NCBI RefSeq assembly: GCF_025175675.1
Contig: NZ_JANIOA010000004.1
Location: 62,001 to 126,000, forward strand
Direction: 5' to 3'
Origin: Sedimenticola hydrogenitrophicus
GTDB lineage: Bacteria > Pseudomonadota > Gammaproteobacteria > Chromatiales > Chromatiaceae
DNA: 64,000 nucleotides
The position numbers and the translations under genes are program-made. This document shows positions 1 to 64,000 of the stretch, piece after piece. How positions within the stretch are numbered: position 1 is the first letter of the stretch; every line of letters starts with the position of its first letter. Under the pieces are notes generated by a model. The model saw only the letters and a list, made by a program, of their open reading frames with translations. It ran no database searches and had not been told where the DNA came from.

Positions 1-683
1 CCGTCTCGCGTCCCGAGGTGATCTTCCGCGAGGTGGACGGCGAGGTGTGCGAGCCCTACGAACAGCTCACCGTGGATGTCGAAGAAGACGACCAGGGCGG
101 CATCATGGAGGCCCTGGGCAGCCGCAAGGGCGATCTGCAGGACATGGTGCCGGACGGCAAGGGACGGGTGCGTCTGGATTACATCATCCCGTCGCGCGGG
201 CTGATCGGTTTCCAGACCGAATTCATGACCCTCACCTCCGGCTCCGGGCTGATCTACCATGTATTTGACCATTACGGTCCGGCCCAGCACGGCGGCATTG
301 CGCCGCGCAACAACGGCGTGCTGGTCGCCAACTCCACCGGCAAGGCGCTGGGCTATGCCCTGTACAATCTGCAGGAGCGGGGACGCCTGTTCATCGAACA
401 TGGCATGGCGGTCTACGAAGGGCAGGTGATCGGTATCCACTCCCGGGCCAATGACCTGACGGTGAACCCGCTGAAGGGCAAGCAGCTGAACAATATCCGC
501 GCCGCCGGTAACGATGAGAACATCATTCTTACCCCGCCGGTCCGCTTCTCCCTGGAGCAGGCACTGGAGTTTATTGAGGATGATGAGCTGGTGGAGGTGA
601 CGCCGAGCGCGATCCGCATCCGCAAGCGTCATCTGAAGGAGCACGAGCGTAAGCGGGCCTCACGGGTGACCAGTTCGGACTGA
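1..683 (+). CDS. typA: GTP-binding protein TypA/BipA, C-terminal part (5' end outside window)
   Basis: This frame is already open at the first base and runs to a TGA at 681-683, so the N-terminal GTPase domain lies outside the window. What remains is the elongation-factor-G-like C-terminal half with the BipA-specific C-terminal domain; the family segments PSRGLIGFQTEF and GGIAPRNNGVLVAN are clearly readable. TypA is a ribosome-associated translational GTPase needed for ribosome assembly and growth under stress or cold. The tail is rich in Lys/Arg, as usual. The gene is not obviously co-transcribed with dtd, which starts about 280 bp downstream. Confidence 0.95.
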   Translation, partial: VSRPEVIFREVDGEVCEPYEQLTVDVEEDDQGGIMEALGSRKGDLQDMVPDGKGRVRLDYIIPSRGLIGFQTEFMTLTSGSGLIYHVFDHYGPAQHGGIAPRNNGVLVANSTGKALGYALYNLQERGRLFIEHGMAVYEGQVIGIHSRANDLTVNPLKGKQLNNIRAAGNDENIILTPPVRFSLEQALEFIEDDELVEVTPSAIRIRKRHLKEHERKRASRVTSSD

Positions 684-721
684 GTTTGAGATGGCGCGGG
701 CCCAATCGGGGATAGCGCCCA

Positions 722-755
722 TAAAAAACCCCGGCAGCATTCCCTGCTGTCGGGG
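722..755 (-). terminator. Hairpin with A/T tract, oriented as a minus-strand terminator
   Basis: An 11-bp stem (CCCCGGCAGCA pairing with TGCTGTCGGGG, one G-T wobble) at 729-755 is preceded on the plus strand by six A residues. Read on the minus strand this is a classical stem followed by a T run. On the plus strand there is no T run, so it is a poor terminator for typA itself. Confidence 0.45.
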
Positions 756-959
756 CATGTCGCCGGGCTTGGTTGGCAAAGGGTTCCAGTCCATGGAATC
801 GTCCGTGAAGTGTGTTGCCGATCCGGTGGCAGTCCGTTGTTTTGGCGACAGCTATAGATTGCCACCGTCACCGGGATTTCGTTGTGCGCTGAATCCCGGG
901 GCTACGTAGGATAAATCTGAAGCACGGGTATGGAAGTGCGAAGTTCGAAGGGGGGAGCC

Positions 960-1397
960 TTGATCGGTCTGCTACAACGCGTCACTTCAGCCCAGGTGGA
1001 GATCGCCGGCCGATCGGTCGCGCGGATAGAACGCGGCCTGCTGGTGCTGGTGGGGGTCGAGCCCCGGGACGGCGAGCGACAGGCGGAGCGGCTGCTGGAG
1101 CGGCTGCTCGGTTACCGGGTGTTTCCCGATGCCGAGGGGCGGATGAACCGGAGCCTGCGGGATATCGGCGGCGGACTCCTGCTGGTGCCCCAATTCACCC
1201 TGGCGGCCGACACCCGCAAGGGGAGCCGGCCCGGTTTCTCCACCGCCGCCGATCCGGAAACAGGCGCCCGTCTGTTCGACTACCTCTGCCAGCGGGCGGC
1301 CGACGCCCATGCCCCGGTCGGTTGCGGCCGGTTCGGTGCCGACATGCAGGTGAGCCTGACCAACGACGGGCCGGTCACTTTCTGGTTGCAGGTGTGA
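960..1397 (+). CDS. dtd: D-aminoacyl-tRNA deacylase
   Basis: Dtd hydrolyses D-aminoacyl-tRNAs (for example D-Tyr-tRNA) and so keeps D-amino acids out of protein synthesis. The 145-residue product has the family length and shows IGLLQRVTSAQVE at the N-terminus, a PQFTL segment (SQFTL-type) in the middle and NDGPVTFWLQ at the end, the conserved active-site loops. I place the start at the TTG at 960 because a GGGGGAG ribosome-binding site ends just upstream and the family begins with (M)I-x-LIQRV. The ATG at 930 would add ten residues the family does not have. Confidence 0.9.
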   Translation: MIGLLQRVTSAQVEIAGRSVARIERGLLVLVGVEPRDGERQAERLLERLLGYRVFPDAEGRMNRSLRDIGGGLLLVPQFTLAADTRKGSRPGFSTAADPETGARLFDYLCQRAADAHAPVGCGRFGADMQVSLTNDGPVTFWLQV

Positions 1398-1525
1398 GAT
1401 TGGGCTGCGCTGCATCGATCTGAGTGCGGTTGGTGCGGTTCGCAAGCTCACCGGCACCCTACATGGTGTGGCAGGCGTGGGCCGGATCTCAAATATTGCC
1501 GCTCCCGGCTCTCCTGATTGTCGTC

Positions 1526-1601
1526 GTAGGGGCAGGCCCCCGTGCCTGCCCGAATTGCAGATGCCCGGAGCGCGCGGGCAACCACGGGGGGTTGCCCCTA
1601 C
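1526..1601. repeat. Imperfect inverted repeat between dtd and hisB
   Basis: GTAGGGGCAGGCCCCC on the left faces GGGGGTTGCCCCTAC on the right, with further pairing of the CCGTGCCTGCCC and GGGCAACCACGG parts around a roughly 20-nt loop. It is a small palindromic intergenic repeat of the kind dispersed in many bacterial genomes. The rest of the dtd-hisB gap (1398-1768) shows no gene. Confidence 0.6.
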
Positions 1602-1768
1602 ATCCATCCCTGGCCTTCGCGGCATTAAGTCCATCCTTGGACAAACCAGCCATTTCCCATAGAATGCGCTATTGGTCGTGGTGATGCGGCCGGTCGCCGT
1701 GTCCGGAAACTGCCGGTCCGGCGCCCCGTCCCACCACGGACGCGATTTGAACCCGCTGGAGTCGACCC

Positions 1769-2359
1769 ATGCAGCGTCAAGCTGAGATCGAACGCAATAC
1801 CCTGGAGACCCGCATCCGGGTCAAGCTGAACCTGGACGGCACGGGCGCATCGAGCCTGGAAACCGGCATGCCGTTTCTCGAGCACATGCTGGACCAGGTG
1901 GCACGGCACGGCCTGATCGATCTTGAGGTCAGCGCGCAGGGTGATCTGCACATCGACGGACACCACTCGGCCGAGGATATCGGTATTACCATCGGTCAGG
2001 CGGTGGCCCAGGCGGTGGGCGACAAGAAGGGGATCCGTCGCTACGGTCACGCCTATGTGCCGTTGGACGAGGCGCTGAGCCGGGTGGTGCTCGATTTCTC
2101 CGGCCGCCCCGGTCTGGAGTTCGACGTGGCCTTTCCGCGCGCCATGATCGGTGCCTTCGATACCGACTTGTTCTACGAGTTCTTCCAGGGCTTCGTCAAT
2201 CACGCCGGGGTGACCCTGCACGTGGACAATTTGCGCGGCCGCAACAGCCACCACATCGCCGAGACCGTGTTCAAGGCGTTCGGCCGGGCGCTGCGCATGG
2301 CGCTGGAACCCGATCCGCGGATGGCGGGGGTGATCCCCTCCACCAAGGGCAGCCTTTAA
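1769..2359 (+). CDS. hisB: Imidazoleglycerol-phosphate dehydratase
   Basis: HisB dehydrates imidazole glycerol phosphate to imidazole acetol phosphate, a late step of histidine synthesis. The 196-residue protein is the monofunctional form, without the histidinol-phosphatase domain of the enteric fusion. Both halves of the metal-binding duplicated fold are visible: [12 protein letters not shown] around residues 69-80 and [13 protein letters not shown] near the end, which supply the His/Glu manganese ligands. It starts a compact his cluster (hisB-H-A-F-E, all plus strand). A GGAG sits about 7 bp before the ATG. Confidence 0.96.
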
Positions 2360-2386
2360 TCCCCTACACGCTGGCAGTCTGAAGCT

Positions 2387-3028
2387 ATGTCGAAAACCAT
2401 TGCAGTCATTGATTATGGCATGGGCAACCTGCGCTCGGTCTCCAAGGCGATCGAGCATGTGGCGGCGGCGGATGACCAAATCCATGTGACCGACGATCCC
2501 GAGCTGATCCTGCAGGCCGACCGGGTGGTGTTTCCGGGGCAGGGCGCGGCCCGCGACTGCATGGCCGCGATTTCCAACCACCAGTTGAACCGGGCCGTGC
2601 TGGAGGCCGCCAGCAGCAAGCCGTTTCTCGGCATCTGTATGGGCATGCAGGTGCTGATGAGCTTCAGCGAGGAGAACCAGGGCACCCAACTGATGGGGCT
2701 GTTTCCCGGGCAGGTGAGACATTTTCCCGAGTCCCGGGATGCCCAGGGAGCGCGGCTGAAGATCCCCCAGATGGGCTGGAACCGGGTCAGCCAGACCCGA
2801 CCCCACCCGCTGTGGGAGGGGATCGAGGACCAGACCCGGTTCTATTTCGTGCACAGCTACTACGTGGACCCGGAACAGCCGGAACTGGTGGCGGGCACCA
2901 CCGACTACGGCATCCGGTTCACCAGCGTGATCGCCCGGGACAACCTGTTCGCCACCCAGTTCCACCCGGAAAAGAGTGCCGACGCCGGCCTGCGGTTGTT
3001 GCGCAACTTCGTAAACTGGCAGCCCTGA
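2387..3028 (+). CDS. hisH: Imidazole glycerol phosphate synthase, glutaminase subunit
   Basis: HisH is the class I glutamine amidotransferase that feeds ammonia to HisF. The 213-residue product has the nucleophile Cys84 in GICMGMQ and the catalytic His193/Glu195 pair in FATQFHPEKS, so the triad is complete. The N-terminal DYGMGNLRS segment is typical. It follows hisB by 27 bp and precedes hisA by 41 bp. Confidence 0.96.
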   Translation: MSKTIAVIDYGMGNLRSVSKAIEHVAAADDQIHVTDDPELILQADRVVFPGQGAARDCMAAISNHQLNRAVLEAASSKPFLGICMGMQVLMSFSEENQGTQLMGLFPGQVRHFPESRDAQGARLKIPQMGWNRVSQTRPHPLWEGIEDQTRFYFVHSYYVDPEQPELVAGTTDYGIRFTSVIARDNLFATQFHPEKSADAGLRLLRNFVNWQP

Positions 3029-3069
3029 CGGCGCCCGAACCCGCCATTGACTTTATATAGGTACCGAAC

Positions 3070-3807
3070 GTGTTACTGATACCCGCGATTGATCTGAAGG
3101 ATGGCCGCTGCGTGCGGCTGCGCCAGGGCCGCATGGAGGATGAGACCATCTTCTCCGATGATCCGGTCGAGGTGGCCGGGCGCTGGGTGGCGGCAGGCGC
3201 CCGCCGTCTGCATCTGGTGGACCTGAACGGCGCCTTTGCCGGCGAGCCGGTCAACGGCGGCGTGATCCGCGCCATCGCCCAGGCCTATCCCGCGCTGCCG
3301 ATCCAGGTGGGTGGCGGCATCCGCGACGAGCGCACCATCCAGGCCTACCTGGATGCCGGGGTGAACTTCGTCATCATCGGCACCCAGGCGGTCAAGGAGC
3401 CGGCCTTCGTCGGTCGTGCCTGCGCTGCCTTTCCGGGGCATGTGATCGTCGGCCTGGACGCCAAGGAGGGGATGGTGGCGATCGACGGCTGGGCCACCGT
3501 GACCGACCAGGAGGTGACCGAACTGTCGCGCCGTTTCGAGCAGGACGGCGTCTCCGCCATCGTCTACACCGACATTGGTCGCGACGGCATGCTCAGCGGA
3601 CCCAATGTGGCGGCCACCGCCGCCCTGGCCAATGCAGTGGATATCCCCATCGTCGCCTCCGGCGGCATCACCGATATCGGCGATATCGAGGCGCTCTGCA
3701 AGGCGGATACAGCCAATATCATGGGCGCCATTACCGGCCGCGCCATTTACGAGGGCACCCTGGATTTCGCCGCCGGCCAGGTCCTGGCCGATCGCCTGAG
3801 CGGCTGA
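3070..3807 (+). CDS. hisA: ProFAR isomerase (phosphoribosylformimino-AICAR-phosphate isomerase)
   Basis: HisA catalyses the Amadori rearrangement of ProFAR to PRFAR. It is a 245-residue (beta/alpha)8 barrel of normal length. The two catalytic aspartates are present: Asp8 in IPAIDLKDG and Asp130 in VGLDAKEG. The phosphate-binding loops VGGGIR and ASGGI are readable. Translation begins at a GTG codon, which fits the family N-terminus exactly. Confidence 0.96.
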
Positions 3808-3840
3808 ATTCCGCGAGACCCCAACCAGAGATCAGAAACC

Positions 3841-4607
<767 letters not shown>

Positions 4608-4611
<4 letters not shown>

Positions 4612-4925
4612 GCGATCTGCTGGCACGCCTGGCCGAGGTGCTGGAGGCGCGCAAGGGGGCCGATCCCGATTCCTCCTATGTGGCCCGGCTTTACGACAAG
4701 GGGCTGGACGCCATCCTGAAAAAAATCGGCGAAGAGGCCACCGAAACGGTGATGGCCGCCAAGGACGGGGAACCGGAAAAGCTGGTCTACGAGATTGCCG
4801 ATCTCTGGTTTCACAGCCTGGTCCTGCTGGCCCACCAGGGGTTGAAACCCCAGGATGTGCTGGATGAGCTGGATCGCCGCTTCGGCCTCTCTGGCCTGGA
4901 GGAGAAGGCCCGGCGTGGGAAATAA
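4608..4925 (+). CDS. hisE: Phosphoribosyl-ATP pyrophosphatase
   Basis: HisE hydrolyses phosphoribosyl-ATP to phosphoribosyl-AMP, the second step of histidine synthesis. The 105-residue product is an all-alpha MazG-like domain with the metal-binding motif [17 protein letters not shown] and [14 protein letters not shown]. It starts at the GTG within hisF's GTGA overlap. hisI is not next to it here, so AMP cyclohydrolase must be encoded elsewhere. The same frame is open farther upstream through hisF, but that is a shadow of hisF. Confidence 0.93.
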
Positions 4926-4961
4926 CCGGGCTGTTAAAAACCCTGCGTGTTGGGTTATTTT
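4920..4961 (+). terminator. Weak hairpin after hisE
   Basis: AATAACC (4921-4927) can pair with GGTTATT (4953-4959) across a 25-nt loop, followed by TTTTC. It is a possible but weak terminator between the his cluster and tatABC. Confidence 0.28.
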
Positions 4962-5071
4962 CAGTTATTATCGAACTCTTCTGGTGGATTCCGGTCCGCC
5001 AGTCAGGTGTTAGTTTCGTAGGCCTTTTGAGTTTAGTTCAATCCGGGCCGTTGTTTTGAGTGGAGAAGAGT

Positions 5072-5320
5072 ATGGGTTTTGGCGGAATCAGTATCTGGCA
5101 GTTGTTGATTGTTCTGGTAATTGTGCTGCTGCTGTTTGGAACCAAACGGCTCAAGAACATCGGTTCTGATCTGGGCAACGCGGTGAAGGGCTTCAAGGGT
5201 GCCATGAAGGATGAAAAGAAGGGTGACGACAGCGCTCGCCTGGAACAGGCCGATGAAGAGAAGATTATTGAAGGTGAGGTGACCAGCAAGGAAGAGCCCT
5301 CCAGCTCCAAGAAATCCTGA
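5072..5320 (+). CDS. tatA: Twin-arginine translocase subunit TatA
   Basis: TatA forms the protein-conducting oligomer of the Tat pathway for folded, cofactor-bearing proteins. The 82-residue product has the N-terminal [15 protein letters not shown], one membrane helix, the [14 protein letters not shown] hinge and amphipathic helix, and a charged tail. I start at the ATG at 5072, preceded by a GGAGAAGAG ribosome-binding site. The GTG at 5060 would add four residues and remove that site. The tatABC genes are close together on the plus strand. Confidence 0.95.
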
Positions 5321-5361
5321 TCTGCCGGCCCGTGTTGACTGCATGCCAGGTTTTTTGAACT

Positions 5362-5733
5362 ATGTTTGATATCGGCTTCTGGGAGTTGGCGATCATCGGT
5401 CTGGTGGCGTTGCTGGTGGTCGGACCGGAGCGGCTGCCGAAGCTTGCCTATACCGCCGGCAAGTGGATGGGCAAGGGCCGCAAGGTGCTGCAGCAGGTAA
5501 AAAGCGAGATCGACAAGGAGATCAAGGCCGAAGAGCTGAAAGAGATCCTCGAGGAGCAGAAAAAACAGCTCAATCCCCTGGAAGAGATCGTCGAAGAGAC
5601 CAGTGAAACCCTGCGCGATTTTACCCAGGAGGCCAACAAGTCGGTCCGCGAGCTGGAAAAGTCGTCGGCCGGCGAAGATGCCGCAAAGGACCGCCCCGCC
5701 CCCCAGGAGCGTCCCGGTGATACCCCGAAATAG
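5362..5733 (+). CDS. tatB: Twin-arginine translocase subunit TatB
   Basis: TatB forms the substrate receptor complex with TatC. The 123-residue product starts MFDIGFWELAIIGLVALLVV, followed by the conserved GPERLP and a long charged amphipathic region (KVLQQVKSEIDKEIKAEELKE) ending in a Pro/Asp-rich tail. This distinguishes it from TatA. It sits 41 bp after tatA and 15 bp before tatC. Confidence 0.95.
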   Translation: MFDIGFWELAIIGLVALLVVGPERLPKLAYTAGKWMGKGRKVLQQVKSEIDKEIKAEELKEILEEQKKQLNPLEEIVEETSETLRDFTQEANKSVRELEKSSAGEDAAKDRPAPQERPGDTPK

Positions 5734-5748
5734 CCGCAACGAAACCCC

Positions 5749-6921
5749 ATGACCACAGAGAATGACGGGGTGGACGCCCTGACAGAACAACCCTTTGTAA
5801 CCCATCTGCTGGAGCTGCGTGATCGGCTGTTGCGGGCGGTCATCGTCGTGGGGGTCATCTTTGCCTCCCTGTTCTACTTCGCCAATGACATCTACCAGAT
5901 GGTGGCCGGGCCGCTCATGGCTCACCTGCCGGCAGGCTCGTCGATGATCGCCACCGAGGTGGCCTCGCCCTTCCTGACCCCGTTCAAGCTGACCCTGATG
6001 TCGTCGATCTTTATCGGCATGCCGTTCATTCTCTACCAGCTCTGGTCCTTTATCGCGCCGGGGCTGTACAAGCACGAGAAGCGGCTGATGATCCCGCTGG
6101 TAGCCTCCAGCGCGCTGCTGTTCTACATCGGGGTGCTGTTCGCCTATTTTGTGGTCTTCCCCCTGGTGTTCGCCTTCATGGCCAGTACCACCCCCGAGGG
6201 CGTGGTGATGGCGACCGACATCGCCAAATATCTCGATTTTGTCCTCAGCCTGTTTTTTGCCTTCGGGATCGCCTTCGAGGTGCCGATCGCCACCATTATC
6301 CTGGTCGCCATGGGTATGACCACACCGGATAGTCTGACCGAGAAGCGGCCCTACATCATCGTCGGCGCCTTCGCTGTCGGTATGCTGCTGACCCCGCCTG
6401 ACGTGATCTCCCAGACCCTGCTGGCCTTGCCGATGTGGATTCTGTTCGAGATCGGCGTCTTCTTCTCGCGCATGGTCTTGCGCGAGAAGAAGCGGCGTGA
6501 ACGCGAGGTCGAAGCGCAGGATGAAGCGGACACCGACAGCCAGGCGGATAGCGCTGCCGACGCGGTACCGAAGCGGCCGGGGCCGACGGCGGGTGCGCCG
6601 GCGTTTGTCACCGACCCCGCCTTTGAGATGGACGACACGACGCTGGACCCGGAGCGCTTCAAGCCGCTGACCGAGGCCGAGCTGGAGGCCGAGCTGGACG
6701 CCATCGAGGCCGTGGAAGAGGGCGGCGACCTGGGTGAATCCGACGATGAGGGAATGTACGACGAGGTGATCGAGGAGAAGCTGCGGCGGGTACAGGAGTT
6801 TCGTGACCAGAATGAGCAGGTCAAGGCCCGGGGACTGCTGTACGAGATCCTGGGTGAGGCCGGTCCCGAACAGGCCAAGGTGGCCCGCAACATCCTCAAT
6901 CAGCTGGACGAGGATTACTGA
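5749..6921 (+). CDS. tatC: Sec-independent translocase TatC with a long acidic C-terminal extension
   Basis: TatC is the multispanning core of the Tat substrate receptor. Residues 1-245 are a complete TatC: the N-terminal [15 protein letters not shown], six membrane segments, [12 protein letters not shown] near 101-112 and [15 protein letters not shown] near 214-228. The usual length is about 250, but this protein runs to 390. Residues 246-300 are low-complexity and charged, 301-345 are acidic, and 346-390 form a helix-rich tail ([26 protein letters not shown]) that I think resembles the short C-terminal helical module of FimV-like proteins. The frame is uninterrupted, so the tail is a real fusion. 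Its role is unknown. Confidence 0.93.
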
Positions 6922-7049
6922 GCTCGCCGCCTCTGTTGTCCCGCCCGATGCCGTAAACAAGCCGTACCAGGTGCCGGCTACGCGACGCGCTTCACCCGCG
7001 GCCGCTGCGTTTCGTTTCACTCACCATATGCAGCGGGGCCGATCGGGAA

Positions 7050-7076
7050 TCGCGGCGGGGGCGCCGCTCCTACGGG
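7050..7076. repeat. REP-like GC-rich palindrome
   Basis: TCGCGGCGG and CGCCGCTCC flank a short G-rich centre and the site ends CTCCTACGGG. On the minus strand this reads GTAGGAGCGGCG, the usual look of REP sequences in gammaproteobacteria. Confidence 0.5.
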
Positions 7077-7112
7077 CCAACTGCCCATCCCGTGAGCATC
7101 CCCGTGTAATCC

Positions 7113-7284
7113 GAGGATGGGTGGAGGAGGAACGACGTAACCCATCGAGCATTGGGTGAAGAGCAGTTCACGGACGTACCGTTAATGTCCCCCAACACGC
7201 ACCACCTGTGCCCAAAGATGGGTTACGCGCGTCCGGTCGCCGTGGACGTTTCCAACAACGGCGTCGCGCGCCTCCACCCATCCT
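7113..7284. repeat. Nested inverted repeat between tatC and the pentapeptide gene
   Basis: The outer arms AGGATGGGTGGAGG and CCTCCACCCATCCT lie about 170 bp apart. The inner arms CGTAACCCATC and GATGGGTTACG are nested within them. No gene is visible in 6922-7317. This looks like a small non-autonomous palindromic element. Confidence 0.55.
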
Positions 7285-7317
7285 ACCCGCCACAAGGCTC
7301 CGGTAAAGCTGTACCGC

Positions 7318-7668
7318 TCAGCGGTAGCGCATGCGCGTACCGTGCACCAGGGAGAGGGTGATCTCCTCGGCCGACAGCTGGCTGGGAAACAGGGTGCCGG
7401 AAATCTTGGCGCCGCTGATGCTGGCCCCGTCGAGGTTGGTCTCGGAGAGGTCCAGGCCGCGCAGATCCGTCTGGCGCAGGTAGCAGTCCCCCAGGTCGAG
7501 GTTTCGCGCATCCAGCTTGCGCAGGTCCAGGGCGCGCAGATCCGCCCCCCTCAGGTCGCAGGGGGTCCCGGACTGGTGATGCTGATTGAACTGCTCGACG
7601 TGCCCATCACGGAGCATCTGGTAGAGCGGGTCGTCTTTGATGGTGGGTGTGGCCATAAGGTTTTTCAT
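7318..7668 (-). CDS. Small pentapeptide-repeat protein
   Basis: The product is 116 residues (112 if translation starts at the second Met, at 7656). Its central part, roughly residues 37-95, reads as consecutive five-residue units of the A(D/N)LxX type, such as GADLRALDLRKLDARNLDL and TDLRGLDLSETNLDGASI. These build a right-handed quadrilateral beta helix. Such small proteins are of mostly unknown function and nothing indicates a catalytic site. It is convergent with tatC. Which of the two nearby ATG codons is used cannot be decided because neither has a strong ribosome-binding site. Confidence 0.75.
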   Translation of the reverse strand: MKNLMATPTIKDDPLYQMLRDGHVEQFNQHHQSGTPCDLRGADLRALDLRKLDARNLDLGDCYLRQTDLRGLDLSETNLDGASISGAKISGTLFPSQLSAEEITLSLVHGTRMRYR

Positions 7669-7817
7669 TCTGTCTGTTGTTGCGGAACGCCCACTTGCGG
7701 GTCGTCCCGGAGCGGATCAGGTAGCTGTGAATATTATAGTAGAGAGGCCTGTTACCGCGAACCGTTTTCGTATAAATTATCCATACTTCAAAAAACCATA
7801 ATCAGGAAGTGGATTTA

Positions 7818-8228
7818 ATGAAGATTTTCATACCCCGGGTCCCGCCCGTTACCACCAACCGTGAACTGAGGCGACTGGTCGAGCAGCTGCTGGAAAAGAA
7901 GTTCCACCTCCCCTTTACTCCGCGGTCGGCCATCGGCAGTTGCGACGTGCTCCGCTTTCGCGACGGGAAAGGCGTGGTGGAGTACCACGGGCTGGTCTCG
8001 GTCGAGCCGGATGCGGCAGGGGGCTGGCTGCTTGCCCATTTCAAGCAGCAGTACCTGCATGGCAAGTTGTTGTTCGCCCGCAAGTTCATGGACCGGAAAC
8101 GCCGCATCAAGGGACTACGGCCGGAACATGAGCTGCGGCGCGACGATCTCGAGATTACCAAAGTGGCATTGGTCAGGCCCGATGTGGACGCCCAGGACCA
8201 GTTCCGGCGTGAATACGGTACTTCCTGA
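7818..8228 (+). CDS. Hypothetical basic protein, possibly RRM-like
   Basis: The product is 136 residues and rich in Arg/Lys, with no signal or membrane segment. The start MKIFIPRVPPVTTNREL, followed by a helix-like stretch and, around residues 74-96, strand-like HGKLLFARKF, is reminiscent of an RNA-recognition-motif fold, but I cannot see clear RNP motifs, so this is only a suggestion. An AGGAAG ribosome-binding site (7804-7809) is correctly spaced for the ATG at 7818. The GTG at 7809 lies inside that site and is unlikely to be the start. Confidence 0.6.
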   Translation: MKIFIPRVPPVTTNRELRRLVEQLLEKKFHLPFTPRSAIGSCDVLRFRDGKGVVEYHGLVSVEPDAAGGWLLAHFKQQYLHGKLLFARKFMDRKRRIKGLRPEHELRRDDLEITKVALVRPDVDAQDQFRREYGTS

Positions 8229-8320
8229 GGAAACGCTGATGACAGCCATTCCTGTACTGCCGGCGTTCTTGTATTAATCAGCGGGCCCGTTCGCAGAGCT
8301 TGCGGGTACCAAGAGACGGC

Positions 8321-8429
8321 ATTTTCTCTCGCCAAGACGCCAAGAACGCCAAGGAAAACAGGCTTCTTCGATTAAATTCCGTTTCCTGCAGTCTTTGCGC
8401 TCTTGGCGTGCTTGGCGAGAGCAGAAAAA
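8321..8429. repeat. Large imperfect inverted repeat
   Basis: CTCTCGCCAAGACGCCAAG on the left is the near reverse complement of CTTGGCGTGCTTGGCGAGAG on the right, with further pairing of GGAAAAC and GTTTCC inward. It is one of two palindromic elements filling the 8229-8707 gap, in which I see no gene. Confidence 0.65.
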
Positions 8430-8481
8430 CCACTCTGGAAACACCGACCCGGAAACATGCTCCCCAGCATTATTTTTTACA

Positions 8482-8690
8482 GTTAACTACTCACCCAGCC
8501 TGTAAGTGATTGGTTTGCCTTGTTGGGCGATCTCGATGGCGCCTCGAATCCGGCCCCTTTTTCAGAGACAAGCCTGCCCTTGTTTGAGCGAAGCGAGTTT
8601 GGGCAGGCGCTGAAAATGAGGCCGGATTCGAGGAGACAAGCCATCGTGTGAGTCCGGCAAGGCGAGCCAATCACCCCGTGAGTAGTAACT
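8482..8690 (+). repeat. MITE-like element, long copy (209 bp)
   Basis: The ends are inverted repeats: GTTAACTACTCACCC, then GTGATTGG and TTTGCCTTG inward, on the left; CAAGGC, then CCAATCAC and CCCCGTGAGTAGTAAC on the right. The centre holds a second hairpin (CCTCGAATCCGGCC against GGCCGGATTCGAGG). A related 109-bp copy without that inner hairpin lies in the opposite orientation at 43903-44011. No protein is encoded. Confidence 0.65.
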
Positions 8691-8707
8691 TTTACAGAAC
8701 ACTCGCT

Positions 8708-11455
8708 TTATGCCGGTTCCACCCACACCGCCGAAAACTTGAACTCGGGAATCTTGCCGTCCGGGTCCAGTGCCTCGTTGGTCAGCAGATTGGCGGCCGC
8801 CTCGTAATAACAGAACGGCAGGAAGATCTGACCCGGCTGCAGACCGCGGTCGCTCTGGGCCGCAACGACGATCTCGCCGCGCCGTGAGCGAATACGGATC
8901 GGCTCTCCGGCGGTCACCCCCAACTGCTGCAGGAGCTGCGGATGCAGCATCGCCAGCGGCCGTGGCTGCAGGGCGTCCAGTACACTGGCGCGGCGGGTCA
9001 TGGCGCCGGTGTGCCAGTGTTCCAGTTGCCGGCCGGTGATCAGAATCCACGGATAGTTCGCATCCGGCAACTCGTCGGCCTGGGTGAAGGCGGCGGGGAT
9101 CAGCGCCGCCCGGCCCCCGGGGCGTGGGAAGGTGTCGGTGAAGATCACCTCGGTACCCGGGTCCCCCTCCCGCTCACAGGGATAGGTGACGGCGCTCTCC
9201 GCCTGCAGCCGCTCCCAGGTGATGCCGGCAATGCTTGGCATCGCCTGACGCATCTCCGCAAATACCTCGCGCGGCCCGGAATAGTCCCATGTCAGCCCCA
9301 GCCGCCGCGCCAGTTCCGTGATGATCTCCAGGTCCTGGCGTGCCTCGCTCGGGGGATCGAGCGCCCGGCGTCCCAGCTGTACCCGCCGGTCGGTGTTGGT
9401 GAAGGTGCCGTCCTTCTCCGGAAAGGCCGAGGCCGGCAGGATCACGTCGGCGTAGTGGGCGGTCTCGGTCATAAAGATGTCCTGCACCACCAGGTGCTCC
9501 AGCGAGGCCAGCGCCTGGCGAGCCTGGTTCAGGTTGGGGTCGGACATGGCCGGGTTCTCGCCCATGATATACATCCCGCGAATGTCGCCTGCCTCGATCG
9601 CGTGCATGATCTCCACCACGGTGAGGCCGGGTTCGGGATCGAGCGGCACGCCCCAGAGCGCCTCGAAGCGCTGCCGCACCGCCGGGTCGTCGACCCGCTG
9701 GTAGTCGGGATAGACCATGGGGATCAGGCCCACGTCGGAGGCCCCCTGCACGTTGTTCTGGCCGCGCAGCGGATGCAGGCCGCTGCCGGGACGGCCGATC
9801 TGGCCGCTGATCAGGGCCAGGTTGATCAGGCAGCGGGCGTTGTCGGTACCGTGAATGTGCTGGGAGATGCCCATGCCCCAGAAGATCATCGAGCCGCGGG
9901 AGCCGGCATAAACGCGGGCCACCTCGTAGAGGGTCTCTGCGGGAATGCCGCACACCGGCGCCATGCGCGCCGGGCTGTAGTCGGCCAGGTGCGCCTTCAG
10001 CGCCGCGTAGCCCTCGGTGCGGCTTTCGATGAAGTCCCGGTCCACCAGGTCGAGCTCGATCACCGCGTGCAGGATGGCGTTGAGCAGCGCCACGTCGGTA
10101 TCGGGATTGAACTGCAGGAAGTGGTCGGCGTGGCGGGCGATCTCGGTGCGGCGCGGGTCCATCACGATCAGGGTCTTGCCGGCCCGGGCGGCATTCTTGA
10201 AAAAGGTGGCGGCGACCGGGTGGTTGGCGGTGGGGTTGGCGCCGATCAGCAGGATCACCTCGGCCTGCGCCACGTCGGCCACCGGGTTGGAGACCGCGCC
10301 GGAACCGATCATCTGCAGCAGCGCGGCCACCGAGGAGGCGTGGCAGAGCCGGGTGCAGTGGTCCACATTATTGCTGCCGAAGCCGGTGCGCACCAGCTTC
10401 TGGAACAGGTAGGCCTCCTCGTTGGAGCCCTTGGCGGAGCCGAACCCGGCCAGCCCCCGGGGACCAGCGCGTTCGCGGATTTTCAGTAGTCCGTCGGCGG
10501 CCAGCCGCAGCGCCTCATCCCACTCGGCCTCGCGGAAATCGCGCAGCGGATTGTCGTAGTCCATGTCCATGGCGGCGCGCTTGGGGGCATCGGCACGGCG
10601 GATCAGGGGCTTGGTCAGGCGCTGGCGGTGGCTGACGTAGTCGAAGCCGTAGCGCCCCTTGACGCAGAGCCGGCCGTGGTTGGCGGGGCCATCTCGTCCA
10701 TTAACATAAAGTATACGGTTGTCCCGCACGTGGTAGGTGAGCTGGCAACCGACCCCGCAGTAGGGACAGACCGAGTGCACCTGGCGGTCGACTGGTTGCA
10801 GGGCCACATCGCTCGCCGGCATCAGGGCGCCGGTGGGACAGGTCTGCACGCACTCGCCGCAGGCCACACAACTTGACTGGCCCATTGGGTCATCCAGGTC
10901 GAAGCCGATCTGCAGGGCGCTGGCGCGACCGAAGAAGCCGATCACGTCGTTGGCCTGGGTTTCGCGGCAGGCGCGCAGACAGCGCCCGCACTGGATACAG
11001 GCGTCGAGCCGTACCGCGATGGCGGGATGGGAGTTGTCCGGGGCCGGTTGGCTGCGCGACGGGAAGCGGTAGTGGTCGACCCCCAGCTTGTCGCTCCAGT
11101 GATCCAGCTCGTTGTGCCGGGTGTAACCCGCCCGGTCATGGGGCAGGTCAGACTGCAGCAGTTCCAGCACCAGCTTTTGCGCATGCAGCGCGCGCTCGGA
11201 GCGGCTGCGCACTTCCATGCCCGGGCTTGGCTGGCGGCAGCAGGAGGCGGCGAGGACGCGCTCGCCGTCGATCTCCACCATGCAGGCGCGGCAGTTGCCG
11301 TCCGCGCGCAGCCCCTCCTGGTAACAGAGGTGGGGGATCTCCACGCCGTGACGTTGCGCCGCCTGCAGGATGGACTCCCCGGCCAGGGCGGTTACCGCTG
11401 TCTCATTCAGGGTGAAGCGGATGCCGTCGGCGCGGCCTTCAGTCCGGTCGCTCAT
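8708..11455 (-). CDS. NAD-dependent formate dehydrogenase, molybdenum (alpha) subunit
   Basis: This 915-residue FdsA/FdhF-type protein oxidises formate to CO2 at a bis-MGD molybdenum or tungsten centre and passes electrons to the diaphorase encoded upstream. The order is: NuoG-like [2Fe-2S] domain (C44, C55, C58 and C72/C73); His-ligated cluster region near DLPHDRAG; two ferredoxin clusters, CIQCGRCLRAC at 153-163 and CVACGECVQTC at 196-206; CPYCGVGC at 230-237; and the molybdopterin domains. The active-site residue is Cys371 followed by His372 (TRLCH), not selenocysteine. The start lies 3 bp after the stop of the upstream gene, so the two are one transcript. There is no Tat signal, which fits a soluble cytoplasmic enzyme. 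Confidence 0.93.
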   Translation of the reverse strand: MSDRTEGRADGIRFTLNETAVTALAGESILQAAQRHGVEIPHLCYQEGLRADGNCRACMVEIDGERVLAASCCRQPSPGMEVRSRSERALHAQKLVLELLQSDLPHDRAGYTRHNELDHWSDKLGVDHYRFPSRSQPAPDNSHPAIAVRLDACIQCGRCLRACRETQANDVIGFFGRASALQIGFDLDDPMGQSSCVACGECVQTCPTGALMPASDVALQPVDRQVHSVCPYCGVGCQLTYHVRDNRILYVNGRDGPANHGRLCVKGRYGFDYVSHRQRLTKPLIRRADAPKRAAMDMDYDNPLRDFREAEWDEALRLAADGLLKIRERAGPRGLAGFGSAKGSNEEAYLFQKLVRTGFGSNNVDHCTRLCHASSVAALLQMIGSGAVSNPVADVAQAEVILLIGANPTANHPVAATFFKNAARAGKTLIVMDPRRTEIARHADHFLQFNPDTDVALLNAILHAVIELDLVDRDFIESRTEGYAALKAHLADYSPARMAPVCGIPAETLYEVARVYAGSRGSMIFWGMGISQHIHGTDNARCLINLALISGQIGRPGSGLHPLRGQNNVQGASDVGLIPMVYPDYQRVDDPAVRQRFEALWGVPLDPEPGLTVVEIMHAIEAGDIRGMYIMGENPAMSDPNLNQARQALASLEHLVVQDIFMTETAHYADVILPASAFPEKDGTFTNTDRRVQLGRRALDPPSEARQDLEIITELARRLGLTWDYSGPREVFAEMRQAMPSIAGITWERLQAESAVTYPCEREGDPGTEVIFTDTFPRPGGRAALIPAAFTQADELPDANYPWILITGRQLEHWHTGAMTRRASVLDALQPRPLAMLHPQLLQQLGVTAGEPIRIRSRRGEIVVAAQSDRGLQPGQIFLPFCYYEAAANLLTNEALDPDGKIPEFKFSAVWVEPA

Positions 11456-11458
11456 GGT

Positions 11459-13141
11459 TCAGCACTCCTCCGGAAAATACTGCATTACGCAGCGTAGCGG
11501 ATTGGGCGCCGCCTGGCCGAGCCCGCAAATGGAGGCATCCGTCATCACCTCGCAGAGCTCCTGCAGCAGCGGCCGGTCCCAGCGGGGTTCATTCATCAGG
11601 CGGGCCGCCTTGGCCGTACCGACGCGGCAGGGGGTGCACTGGCCGCAGGATTCGTGGGCAAAGAAGTGCATCGCGTTCAGGGCCAGGTCGCGCACGTTGT
11701 CGCGATCGGAGAGGACGATGACGGCGGCCGAGCCGATGAAGCAGCCGTGCTCGTTCAGGGTGTCGAAATCGAGCGCCAGGTCGCCCAGCCTGGCGGGCAG
11801 GATACCGCCCGAGGCGCCACCGGGAAAATAGGCCTTGAACTGGTGTCCCTCCAGCATGCCGCCGCCATACTCGTCGATCAGTTCGCGCACGCTGATGCCG
11901 GCCGGGGCGAGGTGTACCCCGGGACGGCGCACCCGCCCGCTGAGCGAGAAGCTGCGCAGCCCCTGGCGGCCACGGCGCCCCTGGGCGGTGAACCAGTCCG
12001 CGCCCTTCTCCAGCAGTTCCGGCACCCAGTAGAGGCTCTCCATGTTGTGTTCCAGGGTGGGGCGGCCGAACAGCCCGCGCTCGGCGATGAAGGGGGGGCG
12101 CAGCCGCGGCAGGCCGCGCTTGCCCTCGATCGACTCGATCATGGCCGACTCCTCGCCGCAGATGTAGGCCCCGGCGCCGCGCCGCAGTTCGATCCCGGGC
12201 AGCGGGCAGGGCGGATCGTCGCGCAACGCCTGCAGCTCGCGCTGCAACAGGGCGCGGATGCCGGCATACTCGTCGCGCAGGTAGATGTAGATCTTTTCAA
12301 TACCCACCACCCGGGCGGCGATCAGCATCCCCTCCAGAAAACGGTGCGGATCACGCTCCAGGTAGTACCGGTCCTTGAAGGTGCCCGGTTCGCCCTCGTC
12401 GATATTCACCGCCATCAGGCGCGGTCCCGGGTAGCCGCGGACGACGCGCCACTTGCGCCCCACCGGGAAGCCGGCGCCGCCCAGGCCGCGCAGGTTGGCG
12501 TCCTCCAGACAGGCGATGACGGCCTCGCAGGCCGCCTCGTCGCCATGCTCGACCAGGGTTCGGAGTCGGGCATAACCGCCGGCGGCTCGGTAGGCGGCGT
12601 AGTCCCGGGCGGTGGCAGGTATCCCGTCGCTGTGGACCCCGGCGTCGAGCGTCTCCCGCACCCGCGCCGGAGTGGCGGCGGCCACCGGCCGGGTTCCCAC
12701 CACCGCCACCGGCGCGTTGTCGCAGCGACCGACACAGGGGGCCCGCTGGATTCGCACGCCGTCACCCAGCGCACCCTGGAGTTGCGCGATCAGCGGCTCC
12801 GCGCCGGCCATGCGGCAGCTGATGGAGTCGCAGACCCGGATGGTCAGGGACGGCGGCGGCGACTCGCTATTTTTCACGACATCGAAATGGTGATAGAAAC
12901 TGGCCACTTCGCAGACTTCCGCGGTAGAGAGCTTCAGGACCTCGGCCAGGGCGGTCAGCAGGCCGCTGTCCAGGTAGCCGCGATCATCCTGGATACGGTG
13001 CAGATACTCGATCAGGCGGTCGCGCCGGCCCTGGCCGGCGTCCAGATAGCCTTGCACGGTGGCCAGGTCGGCGGCATCCGCCTGGCGTCCCCGGGGGCGG
13101 CCGTGTTGCTTTTTTCCGGATGTTTTCAATACCGCCTCCAC
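11459..13141 (-). CDS. Formate dehydrogenase diaphorase subunit: NuoE-like and NuoF-like domains fused
   Basis: The 560-residue product combines two Complex I-type modules normally made as separate FdsG and FdsB. Residues 25-150 are the thioredoxin-like 24-kDa domain with a [2Fe-2S] site (Cys104, Cys109, Cys136, Cys140). Residues 190-560 are the flavoprotein, with NAD/FMN motifs GLGGAGFPVGRKW and NIDEGEPGTFKDR and the [4Fe-4S] set Cys499, Cys502, Cys505, Cys539. It should accept electrons from the alpha subunit and reduce NAD+ (or run in reverse for CO2 reduction). It is the first gene of the pair. No fdsC or fdsD maturation gene is adjacent. Confidence 0.92.
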   Translation of the reverse strand: MEAVLKTSGKKQHGRPRGRQADAADLATVQGYLDAGQGRRDRLIEYLHRIQDDRGYLDSGLLTALAEVLKLSTAEVCEVASFYHHFDVVKNSESPPPSLTIRVCDSISCRMAGAEPLIAQLQGALGDGVRIQRAPCVGRCDNAPVAVVGTRPVAAATPARVRETLDAGVHSDGIPATARDYAAYRAAGGYARLRTLVEHGDEAACEAVIACLEDANLRGLGGAGFPVGRKWRVVRGYPGPRLMAVNIDEGEPGTFKDRYYLERDPHRFLEGMLIAARVVGIEKIYIYLRDEYAGIRALLQRELQALRDDPPCPLPGIELRRGAGAYICGEESAMIESIEGKRGLPRLRPPFIAERGLFGRPTLEHNMESLYWVPELLEKGADWFTAQGRRGRQGLRSFSLSGRVRRPGVHLAPAGISVRELIDEYGGGMLEGHQFKAYFPGGASGGILPARLGDLALDFDTLNEHGCFIGSAAVIVLSDRDNVRDLALNAMHFFAHESCGQCTPCRVGTAKAARLMNEPRWDRPLLQELCEVMTDASICGLGQAAPNPLRCVMQYFPEEC

Positions 13142-13225
13142 GGGTTTTTTCAGTTACTAATCATAACCCCCCGCCGAAGCGGCGCAAGAGGCGGGGGAAG
13201 TCGGCCTGGGGAGGGGCGGTGGGGC

Positions 13226-14932
13226 TCATGCGATCTCGGCGGTGGAGCGATAGCAGTTGCGTCCCGCCGCCTTGGCGGCGTAGAGGGCCTGGTCGGCCCG
13301 CTGCAGCAGACTGTCCAGCGGCTCGCCCTCCCGCGACAGGTGGCCGCCGATGCTGGCGCTCAGGGGGACGATCTCGCCGCCGGCGGTGACCAGTTGCCGG
13401 TTCTCCGCGATCTCCCGGTTCAGCCGGGTGCCGATCTGGTCCAGGGTGTCGGCATCCGCCGGCTGCACCAGCACCAGGAATTCGTCGCCGCCCCAGCGCG
13501 AGGCGACATCGTAGGGGCGCAGGGTGTTGCGGATAATATCGGCCAGCAGCCGGAGCGCCTGGTCGCCCACGGCGTGGCCATGGTGGTCGTTGATCTGCTT
13601 GAACCAGTCGACATCCAGCCAGAGCAGGCCCACCTGGCCTGGCTCGCGCTGGATACGCTGCAGCTCCGTCTCGATCCGCTCGGTCATGCCGCGCCGGTTC
13701 AGCAGTTCGGTCAGGGGATCGATCTTGGTCAGCCGTTCCAGTGCCAGGGTGCGTTCCTGAATCTTGCTCTCCAGGTCGTGCCGGGACTCCAGGACGGCGT
13801 GGGCCATGCGCAAAAAGCGCTGCATCAGGCGGCGGATCTCACCCGTTCCCAGTTCCCCCAGATTGTCCGTCACGTCGGCGCCGGATTCGACCCGGCTCAT
13901 GGCGCGGTCGAGTTGGCTCAGGGGATTCAGTACCTGGTGATTGAGGAACAGGTGCAGTAGCAGAAAAGCGCCCAGCAGCGTGATGGCATAGACCAGCAGA
14001 ATCCCGCTGAACTGGCTGAACGGCAGCAGGACATCGAGGTCGAGCAGGGTGATCTCGTACCAGCCGATCTCCGGCAGATAGGTGATCCCCGCCAGGTGGC
14101 GCTTGCCGTTGACGCTGACGAACTCGGTAATCACGGTCTGGTTCAGGTCTTCCAGCACCTTCATGGCAGCCAGGATCGCGGTGCGGTCCGCCGGCTGATC
14201 GAACAGCAGATCGATGGTGTGCTGTTCGCCCTGATTTTTGCTGATGGAACCGAAATCGATCAGTGACTCGTTGCGGTGTATCTGGATCGCCCCGGTGTGG
14301 TCGACAAACAGGCTGGTGACGCCGGGTTCCTCCTCTTCCACCACGTTCTGGATGAAGCCGGTCAGGTCCAGGCCGGTCCCGGCCATGCCGAGGATATCGT
14401 TGCCGTCGCGGATCAGCACGTCGATCCAGAGCCTGGTGATGCCCAGCTCCAGGTCGGGATTGACGTTGATGTGCAGGTCCCGCCCCTGCCGGATCAGGTC
14501 GTAAAACCAGGCATCCTTGGCCTGTTTCGGATCGAGGGTATAGCGGAACTCCTTGCCGGCGTATTCATTCTCCGCGTTGTTGTAGTAGTAATGGCCGTTT
14601 TTCAGCAGCGCCACGAAATAGTTCTGGTCATGAAAACTTTGCCGAAAGCTCTCCATTTCGGTAATGGCGCGTCGGCTACGCTCCGGGTCGTCCGGTTTCC
14701 GCGTCCACTCGCGGATATACTGGGAGTGGGCCAGCTGGCGTGCCAGCGCCACCTCGCGCAGGATCGGCTGCAGGGTGCGGCTCTTGTCATAGAGCGCCTG
14801 TTTCTCCGCGTAACGCATTGCCCACTGCGCGACGATATCCTCCGCCAGGGTGCGCACCGACCCCCACCCGGCGATGGCCGAGACGGCGATCAGCAGCAGG
14901 GTAATCAGGGAGAAGCGTGATTTGAGGTTCAT
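13226..14932 (-). CDS. Membrane-bound diguanylate cyclase with periplasmic sensor and HAMP-like linker
   Basis: The 568-residue product has an N-terminal membrane segment (about 8-28), a periplasmic sensor region of Cache-like appearance (about 30-310), a second membrane segment (about 318-340) and a HAMP-like linker. A coiled coil follows (about 380-405), then a GGDEF domain at 405-568. The catalytic GGDEF is intact at 481-485 and an inhibitory-site RxxD (RPYD, 472-475) lies five residues before it. It is therefore expected to make cyclic di-GMP from GTP with product feedback. The stop is about 85 bp from the fds pair on the same strand. The ligand is unknown. Confidence 0.92.
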   Translation of the reverse strand: MNLKSRFSLITLLLIAVSAIAGWGSVRTLAEDIVAQWAMRYAEKQALYDKSRTLQPILREVALARQLAHSQYIREWTRKPDDPERSRRAITEMESFRQSFHDQNYFVALLKNGHYYYNNAENEYAGKEFRYTLDPKQAKDAWFYDLIRQGRDLHINVNPDLELGITRLWIDVLIRDGNDILGMAGTGLDLTGFIQNVVEEEEPGVTSLFVDHTGAIQIHRNESLIDFGSISKNQGEQHTIDLLFDQPADRTAILAAMKVLEDLNQTVITEFVSVNGKRHLAGITYLPEIGWYEITLLDLDVLLPFSQFSGILLVYAITLLGAFLLLHLFLNHQVLNPLSQLDRAMSRVESGADVTDNLGELGTGEIRRLMQRFLRMAHAVLESRHDLESKIQERTLALERLTKIDPLTELLNRRGMTERIETELQRIQREPGQVGLLWLDVDWFKQINDHHGHAVGDQALRLLADIIRNTLRPYDVASRWGGDEFLVLVQPADADTLDQIGTRLNREIAENRQLVTAGGEIVPLSASIGGHLSREGEPLDSLLQRADQALYAAKAAGRNCYRSTAEIA

Positions 14933-15069
14933 GATAGGGCGGGTACTGCCTGGTTATTTATTATTGTATCGGGATCGGTGCGGAAAACTTAAGCAATGGC
15001 TAACTCACCACGCTTGGCCTGGGATGTCTCATGCATCACGGTGCGGATGCGGTTCTCCCCGGCTGGGGG

Positions 15070-16074
15070 TTAACAGTCGCCGGAGGGTAGATAGTTGTTC
15101 AGCAGTTGCAGATAGTTGGCGCGGGCGTAGGCCGAGGCGTCGCCGGTATGTTGCTGACTGAGCGTGCCCTTGAGCTGCTCGACCGATGTATAAGGGCTCT
15201 CTTCCAGCCATGCCTCCATGCCGCACAGGATTTCGGCCAGCCTGCCGGGGCCATGCCGCAGCAGGGTGCTGCAGAGATGCACCACGTCGGCCCCGGCGAG
15301 GAGCATCTTCAGCGCGTCCTGGTGGTCGTGGATGCCGCCGGTGGCGGCCAGGCTCAGTTTCACACGGCCGTGGAGCATGGCGATCCAGCGCATCGCCAGC
15401 AGGCATTCCGCCGAACTCGAGAGGTGCAGTTGCGGGGTCACCCGCAGGCTGTCGATATCGATATCCGGTTGGTAGAAGCGGTTGAACAGGCTGACGCCGG
15501 CGGCCCCGACCCGCTCCAGATGGCTGACCAGGTTGGCAATGGAGCTGAACTGGGGCGACAGCTTCATGGCGATGGGCAGGCTGACGTGCTGGCGCAGTTC
15601 ATGGAGCAGGTCGATATAACGGCGCTCCACCTCGGCGCCGCTCACCGCCAGGCCGCCGGCAATGTAATAGACGTTCAATTCCAGCGCGTCGGCCCCGGCC
15701 TGCTGCAACGCCTTGCCATGCTCCACCCAGCCGCCCGGGGTGACGCCGTTGAGACTGGCGATGACGGGGATCTCCAGCGCCTGTTTCAGGCGTTGTAACT
15801 GCTCCAGATAAGACGCTTGCCGGGAGCGCATGCTGTCGTGCAGCGGTAGAAAACTGGTCGCTTCGGCATGGCCCAGGGCCTGGTTGTGCAGGTAGTCGTC
15901 CATCACCTCCTGATCATGCCGCAGCTCCTCCTCGAACAGCGAGTACATCACCAGGGCGGCGGCCCCCGCGTCCTCCAGTTGTTTCGCCGTGTCAAGGCTG
16001 CGGGAGAGCGGCGAGGCGGACGGCACCAGTGGGTTTTTCAGGGTCAGGCCGAGATAGGTGGTACGCAGGTCCAT
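15070..16074 (-). CDS. Dihydroorotate dehydrogenase-like flavoprotein linked to nifJ
   Basis: The 334-residue product is an FMN-binding TIM barrel of the dihydroorotate dehydrogenase superfamily (MDLRTTYLGLTLKNPLVPSAS, then IASLNGVTPGGW, IAMKLSPQFSS and ATGGIHDHQD). It begins 2 bp after the nifJ stop codon, with AAGGAG just before the ATG, and is clearly co-transcribed with nifJ. Genes of this type next to nifJ occur in other bacteria. The pairing makes a role with ferredoxin or pyruvate metabolism more likely than pyrimidine synthesis, but the substrate is not known. The frame is open upstream into nifJ, but the ribosome-binding site decides the start. Confidence 0.85.
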   Translation of the reverse strand: MDLRTTYLGLTLKNPLVPSASPLSRSLDTAKQLEDAGAAALVMYSLFEEELRHDQEVMDDYLHNQALGHAEATSFLPLHDSMRSRQASYLEQLQRLKQALEIPVIASLNGVTPGGWVEHGKALQQAGADALELNVYYIAGGLAVSGAEVERRYIDLLHELRQHVSLPIAMKLSPQFSSIANLVSHLERVGAAGVSLFNRFYQPDIDIDSLRVTPQLHLSSSAECLLAMRWIAMLHGRVKLSLAATGGIHDHQDALKMLLAGADVVHLCSTLLRHGPGRLAEILCGMEAWLEESPYTSVEQLKGTLSQQHTGDASAYARANYLQLLNNYLPSGDC

Positions 16075-16076
16075 GA

Positions 16077-19000
16077 TCACTCCTTCGCCTGGCCGGGCTT
16101 CTCTGCGCCCGGGGTGGCGTAGCTCAGGTCCGCCAGCTGGCGGTAATGGAGGTAGTTGTCGAGGGCGTGTTGCTGGGCCGCGCCAAGGTAGCGCTCGGCG
16201 GCCTCCGGATCGCTGCGCCACAGCATGCTGAAGCGGGTCTCCTGGCTGACAAAATCACGGTAGGCGATCGACGGCTCCCTGGAGTCCAGCTGCAACGGGT
16301 TTTCCTGGCTTGCGGCGCGGCGCGGGTCATAGCGGAACAGCGGCCAGTGACCGCTGCGCACGGCGCGGTCCTGCATGGCGTGATTGTTCGCCATGTCGGT
16401 GCCCCAGGCGGTGCAGGGGCTGTAGGCGATGATCAGGGAGACCCCGGGCCAGGACTCGGCCTCCATGAAGGCCTTGAGGGTCTGCACATCCTTGGCGCCG
16501 TAGGCCACCTGGGCCACGTAGACGTCACCGTAGGCCATGGCGATCATCGCCAGGTCCTTTTTCGCCGTCGGCTTGCCGCCGGCGGAGAATTTGGCCACCG
16601 CCCCGCGCGGTGTCGCCTTCGAGGTCTGGCCGCCGGTGTTGGAGTAAACCTCGGTGTCCAGCACCAGGATGTTGACATCGCGGCCGCAGGAGAGCACATG
16701 GTCGAGACCGCCGAAGCCGATGTCATAGGCCCAGCCGTCGCCGCCGACGATCCAGACGCTGCGCTTCACCAGACTGTCGGTCAGGCTCTCCATCTGGCGG
16801 GCTTCGGGGAGGTCCAGCGGTTGCAGCGCTTCACGCAGCCTGGCGACGCGTTCGCGCTGTTCGTGGATGCCGGCCTCGTCCCCCTGCCCGGCGTCGAGCA
16901 ACCCCCGCATCAGCGCCGCGTCGATATGGGATGCGAGCCGGTCGAGCAGTTCGATGGCCTGCTCCCGCTGCTTGTCGACGGCGATGCGCATGCCGAGGCC
17001 GAATTCGGCATTGTCCTCGAACAGTGAATTGTTCCAGGCCGGTCCGCGGCCCTGCGTGTCCCGCGCCCAGGGCGTCGTGGGGAGGTTGCCGCCGTAGATG
17101 GAGGAGCAGCCGGTGGCGTTGGCCACCAGCATGCGGTCGCCGAACAGCTGCGAGGCGAGGCGCAGATAGGGCGTTTCGCCGCAACCGGGGCAGGCACTGG
17201 AGAACTCGAACAGCGGCTGCAGCAGCATGGCGCTTTTCATCACAGTATTGCGCACCTCGCGCCGGTCGAATTCGGGCAGGGCGAGGAAGTACTCGAAATT
17301 GACCCGCTCCTGTTCGCGCAACGGCGGCTGGGGTGCCATGTTGAGGGCGCGCCGGCCCGGGTTCTCCTTGTCCTTGGCCGGGCAGATGTCCACGCACAGG
17401 CCGCAGCCGGTGCAGTCCTCCGCCGCTACCTGGTAGACGATATGCGCACCCTCGGGGAACTCCTTGCCCTTGACCGGCATGTGCCGGAAGGTGGGCGGCA
17501 GGTCGCTGACCCGGGCCGGATCGAACAGCTTGCTGCGGATCGCCGTGTGCGGGCAGACGAAGGGGCACTTGCCGCAGGCAATGCAGAGGTTCTCGTCCCA
17601 GACCGGGATCTCCAGGGCGATATTGCGCTTCTCCCAGCGTGTGGTGGCGGTGGGCCAGGTGCCGTCGGCGGGCATGGCGCTCACCGGCAGCCGGTCACCC
17701 TGGCCGGCGATCAGCCGGGCGGTGACCTCGCGCACGAAGGGCGGGGCGTTGGCCGCCACCGCCGGTGGTCGCTCGAAGGTCGAGGTCGCCCGCTCCGGCA
17801 CGCTGACCTGGTGCAGGTTGGCCAGGGCGGCATCGATGGCACGGAAGTTGAGTTCCACGATGCGGTCGCCCTTGCCGCCGTAGCTCTTCTCCACCGCATC
17901 CTTGATCGCCTGGATTGCCTGATCGCGCGGTAACAGCCCGGAGATGGCGAAGTGGCAGGTCTGCATGATGGTGTTGATGCGCCGCTGCATACCGCTCTCC
18001 TGCGCCACCCGGTAGGCATCGATGACGAAGAAACGCAGTTGCTTGTCGATGATCTGCTGCTGCATGCGCCGCGGCAGGGTGTCACAGGCCGTTTCCGGCA
18101 CGGCGGTGGTGTTGAGCAGGAACACCGCGCCCGCTACAGCCTTGTCCAGCAGGTCGTAACGTTCCAGGAAGATGGTCTGGTGGCAGCCGATGAACCGGGC
18201 CTGGTCGTCGCCGATCAGGTAGCTGGAGCGGATCGGCTGCTTACCAAAGCGCAGATGGGAGATGGTGACGGCACCGGCCTTCCTGGAATCGTATTCGAAA
18301 TAGCCCTGGGCCTGCAGGTCGGTGGCCTCGCCGATGATCCGGATGCTGTTCTTGTTGGCGCTGACGGTGCCGTCGGAGCCGAGGCCGTAGAACAGGGCGC
18401 AGTTGACCTCTCCTGCCGCATCGCTACGAAAGCCGGCATCCCAATCCAGGCTGGTGTGGGTGACGTCGTCGTGAATGCCGATGGTGAATCCGTTTTTCGG
18501 CCGCTCCCGGTCCAGCTCGTCGAACACCGCCTTGACCATGCCCGGGGTGAACTCCTTGGAGGAGAGACCGTAGCGGCCGCCGATCACCAGCGGCAGCTGA
18601 CCGAGAGGCGACTCTCCGGCGGCGAAGGCATAGGCCACCGCGCCGAGCACGTCCTTGTACAGCGGTTCGCCGTCGGCGCCCGGCTCCTTGGTGCGGTCGA
18701 GCACGGCAATGCGGCGTACCGTGGCGGGTAGCGTGGCGAGCAGGGCAGCGGCATCGAACGGGCGGTACAGACGCACCTTGAGCAGCCCCACCTTCTCACC
18801 CCGGGCCAGCAGGTGGTCGACGGTTTCGTGCGCCGTCTCGGCGCCGGAACCCATCAGCACCAGCACCCGCTCGGCATCGGCGGCGCCGACATAGTCGAAC
18901 AGCCGGTACTGGCGGCCGCTGAGCGCCGCGAAGCGATCCATCACCCCCTGTACGATGGCGGGCATCTTCCGGTACCAGGAGTTGACGCTCTCGCGCCCCT

Positions 19001-19676
19001 GGAAATAGACATCGGGGTTCTGCGAGCTGCCGCGCAGCACCGGATGCTCCGGGTTGAGGGCGCGGGCGCGGTGCGCCTGCACCAGCTCGTCGCTGATCAG
19101 GGCGCGGACCACCTCGGTGCCGATGGTCTCGATCTTGGCCACCTCGTGAGAGGTGCGGAAACCGTCGAAGAAATGGATGATCGGTACCCGGGCCTCCAGG
19201 GTCGCCGCCTGGGCGATCAGCGCCAGATCGTGGACCTCCTGGACCGAGTTGGCGCACAGCATGGCGAAGCCGGTACCGCGCGTCGCCATTACATCGGCGT
19301 GGTCGCAAAAGATGGAGAGCGCCTGGGCCGCCAGGGAACGCGACGCCACGTGCAGCACCATGGGGGTCAGTTCCGCGGCGATCTTGTACAGGTTGGGTAT
19401 CATCAGCAGCAGGCCCTGGGAGGCGGTGAAGCTGGTGCACAGCGCTCCGGCCTGCAGGGCACCATGCAGCGCGCCGGCGGCGCCGCCCTCGCTCTGCATC
19501 TCGATAATACCAGGCACCGTGCCCCACAGGTTGCGGCGTCCCTGCGCCGACCACGCGTCGGCGTGCTCGCCCATGGGCGAGGCGGGGGTGATGGGGTAGA
19601 TGGCGATGACTTCGTTGGTCAGGTGGGCGATGGTGGCGGCGGCTTCATTGCCGTCGATGGTGGCCAGGTGCTGCAT
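16077..19676 (-). CDS. nifJ: Pyruvate:ferredoxin (flavodoxin) oxidoreductase
   Basis: This 1199-residue single-chain enzyme decarboxylates pyruvate to acetyl-CoA and CO2 and reduces ferredoxin or flavodoxin; it can run in reverse. The order is: pyruvate-binding domain I (YPITPASPMGEHADAWS near the start), domain II, gamma-type domain (from about 415), a two-cluster ferredoxin domain (CIACGKCPFVC near 695 and CTGCGLCVDIC near 753), then the TPP domain with SACPGCGE near 824 and VGGDGWAYDIGFGGLDHV. The length is normal. It is expected to act in the cytoplasm under low oxygen. It is the first gene of a two-gene unit. Confidence 0.96.
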   Translation of the reverse strand: MQHLATIDGNEAAATIAHLTNEVIAIYPITPASPMGEHADAWSAQGRRNLWGTVPGIIEMQSEGGAAGALHGALQAGALCTSFTASQGLLLMIPNLYKIAAELTPMVLHVASRSLAAQALSIFCDHADVMATRGTGFAMLCANSVQEVHDLALIAQAATLEARVPIIHFFDGFRTSHEVAKIETIGTEVVRALISDELVQAHRARALNPEHPVLRGSSQNPDVYFQGRESVNSWYRKMPAIVQGVMDRFAALSGRQYRLFDYVGAADAERVLVLMGSGAETAHETVDHLLARGEKVGLLKVRLYRPFDAAALLATLPATVRRIAVLDRTKEPGADGEPLYKDVLGAVAYAFAAGESPLGQLPLVIGGRYGLSSKEFTPGMVKAVFDELDRERPKNGFTIGIHDDVTHTSLDWDAGFRSDAAGEVNCALFYGLGSDGTVSANKNSIRIIGEATDLQAQGYFEYDSRKAGAVTISHLRFGKQPIRSSYLIGDDQARFIGCHQTIFLERYDLLDKAVAGAVFLLNTTAVPETACDTLPRRMQQQIIDKQLRFFVIDAYRVAQESGMQRRINTIMQTCHFAISGLLPRDQAIQAIKDAVEKSYGGKGDRIVELNFRAIDAALANLHQVSVPERATSTFERPPAVAANAPPFVREVTARLIAGQGDRLPVSAMPADGTWPTATTRWEKRNIALEIPVWDENLCIACGKCPFVCPHTAIRSKLFDPARVSDLPPTFRHMPVKGKEFPEGAHIVYQVAAEDCTGCGLCVDICPAKDKENPGRRALNMAPQPPLREQERVNFEYFLALPEFDRREVRNTVMKSAMLLQPLFEFSSACPGCGETPYLRLASQLFGDRMLVANATGCSSIYGGNLPTTPWARDTQGRGPAWNNSLFEDNAEFGLGMRIAVDKQREQAIELLDRLASHIDAALMRGLLDAGQGDEAGIHEQRERVARLREALQPLDLPEARQMESLTDSLVKRSVWIVGGDGWAYDIGFGGLDHVLSCGRDVNILVLDTEVYSNTGGQTSKATPRGAVAKFSAGGKPTAKKDLAMIAMAYGDVYVAQVAYGAKDVQTLKAFMEAESWPGVSLIIAYSPCTAWGTDMANNHAMQDRAVRSGHWPLFRYDPRRAASQENPLQLDSREPSIAYRDFVSQETRFSMLWRSDPEAAERYLGAAQQHALDNYLHYRQLADLSYATPGAEKPGQAKE

Positions 19677-19805
19677 GTGTTTCTCCCGTTACTGAGCGGG
19701 GCGTTGTCTCCGTCCCTGAGTGCAAGCATAGCCCAGACCCGGGTGGTCATCAGTGACCGATGCCCCGGTCTTTTCGCTGTTAGACAAACACCCATTCACG
19801 CCCTG

Positions 19806-19834
19806 TTCATTCGCACATAAAATGCTATTATAAT
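19806..19834 (+). promoter_or_regulatory. Probable sigma-70 promoter of the Xre/RES pair
   Basis: A perfect TATAAT (19829-19834) lies 17 bp after TTCATT (19806-19811). Transcription would begin near 19841, which supports the ATG at 19860 rather than the ATG at 19833 as the antitoxin start. Confidence 0.5.
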
Positions 19835-19859
19835 GACAAATGCACATTCGGAGACGGAT

Positions 19860-20222
19860 ATGGCCCACAGCAGGCGACAAGACGCTTTAAACGAGTCCGC
19901 CGTACTCGGCGAGGCCGTAATCAACGCCGGCAGGAAGCTCGGCTTCAGTGGTGACGAAGTCGGCAACATCATCGGCCGGAGCCGCACCACGATCAACCGC
20001 AACGGGGTTGATCCACACTCAAAGAGCGGCGAAATCGCCCTCATGGTGGTGCGGGTGTATCGCTCGCTCTATGCCTTGATCGGCCGTGACGAAACGCACC
20101 TGCGGGAGTGGATGCGCTCCCCCATTCGCTCATTGCAGGCCGTTCCGGCCGACATGATGCACCGTATCGACGGGCTGGTGACGCTAACCCGCTATCTGGA
20201 CGCGATGCGGGGTCGTGTTTGA
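19860..20222 (+). CDS. Antitoxin of the Xre/MbcA/ParS type
   Basis: The 120-residue protein has an Xre-like helix-turn-helix (LGFSGDEVGNIIGRSRTTINR) and a C-terminal toxin-binding region of the MbcA/ParS/Xre kind (ALIGRDETHLREWMRSP, then DGLVTLTRYLDAMRG). It should bind and neutralise the RES protein encoded immediately downstream and repress its own promoter. The start at 19860 follows a CGGAGACG ribosome-binding site. The ATG at 19833 overlaps the probable -10 box. Its stop TGA overlaps the TTG start of the toxin. Confidence 0.85.
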   Translation: MAHSRRQDALNESAVLGEAVINAGRKLGFSGDEVGNIIGRSRTTINRNGVDPHSKSGEIALMVVRVYRSLYALIGRDETHLREWMRSPIRSLQAVPADMMHRIDGLVTLTRYLDAMRGRV

Positions 20223-20965
20223 GCGAGATCTGGTCGGATGTCGGTCGGGAGTGTGTGCGGCCCATTGCCGGACGTGGCTATCGGATCGTAGAAACACAAG
20301 AACAGGCCGCCACCACGGAGATCGTCTCATCGCTGGATGCCCAGGATCTGCTTGAGAGCCTGCTGGATGACTCCAAGCCGCGAAAGCGTCCCGGAAGCGG
20401 GGCCCTACACTACCTGCTGCAGTCGCCCTTCCGCTATCCCCCGCTCGAGTGGGGAAGCCGTTTTGGCTTAACCCGGGAGCCCGGCTACCTCTACGGCGCG
20501 CTTGCCATCCAGACCGCGATGGAGGAATTTGCTTTCTATCGGCACTTCCTGTTTCAGGACGCCGTCGATCTGGCGCCTGGGCGTGTCTGGATGACGCAGC
20601 ACACCCAGTTTGGCTTCGACTACCGCACTGATTGCGGCATCCAGCTTCAGTCGCAGCCGTTCGCGCTGCATAGCGAAATCTTGCGGCACCCGGAAGACTA
20701 CTCGACAACCCAGGCACTGGGGATGGCCATGCGCGCGGACGGTGTGCTGGCGTTTGAATACATCTCCGCGAGGGACCCGGATCAGGGGCTCAATGTCGCA
20801 CTTTCATCTCCCGAGGCGCTGGCCAACCCCTTGGTCCACCAAGTGGAGCAGGGCATCTGCTCGGTCGATGCCCATAGGGTCACCTATAGGGCGATGGGTC
20901 TCCGCCACCACTTCCCACTCGAAAGATACCTGATCGCCGGGAAGCTTCCCCGGCCTGCAGGCTGA
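20219..20965 (+). CDS. RES-domain toxin (predicted NAD+-degrading)
   Basis: RES toxins such as MbcT degrade NAD+ and stop growth. The 248-residue product shows YRIVETQ near residue 20, then SRFGLTREPGYLYGALAIQTAMEE and later HQVEQGICSVDAHRVTY, a RES-like pattern. At 248 residues it is longer than the compact 150-190-residue members. It is preceded by the partner antitoxin, and a TTG start (TTGA overlap with the antitoxin stop) gives tight translational coupling. I infer this start because no ATG or GTG in this frame gives a plausible N-terminus nearby. The family call rests on pattern and context. Confidence 0.75.
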   Translation: MSEIWSDVGRECVRPIAGRGYRIVETQEQAATTEIVSSLDAQDLLESLLDDSKPRKRPGSGALHYLLQSPFRYPPLEWGSRFGLTREPGYLYGALAIQTAMEEFAFYRHFLFQDAVDLAPGRVWMTQHTQFGFDYRTDCGIQLQSQPFALHSEILRHPEDYSTTQALGMAMRADGVLAFEYISARDPDQGLNVALSSPEALANPLVHQVEQGICSVDAHRVTYRAMGLRHHFPLERYLIAGKLPRPAG

Positions 20966-21070
20966 GGTATCGGTGCCTCAGCGTGGCCAAGGCGAAAATA
21001 CCGATTGGCACTATTAACTGTCTTCCAATTTAAAATTGCCGGGTAAAGCTGTTTCAGTTTTGGGTGGGTT

Positions 21071-21212
21071 AGTTTCGTAGGGTGGATAAGCCGGTAGGCG
21101 CATGCCATCCTCAGGTCCGTAAACGGTACATCCATGTACCACTCCTCACCGCGGCAATGGTGGATGCGCTGTCGCTTATCCACCCTACAAAAGTACTTTA
21201 TCAAATTGAAGG
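21071..21212 (+). repeat. Dispersed palindromic repeat, copy A
   Basis: The element runs from AGTTTCGTAGGGTGGATAAG to CTTATCCACCCTAC plus the flank TTTATCAAATTGAAG, and contains the palindrome GGTACATCCATGTACC. A second copy at 45771-45912 shares both outer flanks in the same orientation while its core is inverted. The 20966-21322 gap contains no gene. Confidence 0.65.
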
Positions 21213-21322
21213 ACTACCAGGGTGCAACCAACATTGCCGGGTGATAGGGCTTTTTTCCCTTGCCAGCATACGTCCCCGGGACGCCCTGCATATCCAGCAG
21301 TTGATCCTTAAACCGTAGGCGT

Positions 21323-24300
21323 TTAGATCTGACGTGCGTTCCGTGGCCGGTGTGTTGTCAAGAGGGTTTGTGCATCCGTTAACATCGCCTCCAGCATCGA
21401 TTGCGGCAGCTCCGGCGCTTGGGCCAAGGCCAGGGCCCGTATCAGGATCGCGGCCTGCCCCTCTTCCAGCAACCCCCTGGGAAGTGCTTCACCGTAGAGC
21501 CACACCGCGGCCTGCTGGGCCGTGGGCGCGCTGGTCTCGCCGGCCAGGTCCGCGGTGGCGGCCAGCATGGCGGACAGCAGCAGTTCCACCGCGGGGCCTC
21601 GGCTCCCCTGTTCCAGCAACAGGCGTGCGGCCTCCAGGCGCTCCTCGGCCTGGCGGCGCAGCAGGGAGGGGCCTTGCGGCTGCGGCTGGGCGGCGGCGTC
21701 ATAGTGCACCTGGCCCACGGCGAAGGGGAAGGCGTCGCCCAGGCGTTGCAGGCCGGTCAGGGTGAGGGGGTCCACCAGGGCTACGGGGATGTGTTGCGAC
21801 AGTGTCTCGGCGAGACGTGAGGCCGCTTCGTCCACCCGGTCGATCACCACCAGCAGGCGTCCGCCGATGCCGAGGATGCGTTCGATGCGTGGGCCCAGTT
21901 CCCGTTGCAGGGCCTCGATGCAGTGGGCCAGTAACGGGGGCTCTTCCGACGCTTCCCCGTTTCCGTGCGCCGCGGGTACGGGGGTTGTCGGTCCCTCTGT
22001 TTCGGGCACGGGTGCTTCAGAATCCTGGCTGTCGGCCTGCGGGGGCTGCCCCGCCAGCTCTTCCGCCAGTGCTTCCAACAGGCGCTTGGAGACGCCTACC
22101 GTGTCCGCGGTTGCCTCCGGGTCCACCACGTTGTCAAACAGGTCGCGCTTTCCGGCCACCAGCCGCATCACCCGCTCCTCGTAGGAGTCGGGAGCCACCA
22201 TCAGGATCACCTGGACCTTTCCCTTTTGTCCCAGGCGGTGCACCCGGGCGATGCGCTGGTCCAGTATCGCCGGGTTCCAGGGCACATCCAGGTTGACCAG
22301 CACCGAGGCGCTCTGCAGGTTCAAGCCGGAGCCGCCGGCATCGGTGGAGATGAACACCTGCACCGCGTCGTCATCGCGGAAACGGTCCGTCAGATCGCCC
22401 CGCTTGGCGGTCGGCACGCCGCCGTGCAGGCGCACGCAGCCCAGGCCGAGCCCGCGCAGCCGCTCCTCCACCATGGCGGTCATGCGCTCCCACTGGGAGA
22501 ACACCACCGCCTTGAGACCGCCTTGCAGGCAGAGCTCGTCCAGCAGCTGGGCCAGTTCGTCGATCTTGGGCGAACCCTCGGTCACCTTGTCCACCAGGCC
22601 GGCGGCGTTGCAGGCCATGCGCGCGGCCTGCATGGCGGCCATCATGCGGTTCTGCTCGCTGGGGGTCAGGGGACGGCGTTGGGCGATCATGGCCAGGCGT
22701 CCGGCGTTGGCTGCCGCGTCGTCGTGCAGCGCCCACTGTGTGGGCGTCATCTCCACGTCCAGGCGCTGTTCGATGCGCGCCGGCAGTTGATCGGCGACCA
22801 GGCGCCGATCGCGGCGCAACATGGCCGGGGCCAGGCGGCGGCGCAGCTCGCTGAGGTTGCGGTAGCCCAGCACCTTGCCGCGCTCGTCGGTGACGTGGAA
22901 GTCGGCCAGGTAGCGCCACAGCGGGCCGAGCAGGCGCTGATCCACCACCTGCATCAGGCTGTAGAGGTCCTCCAGCCGGTTCTCCAGCGGGGTGCCTGTC
23001 AGCACGAAGGCGTAGCGGGACGGGATGCGCTTGACCGCGGTGGCGATCTTGGTGCGCCAGTTCTTGATCCGTTGCGCCTCGTCGAGGATCAGCAGGTCCG
23101 GGCAGAGGATCTCGTTGATTTCCGACAGGTCGCGCAGCGCCAGCTCGTAGTTCAGCACGGTGAAGCACTCCAGCTTGCGGTACTGGGCCCGGCGCTGGGC
23201 CGCCGGGCCCTGCACGATTTGCACCGGCAGGCTGGTGAAGCGCTCGATCTCCCGCGCCCACTGGTGCTTGAGGGAGGCGGGGCAGATCACCAGGGTGCGT
23301 GCCACCCCCTCGTGGCGGTACAGCCAGCTGGCGGCGGCGATGGCTTGCAGGGTCTTGCCCAGGCCCATGTCATCCGCCAGCAGGGTGCGACCGTTGGCGG
23401 CCAGGAAGGCCACCCCCTCCATCTGGTAGGGGTAGAGGGTGGCCCTGATCCCCGGCAGACGGCCGCCGGTCTCGGCGATGCGCTCGCGGATTTCCGCCGC
23501 CCGCACCCGACGGGCCGCCTGCTCGGCCAGGCGTTGGGCATGCGCCTGGGCGTCGTCGCCGAGATCAATGTCGGCGCGCCCCGCCAGTGCTTCGCTCAGG
23601 CGGAAGAAGTCCTCCGGCAGACGGCCGCTGAACAGGCCCTCGGCGTCGAACCAGGCGGCCAGCAGTACCTGCAGCTTCTTACCCTTGACCGCGCCGTGGA
23701 ACAGGCGGATGCGCGGTGCCTCGGGGGTATTCCAGTCCAGGTAGATATAGGGGTGGGGTGCCGACTGGTCGGCCAGCCGTCGGTAGTCCCTGCGCTTGCT
23801 GATGCGGTGCAGGGCCGCCTCGATGTGTTTACAGGTGCCGAGCTGGTTGACCGCGAAGTCGGGGCAGGTGCAGTAGTTGGTCGGCTCGTGCAGTGAGCGG
23901 ATATGCACCTGGTAGCTGCGGCCGAAGCGCGGGTCCGCGTCCACGGAACGGGCGCGCCAGGTACCGAACCAGGGCTCGCCCCCCAGGTGCTTCACCCGCA
24001 CCTCGGAACGGCCCGCCTTGCGCCGCTCCGCCAGTGCGCCTTCGCGGGCGCTGAGCAGCGCCAGGTCGGTGCCAGCGGTGTTGGCGGCATGGGCGCACAA
24101 CAGGGCCACCGCGTGGGCGCAGGGCGCATCCCCGTCCGGCTTGCACAGGCACTCCACCCGCAGGTTGCCGCTGTCTTCATAGCTCAAGCCGACGGCGATG
24201 GGTTCGTCGCTCTCAGGGTCTTCCACCTGCCCCCACAGGGCGTTGCTGTCCGTGGCCAGATCGGTCACGCGGTTCTCCTTGAACCAGCGCAGTCCCCGTT

Positions 24301-24376
24301 CCACCAACGGTGCGCCGGTCAGGGCATGGAGTTGTTCGGCATCATAGAGGAAGGGGTCTGGGGCGGTCTCTGGCAT
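21323..24376 (-). CDS. SNF2-family helicase with N-terminal SWIM zinc finger
   Basis: The 1017-residue protein has a SWIM zinc-binding motif (CTCPDFAVNQLGTCKH, residues about 168-183), a SNF2 ATPase core with Walker A DDMGLGKT near 330 and a DEAQ box near 430, and a C-terminal helicase lobe (VFISTDAGGSGLNLQ, then DQRIARVHRLGQ). A long poorly conserved tail extends from about 730 to the end. Such proteins are DNA-dependent ATPases that remodel protein-DNA complexes and do not usually unwind DNA. It is 58 bp downstream of the UvrD-like gene and probably co-transcribed with it. Its physiological role is not established. Confidence 0.92.
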   Translation of the reverse strand: MPETAPDPFLYDAEQLHALTGAPLVERGLRWFKENRVTDLATDSNALWGQVEDPESDEPIAVGLSYEDSGNLRVECLCKPDGDAPCAHAVALLCAHAANTAGTDLALLSAREGALAERRKAGRSEVRVKHLGGEPWFGTWRARSVDADPRFGRSYQVHIRSLHEPTNYCTCPDFAVNQLGTCKHIEAALHRISKRRDYRRLADQSAPHPYIYLDWNTPEAPRIRLFHGAVKGKKLQVLLAAWFDAEGLFSGRLPEDFFRLSEALAGRADIDLGDDAQAHAQRLAEQAARRVRAAEIRERIAETGGRLPGIRATLYPYQMEGVAFLAANGRTLLADDMGLGKTLQAIAAASWLYRHEGVARTLVICPASLKHQWAREIERFTSLPVQIVQGPAAQRRAQYRKLECFTVLNYELALRDLSEINEILCPDLLILDEAQRIKNWRTKIATAVKRIPSRYAFVLTGTPLENRLEDLYSLMQVVDQRLLGPLWRYLADFHVTDERGKVLGYRNLSELRRRLAPAMLRRDRRLVADQLPARIEQRLDVEMTPTQWALHDDAAANAGRLAMIAQRRPLTPSEQNRMMAAMQAARMACNAAGLVDKVTEGSPKIDELAQLLDELCLQGGLKAVVFSQWERMTAMVEERLRGLGLGCVRLHGGVPTAKRGDLTDRFRDDDAVQVFISTDAGGSGLNLQSASVLVNLDVPWNPAILDQRIARVHRLGQKGKVQVILMVAPDSYEERVMRLVAGKRDLFDNVVDPEATADTVGVSKRLLEALAEELAGQPPQADSQDSEAPVPETEGPTTPVPAAHGNGEASEEPPLLAHCIEALQRELGPRIERILGIGGRLLVVIDRVDEAASRLAETLSQHIPVALVDPLTLTGLQRLGDAFPFAVGQVHYDAAAQPQPQGPSLLRRQAEERLEAARLLLEQGSRGPAVELLLSAMLAATADLAGETSAPTAQQAAVWLYGEALPRGLLEEGQAAILIRALALAQAPELPQSMLEAMLTDAQTLLTTHRPRNARQI

Positions 24377-24434
24377 GGCGGCACTTTGGTTGTGTTTGGG
24401 GGATCATATTGAGGGAAACGTGTTGAGGATGATA

Positions 24435-26561
24435 TCAGTTCTTCGCACCCTTGGCGCTCTTGCTGGCGGGGTGTTTCGGTCTCTCTTCGACCCGGAACCC
24501 GGCATCCACGGCCTGCAGATAGCGATTGACCAATGCCGGGGCCTGGGCCACGGTCATTTGCTCCGCTTGTCCGGCCAGAGCGGCGCCTACCCGGTCCGAC
24601 AGGGCTGTGCGGGCCTCGTACAGAAACCGGCTGGCAACGCAGCGATAGGGCGGGGGCACTTGGCTCTCCTGCGTCTGTTCGTATCGATCCAGCTCCGGGT
24701 CTGGCGGGTGCAGCAGGCAGAGCCGTTCCTGGGCCCGGGTGCAGCCCACGTAGAACAGCCGCCGTTCGTCTTCCACCGGGCCGGCCTGGTCCGGGGAGAG
24801 GTAGTAGGGAAAGCGGCCCTCGACCAGGCCGGGCAGGATCACCAGGGGCCACTCCAGCCCCTTGGCCCGGTGGATGGAAGTGATGAGCAGTCGCTCGCCC
24901 TGTCCGTCCCGGTGCCGGGCCTGCAGCTCCGCGATCAGCTCCAGGAAGCTGCCCGCACGCCGACCGCTTTCCCGGGCGAAGCCGAGGAATGATTCGCAGG
25001 TCTGCTGCCGTTCCTGGGCCTGCATCGGTGTGGGGCTGGACCAGCGGAAGAACTCGTACAGTTCCGCCTCCTCGATGACCTGCCGCAGCAGCTCCCCGGC
25101 CGGGGCGCCTTTGCCGCGCTGCTGTAGCTGCCGCCACAGGGCGGCGCGGGCCAATACCCGGTTGCGCTGGTAGCCGCTCATCTCCTCGTTGACCAGGCTA
25201 CGCAGCAGCTGATCCGGGTATTTCGGCTGCTTTACCAGGGCCTGGGCGATGCGCGCCAGCTCCGCCTTCCTGAACCCCAGTTGGGGCACCCTCAGCATGG
25301 TTTCCACCGTCGCCAGGGAGTCATCGCTGTCGAACAGGGTGCCGGCGGCGAGCCGCAGGTGGCCCAGCAGGGAGCGAATCTCGGGGCACTCGAACAGGCT
25401 GTCGTGGCCCTCCAGCCGGTAGGGGATGCCCTGGCGCAGCAGCGCCAGCTCCAGGGGGACGCTCATGCTGTAGAGGCGCACCAGCACCGCGGCCTCGCTC
25501 AGGGAACGCCCGCCGTTGCGCCAATCGTCCAGGATGGCCGGCAACGGATGGGGCTGCGCCGTCTCCGCGCGGCGTTCGATGCGGGTGTCCGGGGTGCCGG
25601 CGGCGGAGAGGCAGAGGTGGTCGTCGCGTCCCCGGTTGTGGGCGATGGCGTGGTCCGCCAGCAGGGAGAGGCGGTGGCCGAAACGGAAGGTCCGGGTCAA
25701 CTGGTAGCGTACGGCCCCGGGAAAGTCCCTGAAGAAGCGCTCCACCATGAACTCCGGCCGCGCCCCGCGCCACTCGTAGACGCACTGGTCCACATCACCC
25801 ACCGCCATCACCTGGGCGCGGCGCCCGGCCACCGCCTTCACCAGTTGCTGTTGCGCCTCGTTGATATCCTGATACTCGTCCAGGATGACATGTTCCATGT
25901 GGTCACCGAGCCAGGCGGCGATCCCCGGGTCCCGGTGCAGGGCAATCACCGGCTCGTGGATCAGGTCGCTGTAGTAGCGCACCCCCTCTTTCTGCCGAAT
26001 CGCCTCGAAGCGTTCGTAGGCGGCTACGAAATACGCCAGCTCCGGATCCAGGCCCATGCGGTCGAACAGCTCTTCAGGCCCCACCACATCCGCCTTCACC
26101 AGGCCGATGAAGCTCGCGAAGGACTCCACCCGCTCCTTGGACAGCAGCTCCTCCCGATCGCGATTGCGGGTGGTCCCAAGTGTCTGCTCCAGAGCAGCCC
26201 GGGAGGCGTCGAAGGCCTGCCAGTCCTGGGTGACAAGTCGATGGCTGGGCAGCAGGCCGCGCCGCTCGCAGGACTGGGTGATGCGCAGCCCCAGGGCGTG
26301 GAAGGTGCGCACGTCGGGCAGGGTCGGGTAGTGGCCGGCGGCGGCCCGCTGCAGACGTTCGGCGAAGTCCCGGCGGGCCGAGGCATTGAACATCAGCGCC
26401 AGGATGCGTCGCGGATCCGCCCCCTGATCCAGCAGATGGAGCACCCGGGCCACCAAGGTCGCGGTCTTGCCGGAACCGGCCACCGCGCTTACCCGCGCAT
26501 GGCCGTCGCCGTGGTGCACCACGGCCAGCTGCTCATCGGTCAAGGGGGGAAGGTGTGCCAT
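24435..26561 (-). CDS. UvrD/Rep-like superfamily 1 DNA helicase
   Basis: The 708-residue protein has all SF1A motifs: Walker A AGSGKT at 28-33, the Walker B region LDEYQDINEAQ near 223, QCVYEWRGA (motif III) and, near the C-terminus, ITSIHRAKGLEWPLVILPGL (motif V) and YVGCTRAQERL (motif VI). It lacks the C-terminal features of RecB or AddA nucleases and is closest in layout to UvrD/PcrA-type 3'-5' helicases. It is the first gene of the pair with the SNF2 protein, which suggests a shared role in DNA repair or processing. Confidence 0.92.
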   Translation of the reverse strand: MAHLPPLTDEQLAVVHHGDGHARVSAVAGSGKTATLVARVLHLLDQGADPRRILALMFNASARRDFAERLQRAAAGHYPTLPDVRTFHALGLRITQSCERRGLLPSHRLVTQDWQAFDASRAALEQTLGTTRNRDREELLSKERVESFASFIGLVKADVVGPEELFDRMGLDPELAYFVAAYERFEAIRQKEGVRYYSDLIHEPVIALHRDPGIAAWLGDHMEHVILDEYQDINEAQQQLVKAVAGRRAQVMAVGDVDQCVYEWRGARPEFMVERFFRDFPGAVRYQLTRTFRFGHRLSLLADHAIAHNRGRDDHLCLSAAGTPDTRIERRAETAQPHPLPAILDDWRNGGRSLSEAAVLVRLYSMSVPLELALLRQGIPYRLEGHDSLFECPEIRSLLGHLRLAAGTLFDSDDSLATVETMLRVPQLGFRKAELARIAQALVKQPKYPDQLLRSLVNEEMSGYQRNRVLARAALWRQLQQRGKGAPAGELLRQVIEEAELYEFFRWSSPTPMQAQERQQTCESFLGFARESGRRAGSFLELIAELQARHRDGQGERLLITSIHRAKGLEWPLVILPGLVEGRFPYYLSPDQAGPVEDERRLFYVGCTRAQERLCLLHPPDPELDRYEQTQESQVPPPYRCVASRFLYEARTALSDRVGAALAGQAEQMTVAQAPALVNRYLQAVDAGFRVEERPKHPASKSAKGAKN

Positions 26562-26774
26562 GGCGCGTTATTGTCTCAGAGCCGTTGCCGATGGCAAAGG
26601 GGAGGGCGGCTGAATTTGAATCTGTGGGGTCTGGTGATCTCTGCGCGGCGGGTTGCGTAGTACTCAAGTTTCGGAGTTCAGTTTTCAGACGCCGGGTGGG
26701 CCACTTGTTTCATTTATTGCGAATTGCGTTTATTTCGATTGGGCTATTCTAAAGGAGACAGAAGGAACGCGACG

Positions 26775-27227
26775 ATGAATACCTCACGAAACATGACATC
26801 ACTGCCGAACACCGAGGACGCCAGCCTGGCTCGCGCCAGCGCACAAGAGTTGAGTTCCCTGCTGGCAAAGATGCCCCAAGCGGATCGGGCACAGGTCAGA
26901 TTGGATGGGCACGATCTCATTCTGCCCCGGCAGGCCCTTGCCCTGCTGCGGGATGTGCTCTCTCAAATGGCACAGGGCAATGCCGTAACCATTGTCCCTA
27001 CCCATGCCGAACTGACCACCCAAGAGGCCGCAAACATCCTGAATGTCTCCCGGCCCTACCTGATCAAGCTGCTTGACGAGGGCAAGATCCCGTACCACAA
27101 GGTCAACAAGCACCGCCGTATCCGCTTTGAGGCGCTGATGGAATACAAATGCCAGCAGGATACCGAGAGTGCTGCCGCGCTGGATGAGTTGGCCAGGCAG
27201 GCGCAAGAGCTGGATATGGGGTACTGA
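26775..27227 (+). CDS. Antitoxin with excisionase-type HTH (partner of PIN toxin)
   Basis: The 150-residue protein carries an excisionase/MerR-like DNA-binding helix-turn-helix at residues about 78-125 (LTTQEAANILNVSRPYLIKLL, then KHRRIRFEALMEY). The N-terminal half is unlike typical VapB and presumably carries other contacts. It precedes a PIN-domain toxin with TGATG overlap, the usual antitoxin-first order. The ATG at 26775 follows GAAGGA with 8-bp spacing. The longer frame from 26724 includes a strong GGAG and is not used. Confidence 0.85.
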   Translation: MNTSRNMTSLPNTEDASLARASAQELSSLLAKMPQADRAQVRLDGHDLILPRQALALLRDVLSQMAQGNAVTIVPTHAELTTQEAANILNVSRPYLIKLLDEGKIPYHKVNKHRRIRFEALMEYKCQQDTESAAALDELARQAQELDMGY

Positions 27228-27793
27228 TGGCATTCGTTGTCCTGCTCGATGCCAATGTCCTGTATCCGGCACCCCTGCGCGATTTTCTTATCACCCTGGC
27301 CACAAGCGGTCTTTATAGCGCCAAGTGGACTGAGCGGATTTACGATGAGTGGTGGACACGAAACCTGGTCAAGCAATGGCCGGAACTGAAATCTGCGTTA
27401 AGCCGTACACGGGAATTAATGGATCGTGCTGTTCCCGATTGCCTGGTGACCGGTTATGAGTCGCTGATCGAGGGGCTTGCACTACCTGATCCGAATGATC
27501 GACATGTTTTGGCCGCGGCGATTCGTTGCGGCGCCCAGATCATTGTCACCCACAACCTCAAGGATTTTCCCGCTGACGTACTTGATCTGTATGGCGTCGA
27601 AGCCATGCTCCCCGATGAGTTTCTTGAATATCAATTTGGCTTGCGGCCTGAACTCATAATTAAAGCAGCAAAGGCACAACGTGCCCGGCTCCAGAATCCT
27701 CCAAAAACGCCAGAAGAATTCCTCGAACGCCTCGCCGCGCAGGGTCTAGTCGTAACCGCCGAGAAACTCGATGATTTCAAGGAGCTAATTTAG
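27227..27793 (+). CDS. PIN-domain toxin
   Basis: The 188-residue product is a PIN-fold ribonuclease of the larger VapC-like group. The acidic metal ligands are visible in LLDANVLYP (Asp8), in the first helical part (RIYDEWW) and in DPNDRHVLAAAIRCGAQIIVTHN (residues about 87-109). The C-terminal 60 residues are an extension with basic helices. It should cleave RNA and be held inactive by the HTH protein encoded just before it. A degenerate copy of part of this gene lies at about 36239-36300. Confidence 0.87.
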   Translation: MAFVVLLDANVLYPAPLRDFLITLATSGLYSAKWTERIYDEWWTRNLVKQWPELKSALSRTRELMDRAVPDCLVTGYESLIEGLALPDPNDRHVLAAAIRCGAQIIVTHNLKDFPADVLDLYGVEAMLPDEFLEYQFGLRPELIIKAAKAQRARLQNPPKTPEEFLERLAAQGLVVTAEKLDDFKELI

Positions 27794-28167
27794 CTCATAT
27801 CACATAATTCGATAGCGCTTGCGCCGTTGGCAGCGTGGTACCAGCCGCGGGAGCTTCGGCCTCCGGATTGAGTGTGCAGGCGCAGGAACCATGCTTCCTC
27901 GTTCCCACGCTGTTACGCGACCTCAGCAGATATTCCCCCAACTGCCTTGAAAGGCAGCTACCGACATGAAGCAGACGCTCATCTTGTGGCTGTTCAATGA
28001 GGTTGGCGGCTGATAAACTCAGGAGTATTAAGGAATGAGCTTCTATTGGCGGGATGCCTCATTTTAAAATTATCTCAAGGAATAGAACATGCGTAGAACA
28101 ATATGTCGGAATCGTCAATATATTCTCCACCTGTATATTGCGCCGGATGGCGGGCTGTATAAACAGC
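27794..28167. other. Intergenic region, left junction of the cassette array
   Basis: I see no gene here. Composition falls from GC-rich near 27.9 kb to clearly AT-rich after about 28.0 kb, which marks the junction between ordinary chromosome and the cassette-like DNA that follows. No tRNA-like direct repeat or integrase is visible. Confidence 0.5.
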
Positions 28168-28174
28168 GTTAGCT
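28168..28174 (+). other. attC-like right core site GTTAGCT (site 0)
   Basis: GTTAGCT stands 16 bp upstream of the first cassette start and matches the GTTRRRY right core of attC sites. A short hairpin (CTGTATAAACAG) lies just upstream. A convincing left core is not visible, so the site is partial or degenerate. Confidence 0.4.
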
Positions 28175-28190
28175 CTTAAAAGAGGAAGAA

Positions 28191-28889
28191 ATGAGCACAT
28201 CAGGAACTGATATTGCAACCATTATTGGGAAAGGTCTTTTAGGGGCTATTCCTTTTGTGGGGCCGTTGGCAGCAGAGATTGTAGGCGCGGTCATTCCGAA
28301 CCAAAGAATTGATAGGATCGAATCTCTTCTAAAACTACTGGAATCAAAAATACCAGAAGCAGATAGGCCTAAAATCGTACAAAATATTTATTCTCCAGAA
28401 TCTATCGACCTAATCGAAGATGGTTTTATTCAAGCCTCAAGATCACTATCAGAAGAGCGAAAAGAATATATTGCATCATTGTTAAAAAACAGCTTAACGG
28501 AAGATGAAGTAAAACACATCGAGTACAAGCGGTTATTGTCCATACTTGGTGAGCTTAACGATATTGAAGTGCTCATTTTGAAATCTCAAACAATGTATCG
28601 TGGACAACCAGAACATCAAGGGTTTTGGGAGGCGCATGAGGGTGCGTTAACTCCGCCCATGGCACATATGGGGTCATCGCAGGAAGAAATTGATAAGCAT
28701 ACAATTTATCAAACACATAAATTGCATTTAGCTAATCTGGGCTTGCTTAAGGCAAGGTTTAAAAAGCCGAAACGTGGTGAGCTTCCTGAATTCGATGATA
28801 AAACTGGAATGATCAAGGCCCAGGGCTATGACATTACAGGTTTGGGTCGGTTGTTACTCAGAAGCATTGATCAAGGTGGCGAAGTTTAG
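28191..28889 (+). CDS. Hypothetical cassette protein with N-terminal hydrophobic glycine-rich helix
   Basis: The 232-residue protein is not recognised. Residues 9-33 (IATIIGKGLLGAIPFVGPLA then EIVGAVIP) form a hydrophobic Gly/Pro-rich segment that could insert in a membrane. Residues 35-110 are a charged helical stretch and the remainder is mixed, with a winged-helix-like feel at the end (KAQGYDITGLGRLLLRSI). An AGAGGAAG ribosome-binding site precedes the ATG. It is followed directly by an attC-like site. An effector role in phage defence or cell killing is possible but is speculation. Confidence 0.75.
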   Translation: MSTSGTDIATIIGKGLLGAIPFVGPLAAEIVGAVIPNQRIDRIESLLKLLESKIPEADRPKIVQNIYSPESIDLIEDGFIQASRSLSEERKEYIASLLKNSLTEDEVKHIEYKRLLSILGELNDIEVLILKSQTMYRGQPEHQGFWEAHEGALTPPMAHMGSSQEEIDKHTIYQTHKLHLANLGLLKARFKKPKRGELPEFDDKTGMIKAQGYDITGLGRLLLRSIDQGGEV

Positions 28890-28970
28890 AGTTAACAATC
28901 ACATGCACTCGGACAGCAAAAAGCGCCGTTTCGCTTTGCTTTTTGCCGCTGGTGATGTGAGGTGTTAGCC
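28890..28970 (+). other. attC-like site 1 (81 bp)
   Basis: It begins at AGTTAAC directly after the stop codon and ends at GTTAGCC. The halves are imperfectly complementary: AACAATCACAT faces ATGTGAGGTGTT, and a central GCAAAAAGCG faces GCTTTTTGC. These are the L/R boxes and variable stem expected of attC. Confidence 0.7.
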
Positions 28971-28984
28971 CCTCAAAGTCGATT

Positions 28985-29941
28985 ATGGATAGTCTTTTAA
29001 ACAACGCAGTTCAATCGATTCAAATCGGTGTGGAGGATTTTCAGTCCACTGATGAGCGTCGAGTACTGTCTGCCACTCGAAACATCGCCGCGGGCCTACT
29101 TTTGCTTTTCAAGGAAAAGCTTAGACAGCTGTCACCAGCAGGATCAAATGAGGTTCTAGTCAAACAGCGAATGCTACCGGCATCGAATAGTGATGGATCT
29201 GTAGGAATTGTCGGCCAAGGGAAAAAGACAGTTGATGTCTTTCAAATACAAGAGCGTTTTGATTCTCTCGACGTGGTTGTCGACTGGAAAAAATTTAAGA
29301 AGATTGTCAACATTCGAAATGACATCGAGCACTATTGCACTTCAGAACCCGAAGTTAGGGTAAAAGAACTTCTATCCGATAGCTTTCTTATTATTCGTGA
29401 TTTTGTATCTGAATATTTGAACTACCAGCCTGTCGAACTCCTTGGCGAGGAAGCATGGTCAGTGCTACTAGACGTATCTGAGGTGTACGAGAAGGAACTT
29501 CAGGAATGCCGAGCTGAGATCAATAATGTCCAATGGAAGTCTGAGACACTCGCGGCAATCTCAGAAAATATCCGATGCCCCAATTGCCATGGTCAGTTGG
29601 TAAAGCCAACGGATTCAAGCAATACACCACAGTCTCTTGAATTCCATTGCTCATCTTGTGGCGAGTACTTTCTGTTCGAAGGTGTCATTGCGGAAGTGGT
29701 TTCAGAGCACTTCGGCGCAGACAACTATCTAGCAGCAACACAAGGTGGTGAACCCGCGACTACTGAATGCCCAGAGTGTGGCGAAGATACTTATATTCTT
29801 TTTGAAGATCAGTGCCTGAAATGTGGTGCAACTAGGACCTATGAAACTTGCGTAATGTGTGGCGATAGCTTGTCACCGGATGAACAGGATTTGAATGGTC
29901 TGTGTAGCTATCACTATCACACAGCAATGAAAAATGATTAG
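28985..29941 (+). CDS. HEPN-motif protein with C-terminal zinc ribbons
   Basis: The 318-residue protein has an all-helical N-terminal half with an R-x4-H motif, RNDIEH at 111-116, as in HEPN RNases (and in HEPN-like relatives without activity). The C-terminal 120 residues hold several Cys pairs: CPNC 198-201 with CSSC 222-225, CPEC 262-265 with CLKC 277-280, and CVMC 289-292 followed by C307 and His residues. These look like two or three zinc ribbons that could bind RNA or DNA. It is a single-gene cassette between attC-like sites. Function is not known; an RNA-targeting effector is my inference. Confidence 0.75.
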
Positions 29942-30029
29942 GGCTAACAAGACATTCCAGCCGCATGCTTTGCGTGCTGGGACGTCCCTCTGCTACGCGG
30001 CAGACCACCCCTGAATACAGGCGTTATCG
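29942..30029 (+). other. attC-like site 2 (88 bp)
   Basis: It begins with GGCTAAC immediately after the stop codon of the HEPN/zinc-ribbon gene and ends with GTTATCG. The outer arms GCTAACAAGACATTCCAG and CTGAATACAGGCGTTATC are imperfect reverse complements, and a GC-rich inner stem separates them. Confidence 0.65.
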
Positions 30030-30046
30030 GAGCATAGAGAACAATA

Positions 30047-30370
30047 ATGCGTCTATATGTATTAGATAAATCAGATGGCACCAAGATACATCTAAAGCAA
30101 TCCGCAAGCTCTCGCCAAGAGCTCGTTCAGATATTTGGGTCTCGTAAAGTTAATATCGGAAACCACGTATATGATATAAATGATATTTCTGCGGAAGCAT
30201 CTGAGAACGCAGCTCCCGCAATGGCGTTGGGTGGTGTTGTTGGTGTTCTTGGGGGCATTCCCGGTGTAATTATTGGTGGCATTATTGGTGCGCTTCTTGG
30301 AAAAAACGCAGATGATGAAGATAAAGCAAAAGTAGAACAATTCAACAGGACCACCGCAGATGTCTATTAA
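30047..30370 (+). CDS. Small glycine-zipper membrane protein (cassette gene A)
   Basis: The 107-residue product has a soluble N-terminal 50 residues and a hydrophobic Gly-rich segment at 58-86 (ALGGVVGVLGGIPGVIIGG), a glycine-zipper pattern able to pack in or cross the membrane. A charged tail follows. The last 11 bases overlap the next gene, so the two are co-translated within one cassette. The family is not recognised. Confidence 0.75.
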   Translation: MRLYVLDKSDGTKIHLKQSASSRQELVQIFGSRKVNIGNHVYDINDISAEASENAAPAMALGGVVGVLGGIPGVIIGGIIGALLGKNADDEDKAKVEQFNRTTADVY

Positions 30371-30851
30371 AGATATCGACTGGAAGCTTTTCGCTGTGTT
30401 GGTTTTCTTAGTCGGACTTTCTGTTGTGTATTTATTGAATCAAGATGCGGTTAGGCTTGCTATTAAGTCATGTCTCACATGGGCATATTTATCCAAAGTT
30501 ATTTGGCTGTCTGTTTCCATCTCGTTTTCTATCCACTATTTGTCAGTTAGAAATAACACTAATAGTTACGAAGGGTTAATATATAAGTCTTTTGGAAAGT
30601 TTGCCGACTCCGCATTTGCGGCAATAACATATGGTCTAGCACTAACAACATCGGCTTCCATATTGAAGGGCGTTTATATCCAGCAAATAATAGGAGGAAC
30701 AGTATATTTCAATTATTTTGGAGAGGTCGACATTTATTCTATGTTGGTAGTTTGCCTGTTTTTGTTTGGTTACTCTATCTATGCCACAGGCCATGCGCTT
30801 ATTGGTGCAATCTTTAGGGGAGCTAGCGAAAATGCAAAAGCAGCTGAATAA
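30360..30851 (+). CDS. Four-helix membrane protein (cassette gene B)
   Basis: The 163-residue product has about four predicted membrane segments: residues 10-26, 42-58 (WAYLSKVIWLSVSISF), 83-103 and 124-150. No motif is recognised. It overlaps the end of the glycine-zipper gene, and both lie between attC-like sites 2 and 3, making this a two-gene cassette. The pair could form a membrane complex. Confidence 0.75.
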   Translation: MSIKDIDWKLFAVLVFLVGLSVVYLLNQDAVRLAIKSCLTWAYLSKVIWLSVSISFSIHYLSVRNNTNSYEGLIYKSFGKFADSAFAAITYGLALTTSASILKGVYIQQIIGGTVYFNYFGEVDIYSMLVVCLFLFGYSIYATGHALIGAIFRGASENAKAAE

Positions 30852-30885
30852 TCACATAACATCTATTGATCCGCCAAACAGCATG

Positions 30886-30952
30886 GCATAACGAAGTCTT
30901 CCACGCGACGGCGGCGCTAGCGCGCCACTTCGCGTGAAGGCAGGCGTTAGTG
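30886..30952 (+). other. attC-like site 3 (67 bp)
   Basis: It begins with GCATAAC and ends with GTTAGTG. AAGTCTTCCACGCG pairs with CGCGTGAAGGCAGGC, and the centre GGCGGCGCTAGCGCGCC is itself palindromic. This is the most compact site of the array. Confidence 0.7.
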
Positions 30953-30975
30953 CAAAAAAAACATGGAGAGAAAAC

Positions 30976-31365
30976 ATGACAACTGAAATATTTAAAGCCT
31001 CAGTACAGTATAACGATTGGAAAGGCTCATCTGCCGCTGACAGTGCAGATCAAAAAGGGCCTTCTACTTGGCTTAAAGAAAATGGTCACATTAATGATGG
31101 CGAATTCTTATTGGGCGTAAAAATGTTCGCTGGTGAAAATCACGGAGTTCATGAAGATCCGGTATTTGTCGAATTTCTGATAGCAACGTCTGGTAATTTC
31201 GAGAATATAAAAACAATGATTGAGGGAAGTGCCGGTCCCATTGAGGTTCGCAGAGTAAGAATTGATATGGATCTCAGCCAATTTATTGGCCTCTTTAAGC
31301 GATTCGATGTCACATTATCTAGAAATAGTATGCTGGAAGGGCTTGAATATCATTACGATGATTAG
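30976..31365 (+). CDS. Small hypothetical cassette protein
   Basis: The 129-residue acidic protein has no membrane segment or recognised motif. It seems to be a single alpha/beta domain (VKMFAGENHGVHEDPVFVEFL, then EVRRVRIDMDLSQFIGLFKRFDVTLS). The start at 30976 follows GGAGAG. The frame is open 42 bases farther upstream, but only through the attC-like site, so I do not extend it. Small acidic soluble proteins of this type are frequent among cassette genes. Confidence 0.72.
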   Translation: MTTEIFKASVQYNDWKGSSAADSADQKGPSTWLKENGHINDGEFLLGVKMFAGENHGVHEDPVFVEFLIATSGNFENIKTMIEGSAGPIEVRRVRIDMDLSQFIGLFKRFDVTLSRNSMLEGLEYHYDD

Positions 31366-31369
31366 ACGG

Positions 31370-31584
31370 CGCTAACACGGCCGGTCAAGTTGACGTGGTA
31401 CCGCGTCGGGAACCTACCCCGATATTGCACACATTAACTTGCCATGGAAATCAGGGCCAGAGTAACAACTCGAGTTGGAGTACGGGTGCGCAGGAAGTTC
31501 GGTGGAGTTATTACTCCGACCCCGATCTCCCAGGAAAAATAAAGCTGTGTAGCTTTATTTTGCTGGTGATGTGAAGCGTTATAC
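31370..31584 (+). other. Composite or degenerate attC-like region (site 4)
   Basis: The left core CGCTAAC lies just after the stop codon and the right core GTTATAC lies 208 bp later, longer than a usual attC. The right part, GCTGGTGATGTGAAGCGTTA, resembles that of site 1, with an inner hairpin AATAAAGCT/AGCTTTATT. The middle contains a GGAGTTATTACTCC palindrome followed by GACCCC. The region may be two fused sites or a site carrying an insertion. Confidence 0.45.
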
Positions 31585-31620
31585 GCACTAAAGAATATAT
31601 CAACACTTAGGAGAGCCAGA

Positions 31621-32703
31621 ATGGCTGACCAATTTTCAGATGAAGAATTAACCATAGAGGATGAGCAAGAAGATGAGAGTGTTGCAATAAATTATGATAT
31701 TGCAAGCTATCCTTCTGATTTCACTCTTTCTGGGATTTCACAAATGTGGAAAGACGGGGATATTTTGATTCCCGATTATCAACGTGAATTTGTTTGGACT
31801 ATGCGTCAATCATCTCTGCTGATTGATTCATTTATATGTGGCCTTCCGGTACCTCCAGTATTTTTCTATATAGATGAGGATAATAAAAATTTAGTTATTG
31901 ACGGGCAGCAAAGGATATTAAGTGTTGTATTTTTCATGGAAGGCTATTTTGGCAAAGAAAGTACTCAAGGAAAAAGACAAGTTTTTCGCTTAACTGGCTT
32001 GCCCGAAAAAAGCCCGTATTACAATCAGAAATTCGAAGATCTCGATGAAGGAGTTCAACGCAAATTAAAGCAAGCAGTATTGAGGGCCGTAAATATTCGT
32101 CAGTTGAATCCAGCGGGCGAAAGCACAAGCGCATATCATATTTTTGAGCGCCTCAACACGGGTGGTACTCCACTAAAGCCACAAGAAATCAGAAACTGTG
32201 TGTTTCGAGGTGGTTTTAACAATCATCTGAAAAAAGCCAATAAAGACACTAATTGGAGAAAAGTTCTAGGCAAGACATATTTAGATAAACACCAAAAAGA
32301 TGTTGAGCTTCTTCTGAGGGTGTTTGCGCTTGTTGGCGAATATGATGAATACGAAAAACCAATGAAAGAGTTTTTAAATGTTGCTATGAAAAAGCATGAT
32401 TCTGGCACAACACAAAAAGCCAAAAAATTTATTGAGGTATTCAGTAAAGTAACAGAGCTTGTGGTTAAACATTTAGGACCCAAGCCATTTCACCTTAGAG
32501 GACCTCTAAATGTATCCGCGCTCGACTCAGTAATGTGCGTATTAATTGAACAGCATAATAAAGTCGACTTCGAAGATTTAAAGAACAACTACAAAAAATT
32601 GCTGAATGATGATGACTTTGATGAATACACCAGAATAAACACAACAGACACCAAGACAGTTATTGATCGTATAAATAAAGTAAAAGAATATCTTTTAGGA
32701 TGA
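31621..32703 (+). CDS. DUF262-domain protein (ParB/Srx-fold, GmrSD-N-like)
   Basis: The 360-residue protein shows the DUF262 signature: IPDYQREFVW at 50-59, LIDSFICGLPVPPVFFY at 67-83 and IDGQQRIL at 93-100. These are residues of a ParB-like nuclease or NTPase fold that in GmrSD acts in restriction of modified DNA. The C-terminal half is helical and lacks the HNH domain of full GmrSD proteins. A TAGGAGAG site precedes the ATG. The HEPN gene begins 4 bp after its stop, so the two form a tightly coupled pair, probably a defence or toxin-antitoxin-like module. Confidence 0.88.
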   Translation: MADQFSDEELTIEDEQEDESVAINYDIASYPSDFTLSGISQMWKDGDILIPDYQREFVWTMRQSSLLIDSFICGLPVPPVFFYIDEDNKNLVIDGQQRILSVVFFMEGYFGKESTQGKRQVFRLTGLPEKSPYYNQKFEDLDEGVQRKLKQAVLRAVNIRQLNPAGESTSAYHIFERLNTGGTPLKPQEIRNCVFRGGFNNHLKKANKDTNWRKVLGKTYLDKHQKDVELLLRVFALVGEYDEYEKPMKEFLNVAMKKHDSGTTQKAKKFIEVFSKVTELVVKHLGPKPFHLRGPLNVSALDSVMCVLIEQHNKVDFEDLKNNYKKLLNDDDFDEYTRINTTDTKTVIDRINKVKEYLLG

Positions 32704-32707
32704 GCTT

Positions 32708-33214
32708 GTGGCTTATATTGATCACTTCAAGCATGCTGATGATGTGGTAAATCATCTTAATACGATAGTACCAGCAATTGCTGATCCGCTGTTAAAAGCG
32801 AAATATGTTGGCTTTGTTTCAGTTGTTGCCGTAACTGTTTATGAAATGGCTGTTAAAGATATTTTTATAGACTTTGCTAATAAAAAACATAAAGTTCTTG
32901 GTAATTTTACGGAGTCCTACTTCGATAGAATTAGCGGAAAAATAAAGCTCCGCATTATTAAAGATGAATATATACCGAGATTCGGCGCAAAGTACAAAAC
33001 CCGGTTTCAGAAAAATATTGAAAAATGTGCAAAAACCTATTTTCAAGCAAATCATCGTGACATAAAAAGCTCATATGGCAACCTTATTACATGGAGGAAT
33101 GATTTTGCTCATGAAGGAAGAATAAACACTACTGCCACATATGAAGAGGCTGTACAAGCATATGAAGACGGGAAAGAAGTAATTCACTGTCTAGCAAAAT
33201 GCATGATCAGATAA
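32708..33214 (+). CDS. HEPN nuclease-like partner of the DUF262 protein
   Basis: The 168-residue all-alpha protein carries the HEPN catalytic motif R-x4-H as RNDFAH (Arg130 to His135), within WRNDFAHEG. HEPN members of the MAE_28990/MAE_18760 kind are predicted RNases and are known to co-occur with DUF262 genes. It starts at a GTG 4 bp after the DUF262 stop. The expected roles are DUF262 as sensor or ATP-using regulator and HEPN as RNA-cleaving effector, which is inference. Confidence 0.85.
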   Translation: MAYIDHFKHADDVVNHLNTIVPAIADPLLKAKYVGFVSVVAVTVYEMAVKDIFIDFANKKHKVLGNFTESYFDRISGKIKLRIIKDEYIPRFGAKYKTRFQKNIEKCAKTYFQANHRDIKSSYGNLITWRNDFAHEGRINTTATYEEAVQAYEDGKEVIHCLAKCMIR

Positions 33215-33264
33215 ATGCGTAATCAAAGGGTCACCCATTAGCCGCCTCCGGTCAACGGGGCGTA

Positions 33265-33291
33265 TGACGCCGTGAGCTTCTTCGCCCCGTA
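33265..33291. repeat. Hairpin after the HEPN gene, possible decayed attC
   Basis: ACGGGGCG pairs with CGCCCCGT across about 20 nt. It lies about 50 bp after the HEPN stop codon, where a last attC would be expected, but no GTTRRRY core is visible. Confidence 0.35.
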
Positions 33292-33295
33292 ATTA

Positions 33296-33412
33296 TCATG
33301 CCTCAGGATAGTATTCGGCCGCTGACTCCATCAGTCCCAGGCAGGCATCGGAGTTCAGATCCTTGTGAAGGACCTTGTTAATGTTACATTGCTGCACCAG
33401 CACTACCTTCAT
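33296..33412 (-). CDS. Possible very small protein or gene remnant
   Basis: A 38-codon frame (ATG at 33412, TGA at 33296) overlaps the end of the upstream truncated gene on the same strand and has GGAAG just before the ATG. The peptide ends MESAAEYYPEA and resembles a C-terminal remnant more than a full protein. No family is recognised. Confidence 0.3.
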   Translation of the reverse strand: MKVVLVQQCNINKVLHKDLNSDACLGLMESAAEYYPEA

Positions 33413-33619
33413 CTTCCGAATATATATCTTTGAAAATAGACAAATCTACACTAGTTTCTGATAGCTCAAGCTTCCCTCTTGTTTTAGGATAGTTTTCAGT
33501 GAAAATTGCATTCATTGCTATCACATAATTTCCTTCTTCTTTTCCTCTTCTAAAATTAAGTCGTATCCCTTCCACTTCCAATGCAATATAGTACTCGATT
33601 TTTTTCCTTATCCTCACTA
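33384..33619 (-). pseudogene. Hypothetical gene truncated by the IS21-family element
   Basis: The AT-rich frame gives about 78 residues (IRIVRIRKKIEYYIALEV and following) and stops at 33384. The frame runs back into the left end of the IS at 33620, so the original N-terminus has been replaced. The coding style is that of the cassette region. No family is recognised. Confidence 0.5.
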
Positions 33620-33699
33620 TGCGTATTCCGGCGAAGTTGAACAGCGATTCCGGACGAACGTGAACACCTGATTTCACAACGCATCACGCGGAAGGATTA

Positions 33700-34455
33700 T
33701 TACCCCAGGTGTTCATCTTCAGTCAACTGACCGAGGATCTTGCGCATCGACTCACCCTTGAGCTGGAGCCTGTGGGCGTTATGCATCAGCCGGTCGAGGA
33801 TGGCGTCGGCGAGCGTGCTGTCGCCGATACTGGCGTACCACTGGTCGGTGGGCAGCTGACTGATCATGAGGGTGGCGGTGTGGCCGTGGCGGTCATCCAT
33901 AATCTCCATCAGGTCATTACGGTTGGCCGGTGTCAGCGGCTCCAGTCCCCAGTCATCGATAATCAGTAACTGGATCTTGGCCAACTGCTGAAGCTGCTTA
34001 TGGTAGCTGCCGTCGGCCTTGGCCTGGGTAAGCTCCAGGAACAGCCGTGAGAGACGGTAATAACGCACGCTGTAGCTCTGCAGGCAGGCGTTGTGTCCCA
34101 GGGCACAGGCGAGGTAGGTCTTGCCACTGCCGCAGGGGCCGGTGATCAGCAGGTTCTGGGCGCGCAGGATCCATTCGCCCTGGGCGAGCCGGGCGATCTG
34201 CGCCGGGCTGATGTTGCGTGGATGCTGGTAGTCGATCTCCTGCACCCTAGCACCAAGCTTGAAGCGGGCCTGGCGGATGAGCCGTTCGTGGCGGCGCTGA
34301 TCACGGCTCAGCCACTCCTGATCGAGCAGCAGCGCAAGGCGTTCGACAAAGGGCAGTTGCTCATAGGTGCCGACCTGTTCGAGCTGGGTCTGCAGGGCGG
34401 CGGCCATGCCGGAGAGTTTGAGTTGACGCAGCCGCGTCAGGGTTTGTGTGCTCAT
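33700..34455 (-). CDS. istB: IS21-family helper ATPase
   Basis: IstB is the AAA+ ATPase that assembles on target DNA and stimulates the IstA transposase. The 251-residue product has Walker A GPCGSGKT (about 106-113), Walker B LLIIDDWGLEPL and the DnaC-like ASIGDSTLADAILDRLMHNA near the end. The length is normal and the frame intact. It follows istA on the same strand with an 18-bp gap. Confidence 0.95.
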   Translation of the reverse strand: MSTQTLTRLRQLKLSGMAAALQTQLEQVGTYEQLPFVERLALLLDQEWLSRDQRRHERLIRQARFKLGARVQEIDYQHPRNISPAQIARLAQGEWILRAQNLLITGPCGSGKTYLACALGHNACLQSYSVRYYRLSRLFLELTQAKADGSYHKQLQQLAKIQLLIIDDWGLEPLTPANRNDLMEIMDDRHGHTATLMISQLPTDQWYASIGDSTLADAILDRLMHNAHRLQLKGESMRKILGQLTEDEHLG

Positions 34456-34473
34456 GGTGTGGTCTCCTTCGGG

Positions 34474-36015
34474 TCAGTGGAAGTTCTTCGGGCCACGGAA
34501 GTTCTCGTGGTCCTGGGGAAGCTCGGCCATCAGGCTGAGCTGTTCGGGCAGGCGGTCGCGGTTGCTCCGGAGGATCGACTGGACCTGCTTGAGGCGCACC
34601 AGCCCCGCGTGGTTGGCGATGCGGCAGGCGGCGTCGAGCCGCTGGGTGGGATAGTCACGGCTGAGACTGAGCAGACCGAGACAGACCCGGTAGGCCTGTT
34701 CGGGATGGTCCCGGGACTGGAGCTGGGCATCGACCCAGCGCAGTACCTCTGGGCCGATATCCTGGGCCCAGTTCTTCAGCCGCCCCGGTGTCCATTGCTG
34801 GTGTTTGCGGTGGCGCTGGGGCATGTGGGTCGCCTCGGTGGTAGTGCCGGGGCGGTACTTGCGGGGATGAGCGGCGACCTGTTGGCCGCGGAAGTAGAGG
34901 CGGATGAGGGTATCGCTGGCGTGCAGCTCCAGGGTCTCGCCGACGTACTGGTGGGGCACCGAGTAGTGGTGCTGCTCGTACTGGACGTGGTAGTCGATGT
35001 TGACCTTGACCGGCTTGATGGCCACGTAGTGGTAGGGGTGGCAGGGCAAGGGGCGCAGTGCCGGCTGGTCGAGTTGCGCGAAGGCCTCGCGGCGGTTACC
35101 GGGCAGCTGTTTGAAGGGCTTGAGGTTGAGCTCATCCAGCAGGGTGCGGATGCACTGATTCAGTTCCGCCAGGGAGAAGAAGCTGTGATGGCGCAGGCGG
35201 GCCAGGATCCAGCGCTCGACGATCTGCACTCCCACCTCGGCCTTGGCCTTGTCTTTGGGTTTGTAGGGCCGTGCTGGCACCACGGCCAGCTGATAGTGTG
35301 CAGCCAGCTGTTGATAGCTGGGGTTGAGGTCCGGATCATAGCGACAGGCGCGGCTGACGCCACTTTTGAGGTTATCCGGGACCACCATGGCGGGGGTGCC
35401 GCCAAAGTATTCGAATGTCCGCACATGGCTGCCCAGCCAGTCGGGCAGCGCCTGGCTCCAGGTCGCCTCGGCATAGGTGTAGTTGGAGGCGCCGAGCACC
35501 GCGACGAAGACCTGGGCCGGGCGGAACTCGCCGGTGTCAGCGCAGATGATGGGCACCGTCTGGCCGCAGTAGTCGACGAAGCACTTCTCGCCGGCCCGGT
35601 GGCTCTGGCGCATGGAGCGCTTCTGCAGCCCCCGCCAGTGATTGTAGCGGTCGCAGAACTGGGAGTAACTGTAGCAGCGGTTGGGGTACTGGCGGGTGTA
35701 CTCCTCCCACAGCAACTGCTTGGTCATCCCCTTGCGCTTGAGCTCCTGGTGGACGCTCGCCCAGTCGGGAACCTGGTAGCGGGAGGAGACGCGGGTGTCG
35801 GCCTCGGGATAGAACAGCCGGGCCAGCTGGCTGTCGTCGAGCTCAGCCGGCAACGGCCAGTCAAGCTCCAGCGCCTTGGCTTGGGCCAGCAGCTTTTGGA
35901 TGGCGCCGACACTGACCTTGGTGCTGGCATTGATAGCACGGATCGACAACCCGGCCGACCGCCGTAAGCGCAGAATATCTCGGATTTTTCGCATTGCAGT
36001 CCTCTTCGCAGGCAT
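34474..36015 (-). CDS. istA: IS21-family transposase
   Basis: IstA is the DDE transposase. The 513-residue product begins with a helix-turn-helix (RKIRDILRLRRSAGLSIRAI) and has an RNase-H-like core, with CFVDYCGQTVPI carrying the first Asp and ARPYKPKDKAKAEVGVQIVE carrying the final Glu region. A C-terminal beta-rich domain follows. I use the ATG at 36015, preceded by GGGGAG. An upstream start at 36048 would add eleven residues without a better site. The gene appears intact and potentially active. Confidence 0.93.
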   Translation of the reverse strand: MPAKRTAMRKIRDILRLRRSAGLSIRAINASTKVSVGAIQKLLAQAKALELDWPLPAELDDSQLARLFYPEADTRVSSRYQVPDWASVHQELKRKGMTKQLLWEEYTRQYPNRCYSYSQFCDRYNHWRGLQKRSMRQSHRAGEKCFVDYCGQTVPIICADTGEFRPAQVFVAVLGASNYTYAEATWSQALPDWLGSHVRTFEYFGGTPAMVVPDNLKSGVSRACRYDPDLNPSYQQLAAHYQLAVVPARPYKPKDKAKAEVGVQIVERWILARLRHHSFFSLAELNQCIRTLLDELNLKPFKQLPGNRREAFAQLDQPALRPLPCHPYHYVAIKPVKVNIDYHVQYEQHHYSVPHQYVGETLELHASDTLIRLYFRGQQVAAHPRKYRPGTTTEATHMPQRHRKHQQWTPGRLKNWAQDIGPEVLRWVDAQLQSRDHPEQAYRVCLGLLSLSRDYPTQRLDAACRIANHAGLVRLKQVQSILRSNRDRLPEQLSLMAELPQDHENFRGPKNFH

Positions 36016-36238
36016 GGCCTCTCCCCAAAAAGCGAGAGAGGGTACCAAAAAGATTGAAAAACAATGCGTTGGGAAGGTTTCTGGTCGAACGTGAACGGTG
36101 ATTCCGGGATCGTGAACACCGATTCCGGAAAAATCGAAAAAGTGTTCAGCTTGCGCCGGAATGGGTGTTCACGTTCGACCAGAACAGGTGTTCACGTTGA
36201 ACCGGAATCGGTGTTCAGGTTGGGCCGGAATATGCAGT

Positions 36239-36300
36239 AGATTCACGATGAGTGGATGTGAAACCTGATCAAGAAACGGTCAGAGCTGGAGTCTGATCAA
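36239..36300 (+). pseudogene. Fragment of a PIN-domain toxin gene
   Basis: Just outside the right end of the IS, about 60 bases align with positions 27338-27398 of the intact PIN gene: GATGAGTGG, then GAAACCTG, TCAAG and GAGCTGGAGTCTG against GAACTGAAATCTG. There is a small deletion that breaks the frame. On the opposite strand a short frame (36297-36344, starting MTALNEEQQVELATD) overlaps the fragment and may be another truncated gene. Confidence 0.55.
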
Positions 36301-36372
36301 TCAGTGGCAAGTTCGACTTGTTGTTCCTCGTTCAGTGCCGTCATCCACGCTCCCTGTTTTCATTAAACGGGT

Positions 36373-36741
36373 TCAAGCAGACGTATACGCCATTCCCTGC
36401 TTATCGGCCAACATATGCAAGCGCTTGTCTCGGGTCCACAGACGCGCTCCGCCATCCAAGGCCACTGCTGCCATCAGGTGGGCATCCACATAGCCAATTC
36501 CACGACCCATCAATTCGTGCCGCTCGATATAAAACAGCACTTCCTCCTCTCGAGCCATAGTGGCCTGAGGCAGGTTCTTTAGTAACGACAACACCTCTGC
36601 CCGTTGGCGCAGATTGCCGCAGGCCAACTCACCCAGGACGAAGGGATGCATCAACACCTGGCTACTATTGAGCAGGGTTGCCAGTCCGTCGTCCCCGGAC
36701 CGAAGGTGATCGACCCAAACTGAGGTATCGACCAGAATCAT
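36373..36741 (-). CDS. VapC-type PIN ribonuclease toxin
   Basis: The 122-residue protein is a compact PIN domain. The acidic ligands are visible as Asp5 (MILVDTSVWVDHL), Glu38 (LGELACG), Asp in GYVDAHLMAA near residue 85, and DKRL near the end. VapC toxins cleave tRNA or rRNA. It overlaps the stop of the upstream antitoxin by four bases (ATGA). This is a different subfamily from the larger PIN toxin at 27.2 kb. Confidence 0.92.
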   Translation of the reverse strand: MILVDTSVWVDHLRSGDDGLATLLNSSQVLMHPFVLGELACGNLRQRAEVLSLLKNLPQATMAREEEVLFYIERHELMGRGIGYVDAHLMAAVALDGGARLWTRDKRLHMLADKQGMAYTSA

Positions 36742-36935
36742 TGGCTATCCGAATGTCGGCGGGGGGTGGGCTCCAGTTGCGGCTCACTGCCACCCAGCCG
36801 CGCCAGCCGGCGAGCACTCTCGCGCTCAATCAGTGCGCGCAGCCCCTCGCGGACCAGCGCCGCTTTTTCGGTCACTCCACAGATGCGCTGGGCCTCTGCC
36901 AGCAACTGGTCGTCTATGTTTAATGTTGTACGCAT
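36738..36935 (-). CDS. VapB-type ribbon-helix-helix antitoxin
   Basis: The 65-residue protein begins MRTTLNIDDQLLAEAQRICG, the usual ribbon-helix-helix DNA-binding N-terminus of VapB, and has a charged C-terminal tail for toxin binding. The ATG at 36935 follows TGAGGTG. A TTG at 36947 is less likely. It precedes the toxin with a 4-base overlap. Confidence 0.9.
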   Translation of the reverse strand: MRTTLNIDDQLLAEAQRICGVTEKAALVREGLRALIERESARRLARLGGSEPQLEPTPRRHSDSQ

Positions 36936-36964
36936 GGCACACCTCAAAAAGGTTAGTGATGCAC

Positions 36965-36986
36965 TTTATAGTACATCAAATGATGT
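36965..36986 (-). promoter_or_regulatory. vapBC promoter -10 box and palindromic operator
   Basis: A perfect 14-bp palindrome ACATCAAATGATGT (36973-36986) lies next to TATAAA (minus strand, 36970-36965), about 30 bp upstream of the antitoxin start. This is a fitting operator for autorepression by a ribbon-helix-helix antitoxin. A good -35 is not evident. Confidence 0.5.
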
Positions 36987-37003
36987 CCACTGTCGTGCCT
37001 TAG

Positions 37004-37120
37004 CTTGTCTGCGAGCTGGGCTTCGAGGCCGCGTATAAGCTGCGCGCCCACGACCAGCGAAGCACCACGGAACGCTATATCCGGCAGCGAGTCGCTCAGG
37101 CCGTAGCCCCGGTTCGGTGA
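37004..37120 (+). pseudogene. C-terminal remnant of a tyrosine recombinase (phage-type integrase)
   Basis: The open stretch from the TAG at 37001 to the TGA at 37118-37120 translates to 38 residues with RSTTERYIRQRVAQAVAPVR at the end. The TTERYIR part fits the final helix of tyrosine recombinases that carries the active-site Tyr. The rest of the gene is missing. It reads toward the tRNA, with 91 bp between its stop codon and the tRNA 3' end, the usual place of an island integrase. Confidence 0.45.
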
Positions 37121-37160
37121 GTGTGGTTTTGAACAAATTCGAAAAATATTGAACGGGCAT

Positions 37161-37194
37161 AAAAAAAGCGGCTACGTTATTAGCGTAACCGCTT
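37161..37194 (-). terminator. Rho-independent terminator of the rpoD/tRNA unit
   Basis: On the minus strand the hairpin AAGCGGTTACG/CGTAGCCGCTT is followed by seven T residues, 18 bp after the tRNA 3' end. This is the strongest terminator in the window. Confidence 0.8.
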
Positions 37195-37211
37195 GTTTTA
37201 ACTGTTAAAGT

Positions 37212-37288
37212 TGGTGGGCCCACCAGGACTCGAACCTGGGACCAATGGATTATGAGTCCACTGCTCTAACCAACTGAGCTATAGGCCC
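37212..37288 (-). tRNA. tRNA-Ile2 (anticodon CAU)
   Basis: The 77-nt gene reads GGGCCTATAGCTCAGTTGG at the 5' end and has anticodon loop CTCATAA, T-arm GTTCGAGTC and an encoded CCA. CAU could be Met, but the anticodon-stem and variable regions (GCAGTGGACTCATAATCC) resemble the ileX class, and the position after rpoD matches E. coli ileX. C34 would be changed to lysidine by TilS so that AUA is read as Ile. Its 3' end faces the accessory region. Confidence 0.85.
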
Positions 37289-37302
37289 TTTGACTCGTTG
37301 TG

Positions 37303-39168
<1,866 letters not shown>

Positions 39169-39303
39169 TTCCTGCCTTAAATTCTAAGGGGCGTGCGCGA
39201 ATGTCAAGCGGCGAAGTATAGCCTTTATTTCGCGAATTTTCTACACGCGCACGATAAATATGTCCCGTCTCAAAGTGCCGCGGCGCATCTCCTGCCGGTC
39301 ACC

Positions 39304-41079
39304 TCAATCCGAACGTCTATGCAAGTCAGCAATTTTCTGTTTTTCAGAAAGTAGCTGGCCCAGGCGCTGCTTCTCCTGTTCGGAAGCATCTCCCGTGCTG
39401 ACTCTCTCCAGCAGTTGAGTGGTTTCCTGCTCGTGCTGATGTTCCACGAGCCGTTGCAGGGCTCCACGGAACTCCATTTCCATGCCGTCTTCGGGGGTGG
39501 GCAGCTCGGTCGCTGTGCTCCAGATCTTCTCCAGGTGTGGGTACTCCGGCTTGTCGCGCCAGCGTTCAATGATCTGTGCTGTCCTAAGGTTAGGTTGATT
39601 CTGCGCGATTTCAAGGAGTTGGCTTAATAAACTGATGCCTGGTGCGCGAAATGCCCGCCATTCGTAGGGCAAATCCGTAATCCGCGCCAGTTCCGGCCGC
39701 AACAGCAGTAGGGTAATGGCGCGACGTGCCGGCGACAGGATCTGCCGTGCGCCCGTCTTTTTTCGCACGGGCGGGCGGGATCTGGGCGATTCCGCCGCCG
39801 GGCTGCTGCCCAGCTGCCCCGGTTCCAGGCCCACCCGCTGCGCCAGCCGCTGGTGCATCATCTCCCGGAACAGGCCGGACGGCAGTTTGCCGAGCAGCGG
39901 TTTTGCCTGCTCCGCCAGGCGTGCCCGCCCGCCGAGAGAGGCCATATCGACCTCGGATTCCAGCTTGTCGAACAGAAAGCTGGAGAGCGGCGTGGAGTCA
40001 ATGATGCGCTGCTCGAAGCGCTCCCGCCCCTCCTTGCGGATCAGGGTGTCGGGGTCCTCCCCGTCGGGCAGGAACAGGAAGCGCGCCTCGCGACCGTCAC
40101 GCATCTGCGGCAGGCTGGTCTCCAGCGCCTTCCAGCCGGCGTCGCGCCCGGCCCGGTCGCCATCGAAACAGAACACGATCTCGGAGCAGGTGCGGAACAG
40201 CCGCTCCAGGTGTTCCGCCGTGGTGGCGGTGCCCAGGGTCGCCACGGCATAGCGGATACCGAACTGGGCCAGGGCCACCACGTCCATGTAACCCTCGACC
40301 ACCAGCAGACGCTCGATCTTGCGCAACGCCTTGCGCACCTCGTAGAGGCCGTACAGCTCCCGGCCCTTGTGGAAGACCGGGGTCTCGGGCGAGTTGAGGT
40401 ATTTGGGCTTGCCGTCGCCGAGAATCCGCCCGCCAAAGGCGATGGTCTGGCCGCGGTGGTTGCGGATAGGGAACATGATGCGGTCGCGGAAGCGGTCGTA
40501 GCACTTGTCCACCTCCGGTTCGGAGATCATGCCGGTGCTGCGCAGCAGTTCCAACTCCTTGTCGCTCTGGCCCATCTGCCGGATCAGGTTGTCCCAGCCC
40601 GGGGGTGCGTAGCCGATGGCGAAATCCGCACTGATCTGGCCGGTCAGGCCCCGCTGCTTGAGGTAGTCGACCGCCTTGCCGGCGTCCGGGTGTTTGCGCA
40701 ACTGCCACTGGTAGAAGCGGGCGGCCTGATCCAGGGTGTCATAGAACGGCCGGTAGTCGGGTCCGGTTTCGTCGCGCCCCTCGCGCGGGACCTCGAGTCC
40801 GGCCTTGCCGGCCAGCTCCTCTATCGAGTCGACAAATCCCAGGTTGTCGTACTCCATGAGAAAGCCGATGGCGGTGCCGTGGGCGCCGCAGCCGAAGCAG
40901 TGGTAGAACTGTTTTTCCCGGCTGACGGTGAAAGAGGGGGTCTTTTCGTTGTGGAAGGGGCAGCAGGCCTGGTAATCCTTGCCCGTCTTCTTCAGCGGCA
41001 CACGGCTGTTGATCAGGTCGACAATGTCGACCCGGTTCAGCAGTTCGTCGATGAAGTGTGCGGGGATCTTTCCGGCCAT
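39304..41079 (-). CDS. dnaG: DNA primase
   Basis: DnaG makes RNA primers for replication. The 591-residue protein has the CHC2 zinc finger (Cys40, His43, Cys61, Cys64 within CPFHNEKTPSF and HCFGCG), the primase core with TOPRIM residues (LLVVEGYMDVVAL, then FCFDGDRAG) and a C-terminal DnaB-interaction domain. It lies between yqeY and rpoD, the conserved macromolecular-synthesis arrangement. The CHC2 and TOPRIM motifs are intact. Confidence 0.98.
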   Translation of the reverse strand: MAGKIPAHFIDELLNRVDIVDLINSRVPLKKTGKDYQACCPFHNEKTPSFTVSREKQFYHCFGCGAHGTAIGFLMEYDNLGFVDSIEELAGKAGLEVPREGRDETGPDYRPFYDTLDQAARFYQWQLRKHPDAGKAVDYLKQRGLTGQISADFAIGYAPPGWDNLIRQMGQSDKELELLRSTGMISEPEVDKCYDRFRDRIMFPIRNHRGQTIAFGGRILGDGKPKYLNSPETPVFHKGRELYGLYEVRKALRKIERLLVVEGYMDVVALAQFGIRYAVATLGTATTAEHLERLFRTCSEIVFCFDGDRAGRDAGWKALETSLPQMRDGREARFLFLPDGEDPDTLIRKEGRERFEQRIIDSTPLSSFLFDKLESEVDMASLGGRARLAEQAKPLLGKLPSGLFREMMHQRLAQRVGLEPGQLGSSPAAESPRSRPPVRKKTGARQILSPARRAITLLLLRPELARITDLPYEWRAFRAPGISLLSQLLEIAQNQPNLRTAQIIERWRDKPEYPHLEKIWSTATELPTPEDGMEMEFRGALQRLVEHQHEQETTQLLERVSTGDASEQEKQRLGQLLSEKQKIADLHRRSD

Positions 41080-41200
41080 GCTGCAATAGTACCCGATCCA
41101 GTCTGCCGCGCGGATACAAAAAAGCTCCGGTCATGCAATATGCCAGAGCCGTGCGCCAGAGCCTTGTGCGGGTGCCGTCAGGATTGGATCAGCGGTCGGG

Positions 41201-41644
41201 TCAGCTGCCGAGTAGCTGCTTGATCAGGGCGCTGACGGCGCCCATGTCGGCGCGGCCCTGCATCTTCGGCTTGAGTTGCCCCATCACCTTGCCCATATCG
41301 CGTACCGATTCGGCACCGGTGGACTGGATCGCTTCGCGGATCATGGCGGTAATTTCCGCCTCGCTCAGGGCTTCCGGCAGATACTCCTGGAGGATGGTGA
41401 TCTCGAACGCCTCCTGTTCCGCCAGTTCCCGCCGTCCGGCCTGTTCATACTGGGTGATGGAGTCGCGTCGCTGCTTCACCATTTTGTCCAGCACGGCCAG
41501 TATCTGGGTGTCGTCCAGTTCGATCCGCTCGTCCACTTCCCGCTGTTTGATAGCGGCCATCAACAGGCGAATCACGCCGAGACGGGGTTTGTCACCCCCC
41601 TTCATGGCGGACTTCATGTCATCCTGGATGCGCTGTTTTATCAT
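41201..41644 (-). CDS. GatB/YqeY-domain protein
   Basis: The 147-residue protein has the YqeY fold: KQRIQDDMKSAMKGGDKPRLGVIRLLMAAIK at the start, then EQEAFEITILQEYLPEALSE and DMGKVMGQLKPKMQGRADM at the end. The domain also occurs at the end of GatB, where it is thought to bind tRNA. Stand-alone members are of uncertain function. Its position between rpsU and dnaG is common in gammaproteobacteria. Confidence 0.93.
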   Translation of the reverse strand: MIKQRIQDDMKSAMKGGDKPRLGVIRLLMAAIKQREVDERIELDDTQILAVLDKMVKQRRDSITQYEQAGRRELAEQEAFEITILQEYLPEALSEAEITAMIREAIQSTGAESVRDMGKVMGQLKPKMQGRADMGAVSALIKQLLGS

Positions 41645-41670
41645 GGGAATAGAGCCGGGGCAGGGTCAGA

Positions 41671-41886
41671 TCAGAACTGACGGTCCCACTTGCGGTTTTC
41701 GCGCGAGACCTTCTTCAGGTGACGCTTTACCGCGGCGGCCGCTTTACGCTTGCGCTCGGTCGTCGGCTTCTCGTAATGCTCGCGGCGACGCACCTCGGCC
41801 AGGACGCCGGCTTTCTCGCAACCGCGCTTGAAGCGGCGCATTGCGACTTCAAACGGCTCGTTTTCTTTGACTCGTACGTTGGGCAT
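41671..41886 (-). CDS. rpsU: 30S ribosomal protein S21
   Basis: S21 is a small basic protein of the 30S platform. The 71-residue product starts [21 protein letters not shown] and ends with a Lys/Arg-rich region. I use the ATG at 41886, preceded by GAGGTGGGA. A longer reading from 41910 adds eight residues not found in S21. It heads the rpsU-yqeY-dnaG-rpoD unit. Confidence 0.97.
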
Positions 41887-41937
41887 TTCCCACCTCAAAA
41901 ATCGTACCAACGGGATGCTGGAAACTTAAGAGCGCGA

Positions 41938-41966
41938 ATTCTACGCACTGTCGTAGCGTTTTGCAA
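41938..41966 (-). promoter_or_regulatory. Probable sigma-70 promoter of rpsU-dnaG-rpoD
   Basis: On the minus strand TTGCAA (41966-41961) is separated by 17 bp from TAGAAT (41943-41938). The -10 differs from consensus at one base. It lies 52 bp upstream of the rpsU start in the gap divergent from tsaD. Confidence 0.6.
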
Positions 41967-42165
41967 AAATAATTATGGTTTCATTCCGGGATGTGGTGGA
42001 ATTACAACCGGTTCCCGGAAGGGGACGGGGCAAGCGGGGTAAGTGCGCTGTCGCTGATCCACCCGGCTCCGCCTTACACTATTATAGAGTCCGCGCCAGG
42101 CGTGACATTTCAATTCTTTCGGAGGCGGATGGCCGTCCCCGAATCAGCAACATTCCGAGAGAGAT

Positions 42166-43206
42166 ATGCGGGTACTGGGTATAGAAACCTCCTGTGACGA
42201 GACGGGGTTGGCTATTTACGACAGCGGCGCGGGCCTGCTGGGGCATAAGCTGCACAGCCAGGTCGATCTGCACGCGGTCTATGGCGGCGTGGTGCCGGAG
42301 CTGGCCTCGCGGGACCATGTGCGCAAGACCCTGCCGCTGCTTGCCAGTCTGCTGGCGGAGACCGGCCTGGCCAAGACGGATATCGACGGCGTGGCCTATA
42401 CCGCCGGTCCCGGCCTGGTCGGGGCGCTGCTGGTGGGGGCCGCGATCGGCCGCACCCTGGCCTGGGCCTGGCAGGTGCCGGCGGTGGGTGTGCATCATAT
42501 GGAGGGGCATCTGCTGGCTCCGATGCTGGAGGCGGAGCGCCCGGTATTTCCGTTCGTCGCCCTGCTGGTCTCCGGCGGGCATACCCAACTGGTGGAGGTG
42601 AAGGCGATCGGCCGCTACCGGCTGCTGGGCGAGTCGCTGGATGATGCCGCGGGCGAGGCGTTCGACAAGACCGCCAAGATGATGGGACTGCCCTACCCGG
42701 GCGGGCCGGAGCTGGCGGCCTTGGCTCTCAAGGGGGATCCCCGGCGTTTCCACTTTCCCCGTCCCATGACCGACCGGCCCGGGCTCGATTTCAGTTTCAG
42801 CGGTCTCAAGACCTTCGCCCTCAACACCCTGCAGCGGGAGATCGGCACCCAGGAGAGTGAAGAGGCTGTCTGGCGCACCAAGGCGGATATCGCCCGCGCC
42901 TTCGAGGAGGCGGTGGTGGACACCCTGGTGATCAAGTGCCGCCGGGCGGTACGCGAGTGCGGTGCCGGCACCCTGGTGCTGGCCGGCGGCGTGAGCGCCA
43001 ACCGGCACCTGCGCGAGAAGATGCAGGCGTCGATGCACAAGGAGGGGGCGCGGGTGTTCTATCCGCGCACCGAATTCTGTACCGACAATGGGGCGATGAT
43101 CGCCTATGCCGGCTGGCAGCGCCTGCGCGCCGGAGCCAGCGAGCCGTTGGGCTTCGGTGCCTGCGCCCGCTGGCCGATGGACTCTCTGCCCCCCCTCGCT
43201 GGCTGA
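42166..43206 (+). CDS. tsaD: tRNA N6-adenosine threonylcarbamoyltransferase
   Basis: TsaD, with TsaB and TsaE, transfers the threonylcarbamoyl group to A37 of tRNAs that read ANN codons. The 346-residue product has GIETSCDET at the N-terminus, metal-binding His111 and His115 (HHMEGH), the GGHTQL segment, and [13 protein letters not shown] and [14 protein letters not shown] near the end. It is divergent from rpsU, as in many gammaproteobacteria. Confidence 0.97.
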
Positions 43207-43216
43207 CCGGCCTCGC

Positions 43217-43825
43217 TTAGGGCCCGGCGTCGGGTCCTTGTTCGTCGCTGATCTTTCCCTCCGCACCGCTCAGCAGGTTGCGGATGTTGCTGCGGTGGCG
43301 CCAGAACAGGATCAGGCTCATCACCACCTGCATCAGGATCAGCTCCGGGGCCAGCCAGATGTACCAGACCACCAGTGGCGCCAGTGCCATCGACACCAGC
43401 GCGGCCAGCGAGGAGATGTTGAGTCCCTTCGCCATCAGCAGCCAGATCAGCGCCACCAGCCCGCCGATCTGCCAGTGGATGCCGAACTGGGTGCCGAGGG
43501 CGGTGGCCACCCCCTTGCCGCCCTGGAAGCGGAAGAACAGCGGATAGAGGTGTCCCAGGAAGGCCGCCAGGGCGACCAGAGCCAGCACCAGCGGCGAGAC
43601 GCCGATCAGCTTGGCGGCCAGGACCGGAATAAAGCCCTTCAGGGTGTCGCCGAGCAGGGTGATGGCCGCCGCCTTCTTGCCGCCCAGGCGCAGCACGTTG
43701 GTGGCGCCGGGATTGTTCGAACCCTGGGTGCGCGGATCGGGCAGCCCCATCAGGCGGCATACGATGATGGCGCTGGAGAGCGATCCCAGCAGATAGGCGG
43801 CGATGATCAGTGAAGCGTTCAGCAT
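43217..43825 (-). CDS. plsY: Glycerol-3-phosphate acyltransferase PlsY
   Basis: PlsY transfers the acyl group from acyl-phosphate to glycerol 3-phosphate in the inner membrane. The 202-residue product has several membrane segments and the conserved loops GSLSSAIIVCRLMGLPDPR, GSNNPGATNVLRLGGKKAA and FQGGKGVATALG. It is convergent with tsaD, with a 10-bp gap, and divergent from folB. Confidence 0.95.
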   Translation of the reverse strand: MLNASLIIAAYLLGSLSSAIIVCRLMGLPDPRTQGSNNPGATNVLRLGGKKAAAITLLGDTLKGFIPVLAAKLIGVSPLVLALVALAAFLGHLYPLFFRFQGGKGVATALGTQFGIHWQIGGLVALIWLLMAKGLNISSLAALVSMALAPLVVWYIWLAPELILMQVVMSLILFWRHRSNIRNLLSGAEGKISDEQGPDAGP

Positions 43826-43902
43826 GATTATGGTGTCCTCGACGGGGCCGGTCCCCCTTGGGCTGTGCGGGATTCTCCCGGCTACGGGGTGCCAAGGTCA
43901 AG

Positions 43903-44011
43903 GGCAACTACTCGCGGGGTGATTGTCCTGTCTTGCCGTCCTCACGCGATGGCTGGATCAAGATCGGCCAACAAGGCAGGTCAATCACTTACAGACCGGG
44001 TGAGGAGTTAC
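43903..44011 (-). repeat. MITE-like element, short copy (109 bp)
   Basis: Read on the minus strand it starts GTAACTCCTCACCC, continues CTGTAAGTGATTG, CTGCCTTGTTGG and CGATCTTGAT, and ends CAATCACCCCGCGAGTAGT. This matches the ends of the 209-bp element at 8482-8690 but lacks its central hairpin. It lies in the gap upstream of folB. Confidence 0.65.
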
Positions 44012-44094
44012 GGTCAAGGTTACGTCGGGGTATTTGTTATCCGCGCCGGCTGTTTTACCATGAGCCGATTCAAATGCAGGCGGACGGGATACTC

Positions 44095-44451
44095 ATGGAT
44101 ATAGTTTTTTTACGTGATCTCCGGATCGAAACGGTGATCGGCATCTACGACTGGGAGCGGGAGATCAAGCAGACCGTGGTGCTGGATATCGATATGAGCA
44201 CCGATGTGCAGCGTGCCGCCGCCAGCGAGGATATCGCCGACGCGGTGGATTACAAGGCGGTCTCGAAACGGCTGATCGGCTTTGTCGAGCAGAGCCAGTT
44301 CCAGCTGGTGGAGACCCTGGCGGAGCGTTGCGCAGAGATCATCCGCGAGGAGTTCGCGGTGCGCTGGGTGCGCCTTACCGTGAACAAGATCGGCGCCGTG
44401 AGCGCCGCCACCGATGTGGGGGTGATCATCGAACGCGGCGAGCGTTTCTGA
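44095..44451 (+). CDS. folB: Dihydroneopterin aldolase
   Basis: FolB cleaves dihydroneopterin in folate synthesis. The 118-residue product, MDIVFLRDLRIETVIGIYDWER, has the family length and the conserved DYKAVSKRL, FQLVETLAE and NKIGAVSAATDVGVIIER. I place the start at the ATG at 44095. The frame is open far upstream, but that part overlaps the repeat at 43903-44011. The next gene, folK, starts 1 bp after its stop. Confidence 0.95.
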   Translation: MDIVFLRDLRIETVIGIYDWEREIKQTVVLDIDMSTDVQRAAASEDIADAVDYKAVSKRLIGFVEQSQFQLVETLAERCAEIIREEFAVRWVRLTVNKIGAVSAATDVGVIIERGERF

Positions 44452-44452
44452 G

Positions 44453-44959
44453 ATGCCCAGGATCTGGCTCAGCCTCGGCAGCAATATCGACCGCGAAAAC
44501 AACATCCGCGCGGCGCTGCATGACCTGCAGGCCGAATTCGGCAGTTTGCTGGTCTCCCGGGTCTACGAGAGCGAGGCGGTCGGTTTTTCCGGCGATGCCT
44601 TCTACAACCTGGTGGTGGGGATCGATACCGAGCGGCCGGTGACGGAGCTGATCGGCCGGTTTCGCGCCATCGAGTCGGCCCACGGTCGCACCCGGGAGGG
44701 GGGCGGTTTCGCCGCGCGCACCCTGGATATCGATCTGCTGACCTATGGGGACCGGGTTGTGGATCTGAACGGGCTACACTTGCCGCGGGATGAGATCACC
44801 CGCTATGCCTTTGTCCTGTTGCCGCTGACCGAGCTGGCCGGCGACCACCGCCATCCGGAACTGGGCCGCACCTACAATGAGCTCTGGAGGCGCTTTGACC
44901 AGGCATCCCAGCGGCTCTGGCCGGTGCCGTTCGAGACCGGCCTGCCGCCGGCGGCCTGA
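44453..44959 (+). CDS. folK: 2-amino-4-hydroxy-6-hydroxymethyldihydropteridine diphosphokinase
   Basis: FolK pyrophosphorylates hydroxymethyl-dihydropterin, the step after FolB. The 168-residue product has LSLGSNIDRENNIRAAL at the start and the metal/ATP motif ARTLDIDLLTYG, with HLPRDEITRYAFVLLPL following. The folB-folK pair is translationally close. It is convergent with the pteridine-reductase-like gene. Confidence 0.95.
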   Translation: MPRIWLSLGSNIDRENNIRAALHDLQAEFGSLLVSRVYESEAVGFSGDAFYNLVVGIDTERPVTELIGRFRAIESAHGRTREGGGFAARTLDIDLLTYGDRVVDLNGLHLPRDEITRYAFVLLPLTELAGDHRHPELGRTYNELWRRFDQASQRLWPVPFETGLPPAA

Positions 44960-44965
44960 AGCCGG

Positions 44966-45709
44966 TCACTGCTGTACGCTACGGCCGCCGTCCACGGCGA
45001 TGATCTGGCCGGTGATGTAGGGGGCGTCCAGCGCCAGGAAGCGCACGGTGCCGGCAATCTCCTCCGGGGTACCGGAGCGTCCCAGCGAAGTGCGCGAGAG
45101 GATCTCGTTTTTCACCTGCTCGCTCGGCTCCTGTTCCGGCCAGAGAATGGCCCCCGGAGCCACGCCGTTGACCCGGATCTCCGGCCCCAGCTCCCGTGCC
45201 AGTGATTTCACCATCATGGCGTTGCCCGCCTTGGCCATGCTGTAGACGGGGTGATGCTTCAATGGCCGTTCGGCATGGATATCCACCAGGTTGATGATCG
45301 CCCCCCGGGTTGCCCGGAGCAGGGGGGCGGCGGCGGTGGCGAGAAAAAACGGCGCCTTGAGATTGGTGCCCATCAGGTCGTCCCATTGCTCAACGGTCAG
45401 CTGCTCCAGCGGTGTCGGGTAGAAGCTGGAGGCGTTGTTGACCAGCAGATCGAGCCGGCCGCGCCACTGGCGGATCTGCTGAATCATCTCCGTGAGCTGT
45501 TCCAAGGCGTTGAGATCGGCCTGGATCAGCCGCACCGAACCGGCCCGCCGGCGCTCAAGTTCGTCTCGCAGCGCCTCGGCGGCGGCTTGCGAACGGTGGT
45601 AGTGCAGGGCGATATCCAGCCCCTCCCGATGCAGGCGACGGGTGATCGCGGCACCGATGCGGTGGGCGGCGCCGGTGATCAGGGCGACGGGTGGGTTTGC
45701 TGCGGCCAC
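44966..45709 (-). CDS. Short-chain dehydrogenase, probable pteridine reductase
   Basis: The 247-residue SDR has the NADPH-binding TGAAHRIG near residue 13 in place of the classical TGxxxGIG, followed by NNASSFYPTP and the catalytic YSMAK. The AHRIG variant is typical of PTR1/FolM-type reductases that reduce dihydrobiopterin or dihydrofolate. The adjacent folB and folK make a pterin substrate credible. Its stop lies 6 bp from the folK stop. The exact substrate is inferred. Confidence 0.85.
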   Translation of the reverse strand: MAAANPPVALITGAAHRIGAAITRRLHREGLDIALHYHRSQAAAEALRDELERRRAGSVRLIQADLNALEQLTEMIQQIRQWRGRLDLLVNNASSFYPTPLEQLTVEQWDDLMGTNLKAPFFLATAAAPLLRATRGAIINLVDIHAERPLKHHPVYSMAKAGNAMMVKSLARELGPEIRVNGVAPGAILWPEQEPSEQVKNEILSRTSLGRSGTPEEIAGTVRFLALDAPYITGQIIAVDGGRSVQQ

Positions 45710-45770
45710 GGCTGGTTCTCCCTCGATTTCTGCTCTACCCTCTGTCCTGCTAGACTAGGCCGGTCGGTCA

Positions 45771-45912
45771 AGTTTCGTAGGGTGAGGAGTGGTACAAGGA
45801 TGTACCGTTTACGGACCTGAGGATGGCCTAAGCGACAGCGCATCCACCGGGGCAATGGTGGATGTGCCTGCCGGCTTATCCACCCTACATAAAGTACTTT
45901 ATCAAATTGAAG
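45771..45912 (-). repeat. Dispersed palindromic repeat, copy B (core inverted)
   Basis: It shares AGTTTCGTAGGGTG on the left and CTTATCCACCCTAC plus TTTATCAAATTGAAG on the right with 21071-21212, but the internal part with GGTACAAGGATGTACC is in the opposite orientation. It fills the gap between the SDR and the methyltransferase gene. Confidence 0.65.
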
Positions 45913-45993
45913 TAGCACCAGTAGTGCGACACTGGCCGTGATAACGGTTCAATACCCACCACTTTATACCGAACAGACGAGTTTGCGAAATTC

Positions 45994-47202
45994 ATGATTG
46001 AGCGCACCAACCCCCGGGCGGCCGAGGCCGTCGTGGCGCAACTGCCGGAACCGGATGCGGACGCCCGGCTGCACAGCCTGCAACTGGTGTCGCTGATCCG
46101 TGACGAGATCGCCGCCGCCGGGGGGCGCATACCCTTTGATCGCTATATGGAGCTGGCCCTCTATGCCCCGGGGCTCGGCTACTACGCGGCCGGGGCGCGC
46201 AAGTTCGGCGCGGCGGGGGATTTCGTCACCGCCCCGGAGCTCTCGCCGCTGTTCGCCCGCTGCCTGGCACGTCAGTGCCGGGAGGTGCTCGACGGGCTCC
46301 CCGGCGGCACGATCCTGGAGGTGGGGGCCGGTTCCGGCATCCTCGCCGCCGATCTGCTGCTGGAGCTGGAGCGGTTCGACTGCCTGCCGGCGCGTTACCT
46401 GATCCTCGACCTGAGTCCGGAGCTGCAGCAGCGTCAACGCCAGACCCTGAGCCGGCGCGCCCCCCATCTGCTCGACCGGGTCGAATGGCTGACGGCGTTT
46501 CCCGAGAGCGCCTTTTGCGGCCTGGTGATCGCCAATGAGCTGTTGGACGCCATGCCGGTGCACCGCTTCCGGCTCTCCGCCGGTACCCTGTTGGAGCAGT
46601 TTGTCGGCTGTACCGGGGAGCGCTTCGAACTGATCTGGGCGGCGCCGGAATCGCCCGCTTTTGCCCGACACCTGGCCGCCGCGTTGAGCCGGTTGGGGGC
46701 AACCGATGATTATGCGTCGGAGGTCAACCAGCGGGCCGGACCCTGGCTCGCTTCCCTGGCGCACTGCCTGGAGCGTGGGGCGGTGCTGCTGATCGATTAC
46801 GGCCACAGCCGCGCCGAGTACTACCACCCGGCCCGCAGCCGCGGCACCCTGATGTGCCACTACCGGCACCGTGCCCACCCCGATCCGCTGGTCTACCCGG
46901 GGCTGCAGGATATCACCGCCCACGTGGATTTCACCGCCATTGCCGAGGCGGCGCTGGCGGCGGGGTTCCGGGTGGCGGGGTACACCACCCAGGCGTTCTT
47001 CCTGATGGCTAGCGGACTGGACCGGTTGGTGGCGGAATCCGATCCGGACGAGGCGGCGGCCCATCTGGCGCTGGTACAAGGGGTGCGGCGCCTGACCCTG
47101 CCGACCGAAATGGGCGAGCGCTTCAAGGTGCTGGGGCTGACCAAGGGCTGGGAGTCGCCGCTGAGCGGTTTCGCCATGAGGGATCTGCGTGACCGGCTCT
47201 AG
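45994..47202 (+). CDS. MidA/NDUFAF7-like SAM-dependent methyltransferase
   Basis: The 402-residue protein has the class I SAM-binding motif ILEVGAGSGILAADLL and the family segments FDRYMELALYAPGLGYYA near the start and LLIDYGHSRAEYYHP. Members of the family include human NDUFAF7, an arginine methyltransferase for Complex I assembly. Bacterial members are of unknown substrate. The next gene overlaps its end by 14 bases. Confidence 0.88.
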   Translation: MIERTNPRAAEAVVAQLPEPDADARLHSLQLVSLIRDEIAAAGGRIPFDRYMELALYAPGLGYYAAGARKFGAAGDFVTAPELSPLFARCLARQCREVLDGLPGGTILEVGAGSGILAADLLLELERFDCLPARYLILDLSPELQQRQRQTLSRRAPHLLDRVEWLTAFPESAFCGLVIANELLDAMPVHRFRLSAGTLLEQFVGCTGERFELIWAAPESPAFARHLAAALSRLGATDDYASEVNQRAGPWLASLAHCLERGAVLLIDYGHSRAEYYHPARSRGTLMCHYRHRAHPDPLVYPGLQDITAHVDFTAIAEAALAAGFRVAGYTTQAFFLMASGLDRLVAESDPDEAAAHLALVQGVRRLTLPTEMGERFKVLGLTKGWESPLSGFAMRDLRDRL

Positions 47203-47899
47203 CCGACTGCTGCTGGTGGCGGTGCTGCTGGCGCTGGTCGGCTGCAACAGCACGCCGGATCGAGACTCGCCGATCAAGACCCGCCAGTTCCGCATGGATG
47301 ACATCGCCAAGAGCGATGTGGACATGGTGGCGGAGATCCAGATCCGGTTCTCCATGGAACATCTGCGCGAGCTGATGGAGAAACTCTATCGGCGCAATCC
47401 CCGGGAGTGGCGCAAGGACGGTGCCGCCACCCTGGAGCAGGCTGTGGATAAGGTGTTCGGTGCAACCCGGAGCGGGCAGTTTCCCGAGCTGCGGCAGCTA
47501 CATGGCAGCGATGCCATCATGCTGACCTTCGATGAGCAGTACCGGGGCGACCGCGTGCTCGCCTTTATCGAGGGGCTGCGGGGAATGATCCTGGCGGCGC
47601 ACAACGGCAAGCAGACCTTTTATCTGACCGATGAACTGGATCCGCAGAAACTCTACAATGCCGCACGCAATATCGAGATCGCCACCTGGAAGCTGGGGCA
47701 TACCCGGGACAGCGCGGGGCGGCTGTTCCTGGTCAGTAACGAGACCGCGGGGCCGGTGATCAATCTCAGCTATGAGCGTCTGTTGGGCAAGCTGATTGCG
47801 CTGCAGGACGGGATGGCCCGGATCGTCGCCCAGAGCGGCAACCGGCGCATCAAGACCATTATCCAGTCGGTCGCCTCGGCGGTCTTCATGCCTATCTGA
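47189..47899 (+). CDS. Predicted lipoprotein
   Basis: The 236-residue product has a signal peptide with lipobox LVGC (Cys19), no Asp at +2, and so is probably sorted to the outer membrane. The rest is soluble alpha/beta without recognised motifs. It starts at a GTG and overlaps the methyltransferase gene by 14 bases, hence one transcript. Function is unknown. Confidence 0.85.
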   Translation: MTGSSRLLLVAVLLALVGCNSTPDRDSPIKTRQFRMDDIAKSDVDMVAEIQIRFSMEHLRELMEKLYRRNPREWRKDGAATLEQAVDKVFGATRSGQFPELRQLHGSDAIMLTFDEQYRGDRVLAFIEGLRGMILAAHNGKQTFYLTDELDPQKLYNAARNIEIATWKLGHTRDSAGRLFLVSNETAGPVINLSYERLLGKLIALQDGMARIVAQSGNRRIKTIIQSVASAVFMPI

Positions 47900-47925
47900 A
47901 TGCACTTCTGATTTCCGCCGAATGG

Positions 47926-47955
47926 TTGCAAACGATACGATTTTGTGGATAGATT
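47926..47955 (+). promoter_or_regulatory. Possible sigma-70 promoter
   Basis: TTGCAA (47926-47931) and TAGATT (47950-47955) are spaced by 18 bp, 38 bp upstream of the following small gene. The match is four of six bases for each box. Confidence 0.38.
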
Positions 47956-47992
47956 GTGGCATATTCGAAAACTTCTATCTGTGAGTCAAGTT

Positions 47993-48244
47993 ATGTCTGT
48001 CTACCAAAGCGACTTTCAACCCGGCGATATTCTCGAGCTGTTTGGCGAAACCTATCAGGTGCTGGAGAATGACGGCGTCACCGGCCAGCTGATCCCCTTT
48101 CCCTCGGAGGAAGTCCCCGCCCACCGCGTGGTCTGGGCGGAGGAGGCGGGGGAGTATGGCCGTATCGGTCATGCCGAACTGCCGGGTCCCTCGCCCTGTG
48201 CCGGCGGCACCTGCCCGAGCAAGGGACGGGGTTCGCCCCTGTAA
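47993..48244 (+). CDS. Small hypothetical protein
   Basis: The 83-residue product (MSVYQSDFQPGDILELFGETYQVLEN and following) appears as a small beta-barrel-like domain with an acidic middle and two Cys near the end (CAGGTC). No family is recognised. The frame is open upstream to 47945, but that part overlaps the likely promoter. A terminator follows at 48317. Confidence 0.65.
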   Translation: MSVYQSDFQPGDILELFGETYQVLENDGVTGQLIPFPSEEVPAHRVVWAEEAGEYGRIGHAELPGPSPCAGGTCPSKGRGSPL

Positions 48245-48316
48245 CCCTTCGCCCTGACAGCGGATGCAAAAAGCGCTTTGCACGCCGCAGTGTGAACAAC
48301 TTAAAATACCGGTTTT

Positions 48317-48341
48317 CCCAGCCAGTCCGGCTGGGTTTTTT
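48317..48341 (+). terminator. Rho-independent terminator
   Basis: The stem CCCAGCC/GGCTGGG with a 5-base loop is followed directly by six T residues. It ends the small gene before the AEC transporter. Confidence 0.8.
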
Positions 48342-48364
48342 GCTGCACAGGAACCGCCAGCCCC

Positions 48365-49291
48365 ATGATCGCCGTCTTCAACGCACTGATCCCGGTCATT
48401 GCCATTATCCTGCTCGGGATGCTGCTCCGACGGACCCCGCTGTTTACCGACGAGAGCTGGCTCGGCTTCGAAAACCTCTGCTATTTCGTGCTCTTCCCGG
48501 CGCTGCTGATCAAGACCCTGGCCACCGCCAAGATCGCCTCCACCGAGCTGCTGCTGTTCTCGGCCATGGTGCTGTTTGCCATCTTCGGCATGAGCCTGCT
48601 GTTGCTGCTGTTCCAGCCGCTGATGCGGCGCTGGCTGGGGATCGGCGGTGCTTCGTTCACCAGCCTGTTCCAGGGGGCGACCCGCTGGCACGGTTTCATC
48701 GCCCTCTCCATTGTCGGCCTGCTCTTCGGCGATGAAGGGGTGGCCTACATGGCGATCATCATGGCAGTGATCATTCCGCCGCTGAACGTCATCAATGTCT
48801 CGGTACTGGCGCGCTTTACCGATGGCGACAGCGGTCTCGGGGATGTATTGCGCAAGCTGCGGAAGAATCCCTTCATCATCGCCTGCGGGATCGGCGCCAC
48901 GCTCAACCTCAGCGGCCTCGGGCTGCCGTCGCAGATCTTCTCCCTGTTCGATATCCTCGGCGGCGGGGCGCTGGGGCTGGGCCTGCTGACGGTGGGTGCC
49001 GGGCTGCACTTCTCCCTGGTGCTGGATCACCGGCTGCTGGTCTCGTTCGGCGCCGCCATCCGCCTGTTGGGGATGCCGCTGTTGATGTTCACCGGCGCCT
49101 GGCTGTTCGGCATCGAGGGGGTGCCGCGCACCGTGGCGGTGATCGCCGCCGCCGTGCCCACCGCCTCCACCTCCTACATCCTGGCGCGGCAGATGGGCGG
49201 TGATGCGCCCTTGATGGCCAACCTGATCACGGTGCAGGTGGTGGCCGCGGCGTTGACCCTGCCGGTGATGATCTGGCTGGCGGGCTTTTGA
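48365..49291 (+). CDS. AEC-family transporter
   Basis: The 308-residue membrane protein has about ten hydrophobic segments (MIAVFNALIPVIAIILLGML at the start). The family segments FPALLIKTLA and TSLFQGATRWHGF and the C-terminal AAAVPTASTSYILARQMGGD are readable. AEC proteins export organic anions or auxin-like compounds. The substrate is not known here. Confidence 0.92.
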   Translation: MIAVFNALIPVIAIILLGMLLRRTPLFTDESWLGFENLCYFVLFPALLIKTLATAKIASTELLLFSAMVLFAIFGMSLLLLLFQPLMRRWLGIGGASFTSLFQGATRWHGFIALSIVGLLFGDEGVAYMAIIMAVIIPPLNVINVSVLARFTDGDSGLGDVLRKLRKNPFIIACGIGATLNLSGLGLPSQIFSLFDILGGGALGLGLLTVGAGLHFSLVLDHRLLVSFGAAIRLLGMPLLMFTGAWLFGIEGVPRTVAVIAAAVPTASTSYILARQMGGDAPLMANLITVQVVAAALTLPVMIWLAGF

Positions 49292-49330
49292 TTCAGCCGC
49301 TAGAGTTGGGTTTTACCTGGGAACCAGTCA

Positions 49331-49399
49331 GGGGTCGGAGTCAGGCCATTCGGGACAGTAGGGCGCTGCCTTGTGGTGGAATGGCCTGACTCCGACCCC
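49331..49399. repeat. 69-bp palindromic repeat, copy 1
   Basis: GGGGTCGGAGTCAGGCC pairs with GGCCTGACTCCGACCCC; the perfect stem is 21 bp. A second repeat of exactly the same length and termini is at 59120-59188. It lies just upstream of the DUF2461 gene. Confidence 0.75.
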
Positions 49400-49434
49400 G
49401 GATGAATCATAAATATCGGTACAAGGAGGCGATC

Positions 49435-50124
49435 ATGGCCCGGTTCAACGGTTTTCCCGAAGCCACCCTGGTGTTTCTCGGTGAACTCAAGGCGAACAAC
49501 AACAAGACCTGGTTCAACGACAACAAGCCCCGTTACGAGGCGTTGGTCCGGGAGCCGGCGCTGGCCCTCATCGAATCCATGGCCGGAGGACTGGCGGAGA
49601 TCTCGCCCCATTTCCGCGCCATACCGAAAAAAGTGGGCGGTTCGCTGATGCGGGTCTACCGCGATACCCGCTTCGCCAGCGACAAAACCCCCTACAAGAC
49701 CAACATCGGCATCCAGTTCCGCCATGCGCTGGGCAAGGATATCCACGCCCCCGGCTTCTATCTGCACATCGAGCCGGAGGGCTGCTTTGTCGGCGCCGGC
49801 ATCTGGCACCCGGAGTCAAAGACCCTGGGCCGGATCCGCGGCTTCATGGACGACAACCCGGCAGCCTGGAGGAAGGCGCTGCAGGCCCCCGCCTTCGCCC
49901 GCGAGTTCAACCTGGAGGGCGACAGCCTGAAGCGGCCGCCACGCGGCTTCGCTGTCGATCACCCGCTGATAGAGGATCTGAAAAGGAAGGACTTCATCGC
50001 CATCAAGCCGATCGAACCGGCGGCGATCCACTCGCCCCGGTTCCCCCAGTCGGTGCTGAAGGATTTTCGCCGCACCGACGCCTTCATGCGCTATCTCTGC
50101 ACCGCGATCAACGTCAACTACTGA
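49435..50124 (+). CDS. DUF2461-family protein
   Basis: The 229-residue protein has the family features FNGFPEATLVFLGELKANNNK and KTWFNDNKPRYE at the start, then RVYRDTRFASDKTPYKTNIG and LHIEPEGCFVGAGIW. No function is established. The start at 49435 follows AAGGAGG. The frame extends to 49402, but the ribosome-binding site favours the later ATG. Confidence 0.9.
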   Translation: MARFNGFPEATLVFLGELKANNNKTWFNDNKPRYEALVREPALALIESMAGGLAEISPHFRAIPKKVGGSLMRVYRDTRFASDKTPYKTNIGIQFRHALGKDIHAPGFYLHIEPEGCFVGAGIWHPESKTLGRIRGFMDDNPAAWRKALQAPAFAREFNLEGDSLKRPPRGFAVDHPLIEDLKRKDFIAIKPIEPAAIHSPRFPQSVLKDFRRTDAFMRYLCTAINVNY

Positions 50125-50143
50125 TCCGTCGTCACCCAGGCGA

Positions 50144-50184
50144 CCGCCCGGCTCCGGGCGGCAGGTTCCTGCCTGCGTCTTTTT
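50144..50184 (+). terminator. Probable terminator after the DUF2461 gene
   Basis: A GC-rich CCGCCCGG/CCGGGCGG stem, an adjacent GCAGG/CCTGC hairpin and TCTTTTT follow the stop codon by 20-60 bp. Confidence 0.4.
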
Positions 50185-50330
50185 GTACGCGGTGGGAAAA
50201 AGCCGTTTGCGCATAGCATGACTTGCTTATCTTTCCGGTTGCTCTATGATGCTTGGTGATATGTTGAAAAGTTATTTATTTCAATAACTTATAACCATAT
50301 AAACAGAATATTGCAACTGAGGTAGAGGTT

Positions 50331-51494
50331 ATGCAGTCAGGTCCGCGCGAGATCGAAACCCCGTTCCGTCCGATACCCCTGGAGGTGCCGGAGGGGATGA
50401 TGCCGAACGAGTTTTTCAACAGCACCGAGAATCTCAATGACCTGGTGCACAACAACGGCCTGCTGGTGAATCCGGAGAACCTGCTGCTCTATCGCAAGGC
50501 GCTGGGCCACAGCAACGAGTTCGACGCCTCGATCATCTACAACACCTCCAACTGCATCCTCGACCCGCTGGGCCGGCCGGTGCGCCGCACCCAGGTGCCG
50601 GACCAGGTGAAGCATGTCTGGAACCGCATGAACCAGGTGCTGATCGAGTACATGCTGGAGCAGTTTCCCGACCCGGACGAGGCGCTGATCCTGGCGGGCG
50701 AGGCGAGCCTGGATGCCACCTGGCCGCTCACCTCCGCCGGCGTGCCGAGCATCCGCATGCTGCACAACCATTTCATCGTTTTCGACAAGCAGCAGCTGCG
50801 TGAAGCCCGGTTGGCCGATGCGGATAATCCGAACCTCACCGATGGCGGCCAGCACAGCCTGTTTCAAGCCTACATGCACGATGTCTATCACCAATTCTTC
50901 TCCCAGCTGGATCTGCAGATCCTGCGTCCGGTCACCGACGGCACCTGCCGCCTCGAACTCACCGGTTATCCCCAGGGCCTGCCGAGCTGGGAGGTGCAGG
51001 GCGGCGTGGATGTGTTGAAGAACATCCGCTTCTGGCGTGAGTACGACGCCATCCTGATGGGCTTCATCGACTTCTATCGCACCTTCTTCACCCAGGTCTC
51101 CACCCGTAATGCGCCGATCCCCCGGGACGCCTATTTCCCCGAGCAGATCGAGAACACCCTGATCTACAACAACGACTTTCTCAAGACCGCGAAGAAGGTG
51201 CGTGACCAGTGCGTGCACGATGCCAAGTATGCCAACGCCATCCGCTGGCAACCGGCCTTCAAGCAGCTGCTCTACCGCGACGACAGCGGACGGCTGATTA
51301 TCACCATCAGCCAGAACTCCATCGGCAACGCCATTACCGAACTATTGGGGGTGGTGGTGAAGCGGACCCCCGATACCGATGCCTATGAGGCGAAGGAGCC
51401 ACGGCTGATCGAGCGGCTGCTGGAGGTGCGGCGGCGCCTGGTGGAGGCGGACCTGGGTGAGCCTATCGGCACACGATATTGGGGGACCGAGTAG
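50331..51494 (+). CDS. Hypothetical protein of 387 residues
   Basis: I do not recognise this protein. It is soluble, without signal or membrane segment, and has a segment SIRMLHNHFIVFDKQQL around residues 140-156 and HDVYHQFFSQLDLQ near 184, rich in His and aromatic residues, that could bind a metal. Its codon use is like that of its neighbours. It stands alone between DUF2461 and a convergent NYN gene. An AT-rich stretch with possible promoter elements (50220-50310) precedes it. Confidence 0.8.
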   Translation: MQSGPREIETPFRPIPLEVPEGMMPNEFFNSTENLNDLVHNNGLLVNPENLLLYRKALGHSNEFDASIIYNTSNCILDPLGRPVRRTQVPDQVKHVWNRMNQVLIEYMLEQFPDPDEALILAGEASLDATWPLTSAGVPSIRMLHNHFIVFDKQQLREARLADADNPNLTDGGQHSLFQAYMHDVYHQFFSQLDLQILRPVTDGTCRLELTGYPQGLPSWEVQGGVDVLKNIRFWREYDAILMGFIDFYRTFFTQVSTRNAPIPRDAYFPEQIENTLIYNNDFLKTAKKVRDQCVHDAKYANAIRWQPAFKQLLYRDDSGRLIITISQNSIGNAITELLGVVVKRTPDTDAYEAKEPRLIERLLEVRRRLVEADLGEPIGTRYWGTE

Positions 51495-51571
51495 CAGGGG
51501 TCGGTTTATCGACCAACAAAAATGCCCCGAAGATGTCGTCAATGTAGGATGCCGGTGAGGCACGAACAGCG

Positions 51572-51737
51572 GCGTAGCCTGGATGAAGCCGCCACCACCG
51601 AAACAGGCATTCCCGCATGTGCCCAGGGCGGCACAATCCGGGGAGTGGAGCAGGCGCCGTGCGCAGTCCCGGATTCCGCCCGTCCGGGGTTGTGTGTCTG
51701 TCGGGCTTTCGTGGGGTGGGCTTCATCCAGCTACGTA
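51572..51737. repeat. Inverted repeat between the hypothetical and NYN genes
   Basis: CGTAGCCTGGATGAAGCC at the left is the near reverse complement of GGCTTCATCCAGCTACG at the right, and there is inner pairing. It fills the convergent gap and encodes no gene. Confidence 0.55.
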
Positions 51738-51772
51738 CTAAGCCAGACTACGCTGCCGCAGGAGGCACACCC

Positions 51773-52507
51773 CTACTTATTCCGCTTGTCCCGGACGTAG
51801 AGGACCTTGGAATTGGTTCCGCCCACCTGCCGCTCCTCGGTGTCGAACAGCTTGGTGGCGGTGACCAGTTCACCCAGCCGGCCGTAACCGTAATTGCGCG
51901 GATCGAAATCGGGCGACTGCTTGGCGATATTACTGCCGACAGGCCCGAGTTGGGCCCAGCCGCTGTCATCGGAAGAGGTGTCGACGGCATTGCGCAGCAG
52001 GTTGACCAGCTTGGCGTCCCGTCGCAGATCGCCGCTGCTCTTCTTGGCAATGGCGGCACCTTCATCACTCTTGGCCCGCAGCACCTCGGTGTAGATGAAC
52101 TTGTCACAGGCCGAGACAAAGGGTGAGGGGGTCTTTTTTTCGCCGAAGCCGTACACCAGCAGGCCAGACTCCCGGATCCTGGAGGCCAGCTTGGTAAAAT
52201 CGCTGTCGCTGGAGACGATGCAGAAGCCGTTGAAGTTGTTGGTGTAGAGCAGGTCCATGGCGTCGATGATCATGGCGCTGTCGGTGGCGTTTTTGCCCTT
52301 GGTGTAGGCAAATTGCTGCATCGGCTGTATCGAGTGCTCCAGCAGCACCTCTTTCCATCCCTTCAGGCTGGGTGAGGTCCAGTCGCCATAGATGCGCTTG
52401 ACGCTGGCTGTGCCATAGTTGGCGATCTCGGACAGCAGGCCGTCGACAATACTCGGTTGCGCATTGTCCGCGTCGATAAGCACCGCCAATTTGTCGGTAT
52501 TTTCCAT
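51773..52507 (-). CDS. NYN-domain nuclease-like protein with OST-HTH domain
   Basis: The 244-residue product has a PIN-like NYN domain: LAVLIDADNAQ (Asp12, Asp14), then NATDSAMIIDAMDLLY and CIVSSDSDFTKLASRIRE, the acidic metal site of a predicted RNase. A C-terminal OST-HTH/LOTUS-type RNA-binding domain follows (residues about 160-240). Such two-domain proteins are common in bacteria and may act on RNA. The target is unknown. Confidence 0.9.
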   Translation of the reverse strand: MENTDKLAVLIDADNAQPSIVDGLLSEIANYGTASVKRIYGDWTSPSLKGWKEVLLEHSIQPMQQFAYTKGKNATDSAMIIDAMDLLYTNNFNGFCIVSSDSDFTKLASRIRESGLLVYGFGEKKTPSPFVSACDKFIYTEVLRAKSDEGAAIAKKSSGDLRRDAKLVNLLRNAVDTSSDDSGWAQLGPVGSNIAKQSPDFDPRNYGYGRLGELVTATKLFDTEERQVGGTNSKVLYVRDKRNK

Positions 52508-52807
52508 GGTTCTGTTCTTATTTTTCCGTCTATTAGGGTCAAGCTACCGGGTTGCACGGCGGCCTCTGGCACAGCCTAGCAGACTCCACCGTGCAGCGGA
52601 ACCGTTCCCATGGCGCCGCCTTGCCCCGGGCCGGCACCGGGTTATTGCCGAATTACCGGCGAAAACAGCCCTATAATCAAGTGTGTAGTGGTGTCGGCGG
52701 CGTTACGGGTGATTGAGCGAGATCATGATTTCGACGGGTAAGGGTTTTACTCTCGCGGCGGATTGATACTATGTCAGCTTACGGGGGCGTACGGGTAGCG
52801 CGATACA

Positions 52808-53374
52808 ATGGATTATCTACGCAAGGTCTACCAATTGAATATCAGCCTGCTGGGGGTGATCCCGGAGGTGTGGCGTCAGCTGCGGGTGGCCGACAGCGAT
52901 ACCCTGGCGGATCTGCACGATACGCTGCAGATCGCCATGGGCTGGACCGATATCCATATGCACATGTTTATCCGTGAGGGTGAAAAGTACGGTATTCCCG
53001 ACGACCAGTTTCCGGATGACACCCGTAATGAGCGGCAGATCCGTTTGCGCCAGCTGCTGAAAAAACCGGGGGACGGTCTGCTCTACATCTACGACTTCGG
53101 CGATGCCTGGGAGCATCGGGTGGTGCTGGAGCAGATCCTGCCCTACGATTTGTCACAAACCCTGCCGATCTGTTGCTACGGTGAGCGCGCCTGCCCACCC
53201 GAGGATGTAGGAGGGCCGCCCGGCTATGATGAGTTTCTTGAAGCGACTGCCGACCCCTCGCACCCCGAACACGACTACATGACCCGCTGGATCGGCGGTG
53301 GGTTCTCCCCCGAGCTGTTCGATCTCGACCTGACCAACGAACTGTTGCGGGACAAGCACCTTCGCTTGGGCTAA
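52808..53374 (+). CDS. Plasmid pRiA4b ORF-3-like protein
   Basis: The 188-residue protein shows the family pattern VYQLNISLLGVIPEVWRQL, then GWTDIHMHMF and YIYDFGDAWEHRVVLE, and CPPEDVGGPPGYDEFL near the end. Members are named for their plasmid prototype; function is unknown. Its stop codon TAA (53372-53374) abuts the left end of the MITE-like element at 53375. Confidence 0.9.
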   Translation: MDYLRKVYQLNISLLGVIPEVWRQLRVADSDTLADLHDTLQIAMGWTDIHMHMFIREGEKYGIPDDQFPDDTRNERQIRLRQLLKKPGDGLLYIYDFGDAWEHRVVLEQILPYDLSQTLPICCYGERACPPEDVGGPPGYDEFLEATADPSHPEHDYMTRWIGGGFSPELFDLDLTNELLRDKHLRLG

Positions 53375-53534
53375 GGGCTCGCGCAAGAATAAGTTCCTGT
53401 ATTCGGTCGCCCCTGGACCCCGCTGGCGGTGTTACGCTTTTTGGCAAGGGAGCGGCCATTGCCTGCAAAGCGTGCCTTGCCAGCGTGGCCCAGGAACGCC
53501 CTCGGTACTACGGAATTATTCTTGCGCGGGCCCT
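53375..53534. mobile_element. 160-bp MITE-like element flanked by TAA
   Basis: The terminal inverted repeats GGGCTCGCGCAAGAATAA and TTATTCTTGCGCGGGCCC are about 22 bp long and the element is flanked by TAA on both sides (53372-53374 and 53535-53537), a probable 3-bp target duplication. It has no coding capacity. The left TAA serves as the stop codon of the preceding gene. Confidence 0.7.
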
Positions 53535-53543
53535 AACCCGCCA

Positions 53544-53771
53544 TCAGTGGAGGGTCGGCGTCCGCTTCAGCGGCTCGATCAGGCCCTCCAGCCCGTTGAT
53601 CTTGATCTCCAGCGCCAGTGCCATCAGCTCTCCCAGCCGGCCTTCCGGAAAACCCTGATTGGAAAACCAGATCAGGTAGTCCTCGGGCAGGTCGATCAGC
53701 ACCCGCCCCTGGTACTTGCCGAACGGCATCTCCATCTTGGCGAGTCTGATCAGATCCTTCTTATCGAACAT
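53544..53771 (-). CDS. DUF3820-family small protein
   Basis: The 75-residue product has the family signature MPFGKYQGRVLIDLPEDYL then IWFSNQGFP. The fold is small and mostly helical, and function is unknown. It starts 17 bp after the stop of the DEAD-box gene on the same strand and is probably in one transcript with it. Confidence 0.88.
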   Translation of the reverse strand: MFDKKDLIRLAKMEMPFGKYQGRVLIDLPEDYLIWFSNQGFPEGRLGELMALALEIKINGLEGLIEPLKRTPTLH

Positions 53772-53788
53772 GTTGCGTCACCGAGCCC

Positions 53789-55162
53789 TTAGCCGGGTGT
53801 GGCCGGTTTTTCGCTCTTTCGGGTGAGCGGTTTATGGCCCGCCTCGCGCGGAGCATTGGTCGATGCAGTATCGCTCGGCTTACGTCGCTTGCCGATATTT
53901 TTTCTATCGCGCAGCCGCTGCTTGGGTTTTTTCGTTTCGATCTTGTCATCCTGGGCAGCCGCTTTTTTGGTTTTGCCGCCGGCCGCCTTGCCGGAGCTTT
54001 TCAGCTTCCTGGGGCCGCGGTATTTGCCCGCGATCTCCTTGATGGTGCGGCGCTCGAATTCATGTTTCAGATAACGCTCGATGCCGCTCATCAGGTTCCA
54101 CTCCTGATGGGTGATCAGGGAGATGGCCAGACCCTGTTTGCCGGCGCGTCCGGTACGGCCGATGCGGTGCACGTAATCTTTGCCGCTGCGCGCCATGTCG
54201 AAGTTGATCACCAGATCCACACCCTTGATATCCAGCCCGCGCGCGGCCACATCGGTGGCCACCAGGATCTTGATGGTGCCCTGACGCAGAAAGACCATGA
54301 CCTGGTTACGTTCATCCTGGGTCATGTCGCCATGCAGCACGCCGACCCGCAGACCCTGCTTACGCAGCTCGGGACCCAGGGCATCGGCCTGCAACCTGGT
54401 GTTGGTAAACACCAGGGCCTTGTCGTACTCCTCATGTTGCAGCAGCCAGGTGAGCTGGGCTTTTTTATGGATCTTGTCATCGGCCGGGATGATCTGCTGA
54501 GTGATGTTGCCGTGGCGGTCACGCACTGTGCTGAGGGTGACAACCGCCGGGTCACGCAGCAGCGTGTCGATCATCTCTTTCAGTCCCCGGTGGCTCAGGG
54601 TGGCGGAGAACAGCAGGGTCTGGCGGGCACTGCTGCACTGCCCGGTGATTTTCAGGACATCCTCGCTGAAGCCCATGTCCAGCATCCGGTCGGCCTCGTC
54701 CAGGATCAGCACTTCCAGCTCTTTGAAGTCGGGTGTCCCCTGTTCCAGGTGTTCCAGCAGCCGGCCCGGCGTGGCCACGATGATCTCCGGATTTTTCCGG
54801 AACAGGGCGCGCTGGTACTTGAAGGATTCACCACCGGTGATCAGGCCGATCTGCAGGCGGGTGCCGCCGATCAGCTTCTCGCCCTGCTTGAGTATCTGGT
54901 GGGCCAGTTCCCGGGTCGGCACCAGAATCAGCACCCGGGTGCCGCTCTCGGGCGCCGAATTGTTGAGCAGGTGATCCAGGGTCGGCAGCAGGAAGGCGAA
55001 GGTCTTGCCGCTGCCGGTCTCCGCGCTGGCGATCAGGTCGCGTCGTTCCAGCACCAGCGGAATTGCCTGCCGCTGGATGGGGGTGGCCTCAATCAGTCCC
55101 AGGGCGTCTAGCTTCTGGAGCAGGCTGGGGTGGAGCGGGAAGCTGGATAACAACGGAATCAC
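53789..55162 (-). CDS. DEAD-box RNA helicase
   Basis: The 457-residue protein has all motifs of the family: SAETGSGKT (motif I), PTRELAHQI, TPGRLLEHL, LDEADRMLDMGF (II), SATL (III), the motif VI region HRIGRTGR, and a basic Lys/Arg-rich tail from about 380. It is a RhlE- or SrmB-like helicase that probably acts in ribosome assembly or RNA turnover. The basic tail would bind RNA. Confidence 0.95.
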   Translation of the reverse strand: MIPLLSSFPLHPSLLQKLDALGLIEATPIQRQAIPLVLERRDLIASAETGSGKTFAFLLPTLDHLLNNSAPESGTRVLILVPTRELAHQILKQGEKLIGGTRLQIGLITGGESFKYQRALFRKNPEIIVATPGRLLEHLEQGTPDFKELEVLILDEADRMLDMGFSEDVLKITGQCSSARQTLLFSATLSHRGLKEMIDTLLRDPAVVTLSTVRDRHGNITQQIIPADDKIHKKAQLTWLLQHEEYDKALVFTNTRLQADALGPELRKQGLRVGVLHGDMTQDERNQVMVFLRQGTIKILVATDVAARGLDIKGVDLVINFDMARSGKDYVHRIGRTGRAGKQGLAISLITHQEWNLMSGIERYLKHEFERRTIKEIAGKYRGPRKLKSSGKAAGGKTKKAAAQDDKIETKKPKQRLRDRKNIGKRRKPSDTASTNAPREAGHKPLTRKSEKPATPG

Positions 55163-55344
55163 CTTGAGCGCAATGGAAACGGAATTGCCGGCTATTGTAA
55201 TCCATTGTGGCGGAGTGTTGGGATAAATCCATCCGCGCCGAGGCGGGCCTTTCTGTGGGATAATGGGCGCCTATCGAGTAGTAACCGACAGCGCGTCGCG
55301 TGGGCGCCAGCGCCTGAGCCCTATCGCCATCCGGTAACGAAGCA

Positions 55345-56529
55345 GTGAATCAGTATGATGTGATCATAATCGGCGCCGGTGCCGCCGGTCTCATGTGCGC
55401 GGCCACGGCGGCACGGCGCGGCCGCCGGGTGTTGCTGCTGGACAATAGCCGCAAGGTGGGCAAAAAAATCCTGATGTCCGGCGGTGGGCGCTGCAACTTT
55501 ACCAATCGCCATGTGGAGCCGGGCAACTATGTCTCCGCCAATCCCCACTTCTGCAAATCGGCACTGAAGCGTTATACCCAGTGGGACTTTATCGCCCTGG
55601 TCGAGCGTTACGGCATCGCCTATCACGAGCGGGATCATGGGCAACTGTTCTGTGACGGCTCCGCCCGGGAGATTCTCGACATGCTGCTGGCGGAGTGCGA
55701 TCAGCCGGGGGTGACCCTGCAGACCGGGTGTGAGGTCCGGGAAATAGGTTATGCACAACGCTATCGACTGACCACCAGCCTGGGCGAATGCAGCGCCGAC
55801 TCCCTGGTAGTGGCGACCGGCGGGCTGTCGATACCGAGCATGGGATCGAGCGGCTTCGGCTATGCCGTCGCCCAGCAGTTCGGTCTGAATCTGTTGCCCC
55901 GGCGGGCCGGCCTGGTGCCCTTTACCTTCAGCGACCGGATGAAGGAGGCCAGCGGGCGGCTGGCCGGTATCTCGCTGCCGGTGCGCATGCATACCGACAA
56001 TCACGGCTTCACCGAACAGCTGCTGTTCACCCATCGGGGATTGAGCGGTCCGGTGGTGCTGCAGCTCTCCAACTACTGGCGGACGGGGGAGCCTGTGGTG
56101 GTGGATCTGCTGCCGGATACCGCGGCGGAAGCGCTGCTGCTGACGCTGAAGACGACCCATCCCAGGGGGCTGCTGAAGAATCTCCTGGCCAAACAGTTGC
56201 CCAGGAAACTAATAAATGAACTGGTGACGTGGTACTGGGCCGAGTGGTCGGAACGGCCGGTTTCGGAAATGCCGGATCAGCTGCTCCGCCGGATCGCCGC
56301 GCAGCTGAACGGCTGGACCCTGAAGCCGGCAGGCACCGAGGGCTACCGGACCGCCGAGGTGACCCTGGGCGGCGTGGATACCGATGAACTCTCCTCGAAG
56401 AGCATGGAGAGCCGGCGTCAGCCGGGCCTGTTCTTCATTGGCGAGGTGATGGATGTCACCGGACACCTCGGTGGTTTCAATTTCCAGTGGGCCTGGTCGT
56501 CAGGTTATGCCGCCGGGCAGTTTGTCTGA
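55345..56529 (+). CDS. HI0933/YhiN-family flavoprotein
   Basis: The 394-residue protein has a dinucleotide-binding N-terminus VIIGAGAAGLMCAATAARRG followed by GKKILMSGGGRCNFTN. The rest matches the family (HRGLSGPVVLQLSNYW, then GEVMDVTGHLGGFNFQWAW). It is an FAD-dependent oxidoreductase of unknown substrate. The start codon is GTG, and it is divergent from the DEAD-box gene. Confidence 0.92.
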   Translation: MNQYDVIIIGAGAAGLMCAATAARRGRRVLLLDNSRKVGKKILMSGGGRCNFTNRHVEPGNYVSANPHFCKSALKRYTQWDFIALVERYGIAYHERDHGQLFCDGSAREILDMLLAECDQPGVTLQTGCEVREIGYAQRYRLTTSLGECSADSLVVATGGLSIPSMGSSGFGYAVAQQFGLNLLPRRAGLVPFTFSDRMKEASGRLAGISLPVRMHTDNHGFTEQLLFTHRGLSGPVVLQLSNYWRTGEPVVVDLLPDTAAEALLLTLKTTHPRGLLKNLLAKQLPRKLINELVTWYWAEWSERPVSEMPDQLLRRIAAQLNGWTLKPAGTEGYRTAEVTLGGVDTDELSSKSMESRRQPGLFFIGEVMDVTGHLGGFNFQWAWSSGYAAGQFV

Positions 56530-56758
56530 TCCGGCATCACTCCGCATTGAAATTTTTAAGCATATTTTCATGTGCTTATTTATTAGTCCAACGCTGTATT
56601 GTATTTAAGTTTCAACTGGAACCGTCGCTACCCGTTACATGACCGCTGAAGATATGGCGGCATGCCGTGGGACGGTCGTTGATTGTGTTATTCGTTGGCT
56701 CCCACACCGATAATTACCTGACGAACACTCCGGATTTCCGGTTGGGAACATTTAAAAC

Positions 56759-59107
56759 ATGAAGATCAAGACAAAACTGACAGTAGGTGCCAGCCTAATG
56801 ATGCTCATACCCGTGGTGGTAGTGAGTGCAGTGCTGGGATGGATTGCCGTGGACAATGGCCGCCAGGCCCTGGAAACCAAGGCCCACCATCAGATGATGG
56901 CACTCGAGAACAGTTCCCAAGAAGCGATTGAAAGTTATTTTGCGGTAGTGCGGGCGCAGATCATCACCCTGTCCGACAACCGGATGATCGTTGATGCGCT
57001 GAACTCCCTGCCCAATGCCTTCCGGCTATATCAGGGCAGCGTCGAGGCGGCAGGCGAAGCGGGGGCGGCCAGGCTGGAAAAGATGCGTCAGGAGTTGCAG
57101 GCCCACTACAACGGAGCGTTCCTGGAGGAGTACAGAAAACAGAACGGTGGCGCCACAGTTGAGGCGGCCCGGTGGCTGGATAAATTGAGTGGCGCCGGCA
57201 TCACCCTGCAACACGCCTACATCGCCGCCAACCCGAATCCGCTGGGCGAGAAGAGCAAACTGATCACCCCGGAGGACGGCTCGCTGTACGAGGTGATGCA
57301 TAAAAGATTTCATGGATCACTGAAGGATTACCAGGAGCGGTTCGGCTATGAGGATATCTTCCTGGTCGATGCCAACAGCGGCGAGGTGGTCTACTCGGTG
57401 GCCAAGAAGCCGGAGTTCGCCACCTCCCTGATCGACGGCCCATTTGCCGAAACCAGTCTGGGTAAGGTGTTCAAGGAAGCCAACGAGTCGGATGACCCCG
57501 GCTTCATTGCCATGACCGATTTTTCCGCCTATCTCCCCTCTTACGAAAACCAGGCGGCCTTTGTCGCCTCCCCGGTGTTCACCCGGGGCAAACGGATCGG
57601 CGTCCTGGTGTTCCAGCTGTCGGTTGATAGGCTCTCCGCCATCATGACCCATGAGCGCAAATGGGCCGATGTCGGCCTGGGTGAATCCGGGGAGAGTGTT
57701 ATTGTCGGACCGGACTACTCATTGCGCAGCGACAGCCGTTTCCAGATAGAGGATGAGGCCGGCTACCTGGCGCGCCTGGGCAAGACCGGCCTGTCGGCGC
57801 AGCAGCTGGCCAGGGTCCAGGCCAAGCATTCGGGTATCGGTGTCCAGCAGCTGAAGTCACCGGCGGCCGAGGCCGCCCTGGCGGGCGAGTCGGGCGTGAA
57901 ACTGTATACTGATTTTCGGGGGATTGATGTGCTGGCGGCCTACGGGCCGCTGCATATTCCCGGATTAAAATGGGCGGTGGTCGCCAAAATGAACGCCGAA
58001 GAGGCGTTCCGCTCGGTCGAAGAGCTGAAAAGCACCATCGCCGGCGTGGCGATCGGGCTTTCCATCGCGGTGTTTGTCGTGGGAGCGCTGATCGGCTGGC
58101 TCTTCACTGGTCTGATCGTGCGGCCGATCCAGCAAACGGTGGATGCGGTCAGGGATATCGCCGAGGGTGAGGGTGACCTGACCCGCCGGCTGGATGACCG
58201 GAGCCAGGATGAACTGGGTGAATTGGCCGGCTGGTTCAACCGTTTCCTGGACAAGATGCAGGGTGTGGTCGGCGAGCTGAACGGGGTGACCCAGAATCTG
58301 TCGGTGTCGGCGGAACAGCTCTCCCGGGTATCGGAAGAGACGCGGCTTGGGATCAGTAACCAGCAGGGGCAGACCGAACAGGCAGCGACCGCCACCAACC
58401 AGATGGCCGCTACGGTGCAGGAGGTGGCGAAGAATGCCGAGTCCGCCGCCAATTCGGCCATGCAGGCCAGGAATGAAGCAACCCAGGGTAAGGGCACGGT
58501 GGATGAGAGCATCGCCACCATCCATAATCTCTCCGCCACCGTGGAGCAGGCGGCCGGGGTGATCGGCCGGCTGGAGCAGGACAGTATCGAGATCGGCGGG
58601 GTGCTGGATGTGATCCGCAATATTGCCGAACAGACCAACCTGCTGGCCCTGAACGCGGCCATCGAGGCGGCGCGGGCCGGCGAGCAGGGGCGCGGTTTTG
58701 CCGTGGTGGCGGATGAGGTGCGCACCCTGGCGTCCCGTACCCAGCAGTCCACCCAGGAGATCCAGGGCATGATCGAGCGCCTGCAGGCGGCCTCCAAGGA
58801 GGCGGTCAAGGCGATGGACGAGACCAATGCCCAGGCCAGGAAGGGCACCGATATCGCTGTCAGGACCGGCGAGGTGCTGGAGTCCATCACCCATGCGATC
58901 AACCAGATCAGCGATATGAATAACCAGATCGCCAGCGCCGCCGAGGAGCAGAGCGTGGTGGCCGAGGAGATCAACCGCAATGTCGTGGGGATCAACGAGA
59001 TCGGCGAGCACACGGCCAACGGCGCGCAGCAGACGGCATCGGCCAGCGAGGGGCTGAACAATCTCGCCGGACAGCTGCAGCGGATCGTCGGGCAGTTCAA
59101 GATCTAG
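56759..59107 (+). CDS. Methyl-accepting chemotaxis protein
   Basis: The 782-residue chemoreceptor has a membrane helix at about 8-28, a large periplasmic sensor (29-420) that looks like a double Cache domain, a second membrane helix near 424-450, a HAMP domain (about 450-500) and a cytoplasmic signalling coiled coil. The hairpin tip [20 protein letters not shown] lies near residue 623. It should control CheA. The ligand is unknown and no other che genes are near. Confidence 0.95.
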
Positions 59108-59119
59108 GCGTCGCAAGCA

Positions 59120-59188
59120 GGGGTCGGAGTCAAGCCGCACAAAACCGGGGCGCAGTTCACCCGGCTTGGGCGGCTTGACTCCGACCCC
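59120..59188. repeat. 69-bp palindromic repeat, copy 2
   Basis: GGGGTCGGAGTCAAGCCGC pairs with GCGGCTTGACTCCGACCCC. It has the same length and termini as 49331-49399 but a different centre. Confidence 0.75.
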
Positions 59189-59252
59189 TTCGGGTACAGC
59201 AGTTCTAAAATGGCCTTCAATAGTGGTTTAGTTATCCCAGCCCGGTGATTAA

Positions 59253-59336
59253 GGAACCACGGATGGACACGGATTTACACAGATAGGAGACCAGGATTCT
59301 GAATCCGTGTTTATCTGTGTGAATCCGTGGTTCTCC
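59253..59336. repeat. Second inverted repeat in the MCP-kinase gap
   Basis: GGAACCACGGATGGACACGG on the left faces CCGTGTTTATCTGTG then GAATCCGTGGTTC on the right. This is a common dispersed palindrome. No gene is present in 59108-59418. Confidence 0.65.
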
Positions 59337-59418
59337 AGGGTCCCGCCCAGACATTACTCCTAAAAAACCCGACAGGCTCCTGGGCATCGCAAGCAGGGGT
59401 ACACACGAATCAGCGGTT

Positions 59419-60945
59419 CTAATCCGGATTCAGACGGTCGAATACGTCCTCGGTCGAAGGCGCGGCAACCGACCGGTTGAGCCGGTTGGTCAGGCGGATG
59501 AGGCGTTCATGCCGGGGGCGGATCGCCAGTCCCTGGGTGAGATGGCGGCGGGCCCGCAGGGTGCGGCCCCGGTCGATCTCACGCTGCGCCAGCTCGGCAT
59601 AGCGGTCGGCGATCCTGTCCAGGCCACGGTTTGCCGCCGGATGATCCGGGTCCTGCTTGAGTACTTCGGCGTAATAGTAATGGGCGCTGGCGTCCGCCGG
59701 GTAACTGAGGTGATCCGTTGCCAGTTGCGTCTGCGCCTTCTGCAGCAGCGCGGTGATCGTTGGTTCGCTGGTCCCGGTTTGCGGCGGCGTACCGGCGGTT
59801 GCCGGCGGCTCTTCCGTTGCCGCCACTACCGGTGCCGGCGTGCGCTCTTCCAGGGCGGCGGATGGGGACATCGCTCCGGCGGGTGCGACGACGGCCAGCT
59901 CTTCAGCCGCAACCGCACGACCCCCCTCCGCGCCGGTCGGTGGGGTGGTGTCACCGCCGACCGTCAACTGCCGGAGGCCGAAGCCGCCCAGCAGCAGTAG
60001 CAGACCCATGCCGGCATAGAGCGAGCGGCGGTAACGCGGCCGCGGCGCGGGCGTGGCGGCTGCCGGCGCCCGGGTTTCCGGGGATGGCCCGGTTGCCGAA
60101 TCCGCTTCATCCTCCGACCGGTTCCCCAGCCGTACCCGGCTACGCAACGTCTGCAGGGTCAGCAGCAGTTCGGCGCCACTCTGGAAGCGTTCCTCCGGTT
60201 GTTTCGCCAGCAGCTTGTCCAGCAGCGGCTGCAGGGCGGCAAACGGTTCCGGCAGTTGCGGCAGGGGCCGCTGGATATGGGCCATCAGGGTGGCGGCGAA
60301 ACTGTCCGCAGTGTAGGGTTTTCTGCCGGTGAGCATCTCGTACAAAATGATGCCCAGGCTGTAGAGATCGGAACGCCCGTCCACCCGGCGGATGCCCTGG
60401 GCCAGTTCCGGGCTGAGATAGTGGGGGCTGCCCATCACCGTGCCGGTGACGGTCAGGTCGTTATCGGCCTGGATCAGCTTGGCGATACCGAAATCGGTCA
60501 ACACCGGGGTGCCGTCATTGCGAAACAGGATGTTCGACGGCTTGATATCCCGGTGCACCACCCCTTCACCATGCACATAGGCGAGACAACCGGCCAGACG
60601 ACCGAGGAGCTTCAGCGCCGCGGCCGGTTTGATGCCCTGGACGATGCGTGACTTGAGGTCGCCGCCCGGCAGGTACTCCATGGCGATATAGTAGAAACCC
60701 TCCCCTTGTCCGATGTCGAAGATGGCGATCAGATTGCTGTGGTTGAGGCGGGCGATGCAACGCCCCTCATTGAAAAAACGTTCGAAGAACTGGGGTGTCT
60801 CGGGGTCGTGCAGTACCTTGAGTGCCACCGGCCTGCCCAGCGACATCTGGGTGGCCAGGTAGACCGTCGCCATGCCGCCCTTGCCGAGGATGCGCTCGAT
60901 ACGATAGCCGGGGACGTTGATCTGCAGGCTCAGGCCATGGTTCAT
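59419..60945 (-). CDS. Membrane-anchored Ser/Thr protein kinase
   Basis: The 508-residue product has a Hanks-type kinase domain at about 14-275: glycine loop GKGGMATVY, ATP-binding Lys43, HRDIKPSN (131-138), DFG (151-153) and GSPHYLSPE. A Pro/Ala-rich linker, one membrane helix (about 308-328) and a C-terminal domain with TPR-like helices (HYYYAEVLKQDPDHPAANRGLDRIADRY) follow. I start at the ATG at 60945; an upstream start at 61050 would add 35 residues without family support. The gene is near cca, with about 100 bp between them. Confidence 0.9.
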   Translation of the reverse strand: MNHGLSLQINVPGYRIERILGKGGMATVYLATQMSLGRPVALKVLHDPETPQFFERFFNEGRCIARLNHSNLIAIFDIGQGEGFYYIAMEYLPGGDLKSRIVQGIKPAAALKLLGRLAGCLAYVHGEGVVHRDIKPSNILFRNDGTPVLTDFGIAKLIQADNDLTVTGTVMGSPHYLSPELAQGIRRVDGRSDLYSLGIILYEMLTGRKPYTADSFAATLMAHIQRPLPQLPEPFAALQPLLDKLLAKQPEERFQSGAELLLTLQTLRSRVRLGNRSEDEADSATGPSPETRAPAAATPAPRPRYRRSLYAGMGLLLLLGGFGLRQLTVGGDTTPPTGAEGGRAVAAEELAVVAPAGAMSPSAALEERTPAPVVAATEEPPATAGTPPQTGTSEPTITALLQKAQTQLATDHLSYPADASAHYYYAEVLKQDPDHPAANRGLDRIADRYAELAQREIDRGRTLRARRHLTQGLAIRPRHERLIRLTNRLNRSVAAPSTEDVFDRLNPD

Positions 60946-61054
60946 TTCCGGTCCCGTGTGGACAAAACTGGCGGGGCCGGTCTGTCCCGACGCCCAGAAA
61001 AAAGTGGATACCGCTAAGTGTGTCGTCCGGCGCCCCTGAAAATTGAGCACTGTT

Positions 61055-62287
61055 TCACGTAATAGTTAAAATCTCCTGCTCCTCCCAGCGCTTTTTCACC
61101 GCCGCGATGGCCCGGCTCCGGGCCTGGAAAATGATATCGGGGATCATTTTTTGGTCGTCGGCGCCCTTTGCCAGCCGACGGGTGTCCACGGCGGCGGCGG
61201 CCTGCCGCGCCGCCCGGAAGAATTCGGCCTGGGGATAGGGTCGCCGTTCAAATCCCTGGCGTCCCCGGGAGTCGGCTTCACAGGCCAGCAGAAACTGATC
61301 CAGCCGGGTGGCGCGGCGCAAGGCGTCCAGCTGCTGCAGGGTGCGCAGCAGGGTGGCCGGTTTCAGCTCGAATGCCCGGTGGCAGTGGCTGTGGTATTCG
61401 GCCACCAGGCGACACAGCTCACGATAGCGGTTGGGCGCGCGCAGGCGCTCGCACACCCGCTCCGCCAGCCGCGCGCTCCGCTGCTCGTGTCCGTGATGAC
61501 TGGGCCAGTCTGCGCGGGGCGTGGTGCCCTTGCCGAGGTCATGCAGCAGCGCGGCCAGCCGGATTTCCGGTTCCCGACTGAGGTTGCACGCCTGGCGCAG
61601 CACCATCAGGCTGTGCACGCCGGTATCGATCTCCGGATGATGCCGTTCCGGCTGGGGGACGCCGAACAGCCGGTCCAGTTCCGGGAGGATGACGCGCAGT
61701 GCCCCCAGCTCGCGCAGGGTTTCGAAAAAGGTCACCGGATCGGTACCCTGCAGCGCCCGCACGATCTCGGACCAGACCCGCTCGGGCACCAGATTGTCCA
61801 GTTCACCGGCCTGGACCATCTGCCGGACCAGTTGCCGGGTCGGCTGCGCCACGCGGAAGCCGAGCGGGCCGAGGCGGGCGGCGAAGCGCGCCAGCCGCAA
61901 TACCCGGATCGGGTCGTTCCTGAACGTAGGGGTGTGGCGCAGTCGCCGCTCCCGCAGGTCGCGACGGCCGTCCAGCGGGTCGATATAACTGCCGTCCGCC
62001 GCCAGGGCAATGGCGTTGATGGTGAGGTCCCGCTGGATCAGGTCATTACACACCTGCGCCTGTTCGCTGCCGTCGTCGGCCCCGCCACGCGGCAGGGCGT
62101 ACTCCTCGGCACTCTTCGGGTGGAGAAATACCGGGAAATCCCGTCCCACCTTGCGATAACCCCGGGCCAGCAGCTGCTCCGCGGTGACCCCGGTGACCAG
62201 CCAGTCACGGTCGCCGATCGGCACACCGAGCAGTTGATCCCGCACCGCGCCGCCGACCAGGTAAGTGTGCATGCTAGAATCGCTCAT
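61055..62287 (-). CDS. cca: CCA tRNA nucleotidyltransferase (multifunctional CCA protein)
   Basis: This enzyme adds or repairs the CCA end of tRNA. The 410-residue protein has the class II nucleotidyltransferase signature YLVGGAVRDQLLGVPIGDRDW with Asp26 and Asp28, the flexible loop RNDPIRVLRLARF and a C-terminal HD phosphohydrolase domain (LAALLHDLGKGTT near 245-257). This matches the E. coli Cca form. A second Met at 62272 is an alternative start. The gene is divergent from the aminopeptidase gene. Confidence 0.95.
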   Translation of the reverse strand: MSDSSMHTYLVGGAVRDQLLGVPIGDRDWLVTGVTAEQLLARGYRKVGRDFPVFLHPKSAEEYALPRGGADDGSEQAQVCNDLIQRDLTINAIALAADGSYIDPLDGRRDLRERRLRHTPTFRNDPIRVLRLARFAARLGPLGFRVAQPTRQLVRQMVQAGELDNLVPERVWSEIVRALQGTDPVTFFETLRELGALRVILPELDRLFGVPQPERHHPEIDTGVHSLMVLRQACNLSREPEIRLAALLHDLGKGTTPRADWPSHHGHEQRSARLAERVCERLRAPNRYRELCRLVAEYHSHCHRAFELKPATLLRTLQQLDALRRATRLDQFLLACEADSRGRQGFERRPYPQAEFFRAARQAAAAVDTRRLAKGADDQKMIPDIIFQARSRAIAAVKKRWEEQEILTIT

Positions 62288-62317
62288 GATGACTATGCTG
62301 AAACCTCGCTCCGCACT

Positions 62318-63397
62318 ATGATCGCCCGGTCCCGCCGGCGGTATCGCCTGATGCTTCCTTTAATCCGGGTTTCACTCCTGGGGCTCCTGCAGGGCTGCAG
62401 TACACTGAGCTATTATAGCCATTCCATCGGCGGACATCTGCAACTGATGGGACAGCGGCAACCCATTCCCGAGCTGCTGCGCGACCCGCAAACCCCCGAA
62501 CCGCTGAAGCGGAAGTTACGCCAGGTCGGCGAGATACGCCACTTCGCCAGCGCGGCACTGGCGCTGCCGGACAACGGCAGCTACCGCAGCTATGCGGCGC
62601 TGGATCGGGAGGCGGTGGTGTGGAGTGTGGTGGCGGCCGGGCGGTTTTCCGTGCGGCCCAGGCAGTGGTGCTATCCGATTGTCGGCTGTGCCAGCTATCG
62701 TGGCTATTTCTCCCAAGAGCGTGCCCGGGCGTACGCCGGCGAATTGCAGGCCCAGGGGCTGGATGTGGCGGTGGAGCCGGTACCGGCCTATTCGACCCTG
62801 GGCTGGTTTGACGATCCCCTGCCCAGTACCGTCATCGACTGGCCGGAGGCGCGAATCGCCGGTCTGATCTTCCATGAACTGGCCCATCAGCAGCTCTACG
62901 TGAAGCATGACAGCGCCTTCAACGAGGCGTTCGCCAGCCTGGTGGCGGAGGCGGGCATCGAACGCTGGCTCGCCAGCCGGAACGGCCTGAGCTTCGCGCA
63001 ATGGCAGGTGACACAGCAACGGGAGCAGCAGTTTGTCGATCTGCTGCTCGCGCTGCGCGGGGAGCTGGAGACGCTCTACCGCCAACCGCTGGACGAGCTG
63101 CGCATGGGGCAGCGCAAGGCGGCCCTGTTCCGGCAGCTGCGAGAGCGCTATGCGCTGTTGAAGCGGGAGTGGGGCGGATACGCCGGTTTTGACGGCTGGT
63201 TCGACCGTGACCTGAACAACGCCCACCTGGTCAGCATCGCCACCTACGAGGCCTGGGTGCCGGCGTTCCGGCGGCTGCTGGCGCAGTCCGACGGGGACCT
63301 GCCCGCCTTCTATGCAGCCAGCCGCCAATTGGGGCAGCTGCCCGCCAACGAACGTGAACAGCGGATGCGGCAGTTACTCCAGCCCGCCGCGGAGTGA
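62318..63397 (+). CDS. Putative zinc aminopeptidase lipoprotein
   Basis: The 359-residue product has the zinc motif HELAHQ (His186, Glu187, His190) and the broad shape of the putative aminopeptidase family (WFDDPLPSTVIDWPEARIAGLIFHE). Its N-terminus is basic, then hydrophobic, with a possible lipobox LLQGC, suggesting export. The frame is open more than 1 kb upstream through antisense cca, but I place the start at the ATG at 62318, which gives a basic signal-peptide start. Confidence 0.8.
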   Translation: MIARSRRRYRLMLPLIRVSLLGLLQGCSTLSYYSHSIGGHLQLMGQRQPIPELLRDPQTPEPLKRKLRQVGEIRHFASAALALPDNGSYRSYAALDREAVVWSVVAAGRFSVRPRQWCYPIVGCASYRGYFSQERARAYAGELQAQGLDVAVEPVPAYSTLGWFDDPLPSTVIDWPEARIAGLIFHELAHQQLYVKHDSAFNEAFASLVAEAGIERWLASRNGLSFAQWQVTQQREQQFVDLLLALRGELETLYRQPLDELRMGQRKAALFRQLRERYALLKREWGGYAGFDGWFDRDLNNAHLVSIATYEAWVPAFRRLLAQSDGDLPAFYAASRQLGQLPANEREQRMRQLLQPAAE

Positions 63398-63403
63398 ATG
63401 GAA

Positions 63404-63916
63404 CTACCAGCCAACCCGGATATAGCGCAACAGGTTGCCGGCCGGATCACGCAGCAGCAGACGTCCCTCCGATTCGGCGAATTCATAGGGCCGCACCTGG
63501 CCGCTCTCCAGGTCCTGCATGAGGATCAGTCGGGGTTCCACCTGGGTCAGGCGCCCATCACGGAAATTGTCCCGCTGCAGATAGATCCTGAACAGACCGT
63601 CCTGGATCACCAGTATCTCACCGCTCTCGCCCTGCCAGCTGCCGTTGAGCATGGCCCCCTGGGATGGCCGGGCCGGGGCGCGGTAGGGATAGGGGGCGCC
63701 CGGATAGGGTCCGTAGCCGGGGATGCCGCCCGGATACCCGGCAGCGTCCCGTGCCCGCTCGTGCAGACGTTTCTGATAGGCTGAGGAGAAGGCGTCCATC
63801 ATGTCGAACAGGGTCTCGGCCATGCGGTTATAGCGGTTGGGATAGTCGAGCGCGGTCGCTGTCTGCGGCAGCAGCGTCAGCAGAATCAGCAGCCGGAATA
63901 GCCGGATTGTACGCAC
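63404..63916 (-). CDS. Hypothetical exported protein
   Basis: The 170-residue product has a signal peptide (MRTIRLFRLLILLTLLPQTATA), a Gly/Pro/Tyr-rich linker (PGGIPGYGPYPGAPYPY, about 62-80) and a C-terminal beta-rich domain beginning NGSWQGESGEILVIQDGLFR. No family is recognised. It is convergent with the aminopeptidase gene, 6 bp away. The remaining 84 bases of the window show nothing. Confidence 0.78.
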   Translation of the reverse strand: MRTIRLFRLLILLTLLPQTATALDYPNRYNRMAETLFDMMDAFSSAYQKRLHERARDAAGYPGGIPGYGPYPGAPYPYRAPARPSQGAMLNGSWQGESGEILVIQDGLFRIYLQRDNFRDGRLTQVEPRLILMQDLESGQVRPYEFAESEGRLLLRDPAGNLLRYIRVGW

Positions 63917-64000
63917 TTCGGTCCCCCTCTCTACATCCCCCTGGGCACCACCCAGTCTATCAGAAAAGCCCCCCGTCCCATGGTGAAACTTGCCTGTTGC

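Follow-up and report, generated by a model that had tools for sequence, protein, structure and literature searches.

TatC is usually regarded as a minimal receptor of the Tat system that ends in a flexible cytoplasmic tail. The Chromatiales, the order to which the protein described here belongs, are sulfur-oxidising bacteria and include purple sulfur bacteria and animal symbionts. FimV domains, known from the polar landmark proteins FimV and HubP, are described as client-binding sites in one study (PMC9061725) and, in another (PMC12918733), as a principal site at which cytoplasmic clients bind. According to the former, the acidic face of the FimV domain of Shewanella HubP binds the basic GGDEF domain of PdeB (PMC9061725). 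Among the matches listed, titles and abstracts of the open-access literature contained no report of a fusion between TatC and FimV.

The tatC gene studied here is located in the window, by which we mean the complete stretch of 64,000 nucleotides that was analysed. It is preceded on the forward strand by tatA (5060..5320; PF02416 TatA_B_E, 5e-14) and by a second TatA_B_E gene (5362..5733; PF02416, 4e-10), which was named tatB from its position and length, so that two such genes lie immediately 5' of tatC in tatABC order. By eye, hisB, hisH, hisA and hisF are located upstream of tatA. The tatC open reading frame (5749..6921, forward strand) starts with an ATG 15 bases past tatB, ends with a TGA stop codon and codes for 390 amino acids, including an extended C-terminal tail. 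Its core (residues 1-245; 5749..6483, forward strand) is matched by the Pfam TatC model PF00902 over residues 19-228 (2e-68, 230.8 bits against a curated cut-off of 25.1) and by TIGR00945 over residues 16-233 (242 bits against a curated cut-off of 132.7). PF00902 has no other match in the 4.7 Mb genome, and the frame contains no internal stop. Among named relatives, those closest in the last 60 residues are Sedimenticola selenatireducens DSM 17993 (97%) and S. hydrogenitrophicus (95%); the genus belongs to the Sedimenticolaceae within the Chromatiales. No neighbouring gene was found that is conserved together with the TatC module, and in two relatives (L129 and L113) the genes that follow tatC, by eye a LysR-type regulator, gave no hint of a partner. 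Elsewhere in the window, we noted the C-terminal part of a BipA/TypA gene at the window edge (18-683, forward strand), a molybdopterin oxidoreductase, which by eye resembles formate dehydrogenase, next to a Nuo51-like FMN/iron-sulfur gene to which a thioredoxin-like ferredoxin part is fused (8708-13141, reverse strand), and one tRNA (37215-37288, reverse strand), the sole Rfam match within the window.

A preliminary description of this DNA had proposed that the TatC frame runs on through a long acidic tail into a helical module, and the 390-residue frame bears this out. It had also placed the end of the core near residue 245. A tail beyond this point is indeed present, but in an AlphaFold2 prediction based on 64 aligned TatC proteins (mean pLDDT 81.1, pTM 0.60) the last core helix extends as far as residue 263, and the tail holds an additional short acidic helix. 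The linker (residues 246-299; 6484..6645, forward strand) is helical up to residue 263 and is predicted with low confidence thereafter, with residues 274-298 below a pLDDT of 50. It is followed by the acidic motif (residues 300-324; 6646..6720, forward strand; [19 protein letters not shown] type), in which a helix is predicted for residues 309-324, and by the FimV-C-like module (residues 333-389; 6745..6915, forward strand) with three predicted helices at residues 333-353, 357-370 and 373-389. From residue 331 onward, the block means of the pLDDT are 65, 94, 94, 94, 89 and 87. Three helices were again obtained when the last 63 residues were predicted alone from 63 rows (pLDDT 89.2, pTM 0.75).

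The acidic helix directly adjoins the module and its residues E311, E315 and D317 are nearly invariant. One might therefore speculate that the module folds back and contacts the Tat complex itself, namely its own acidic helix, TatA or TatB, and thereby gates assembly or access of signal peptides. That the module is less acidic than FimV would agree with such an internal role. On the other hand, the acidic motif was recognised by eye in three of 17 TatC proteins from outgroups of the same class that lack the module (G042, G048 and G052), so it is not tied to the module, and we consider this reading improbable. In these three outgroup loci (L026, L027 and L209), the C-terminal motif is of the PMT/PMS/PLS-x-EEM-x-AELD type. 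Because of its presence there, the acidic motif may be older than the module.

The resemblance of the tail to FimV, which had been put forward from its pattern alone, turned out to reflect homology. The window copy by itself stays below the 30.65-bit cut-off of the FimV_Cterm model TIGR03504 at each of three query lengths (18.3, 20.4 and 23.9 bits; 3.2e-05 for the 63-residue piece with 23.9 bits), and 12 of 14 control genomes also have weak TIGR03504 matches with E-values up to 10, none of which reaches the cut-off. The case therefore rests on the family and not on the single sequence. At this level the expected profile match was found: all 63 aligned tails (alignment A3) match TIGR03504 at an E-value of 0.01 or better, the best at 7.3e-14, and four of ten relatives' modules scanned singly pass the cut-off. 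The A3 profile matches the FimV structure 4mal in the PDB (8.6e-08). In a Foldseek search with the predicted model, the six top-ranked hits are FimV chains from 4mal and 4mbq, with E-values that are weak (0.056-0.27, none reaching 0.001); five of these chains superpose at 0.5-0.7 Å over 45-48 columns and 4mal_B at 4.2 Å over 59. In the reverse direction, a profile built from 23 TatC tails only was run against 369 genomes of the class and gave matches in 209 (E-value 0.001), which outside the family of the window lie mostly in FimV-sized frames among the matches listed. In a draw across the phylum, the same profile matched 19 of 299 genomes at 1e-5, a count not split by class, and among the matches listed all 19 places besides the window tatC are in frames of 777-1246 amino acids. 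The agreement of profile matches, predicted fold and reverse recovery of FimV argues that the TatC module and the FimV C-terminal domain are homologous, with the module forming a separate branch.

Several other assignments were set aside. A comparison with TPR families had also been suggested. The Pfam TPR models give no match to the window tail, and we rejected a general TPR protein; TPR_14 is matched by 7/63 of the relatives' tails at E-values up to 0.01. Designed TIM barrels, found in the PDB profile search at 1e-4, were matched through one helix repeated four times, and weak NCBIfam matches of the tails to DUSAM (6/63) and Amuc_1098 (5/63) were likewise discarded. A FimV/HubP landmark protein would have a FimV_core/LysM region (TIGR03505) and a single membrane pass ahead of the FimV domain; the whole TatC protein has no match to TIGR03505 in an NCBIfam scan and is a TatC. 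The genome of the window has four further places with weak FimV_Cterm matches of 12-21 bits, all of which were dismissed. The two that were read (L035 and L036) resemble, by eye, a repeat protein next to a HisRS-like gene and a repeat-containing response regulator. A second FimV_core protein is encoded on contig 1 of this genome (29349-29570, reverse strand; 718-amino acid frame), and no FimV_Cterm match was found on that contig.

Within the order, the fusion is close to universal. We drew 147 genomes of the Chromatiales, of which 144 have a TatC match and 145 a match to the tail profile. In 139 of the 144, the open frame that holds TatC and the one that holds the module have the same length, with sizes from 346 to 595 amino acids and a median of 400. 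The whole protein is in one frame in seven of eight genomes of the same genus (79-95% identity), and in the eighth (G005) it appears as two pieces of one 330-amino acid frame. Named loci were also retrieved by means of the tail, and 76 of these 80 carry both parts in one frame; of the others, L177 belongs to an assembly in which TatC is broken several times by indels, and L117, L118 and L158 start within the gene. Named carriers include Sedimenticola, Thiocapsa, Allochromatium, Chromatium, Marichromatium, Thiodiazotropha, Thiosymbion and Achromatium as well as symbionts of Solemya and of tubeworms. For Allochromatium, the copies read come from three species other than A. vinosum. Among the remaining genomes, TatC and module are on separate contigs, each near a contig end, in G055 and G157; they are also on separate contigs in G094, where just the last 25 model positions are matched at a contig start, and in G163 the TatC piece covers only 41 positions. 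An apparent stop inside the module match of G115 is the gene's own TAG end. In G124 (L180), TatC stops ahead of the module, which follows in another frame and has lost its typical residues; the module may be dispensable or in the process of decay there, or the assembly may contain an error.

The preliminary description had raised a sequencing frameshift at the end of the core as a condition that would undo it. A frameshift or misassembly joining tatC to an unrelated reading frame finds no indication in this window and is seen elsewhere only in single assemblies, with indels in L177 or a change of frame in G124. Given the same arrangement in almost all genomes and named loci, we regard an artefact as refuted, with a residual probability that is next to nothing. 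Outside the order, no TatC with the module was found among the matches listed, and none of the 17 outgroup TatC proteins of the class has one by eye. Among the matches listed, 13 of the class-wide matches were in frames of less than 500 amino acids. Ten of them were fetched (G460, G252, G372, G440, G376, G260, G041, G364, G224 and G287) and contained no TatC; by eye they are FimV-like proteins or C-terminal pieces thereof. The reading covers these ten of the 13 short-frame matches listed, the other three being G486, G468 and G367.

Core and module have diverged in step. Over 64 proteins, the pairwise identities of the two parts correlate with an r of 0.57, and with 0.56 when residues 378-387 are omitted; in both cases none of 999 permutations was as high. 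In seven Sedimenticola sequences (21 pairs), the mean pN/pS amounts to 0.12 in the core and 0.19 in the module, compared with 0.39 in the linker and 0.30 in the acidic motif; these ratios are rough because pS is high (0.57-0.81). Together, these values indicate that the module is under purifying selection. An extension that is neutral or merely stabilising and kept through inertia could account for a linker that varies in length and sequence, but it fits poorly with a module whose pN/pS is close to that of the core, whose invariant residues recur in all 23 rows chosen without bias and which is retained across the order, and we deem it very improbable.

In quick, unrooted trees built from few columns, the modules and the FimV domains fall into two sets separated by a single branch. 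The SH-aLRT support for this split is 99 with 63 modules and 37 FimV domains over 49 columns; with 23 modules and the same 37 domains it is 100 over 49 columns and 99 over 39 columns, from which the residues used for picking loci (378-387) were left out. The trees fit a single capture followed by vertical descent, and since FimV is the more widely distributed of the two, the domain would have passed from FimV to TatC.

The conserved residues point to a surface that is specific to the TatC modules. The 80 named loci were chosen with a peptide pattern over residues 378-387, and invariance in this stretch is therefore partly by construction in alignments A2 and A3. The 23 tails of alignment A1 were chosen without this pattern. 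In all 23, R352, A360, R361, L364, Y365, L368, Q375, A379, L383 and D387 are identical; in the stretch concerned, V378, R380 and I382 are each found in 22 rows, N381 in 19, Q385 in 18 and D387 in 23. In the 37 FimV domains, position 352 is mostly I, V or L and position 365 mostly E or D; position 378 is mostly E, as opposed to V in 22 of 23 TatC tails, and position 382 mostly L, as opposed to I in 22 of 23. The FimV set leans towards TatC because it consists of the best matches to the TatC-tail profile, and in the proteins of L075 and L082 a further copy of the domain follows the best-matching one. Over residues 343-386, the mean net charge of the module is +0.1 (s.d. 1.5, A1) or -0.4 (s.d. 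1.8, A3), whereas that of the FimV domains is -6.1 (s.d. 1.6). The residues that changed are presumably exposed on the surface. As both charge and conserved residues differ from FimV, and as the HubP-PdeB contact uses an acidic face (PMC9061725), the module likely has a ligand different from the clients of FimV, a conclusion drawn from sequence comparison and analogy.

The order also offers a view of the module where FimV appears to be missing. The FimV_core model TIGR03505 was found in 142 of the 147 genomes and missed in G067, G071, G072, G096 and G175. In G071 and G175, a strong FimV_Cterm match remains in another frame (61 and 74 bits). The other three, all of which retain the module, are from one genus, G067 and G096 being identified as Candidatus Thiosymbion and G072 placed there by its genus label only; they have no FimV_core match and no FimV_Cterm match above 15 bits besides TatC, and among the matches listed the single tail-profile match of each is TatC. 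The absence of FimV is read from assemblies that are 97-99% complete and is thus strong, not absolute. These bacteria have apparently lost the polar landmark. With regard to TatC, this means that the module need not act through FimV, and its persistence there together with its strong conservation makes a separate binding partner probable.

These findings bear on the idea that the module links TatC to the polar network built on FimV, through shared clients or FimV itself, and so brings Tat export to the pole. The module is homologous to a domain of a polar landmark protein, FimV_core is present in nearly all genomes of the order and E. coli TatC is reported to gather at the poles upon substrate production (PMC3732296). 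However, the module is kept in the three genomes without detected FimV, and its net charge is close to zero compared with about -6 for FimV, while the HubP-PdeB contact is made by an acidic FimV face (PMC9061725). In addition, E. coli TatC clusters at the poles (PMC3732296) even though the PRK10921 TatC model, with 258 positions, leaves no room for the module. We therefore consider polar placement through FimV unlikely, yet a stronger candidate than an internal regulatory role.

We propose instead, with a probability of roughly 60%, that a FimV-derived docking domain became fixed on the Tat receptor TatC and has a surface and a ligand of its own. In an ancestor of the Chromatiales (Chromatiaceae and Sedimenticolaceae), TatC would have acquired, at its cytoplasmic end, the docking domain from the C-terminus of a FimV/HubP-type protein, and this domain would subsequently have evolved its own surface. 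Hanging in the cytoplasm from a flexible linker near the signal-peptide receptor, the tethered module could dock a conserved partner on the cytoplasmic side of the receptor; this partner would most plausibly deliver, check or place Tat precursors. A point against this proposal is that swimming of P. putida and S. putrefaciens is reported to be hardly affected when the FimV domain is deleted (PMC12918733), so that a FimV domain need not be essential. A more far-reaching version, to which we give somewhat less than an even chance, is that all Chromatiales have a Tat receptor with a built-in docking domain of the landmark type and a dedicated putative partner. Taken once from FimV, given a new surface and independent of FimV, the module would then be a lineage-specific Tat component in cis, which steers a class of precursors or places export sites.

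Taken together, one order has fixed a second folded domain on TatC, and the known relatives of this domain dock cytoplasmic clients at cell poles. A FimV domain can thus leave the landmark protein and persist where FimV goes undetected. The invariant residues provide targets for point mutations, making the in vivo contacts of this Tat receptor directly testable. Both halves of the protein are of known kinds, whereas their combination, its fixation across an order and the changed surface appear to be new. Like other TatC proteins defined by PF00902 and TIGR00945, the window protein has a full core above both cut-offs, is encoded in tatABC order and is the only TatC of its genome; it differs by an additional folded domain, attached through a long acidic linker, which the 17 outgroup proteins lack by eye. 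With the C-terminal domain of FimV and HubP (TIGR03504; 4mal and 4mbq), the module shares common ancestry and its position at the extreme C-terminus behind an acidic, flexible cytoplasmic region, but it is located on TatC, is less acidic, has its own invariant residues (R352, Y365, D387 and others) and groups apart from all 37 FimV domains. The closest functional parallel is the docking of PdeB to HubP in Shewanella, in which a membrane protein is reported to recruit a cytoplasmic client through surface contact with its FimV domain (PMC9061725). By analogy, the TatC module may act in the same manner. The Shewanella face is acidic and its client a GGDEF domain (PMC9061725), whereas the TatC module has lost most of this charge.
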